A DNA stretch of 9,471 nucleotides, taken from Haemophilus parainfluenzae. GTDB lineage: Bacteria; Pseudomonadota; Gammaproteobacteria; Enterobacterales; Pasteurellaceae. Position 1 is the stretch's first letter. Every line of letters begins with the position of its first letter. Position numbers and translations under genes: made by a program. This document shows positions 1 to 9,471 of this stretch, piece by piece. The stretch is taken from the NCBI GenBank assembly GCA_018381425.1, contig JAGZRY010000046.1, forward strand, positions 1 through 9,471. Reading direction: 5' to 3'. The notes beneath the pieces are model-generated. The model did no database searches. It worked only from the letters and a program-made list of their open reading frames with translations, and was not told the origin of the DNA.

Positions 1-99
1 CAGAGTGTTTTTACTCTCGGACTTATCATTCAATCACTGAATTACAGGCTGAAATTGAAGAATATTTAGTGTATTACAACCAAAAACGCATTAAACTTG
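1..99 (+). pseudogene. IS3-family transposase (OrfB), interrupted: 5' fragment
   Basis: Reading from position 3 gives ECFYSRTYHSITELQ and then YYNQKRIKL, the last part of the rve integrase domain of an IS3-family OrfB transposase. The catalytic DDE residues lie upstream of the window. The frame is broken at 99/100, where it runs into a short false tail (VYPIT, stop at 114-116) encoded by the inserted element. Removing 100-4415 joins codon ..CTT-G to CT-TTC and restores IKLAFKGLSPVQYRAQYLS followed by TAA, the normal C-terminus of this family. The gene is therefore split by an insertion rather than worn down by point mutations. The upstream half of the IS is outside the window. Confidence 0.88.
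95..99 (+). repeat. Target-site duplication, left copy (ACTTG)
   Basis: ACTTG lies immediately left of the TG that opens the element and matches 4411-4415. Counting it once restores the transposase reading frame. Confidence 0.85.
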
Positions 100-126
100 T
101 GTATCCAATCACTTAAAATGAGAAAC
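100..126 (+). other. Left end, outer transposase-binding site (L1-like)
   Basis: TGTATCCAATCACTTAAAAT followed by GAGAAAC. This resembles the Mu left end in its TGTAT start, its TCACTT block and its G(A)GAAA end. The inner 21 bases (106-126) align with the sites at 276-296, 4362-4382 and 4384-4404; an approximate shared pattern is AAYCRCT-AAA-TGAGAAAC. Confidence 0.75.
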
Positions 127-189
127 AAAGAAATAAATAGGGATTTGGTTGAAATAAACGGGAATAAGTTGGCAGAAACTAGATAAAAC

Positions 190-219
190 GGGGCTTGGCA
201 GAGTGTCAGCCCCTTTTTT
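190..219 (+). terminator. Intrinsic terminator inside the left end
   Basis: GGGGCT (190-195) pairs with AGCCCC (208-213), with partial pairing inside the loop, followed by six T. It would stop transcription entering the element from the interrupted IS. A weaker T-run on the other strand could also end the leftward repressor remnant. Confidence 0.6.
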
Positions 220-275
220 ATTGGAAGAAAAACAGAAATAATGAAATGGGAAAAATTTTCCAAAACTCCCCAATT

Positions 276-296
276 TAACCGCTAAAAGTGAGAAAC
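276..296 (+). other. Left end, inner transposase-binding site (L2/L3-like)
   Basis: TAACCGCTAAAAGTGAGAAA then C is identical to the right inner site (reverse complement of 4362-4382) over 20 of 21 bases. The wide gap between outer and inner left sites, against abutting sites at the right end, mirrors the asymmetric Mu layout (L1 far from L2/L3, R1 next to R2). Confidence 0.72.
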
Positions 297-345
297 GTAA
301 AATGCGGTTTAAATTGGCTTTAAATCATATTTTTGCCTAAGTGAA

Positions 346-531
346 CTAACTGACCGATAATTCGGCTTCATCTTTTGAAAATAACGCGGGTGGATATTCT
401 TCTTTATTATCCGAAATTAGCTCCGCGCCGTCCCAACGAGTTTTCACGCGTTTCACCCACACGCTAGAACCGTTTTGCACTAAATAGATTTTATTGCCTT
501 TAATTTCCTTTCTTCTTAAATCCACCAACAT
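346..531 (-). pseudogene. Truncated S24/LexA-type phage repressor (C-terminal fragment)
   Basis: The 61 codons resemble the end of the S24 peptidase domain of phage repressors: MLVDLRRKEIKGNKIYLV, then WVKRVKTRWDGAELISDN, then EEYPPALF. Family members show a VKR motif carrying the catalytic lysine, followed by a SDNxxYPP block; both are visible here. The DNA-binding N-terminus and the catalytic-serine region are missing. Just upstream in frame, the codons read D-G-D-stop before the first ATG, consistent with the usual DGD-(L)-xLVD run broken by a nonsense codon, and another stop precedes that. A GGTGA lies 5 bases before the ATG, so a small protein could still be made. Position (left end) and leftward direction match the Mu c repressor. 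It is probably non-functional as a repressor; a retained role for a short fragment cannot be excluded. Recognition is from motif memory. Confidence 0.62.
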
Positions 532-550
532 CTAATCACCGTCTTAAAAG

Positions 551-580
551 ACTACACAGTAAATAACTATTCTGTGTAGT
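551..580. repeat. Inverted repeat, operator-like
   Basis: ACTACACAG (551-559) and CTGTGTAGT (572-580) form a perfect 9-bp inverted repeat with a 12-nt spacer. A third degenerate copy, CTATGTAGT, follows at 584-592. It lies just upstream of the repressor remnant, where an operator would be expected. A hairpin is an alternative reading. Confidence 0.5.
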
Positions 581-689
581 TTTCTATGTAGTTTAATAAA
601 TACACAACCAATTGAATTTATTATAAAAAATCTCTTTTCTTTCTGTGTTGTGAAGATGATAGATTGATAGCTGCATTGAAGAGAGATTT

Positions 690-730
690 GTTCGTTACAA
701 GCATATCTTGTAACGAACTTTGTTCTTTTT
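690..730 (+). terminator. Strong 12-bp hairpin with T-rich tail (terminator or operator)
   Basis: GTTCGTTACAAG (690-701) pairs perfectly with CTTGTAACGAAC (707-718) around a 5-nt loop, followed by TTTGTTCTTTTT. The tail suits intrinsic termination on the plus strand, but no gene precedes it, so an operator or structured-RNA role is equally possible. Weaker flanking arms AAATCTCT (628-635) and AGAGATTT (682-689) also pair. Confidence 0.5.
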
Positions 731-780
731 ATTATGTATTTGATTTATATAAGTTTCTATTTTTTGTAAAGAACTGAAAG

Positions 781-806
781 GAATTCAAAAAAATTTTTTT
801 GAATTC
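781..806. repeat. 26-bp perfect palindrome with EcoRI-like ends
   Basis: GAATTC, seven A, seven T, GAATTC: perfectly self-complementary over 26 bp. GAATTCA recurs at 801, 812 and 889 (TGAATTCATGAATT). The long A/T centre would be bent or prone to extrude. Confidence 0.7.
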
Positions 807-913
807 ATTATGAATTCAAAGATGAGTTTCTTTAAATCTTTATGTTTCAATTAGTTATATCGCGTAATGGTTGTTTGTGAATTCATGAATTTTCATTTTG
901 CATGACTTAAGGA

Positions 914-1009
914 GTTTCTGAAAAGGTTGTTTTAAGAAACCGTAGTTTCTCAAAAAAATCACACTTAATACATTGATTTCATTGGGTTTAAGGTTTTCTT
1001 TTCAGAAAC
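914..1009. repeat. Cluster of GTTTCT/AGAAAC half-sites
   Basis: GTTTCTGAAAA (914-924) is the exact inverted copy of TTTTCAGAAAC (999-1009). Between them, AGAAAC-CGTA-GTTTCT (935-950) forms a compact dyad. The array ends 23 bp before the predicted -35 at 1033, as expected for binding sites of a regulator of that promoter. Confidence 0.5.
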
Positions 1010-1032
1010 CGATGCAATAGAGCATAAATTAC

Positions 1033-1060
1033 TTGACAGATAGCGATAGATCTATAACAT
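1033..1060 (+). promoter_or_regulatory. Predicted sigma-70 promoter of the C4-icd operon
   Basis: A perfect -35 TTGACA (1033-1038), a 16-bp spacer, and TAACAT (1055-1060) as a -10. It sits about 30 bp before the first C4 target copy, matching the position of the constitutive leader promoter in P1/P4-type immunity operons. A 14-bp-spaced TATAAC (1053-1058) is a less likely -10. Confidence 0.6.
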
Positions 1061-1090
1061 AGGCAACGTTATCTCAAAAAAAGATAACCG

Positions 1091-1120
1091 AGCCTCGAAA
1101 CTCGAACCATTTATCACTGG
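1091..1120 (+). promoter_or_regulatory. C4 target copy 1 (a1/b1, like P4 seqA)
   Basis: AGCCTCGAAACT (1091-1102) followed by ATCACTGG (1113-1120). CTCGAAACT is complementary, with one bulge, to AGTTTTCGAG (1248-1257), and ATCACTGG is exactly complementary to CCAGTGAT (1237-1244). The same two blocks recur at 1281-1325. Two target copies flanking an antisense RNA is the arrangement known for P1/P7 C4 and for P4 seqA-seqB-seqC. Confidence 0.7.
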
Positions 1121-1126
1121 CGCATA

Positions 1127-1149
1127 ACACGCCTATTGCGTGTTTTTTT
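1127..1149 (+). terminator. Leader terminator ahead of the C4 RNA
   Basis: ACACGC (1127-1132), loop CTATT, GCGTGT (1138-1143), running into seven T (1143-1149). The outer bases GCATAA and TTATGC can extend the stem. The same ACACGC/GCGTGT pair recurs inside the C4 RNA (1161-1166 and 1201-1206), so alternative pairing could switch this terminator. Confidence 0.6.
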
Positions 1150-1268
1150 ATGCGTAGCGCACACGCACCCCAAGAACGCCTAGAGCGTCCATCTATGGTA
1201 GCGTGTAGCGGGAAAGGTTCCGCCCTTTGCTGTTTTCCAGTGATGACAGTTTTCGAGCCCGTTACACG
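1150..1268 (+). ncRNA. c4: C4-type antisense RNA (P1/P7 C4, P4 CI-like)
   Basis: A G/C-richer island in AT-rich DNA with visible structure. CGC-ACACGC (1158-1166) pairs with GCGTGT-A-GCG (1201-1210) with one bulge. CGCCTAGAGCG and the GCGG..CCGC hairpin (1208-1223) lie further in. CGTGTAGCGGG (1202-1212) can alternatively pair with CCCGTTACACG (1258-1268). It carries the antisense blocks CCAGTGAT (1237-1244) and AGTTTTCGAG (1248-1257), complementary in the right order to target copies on both sides. In P1/P7, C4 RNA processed from the same transcript binds its targets and blocks icd-ant expression; P4 CI RNA acts by early termination. The open frame across this stretch (1150-1335) is sometimes annotated as an Ash-like protein, but its conservation is better explained by RNA. 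Exact RNA ends are estimates. Confidence 0.75.
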
Positions 1269-1280
1269 TTACCGCCAACA

Positions 1281-1327
1281 AGCCTCGAAACTTCAAGCGG
1301 TAACTTCCAATCAATTTTTCACTGGAG
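1281..1327 (+). promoter_or_regulatory. C4 target copy 2 (a2/b2, like P4 seqC), overlapping the icd ribosome binding site
   Basis: AGCCTCGAAACT (1281-1292) repeats 1091-1102 exactly, and TTTTTCACTGG (1315-1325) repeats the second block. The final TCACTGGAG contains the GGAG (1324-1327) that lies 8 nt before the icd-like ATG at 1336. Pairing with C4 CCAGTGA would therefore cover the ribosome binding site directly. Confidence 0.7.
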
Positions 1328-1335
1328 TTACGCAA

Positions 1336-1530
1336 ATGTATCAATTCATTTTTGCCGGCATACGCCGAACCGACCTTACAAACCGTATTCAAAAAATACG
1401 CATTACCGCCGACAACGAGCTCATCGCCCGCAAAGCGTTCGCTAAAGAGTTTATTTTAATTCTTGCTGGCAAAATCAACCTTAAAAATACTGAGAAAAGC
1501 AACCGCACTTTAAGGGGGATTTATGCGTAA
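1336..1530 (+). CDS. Icd-like host cell division inhibitor family protein
   Basis: A 64-residue basic protein starting MYQFIFAGIRRTDLTNRI, with the block ARKAFAKEFILILAGKINL. It resembles the small Icd-like proteins of P1- and P4-type elements, whose shared pattern is a short beta-rich start, then a helix (EHEARRxL) and F-I-L-x-x-A-G/A-R/K. P1 Icd blocks cell division. The ATG at 1336 is chosen because GGAG lies 8 nt upstream and because upstream codons in this frame (from 1150) fall in the C4 RNA. The stop overlaps the start of the next gene by 8 bp. Expression should be repressed by C4 pairing over the ribosome binding site. The last codons include an uptake core sequence (1502-1510). Family assignment rests on context plus motif resemblance. 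Confidence 0.7.
   Translation: MYQFIFAGIRRTDLTNRIQKIRITADNELIARKAFAKEFILILAGKINLKNTEKSNRTLRGIYA
1502..1510 (-). repeat. DNA uptake sequence core (Hin type), in the mobile element
   Basis: ACCGCACTT, the complement of AAGTGCGGT, the core recognised by Haemophilus/Aggregatibacter-type competence machinery. It lies inside the icd-like gene. Confidence 0.8.
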
Positions 1531-1837
1531 TATTATTCAGACCGCACTACGCGAGCATTTGCACCAACACGCCAGTGATAAAGAAAAAATGCTGGAATAC
1601 AATGAACAATTTGACCTGGCTGAAAAAGGTGTTTCTGAGTCCCTAAGAATGTACGCAGATCTTGTTTTTAACTATGGTGTCGAATTGGACTCATTGCAAG
1701 AAGATATTAATGGCTCAATGTTGATTGGTGTTGGCTCAGTATTCAGATATCTTTGCTCTACCTTAGATTTTGCACAATATGGCAGGGAACAAACCGAGAT
1801 TAATTTAAATGTTTTAGATAAAAAATATTGTGAATGA
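1523..1837 (+). CDS. Hypothetical 104-aa protein in the position of a phage antirepressor
   Basis: I do not recognise the family. The protein is mostly acidic and probably helical: a charged N-terminal half (EHLHQHASDKEKMLEYNEQF) is followed by ESLRMYADLVFNYGVELDSL and a glycine/hydrophobic stretch (SMLIGVGSVFRYL) that is too short and polar for a clear membrane segment. The start at 1523 has a strong AAGGGGG 5-6 bases upstream and overlaps the icd-like stop, so translation is probably coupled and under C4 control. In P1 and P7 the gene after c4-icd is the antirepressor ant, and P4 carries an antirepressor that derepresses its helper. A role against a helper repressor is therefore a testable inference, not a sequence-based call. 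A terminator follows at 1884. Confidence 0.72.
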   Translation: MRNIIQTALREHLHQHASDKEKMLEYNEQFDLAEKGVSESLRMYADLVFNYGVELDSLQEDINGSMLIGVGSVFRYLCSTLDFAQYGREQTEINLNVLDKKYCE

Positions 1838-1863
1838 AATAATTTGTTAATATTTTTTATCTT

Positions 1864-1908
1864 ATGCCTTTATAGGCATTCACAACGCCCTCATACAGGG
1901 CGTTTTTT
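1864..1908 (+). terminator. Intrinsic terminator ending the icd operon
   Basis: AACGCCCT (1884-1891), loop CATAC, AGGGCGTT (1897-1904) and a run of six T. A smaller hairpin, ATGCCT-TTAT-AGGCAT (1864-1879), precedes it. The AACGCCCT/AGGGCGTT stem is the same as that of the terminator after the capsid gene (4315-4339). Confidence 0.85.
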
Positions 1909-2196
1909 ATACATGCAAACAGTAAAATTAAAATAACGCTATAAATCTTCACTATAGCATTTAAACCTAAAAGTAATGGGATTTACTACCTCAAAAAATT
2001 TAAATCGAATTTAAGCGATTTGAACTGCATTTAAAGCATTTTGAATTGGCATTTACCATGCTATTAAGAGTTTTTCCAAAAAATAGAAAATTTTTCTTTT
2101 TTGTGCCTTCTCCTTTTTATTTATCTTTAAACTCCTTTAATAAGATTCTTGTTTCAATTTCCTTAAACTTCTTTCACAACAACCAAAGGGGGGAAA
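1909..2196 (+). promoter_or_regulatory. AT-rich upstream region of the activator-capsid operon with phased ATTT tracts
   Basis: No credible gene here. ATTT starts at 1998, 2009, 2018, 2029, 2038 and 2051, spaced 11, 9, 11, 9 and 13 bp, close to one helical turn; GCATTT recurs three times. GCTATA (1938-1943 region) and TATAGC form a loose inverted repeat nearby. I see no good sigma-70 promoter (the best is TTGAAT 2041-2046 with TATTAA at 15 bp), which fits a promoter depending on an activator such as the Mor-family protein encoded downstream. AAAGGGGGG (2185-2193) is the ribosome binding site of that gene, with an unusually short 3-bp spacing. Confidence 0.4.
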
Positions 2197-2505
2197 ATGA
2201 AAATACCAAGAAAAGAACGCGTTTGGAATGATTTTATCGAAGGGCTAGACGGTGCAATTCTTACCGCACTTTCTGAAAAATTGGATAATGAACGATTAAG
2301 AGTGCGAATTATTGAGCTTATGCAGGAAGCTTGCGGAGGGTTGTTAGTTTATATTCCTAAAGGCTTTGCAAACAAGGTTAACGCAAGAAATTCCCTGATT
2401 AGAAAGGAATTTACAGGCGATAACCACTATGAACTTTCAAGAAAATACGGCGTAAGCGTGCAACACATTTACACAATTTTAGGGCGAGAAGATGAATCAA
2501 ATTGA
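2197..2505 (+). CDS. Mor/C-family phage transcription activator
   Basis: A 102-residue protein matching the Mu Mor family. A helical dimerisation region is followed by the hallmark GGLLVYIPKG (Mor: GGQVYIPRG), then by a C-terminal helix-turn-helix, LIRKEFTGDNHYELSRKYGV with SVQHIYTILGR (Mor: FKGRNVSELTTRYGV..VYKAIRR). In Mu, Mor activates the middle promoter and its relative C activates the late promoters. Here the gene directly heads a capsid operon: its last codons overlap the protease gene by 14 bp, so the two are translationally coupled, which is not the Mu layout, where Mor lies several genes upstream. It is slightly shorter than Mu Mor (about 129 aa), mainly at the N-terminus. It probably activates its own operon or senses a helper's late programme. 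An uptake core sequence (2263-2271) lies inside the gene. Confidence 0.9.
   Translation: MKIPRKERVWNDFIEGLDGAILTALSEKLDNERLRVRIIELMQEACGGLLVYIPKGFANKVNARNSLIRKEFTGDNHYELSRKYGVSVQHIYTILGREDESN
2263..2271 (-). repeat. DNA uptake sequence core (Hin type), in the mobile element
   Basis: ACCGCACTT followed by TCTGAAAA (an AT-rich flank), inside the Mor-family gene. Confidence 0.8.
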
Positions 2506-3364
2506 AATATTTCGAGCAGGAAAGCGATTAGATGCAAGCGGACAGATGATAGAAATCAAGCCTAACGACTTGTTGCAAGCGGTTAATGCTTATGACCCTA
2601 ATTTACACGAAGCTCCAGCGGTAATTGGGCACCCGCAACACAATGCCCCCGCTTACGCGTGGGTAAAACGTTTAACCACCACCGGCGACATTTTAAAAGC
2701 TGAATTAGCGCAGGTTGACCCCAATTTTGCGGAAATGGTGGATGCTGGACGATTTAAGAAAGTTTCCGCGTCTTTTTACCTTGCTGACAGTCCAAACAAT
2801 CCGAAGCCAGGGTTCTTATATTTGCGCCACGTTGGCTTTTTAGGCGCAATGCCACCGGCAGTTAAAGGTTTACGAAATCCTGAATTTTCAGACAATGAAA
2901 GTGGAGTAGTTAATTTCTCCATGATAGTAGAAGAAAAAGATGAATTAAACGCACTACGCGCGGAGAATGAACAATTAAAAGCACAGGAAAGAGAGCGAAA
3001 AAATCTAGAATTTGCTGAAGGGCTTGTTTCAGTTGGCAGACTTGCGCCAGTTGCAAAAGCAAAAGCCATAGAAATTCTAAATTATGCTGAAGAATGCGAC
3101 CGTTCAGGCATTATTAATTTTAATGAAGGCGAAAGCATGGTACAGAAAGTGCGTGATTTTTTAGCTCTTCAACCGAAAGTAGTGAGTTTTGGGGAGTTTG
3201 CCACAAAAGAACGCGCCGTAAACGGTCTTGCTTCCGATGTGGTGGAGTATGCCGAAAATACCCCTTTAGCCGTTATAGAGTTAGACCAACAAATTCGCCA
3301 GTGCATGAAACAACATAGCGTAGATTACAGCACGGCATTCAACCTTATTCATAAATCAAAATAG
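2492..3364 (+). CDS. Mu gpI-like capsid maturation protease/scaffold protein
   Basis: 290 residues. The N-terminal half carries features of Mu-like gpI proteases: EIFRAGKRLDASGQMIEI, then HEAPAVIGHPQHNAPAYAWV with its histidines, then RFKKVSASFYL with the candidate nucleophile serine and LYLRHVGFLGAMPPAVKGL. From about residue 144 a charged coiled coil (EEKDELNALRAENEQLKAQE) begins the scaffold part, which ends in a helical C-terminus. In Mu the protease-scaffold directs procapsid assembly and is then cleaved; a shorter scaffold comes from an internal start. An in-frame ATG exists at 2921 with only a distant GGAG, so an internal product is possible but weakly supported. Mu gpI is about 361 aa, so this version is shorter. 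The start overlaps the activator gene and the stop overlaps the capsid gene's AGGAG. Confidence 0.88.
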   Translation: MNQIEIFRAGKRLDASGQMIEIKPNDLLQAVNAYDPNLHEAPAVIGHPQHNAPAYAWVKRLTTTGDILKAELAQVDPNFAEMVDAGRFKKVSASFYLADSPNNPKPGFLYLRHVGFLGAMPPAVKGLRNPEFSDNESGVVNFSMIVEEKDELNALRAENEQLKAQERERKNLEFAEGLVSVGRLAPVAKAKAIEILNYAEECDRSGIINFNEGESMVQKVRDFLALQPKVVSFGEFATKERAVNGLASDVVEYAENTPLAVIELDQQIRQCMKQHSVDYSTAFNLIHKSK

Positions 3365-3374
3365 GAGCTTAAAA

Positions 3375-4304
3375 ATGACTTTAGCAACACAACGAATTCA
3401 AGACCCAATTTTAACTGAACTTGCACAAGGCTATCATAATAACGAATTGGTAGCAGAAGTGTTAATGCCCGCAGTTGAAATTGAAAAGGAAGCAGGACGC
3501 ATTCCACAGTTTGGAAGTTTAGCATTCCGAACTCGCTCAACTGTGCGTGAATTACACGGCGATTCTAATCGTTTAACTCCTGAAGATGTAGGTTCTTTGC
3601 ATGTTGAATTACAAGAGCATGATATTGAATATCCTATTGATTACCGAGAAGACAACGACGCCAGTTATCCATTGAAAAAATATGCGCTTTCAGTCGTTCA
3701 AGATGTTATTGCTTTGGGGCGTGAAGTAGAGGTTGCAAAAATCGCTCAAAATCCTGAAAATTACTTGAATTCAAATAAAATTGCGCTATCTGGAGATAGT
3801 CGATTTACAAATACGAAAACAAATCCGTTAAAAATTATTGATGAAGGTTTAAACGCAGTCTCCGCAGTTATAGGCAGAATGCCGAATGTTTGTGTAATTG
3901 CCTCTGATGTATGGGCTATCTTAAAAGAAAATGAAGTGCTATTAGAGCGAATTAAATACACGCGTACCGGTATTTTAACCCCTGCCGTTTTTGCGGAATT
4001 GATTGGGGTTGATGTGGTAAAAATTGGCGCAGCCTCACAAGAAAAAAGCGGTAAATTAGAAAAAATTTGGTCTAATTGCATTGTGTTAGCTTACACGCCT
4101 CAAAAAAATGCAAATCAAAAAGAGCAAGAAAGAAGTATTTTTGAGCCGGCTTACGGCTACACAGTACGCCGTAAAGGTGGTTTATTTGTGGATACTTACC
4201 AAGAAAAAGGAGGGAAGGTAGAAGTTATTCGTTGCACGGATATTCACAGCCCTCATTTAGTGGGCAAGCCAGCAGGATACTTAATTACAAACTGCATCAA
4301 ATAG
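3375..4304 (+). CDS. Phage major capsid protein (Mu-like siphophage/myophage type)
   Basis: 309 residues, full length for this capsid family. The start MTLATQRIQDPILTELAQGY and the blocks ELVAEVLMPAVEIEKEAGRI, PQFGSLAFR, EHDIEYPIDYRE, then EPAYGYTVRRKGG..VDTYQEKGGKVEVIR and LVGKPAGYLI at the C-terminus match major capsid proteins found after gpI-like proteases in Mu-like prophages; the fold is expected to be HK97-like. It may be a family distinct from Mu gpT, and I cannot settle which. An AGGAG lies 6-7 bases before the ATG and overlaps the protease stop, so the pair is co-translated. No decoration, portal or head-tail joining gene follows; a terminator comes directly after. The gene appears intact, with no frameshift or early stop. 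Confidence 0.88.
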   Translation: MTLATQRIQDPILTELAQGYHNNELVAEVLMPAVEIEKEAGRIPQFGSLAFRTRSTVRELHGDSNRLTPEDVGSLHVELQEHDIEYPIDYREDNDASYPLKKYALSVVQDVIALGREVEVAKIAQNPENYLNSNKIALSGDSRFTNTKTNPLKIIDEGLNAVSAVIGRMPNVCVIASDVWAILKENEVLLERIKYTRTGILTPAVFAELIGVDVVKIGAASQEKSGKLEKIWSNCIVLAYTPQKNANQKEQERSIFEPAYGYTVRRKGGLFVDTYQEKGGKVEVIRCTDIHSPHLVGKPAGYLITNCIK

Positions 4305-4314
4305 GCATTAAATC

Positions 4315-4339
4315 AAAACGCCCTTTTTAGGGCGTTTTT
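4315..4339 (+). terminator. Intrinsic terminator after the capsid gene
   Basis: AAAACGCCCT (4315-4324), loop TTTT, AGGGCGTTTT (4329-4338), T-tail. It lies 10 bp after the capsid stop and 23 bp before the right-end sites, closing the operon inside the element. The A-rich 5' arm makes it potentially bidirectional. Confidence 0.88.
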
Positions 4340-4361
4340 GTTCCTTAATTTGCACTAAAAA

Positions 4362-4382
4362 ATTTCTCACTTTTAGCGGTTA
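4362..4382 (-). other. Right end, inner transposase-binding site (R2-like)
   Basis: On the minus strand this reads TAACCGCTAAAAGTGAGAAA then T, 20 of 21 bases identical to 276-296 and in inverted orientation to it. It abuts the outer right site with one base between them. Confidence 0.72.
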
Positions 4383-4383
4383 C

Positions 4384-4410
4384 GTTTCCCAAAATTTGTG
4401 AACGGTTACA
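4384..4410 (-). other. Right end, outer transposase-binding site (R1-like)
   Basis: On the minus strand this reads TGTAACCGTTCACAAATTTT then GGGAAAC. It is the same length as the left outer site and shares TGTA, CC, TCAC and GAAAC at the same positions. Confidence 0.75.
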
Positions 4411-4415
4411 ACTTG
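4411..4415 (+). repeat. Target-site duplication, right copy (ACTTG)
   Basis: ACTTG lies immediately right of the CA that closes the element and is identical to 95-99. A 5-bp duplication is characteristic of Mu-family transposition. Confidence 0.85.
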
Positions 4416-4465
4416 CTTTCAAAGGATTGAGCCCAGTGCAATACCGAGCTCAATATTTAAGTTAA
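4416..4465 (+). pseudogene. IS3-family transposase (OrfB), interrupted: 3' fragment
   Basis: This is the remainder of the transposase after the inserted element. In the restored frame it reads (A)FKGLSPVQYRAQYLS and stops at TAA 4463-4465. The KGLSPVQYR block is the typical end of IS3/IS150-type OrfB proteins. It lies seven bases before the IS terminal inverted repeat, which is the spacing expected at the right end of such elements. It has no start of its own and is not expected to be expressed as a protein. Confidence 0.88.
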
Positions 4466-4471
4466 CTAACC

Positions 4472-4496
4472 TGTCCAACTTTTGGGGGGCAGATCA
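4472..4496 (+). repeat. Right terminal inverted repeat of the IS3-family element
   Basis: TGTCCAACTTTTGGGG followed by GGCAGATCA matches the outer end seen on many IS3-group elements (TGTCCAACTTTTGGGG then a variant of TGCAGTTCA). It directly follows the transposase stop codon and marks the junction with chromosomal DNA. The left inverted repeat and the short target duplication cannot be checked because the left end of the IS is outside the window. Confidence 0.8.
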
Positions 4497-4524
4497 CTTT
4501 TTATGCTGCGACTAAAAATAAGGC

Positions 4525-4603
4525 AAAAAAAAGTGCCCCACTGGGGCACTACTCGGAAAGCAAAATAGATGTCGGCTATTTAAAAATAGCACTTATTTTT
4601 AGT
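4525..4603 (-). ncRNA. Candidate CRP-activated small RNA downstream of mdh
   Basis: Transcription is predicted to start at an A near 4603 on the minus strand and to end at a strong intrinsic terminator: AGTGCCCC (4543-4550, minus strand), 3-nt loop, GGGGCACT (4532-4539, minus strand), followed by eight T (4525-4532). The RNA would be about 79 nt. Inside it, GCTATTT and AAATAGC (4575-4590) form a second hairpin, and CACT..AGTG a weak one at the 5' end. The stretch ACATCTATTTTGCTTTCCGA between hairpins is unpaired and could be a seed region. It contains no ATG, so it is unlikely to encode a peptide. The mdh terminator (4710-4737) isolates it from mdh transcription. A U-rich terminator tail would suit Hfq. 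I do not recognise it as a known small RNA. Confidence 0.6.
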
Positions 4604-4609
4604 GGTTTA

Positions 4610-4671
4610 AGAATACGGCAAAGTCCTTTACATTGCAAATAGCAATGTTCAAATTTGTGAGCTAAATCACG
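4610..4671 (-). promoter_or_regulatory. CRP site and sigma-70 promoter of the candidate small RNA
   Basis: On the minus strand CGTGATTTAGCTCACA (4656-4671) departs from the CRP consensus TGTGA-N6-TCACA at one base, and its flanks AAAT/ATTT (4651-4675) are also symmetric. Downstream lie TTGCAA (4633-4638), a 17-bp spacer and TATTCT (4610-4615), each 4 of 6 to consensus. With a start near 4602-4603 the CRP centre falls at about -60.5 to -61.5, the classic class I position. There is no other gene for this promoter to serve. Confidence 0.62.
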
Positions 4672-4709
4672 ATTTTTCTTCACTTTTTTATGTTTAATCG
4701 TTTTCGTAT

Positions 4710-4737
4710 AAAAAAAGAGGAGCTGACTACTCCTCTT
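4710..4737 (-). terminator. mdh terminator
   Basis: AAGAGGAG (4730-4737, minus strand), loop TAGTCAG, CTCCTCTT (4715-4722, minus strand) and a run of seven T, 20 bp after the mdh stop codon. Confidence 0.88.
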
Positions 4738-4756
4738 CTCCAGAAATAGAATTAAA

Positions 4757-5692
4757 TTAGCCGTTAATAAATTTTTCGCCTAATTCAATATCCGCACGCA
4801 ATGTTGGTAACATTGCTTCTAAAGCTTCTTGTTCAAATTTGCTTAAGGTACCGATTGGTAAAATTTCTTCTACACCTTCTTTACCTAAACGTACAGGTTG
4901 AGCAAAGAAACGTGCATATTTACCGTCACCTTCAACATAAGTACATTCAACCACAGTTTCGCCGCTTAAGCCTTTCACTAATGAACGCGCAAAACGTGCT
5001 GCCGCTTGAGCCATAGAAAGTGTTGCAGAACCACCACCTGCTTTTGCTTCAACCACTTCAGTACCTGCGTTTTGGATACGTTTAGTTAATGGTGCAATTT
5101 CCTCTTCTTTCCACTCAGCATATTGAACTTGTGAAAGTAATGGAAGAATCGTCACACCTGAGTGTCCACCAATAACTGGTACGCTTGTACGAGAAACATT
5201 TAAGCCTTTTAATTCAGATACAAATGTTTCAGAACGTAACACGTCTAAAGTGGTGACACCGAATAATTTACGTTTGTCGTAAACACCCGCTTTTTTCAAT
5301 ACTTCTGCAGCAATCGCAACAGTTGTGTTCACAGGGTTGGTGATAATACCTACACAAGCTTTTGGACAAGTTTTTGCAACATGTTCAATTAAGTTACGCA
5401 CGATACCTGCATTGATATTGAAAAGATCTGAACGATCCATGCCCGGTTTACGAGCTACCCCTGCAGAAATTAAAACGACATCAGCACCTTTAAGTGCAGG
5501 TGTTGGATCTTCTCCTGCAAAACCTTCTACTTTAACCGCTGTCGGAATATGACTCACATCTTTAGCCACACCTGGTGTCACTGGTGCAATATCATACAGT
5601 GCTAATTCACTTTCAGCGGGTAATTGTAATTTAAGTAATAAGGCTAATGCTTGACCAATACCGCCTGCTGCGCCTAATACTGCAATTTTCAT
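4757..5692 (-). CDS. mdh: Malate dehydrogenase (NAD-dependent)
   Basis: Interconverts malate and oxaloacetate with NAD in the cytoplasm (TCA cycle and its reductive branch). The 311-residue length is typical of gammaproteobacterial Mdh. Visible motifs: nucleotide-binding [14 protein letters not shown] (residues 7-20), the acidic D34 after ELALYD that selects NAD, the substrate-loop arginines in [11 protein letters not shown] (about 80-90), ITNPVNTT (about 117-124), [10 protein letters not shown] with the Asp-Arg pair, and the catalytic histidine in [12 protein letters not shown]. The start has AGGAG 7-8 bp upstream. It is divergent from argR, as in E. coli and H. influenzae. A 7-bp hairpin (5716-5735) would fall in the 5' leader, and a CRP-like site lies further upstream. 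Nothing is unusual in the protein. Confidence 0.98.
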
Positions 5693-5715
5693 AAAATACT
5701 CCTCATGTATTAATT

Positions 5716-5735
5716 AATCCTAACTAGGTAGGATT
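5716..5735 (-). repeat. Inverted repeat in the mdh leader
   Basis: AATCCTA (5716-5722) and TAGGATT (5729-5735) are perfect inverted copies around a 6-nt spacer. They lie about 24 bp before the mdh start, close to its AGGAG. It could be an mRNA hairpin tuning translation or a protein site; the function is unknown. Confidence 0.5.
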
Positions 5736-5778
5736 TTAAGGTTTTCATTAATAAATTACAAACAGAGAAATTCAATTA

Positions 5779-5794
5779 TGCGATCTAGTTCAAA
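5779..5794 (-). promoter_or_regulatory. CRP-like site in the mdh-argR intergenic region
   Basis: On the minus strand TTTGAACTAGATCGCA has one mismatch in each half of TGTGA-N6-TCACA. It sits upstream of a possible mdh promoter (TTGAAT 5770-5775, TATTAA 5748-5753). Catabolite control of mdh is plausible. Spacing to the predicted start is not ideal, so this is tentative. Confidence 0.35.
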
Positions 5795-5828
5795 CTTTTC
5801 AAATGACAGGTTTATTTTAATTGCCTAA

Positions 5829-5846
5829 AATGAATTTTTATGCAAT
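5829..5846 (+). promoter_or_regulatory. ARG box (ArgR operator) upstream of argR
   Basis: AATGAATTTTTATGCAAT matches the ARG-box pattern (TGAAT-N4-ATTCA) with one departure (ATGCA). Partly overlapping half-sites follow (AATTCTTATGCAAAT). The position, 33 bp before the argR start, fits negative autoregulation by ArgR with arginine. Confidence 0.6.
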
Positions 5847-5878
5847 TCTTATGCAAATTCCCCTATATGAGAATATCT

Positions 5879-6337
5879 ATGTCAGATCAATTAACTAAAG
5901 CATTTAAAGAACTGCTCAATCAAGAACGATTTGCTTCTCAAAGTGAAATTGTTGAAGCCTTAAAAAACCAAGGATTTCAAAGCATTAACCAGTCTAAAGT
6001 TTCACGCATGCTAAGTAAATTTGGTGCAGTTCGTGCAAGAAATACGAAAATGGAAATGGTGTATTGCTTACCAAGTGAATTAAGCGTCCCCGCCACTAGC
6101 AGCCCATTAAAAAATCTGGTTTTGGATATTGATCACAATGATTTCGTTATCGTCATTAAAACCTCTCCCGGTGCGGCACAGTTAATTGCCCGATTATTGG
6201 ACTCCATTGGTAAACCTGAAGGCATTTTGGGTACGATTGCGGGAGATGACACCATTTTTGTAACACCAACAAAAGACATAACAATCAAATCACTTCTAGA
6301 GCAAATTCAAATGCTTTTTGAAAGTAATCTATCATGA
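5879..6337 (+). CDS. argR: Arginine repressor
   Basis: 152 residues, typical for ArgR, the hexameric arginine-dependent repressor of arginine biosynthesis genes. The N-terminal winged helix-turn-helix includes [20 protein letters not shown] and [20 protein letters not shown]. The C-terminal arginine-binding oligomerisation domain includes [16 protein letters not shown] and [18 protein letters not shown], with the GDD arginine-contacting motif. The ATG at 5879 ([13 protein letters not shown]) is chosen over the longer reading from 5840 because it aligns with family starts and because the longer version would run into the ARG box. The ribosome site is weak (GAGAA). The stop overlaps the next gene's start (ATGA at 6334), so the two genes are coupled. 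Confidence 0.97.
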
Positions 6338-7218
6338 ATATCTTAGTGACCGGCGGAACGGGATTCGTTGGAAAACCCTTAGTTGAAGCGCTACTTTCAC
6401 GTGGCGATACCGTGACAGTATTAACTCGCTCTATTGAAAAAGCCCAAGCTGTTTTTTCTGAAAAAACACCGCAATTTTTGACCGCACTTTCAACACTCAA
6501 AGACTTGAATGCCTTTGATGCTGTTATTAATCTTGCCGGTGAGCCAATCTTCGATAAAAAATGGACGGTTCAACAAAAAGAAAAACTGCGTCGTAGCCGC
6601 ATTGATTTAACACAACAGCTTGTCCAACTTATTAACCAAAGTGAACATCCCCCAGTCTTGATTTCAGGTTCTGCAACCGGTATTTATGGAAACTGTGGTG
6701 AAGATGTGATCACTGAAGACACAAATCTAGGTATTCAATTTACCTCTCAACTTTGTATTGATTGGGAAAATGCAGCAAAACAAGCCAATACAAGAGTCTG
6801 TTTAGTGAGAACCGGATTAGTGCTTTCTCCAAAAGGTGGGGCTTTTGCAAAAATCCTTCCGTTCTATCGCTTCGGATTAGGTGGCAAACTAGGGAATGGT
6901 GAGCAATATTGGAGCTGGATAGCATTAGAGGATATGGTAAAAGGCCTGCTCTTTTTACTTGATCATAACGCTTGCGAAGGGGCATTTAATTTTACTGCAC
7001 CACATCCAGTTAAAAATAAGACCTTTAACCAATTATTAGGTCAAGCATTACATCGCCCTTGTTTTGCTCACGTACCTCAATTTTTACTCACCTCTCTTCT
7101 CGGTGAGCGTGCTTGCATTCTTTTAGATAGCCAAAATGCCTATCCAAAACATTTGTTAGATTGCGGATTTACATTCCAATACTCAGAATTAAGTGATTAC
7201 TTTCACAAAATACTTTAA
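6334..7218 (+). CDS. yfcH: YfcH-type NAD(P)-binding epimerase family protein (TIGR01777)
   Basis: 294 residues, an extended short-chain dehydrogenase/reductase of the SulA/YfcH family. The Rossmann glycine motif [17 protein letters not shown] is at residues 5-21. The family signature [12 protein letters not shown] with [13 protein letters not shown] follows at about 66-93, then [15 protein letters not shown] with the active-site tyrosine-type position, [20 protein letters not shown] and [18 protein letters not shown], and a short C-terminal DUF1731-like region ([20 protein letters not shown]). The substrate is unknown for this family. It overlaps argR by 4 bp (ATGA), the argR-yfcH-type adjacency seen in Haemophilus. 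An uptake core sequence lies at 6481-6489. It ends at a shared terminator with folC. Confidence 0.93.
6481..6489 (-). repeat. DNA uptake sequence core (Hin type)
   Basis: ACCGCACTT within yfcH. Confidence 0.8.
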
Positions 7219-7223
7219 AAACA

Positions 7224-7247
7224 AAAGGCTGGTCAAAACCAGCCTTT
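7224..7247. terminator. Bidirectional terminator between yfcH and folC
   Basis: AAAGGCTGG (7224-7232), loop TCAAAA, CCAGCCTTT (7239-7247). The plus strand continues ATTATTTTT, and the minus strand continues TGTTTTTAAAG. It serves the convergent yfcH and folC genes. Confidence 0.88.
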
Positions 7248-7264
7248 ATTATTTTTCATATCCA

Positions 7265-8581
7265 TTATGCTAAATATTCTAAAAATTCCCCTACGGTGTG
7301 GAAAGATCCAAATACCAGCACAATGTCATTTTTATCTGCATTTTTAACCGCACTTTGAGCTCCTTCAATGACAGAGTCTTCAGGAACACTTTTTGCTGAT
7401 GGGTAAACTGATGTTAATTTTGCATTTAAGTCATCACCTGATTGACCACGGTAACCGCCTAATGTTACACAATGCCATTGGTCAATAACGGGTATCAGCT
7501 GGGTAAACACCGACTCGGCATCTTTATCTTTCAACATACCACAAACAGCAATAATGCAACCTGAAATTTGTGTCTTAAGTGCGGTCAATTTTTCAGCTAA
7601 ATATTTTGCCGCATGAGGATTATGCCCAACATCGATGATCACTTTTGGCAACTGTGAATAGGATACATTCAAGCGTTCTGCCAATTTTTCTAATTGATTA
7701 CCTTTCAATTGTTGGAAACGACCCACCAATTCCACTTCAATTAATGAACGTTTAATGGTATCGACAGAAATATCAAAAGGCATCTGTTCAACAGCAGCCA
7801 AAGCTGTTGCCGCATTAGCTAATGGAATTTGGCAAAACGGCAGATTTTCTAACCGCACTTTATTGCTCTGCCATATCCAAGTTTGCTCATTGGCTTTAAA
7901 CAACCAAGTGATATCTCGGCGTGAAACATGGCAATGTAATTTCTCCGCTTGTTCTAGCATAGGTTGCGGGACATTGGGTTCGCCAATCACAACCGATTTA
8001 TTCGAGCGGAAAATCCCCGCTTTTTCAAAGCTAATTTCTTCACGCGTTGAACCCAGAAAATCCGTATGATCAATATCAATACTGGTGATAACTGCCAGAT
8101 CATTATCCACAATATTGGTTGCATCTAAGCGCCCACCAAGCCCTACTTCTAAAATGACGACATCAAGCTTCGCTTGTTTGAATAAATGCAACGCTGATAA
8201 AGTGCTAAATTCAAAATAAGTGAGGGACTGCGTTTTATGCTTTTCGATGAAATCAAAAGAAGCAGTATGCATTTCATCTGGCAAGTCTTGATTTTGAATA
8301 CGAACACGTTCGTTATAACGCAATAAATGAGGTGAGGAATACACACCCACACGCAAACCTTGATTTAACAAAATAGTTTCAAGCAAACGACAAGTCGTGC
8401 CTTTGCCATTTGTTCCCCCTACCGTGATCACATAAGGTGCGGGATTCAAAAGATCTAATTCTTCTGCCACGGATTTAATACGATCCAGCCCTAAATCAAT
8501 AGCTTTAAAGTGACTGTTTTCCAAATAAGAAAGCCACTCAGCGAGTGGCGAAGTGGCTTTTAAATTCATTGTATTACTCAT
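7265..8581 (-). CDS. folC: Bifunctional folylpolyglutamate synthase/dihydrofolate synthase
   Basis: Adds glutamate to dihydropteroate (making dihydrofolate) and lengthens folate polyglutamate tails in the cytoplasm. It belongs to the Mur ligase family. Motifs: an N-terminal [20 protein letters not shown], the ATP P-loop [61 protein letters not shown], and C-terminal [16 protein letters not shown] and [13 protein letters not shown]. The length (438 aa from 8581) is normal. Possible starts are ATG 8581, which overlaps the accD stop by 8 bp and suggests coupling, ATG 8569 just past that stop, or TTG 8590. 8581 is preferred but none has a strong ribosome site. Uptake core sequences lie at 7347, 7577 and 7852. 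It forms an operon with accD, as in E. coli and H. influenzae. Confidence 0.97.
7347..7355 (-). repeat. DNA uptake sequence core (Hin type)
   Basis: ACCGCACTT within folC. Confidence 0.8.
7577..7585 (+). repeat. DNA uptake sequence core (Hin type)
   Basis: AAGTGCGGT followed by the AT-rich CAATTTTT, within folC. Confidence 0.8.
7852..7860 (-). repeat. DNA uptake sequence core (Hin type)
   Basis: ACCGCACTT within folC. Confidence 0.8.
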
Positions 8582-9464
8582 GTTCAACAACTTCTACTTC
8601 AACAAAAGGTGAAGGTTGATTGGTGAGTTTGCTTAAAAGGTTTCCAAGGGTTGGACGCATTTCTGAACGTTTCACGATCATATCAATCGCCCCTTTCTCG
8701 AGTAAGAATTCACTACGTTGGAAGCCTTCTGGTAATTTTTCACGTACAGTTTGTTCGATAACACGTGGACCTGCAAAACCGATTAATGCTTTTGGTTCAG
8801 CAATGTTCACATCACCTAGCATCGCAAAACTTGCAGATACACCACCTAATGTCGGATCCGTTAATACTGAAATAAACGGCACACCTTTTTCACGCATTTT
8901 TGCTAAGACAGCACTAGTTTTTGCCATTTGCATTAAGGAGAAAAGTGCTTCTTGCATACGCGCACCACCACTTGCAGAGAAACAAACGAACGGACAATTT
9001 AATTCCATTGCTTTTTCTGCCGCTTTCACAAATTTTGCACCCACAACAGAGCCCATTGAACCGCCCATGAAACTGAAGTTAGATGCGGCAACGACTACAG
9101 GCATGTTGTAAAGAGTACCCGTCATTGTGATTAATGCATCTTTTTCACCGGTTTCTTTTTGTGCAGCAGTAATACGATCTTTATATTTTTTTAAATCTTT
9201 AAATTTAAGAATATCTTTTGGTTCTAAATCAGCCGACAATTCTTGGCTTGAACCCTCATCTAATAAGGCTAAAAGGCGCTCACGAGCATCAATGCGCATA
9301 TGATGGCCGCATTTTGGACAAACATATAAATTACGTTTTACTTCTTCACCGTAAAGAACTTGTTCACAAGAGGTACATTTTGTCCAAACCCCTTCTGGTA
9401 CGTTGGCTTTACGTGATGCAGAGGAAGAGGTTCCTTTGCTAAAAATTCTATCAATCCAGCTCAT
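8574..9464 (-). CDS. accD: Acetyl-CoA carboxylase carboxyltransferase, beta subunit
   Basis: With AccA it transfers the carboxyl group from biotin carrier protein to acetyl-CoA, giving malonyl-CoA for fatty acid synthesis. 296 residues, full length. The N-terminal zinc ribbon has two CxxC pairs, CTSC (about 30-33) and CPKC (about 49-52), which also bind nucleic acid in the E. coli protein. The crotonase-fold carboxyltransferase domain shows [37 protein letters not shown] (oxyanion-hole glycines), [17 protein letters not shown] and [20 protein letters not shown]. The ATG at 9462-9464 is seven bases from the window edge, so its promoter and ribosome binding site are outside. The last codons overlap the likely folC start. 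Nothing is abnormal. Confidence 0.98.
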
Positions 9465-9471
9465 TTTTTAC

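Follow-up and report, generated by a model that had tools for sequence, protein, structure and literature searches.

A transposase-less, Mu-ended element of Haemophilus parainfluenzae as a probable relative of capsid-encoding phage satellites

The window, a 9,471-nucleotide stretch of Haemophilus parainfluenzae DNA, carries at positions 100–4410 a unit that is probably a transposase-less, Mu-ended relative of the capsid-encoding PICIs, likely relying on the transposase of a Mu-like helper phage both to insert and to replicate. PICIs, as far as the available published descriptions go, integrate with an integrase of their own and replicate from a replicon of their own. Here no transposase was found among the six ORFs scanned between the Mu-type ends, so that of a helper phage is likely borrowed, and the best reading is of a PICI that traded integrase and primase for helper transposase. 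The satellite interpretation offered in the first-pass annotation is supported.

Results

The unit is 4,311 bp long, opens with TGTATCC and closes with GGTTACA, giving it the TG...CA termini of Mu-type ends. A 5-bp target duplication, ACTTG, stands on both flanks (95–99 and 4411–4415). The flanks are the two parts of an interrupted copy of what we judged by eye from the sequence to be an IS. The left part (1–99) is 97% identical to G001:C2:310610-310708 and continues there into the right part (4416–4496), which is 98% identical to G001:C2:310529-310615. In G001, the nearest genome compared (20 contigs), the IS is unbroken, and window 1–99 and 4410–4496 join around a single ACTTG. Together with the end matches in genome G075 described below, this bears out the 4.3-kb unit with clean Mu-type ends and a 5-bp duplication that had been proposed. 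A prophage trimmed in place would leave the duplication too, so ACTTG alone is no proof that the small form moved. In such an origin, the central part of a Mu-like prophage holding a PICI would have been deleted, leaving the ends and duplication of that former prophage around a small form that never moved; we regard this as unlikely, though deserving of serious weight. In its favor, no second copy of the exact window element was found at another site among 140 family genomes or in viral, plasmid and phage records.

The left end (100–655, plus strand) runs into a broken repressor gene. It is 83% identical over 573 bp to the Mu-like left end of L010, a locus of H. quentini, and 81% identical over 226 bp to the left end of a prophage in G075, and is putatively the transposase-binding end. 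The broken gene encodes a 61-aa C-terminal fragment of an S24-type repressor (346–531, minus strand; PF00717, E 1.8e-07; 84% to L010:2273-2557). This fragment, the truncated repressor already seen at first pass, is a left-over of a Mu left end, and its break at the left junction speaks for loss in place. The right end (4363–4410, plus strand) is 91% identical over 46 bp to the right end of the G075 prophage, and its first 26 bases have one match in the window, with none expected. A perfect 20-bp inverted repeat links 276–295 in the left end with 4363–4382 in the right end. Judged from these sequence matches, the ends are not due to chance.

The Mu-like prophage of G075 (34,084 bp) has ends of the window kind and shows a GGTGC duplication. 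It keeps an open 675-aa MuA frame and, by clusters named on L012, has large-terminase, portal, head, sheath and tape-measure genes; it is a candidate for the helper type. The identity between the ends of the window unit and those of this complete prophage is high; recognition in trans by a related MuA is putative. Short Mu-like elements with both ends and a few kb between them occur in four family genomes (L098, L099 of 4,560 bp, L100 of 10,485 bp and L101), which counts towards an in-place remnant; no exact 5-bp duplication was seen in L098 or L101.

The late cassette lies on the plus strand with all frames open, and comprises a Mor/C-family transcription activator (2197–2505; PF08765, E 1.1e-17), a 290-aa head maturation protease fused to a short scaffold (2492–3364; phrog_976, E 1.3e-93) and a major capsid protein (3375–4304; phrog_1005, major head protein, E 9e-94; PDB 3bjq, E 8.9e-28). 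A terminator-like hairpin on the same strand (4315–4340; −16.5 kcal/mol, fold z −4.78) starts 10 bp past the capsid stop. These three intact genes and the terminator agree with the earlier description. Relative to L011, an integrase/primase island, dN/dS is 0.19 for Mor, 0.10 for the protease and 0.09 for the capsid; all three genes are under constraint, with purifying selection on the head genes. Open, constrained genes and a terminator directly 3' of the capsid gene argue against a remnant trimmed in place.

The gene list first given gains an Ash-like frame (1336–1530) and the gene of a 104-aa protein of no assigned function (1523–1837, plus strand), which is 45% identical to L011:6321-6641 in a PICI-type relative and has no family match in Pfam, PHROGs or defence families. 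Pfam and PHROGs matches of six ORFs in the unit include no transposase, integrase, primase, terminase, portal or tail gene, and the reported lack of transposase, terminase, portal and tail stands for these ORFs. The same six hold neither MuA/MuB and the full late gene set of a Mu-like phage, nor an AlpA- or MerR-type regulator or replication gene, nor any match to alpha primase or the Sid, Psu and Delta families. The remaining listed ORFs of the unit, all short and none longer than 126 aa, overlap these six and lie outside the scan.

In the capsid tree, the window capsid belongs to a satellite clade of 71 rows (support 100/100), in which 14 of 14 rows of known context are satellites. All seven full phages in the tree fall outside this clade, several phage capsids being absent from the tree since unmapped genome loci entered solely on a plus-strand match; a partial capsid of G016 (L065; 66% over residues 99–308) is not in the tree either. 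The window capsid sits in a 19-row sub-clade (100/99) that takes in every type II and type III locus and no type I locus. Set beside the capsids of Mu-like phages, it groups with satellites, and by this phylogeny the capsid cassette is not a phage remnant. Type I comprises eight loci, with primase in all eight and integrase seen in seven; by integrase, primase and capsid these loci (L011 and others) fit the published Pasteurellaceae PICIs. The source of L011 is Necropsobacter. Primase is lacking from both type III loci (the window and L013) and from all four of type II (L009, L010, L014 and L054), and these six of the 14 loci lack integrase, transposase and primase together. Between the window and L011, the late cassette is 80.5% identical at the nucleotide level over 2,174 bp.

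These comparisons bear on whether the unit arose simply by deletion from a Mu-like phage that owned these late genes and had no satellite past. Such a derivative would have the Mu-type ends that are present, and Mor/C, protease and capsid genes occur in Mu-like phages too. Against it stand the satellite company of the capsid and a C4/Ash region 84% identical over 486 bp to that of the integrase/primase island L011, both of which disfavor it. Moreover, no full-length prophage precursor carrying the window cassette was found among the mapped capsid matches of 140 family genomes, where the 12 full-length capsid matches of at least 64% identity all lie outside complete Mu-like prophages. We consider this derivation scarcely credible.

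The gene arrangement is not a single case. L013 (Actinobacillus genomosp. 2; 5,034 bp) has C4/Ash, the small gene, Mor, protease and capsid, together with Mu-type ends and an AAGGG duplication. Its right end matches that of the window moderately (score 15; maximum 14 in 2,000 shuffles), and the best outside match of its left end in the family is 79% over 67 bp, in G009, with no complete prophage end pair. No full prophage with L013 ends was identified in the family genomes. The empty site of L013 is inexact, with flanks 117 bp apart in G004 (one of eight other genomes of the genus) and with the 23 and 227 bp adjoining the element unaligned. The core set, lacking the type I integrase and primase, occurs twice with different Mu-type ends, which argues against an in-place remnant in the window.

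Movement of the related type II units argues the same way. L009 and L010 share five blocks at 83–93% identity (3,955 of 5,624 bp), the same left terminus and right termini within 4 nt. L009 lies in hsdM of P. bettyae and L010 in MuB of H. quentini; since their termini agree although the sites are unrelated and the genera differ, units of such a kind do move. Duplications of 6 bp flank L009 (ACATCT) and L054 (TACATC), and none was seen in L010 or L014. The type II ends differ from those of the window and L013; the right one resembles (81%, 42 bp) its counterpart in a Mu-like prophage carried by G100. On the other side, L010 is a satellite within a Mu-like prophage, the arrangement from which an in-place remnant would derive. 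L010 also has a weak Csa3-like defence match (L010:6115-7086).

The antisense module noted at first pass is a C4 RNA (1191–1279, plus strand; RF01695, score 62.9 bits, cut-off 45), which is also present in eight of eight type I loci and in L013. The Ash-like regulator frame, also on the plus strand, is 64 aa long from the chosen start (phrog_1743, E 1.4e-10), and its L011 homologue matches Pfam Phage_ASH. Two-box sequences upstream (1094–1120) and downstream (1284–1325) of C4, both on the plus strand, are putative pairing partners of the C4 loop. The two-box pattern is exact around C4 and appears in none of 200 shuffles; having been derived from the window sequence itself, it is suggestive at most. 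L013 and L058 also have boxes, to a looser pattern, on either side of C4, and the other C4-bearing type I loci have no such pair of box matches. The energy of the C4–target duplexes is no better than in shuffles (84 and 46 of 500 equally good), and a quantified duplex of C4 with its flanking targets was dropped for want of support from the energy.

The fused protease-scaffold is 287–308 aa long in the eight satellite forms aligned versus 319–378 aa in eight mapped full phages. Loss of a linker was rejected as a mark of satellites only, since two of the eight mapped full phages (L062, 332 aa; L155 in G071, 319 aa) are also without it, and overall shortness alone remains as a satellite trait. 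According to the available text of a 2019 review (PMC6893505), the way in which PmCI172 shrinks Mu-like heads was undetermined, with no Sid or CpmAB homologue. By its length, the short satellite protease-scaffold is a candidate for the head-size switch.

MuA matches above the cut-off occur in 6 of 11 satellite genomes versus 27 of 129 others (one-sided p 0.021), and are absent from the other five satellite genomes. MuA gave no match in G006, which carries L013 and is titled a complete genome at a completeness of 81, and G001, nearest kin of the window genome, has neither a MuA match nor a window-type capsid. The search of viral contigs for more copies returned L014 at 78% and others at no more than 60%; by profile, it returned L014 and matches of 31% or less. 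All 19 matches in plasmid records are below 60% (the ten listed reach at most 34%), as are all 56 in phage records (best 55%).

Discussion

In the mechanism that we propose, C4 RNA would hold the operon off while the helper is silent. Once a Mu-like helper is induced, MuA (with MuB) would work on the satellite ends and amplify the unit by replicative transposition, so that a PICI integrase and primase would no longer be required. Late operon transcription would next be switched on by the Mor/C activator, which may have helper late promoters as targets too. Small heads would be assembled from the satellite capsid protein and the short protease-scaffold, with portal, terminase, neck and tail taken from the helper. 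DNA would be packaged from the Mu-type left end onwards into flanking host DNA, and helper DNA would be lost to the small heads, as in published PmCI172. The unit would likely have originated when a PICI inserted in a Mu-like prophage and all but the ends was then deleted; that satellites land in such prophages is shown by the position of L010 inside MuB.

PmCI172, a PICI of P. multocida, has a Mu-like helper, heads of 38–39 nm and a capsid homologue, as given in the available part of Fillol-Salom et al. 2018 (PMC6092414). In its lysates, per the same portion of that paper, small particles package helper DNA and the helper loses out. By analogy, the helper idea fits this Mu-like helper and these small heads, a system that the first-pass annotation left unmentioned, PmCI172 being likened to the unit by description and not by sequence. 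The defective phage that results when small particles hold helper DNA (PMC6092414, as available) would also suit a resident anti-phage device that keeps its capsid and short scaffold to spoil the heads of Mu-like phages as they come in, and for which spread is no longer necessary. The purifying selection seen in the head genes suits such a device as well. However, conserved transposition ends would be pointless in it, related units at different sites and in different genera point to spread, and the two small proteins scanned have no match in the defence families; we think it very unlikely.

If the unit is indeed a satellite that uses helper transposase, it is a very small toolset for pirating phages, its own head included. 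Host DNA at the edges of the element would then be expected in the package, as for Mu, with a bearing on gene transfer among Haemophilus relatives. The head-size question of PmCI172 is touched as well, in that satellites bring the protease-scaffold, a candidate size switch, in addition to the capsid. A wider proposal is tentative, and we put it at somewhat short of an even chance. It envisages a satellite mode without integrase or replicase, in which helper transposase would do the work of both, leaving the satellite to bring just its Mu-type ends, a late activator, an RNA for immunity and, for small heads, the capsid with the short protease-scaffold. This mode would have arisen more than once in Pasteurellaceae with ends of different Mu-like groups, and the shortened scaffold would be the size switch behind the change of PmCI172 from T=7 to T=4.

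The unit combines traits of several known systems. Laboratory mini-Mu has Mu ends in cis and is given transposase in trans, as we propose here; the window unit differs in being natural and in encoding an immunity RNA, an activator, a protease/scaffold and a capsid that belong to it. P4, a satellite of P2, has C4/CI-type RNA immunity, an Ash-like gene, Delta, alpha primase, Sid, Psu and an integrase. The window unit resembles it in the C4/CI-type RNA, with silencing predicted, in the Ash-like gene, in a late activator that stands in for Delta and in the small heads expected, but lacks integrase, alpha primase, Sid and Psu and has its own capsid shell. The cf-PICIs bring their own capsid plus portal, terminase and connectors, whereas the window unit has just protease/scaffold and capsid.

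Likeness to the Pasteurellaceae PICIs lies in the capsid homologue and the proposed Mu-like helper, which have counterparts described for PmCI172 in the available part of PMC6092414. The late cassette, homologous to that of integrase/primase islands, is a feature of Gram-negative PICIs that the window unit has; a further one, induction and packaging by a helper phage, is predicted. PICIs, in the published text available, have integrase, primase and att sites; the window unit has neither enzyme and no regulator of their kind among the six scanned ORFs, but has the Mu-type ends and 5-bp duplication of a Mu-like phage. No Mu-ended satellite was found in print in the open-licence literature, which leaves out most subscription papers. 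The earlier statement that no such satellite had been described holds to this extent, but the late cassette is that of known integrase/primase PICIs; with the cassette derived from these, the kind of satellite is partly known and mobilization by Mu ends is the new part. Helper-embedded PICIs, in the text of PMC10111431 available, sit in a prophage gene and belong to an integrase clade. L010 and L014 likewise lie in a prophage gene but have Mu-like ends. MITEs, as described in the available portion of PMC11389934, are moved by the transposase of another element, as we propose for the window unit; unlike it, they are non-coding and span about 300 nt.

Boundaries and content of the unit

The unit at window 100–4410 starts with TGTATCC, closes with GGTTACA and has ACTTG on either side. 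The flanking sequences, read by eye, are halves of one IS copy; in the nearest genome compared, G001, the IS is unbroken with a single ACTTG. To the right lie mdh and further chromosomal genes; over 4,977 bp this region is 96% identical to G001. G001 belongs to the same genus as G079, whose capsid is identical to a protein labelled Haemophilus parainfluenzae in one source, so the host is probably a Pasteurellaceae close to this species. An AaHKsRNA20 match (RF02898; 4521–4599, minus strand; 80.8 bits) adjoins the IS on its right.

From left to right, the unit opens with a Mu-type left end, followed by a minus-strand fragment of an S24 repressor (61 aa), a C4 antisense RNA (1191–1279), an Ash-like frame (1336–1530), a 104-aa protein (1523–1837), a Mor/C activator (2197–2505), a fused head protease and scaffold (2492–3364), a major capsid protein (3375–4304) matching the solved chain 3bjq (E 8.9e-28), a terminator hairpin and the Mu-type right end. 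Scanning of six of its ORFs revealed no integrase, transposase, primase, terminase, portal or tail genes, confirming the first-pass annotation, which had described activator, protease/scaffold, capsid and C4 without transposase, terminase, portal or tail. Two clusters match the 104-aa protein, yet its cluster represents 326 contigs, so the gene is common in sequenced samples.

The capsid belongs to a satellite clade

Capsid matches were found in 40 of 140 Pasteurellaceae genomes. The 12 full-length matches of at least 64% identity, L009, L010, L011 and L013 among them, were all mapped; adding the window and the viral-contig locus L014, which sits within a different prophage, gave 14 loci for comparison. 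None of the 14 contains the large-terminase, portal or tail clusters of the full Mu-like phages mapped alongside them. A tree of 95 capsids places all 14 loci in one 71-row clade (support 100/100; genomic context is lacking for most of its database rows), with the seven full phages of the tree outside it. The window cassette is a satellite cassette, and this comparison with full-phage capsids, which the first-pass annotation had proposed, supports its satellite interpretation. Many such capsid proteins are titled 'inorganic pyrophosphatase' in the sources, an evident misannotation.

Eight loci are type I islands, with primase in 8/8, integrase in 7/8 and C4 RNA in 8/8; the contig of one, L060, begins within the element. 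Integrase and primase were named by family matches in L011, L057 and L061, and assigned elsewhere by similarity to these three. By integrase, primase and capsid, the type I loci fit Pasteurellaceae PICIs as described in PMC6092414, and PMC10111431 mentions reference PICIs from Aggregatibacter, Necropsobacter and Pasteurella. The parent group is a known one, PICIs with Mu-like helpers. Matches to isrK (RF01394) lie just 5' of C4 in L011 (5867–5946), L013 (7409–7490) and L057 (8042–8121).

Small satellites without integrase, transposase or primase

These three genes are absent from six loci: the window, L013, L009, L010, L014 and L054. The window and L013, from Actinobacillus genomosp. 2, form type III. 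A search of Pasteurellaceae genomes for the same gene set at other sites, as suggested earlier, recovered L013 (5,034 bp, TG...CA, duplication AAGGG), with Mu-type ends and the same core order of C4/Ash, small gene, Mor, protease and capsid. The two small genes share one loose cluster (c20), linked via L011; L013 has an extra 99-aa frame and lacks the repressor fragment.

The other four loci, type II, have different ends (TAAA...TTTA), and three of the four carry a small-terminase-like protein. In all four, sRNA-Xcc1 (RF02221) takes the C4 position (L009:7377–7461; L010:8073–8157; L014:8182–8266, minus; L054:10563–10647, plus in the fetched orientation), which suggests an alternative immunity RNA. 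At the right end they are similar to a Mu-like prophage of G100.

Small units of this kind move, and the strongest evidence is the pair L009 (P. bettyae) and L010 (H. quentini), 83–93% identical in five aligned blocks covering 3,955 of 5,624 bp, with a common left terminus and a right terminus common to within 4 nt, in unrelated targets and two different genera. L009 lies inside hsdM with the duplication ACATCT, L010 inside MuB of a Mu-like prophage fragment; L054 has the duplication TACATC. At L010:2053–11159, where the 5.6-kb satellite interrupts MuB, the flanking DNA on the right does not resemble Mu (by eye it looks adhesin-like), which means that the prophage has been rearranged. A 323-aa protein there (6115–7086, minus), with a weak Csa3/CARF-like match, is possible cargo. 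At L014:4050–11547, the satellite splits an F-like head gene whose prophage does not belong to the mapped Mu-like set; the two gene parts have a 77-aa stretch in common (95% identity), which forms a flanking duplication.

Matching ends in full phages, and probable mobility of the unit

G075, a congener of G001, carries a 34,084-bp prophage with ends matching the unit (left, 81% over 226 bp; right, 91% over 46 bp), its own GGTGC duplication, an open 675-aa MuA frame, and large-terminase, portal, head, sheath and tape-measure clusters, named from locus L012. Together with the unbroken IS of G001, this bears out the Mu-type ends and 5-bp duplication first described from the sequence. Matches to both ends also lie ~34 kb apart in G080 and G135. 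Because all three genomes have matching end pairs, phages exist whose transposase should recognise window-type ends. MuA matches occur in 6 of 11 satellite genomes and 27 of 129 others (p 0.021), with none in the genome carrying L013, an enrichment lending weak support to a helper.

The unit could also be an in-place remnant of such a satellite, left where a prophage was trimmed. A 5-bp duplication would persist after such trimming, no second site was found for the exact unit, and the family contains short Mu-like elements that have kept both ends: L098:2300–7102, retaining MuA and part of MuB; L099:2291–6850, with an exact 5-bp duplication and shortened MuA; L100:3559–14043, reversed, with an exact 5-bp duplication; and L101:2967–5563, reversed. 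The right end and empty site of L013, the latter inexact, provide no more than moderate evidence. Given this evidence, the ambiguity of the duplication, the short elements, the single site and the weak MuA enrichment, we consider the unit probably a mobile satellite and an in-place remnant of one less likely.

Mosaic history and scaffold length

Gene comparison indicates that the unit is a mosaic. Identity to the type I locus L011 of Necropsobacter is 86% for Mor and 89% for protease; the capsid is 85% identical to type II L009/L010 and 75% to L011. Synonymous divergence from L011 climbs from 0.6 in protease to 2.1 in capsid, a rise suggestive of recombination close to the boundary between the two genes. 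With dN/dS of 0.09–0.19 against L011 across Mor, protease and capsid, the three products therefore kept working most of the time since the split from L011.

Fused satellite proteases measure 287–308 aa (n = 8 aligned), compared with 319–378 aa in full phages (n = 8; L155, 319; the other seven, 332–378). An extra linker between protease and scaffold is present in six of these phages; the two shortest, L062 (11224–12222) and L155 (8660–9619, reversed), lack it, so phages also differ in scaffold length and linker absence is ruled out as a satellite mark. Among the best 120 of 4,813 homologues, context being lacking for most, 49 are compact (247–324 aa; linker motif in 0/49), 62 carry a single-point insert of 60–79 aa (354–380 aa in total), and nine lie outside the class rule, eight of them 367–377 aa. 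Protease and scaffold are separate genes in some type I satellites and in L054. For PmCI172, a P. multocida PICI, a head change from T=7 size to T=4 size is published, by a mechanism called undetermined in PMC6893505; the short scaffold is a candidate head-size switch.

Proposed mode of life

Silencing is the known role of the C4 RNA family, and C4 would keep the operon silent. Mor/C would activate the head genes and might do the same for late genes of the helper. Satellite capsid and scaffold would build small heads, with portal, terminase and tail from the helper. Helper MuA, acting on the Mu-type ends, would serve both insertion and replication, making integrase and primase dispensable; the gene comparison is consistent with their loss. 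We advance tentatively, as somewhat less than an even prospect, the fuller proposal that satellites without integrase or replicase, whose helper transposase does both jobs and which keep only Mu-type ends, an immunity RNA, a late activator and a small-head kit, have arisen more than once in Pasteurellaceae with ends of different Mu-like phage groups, the short scaffold being the PmCI172 size switch. The proposed mode of mobilisation is likely new.
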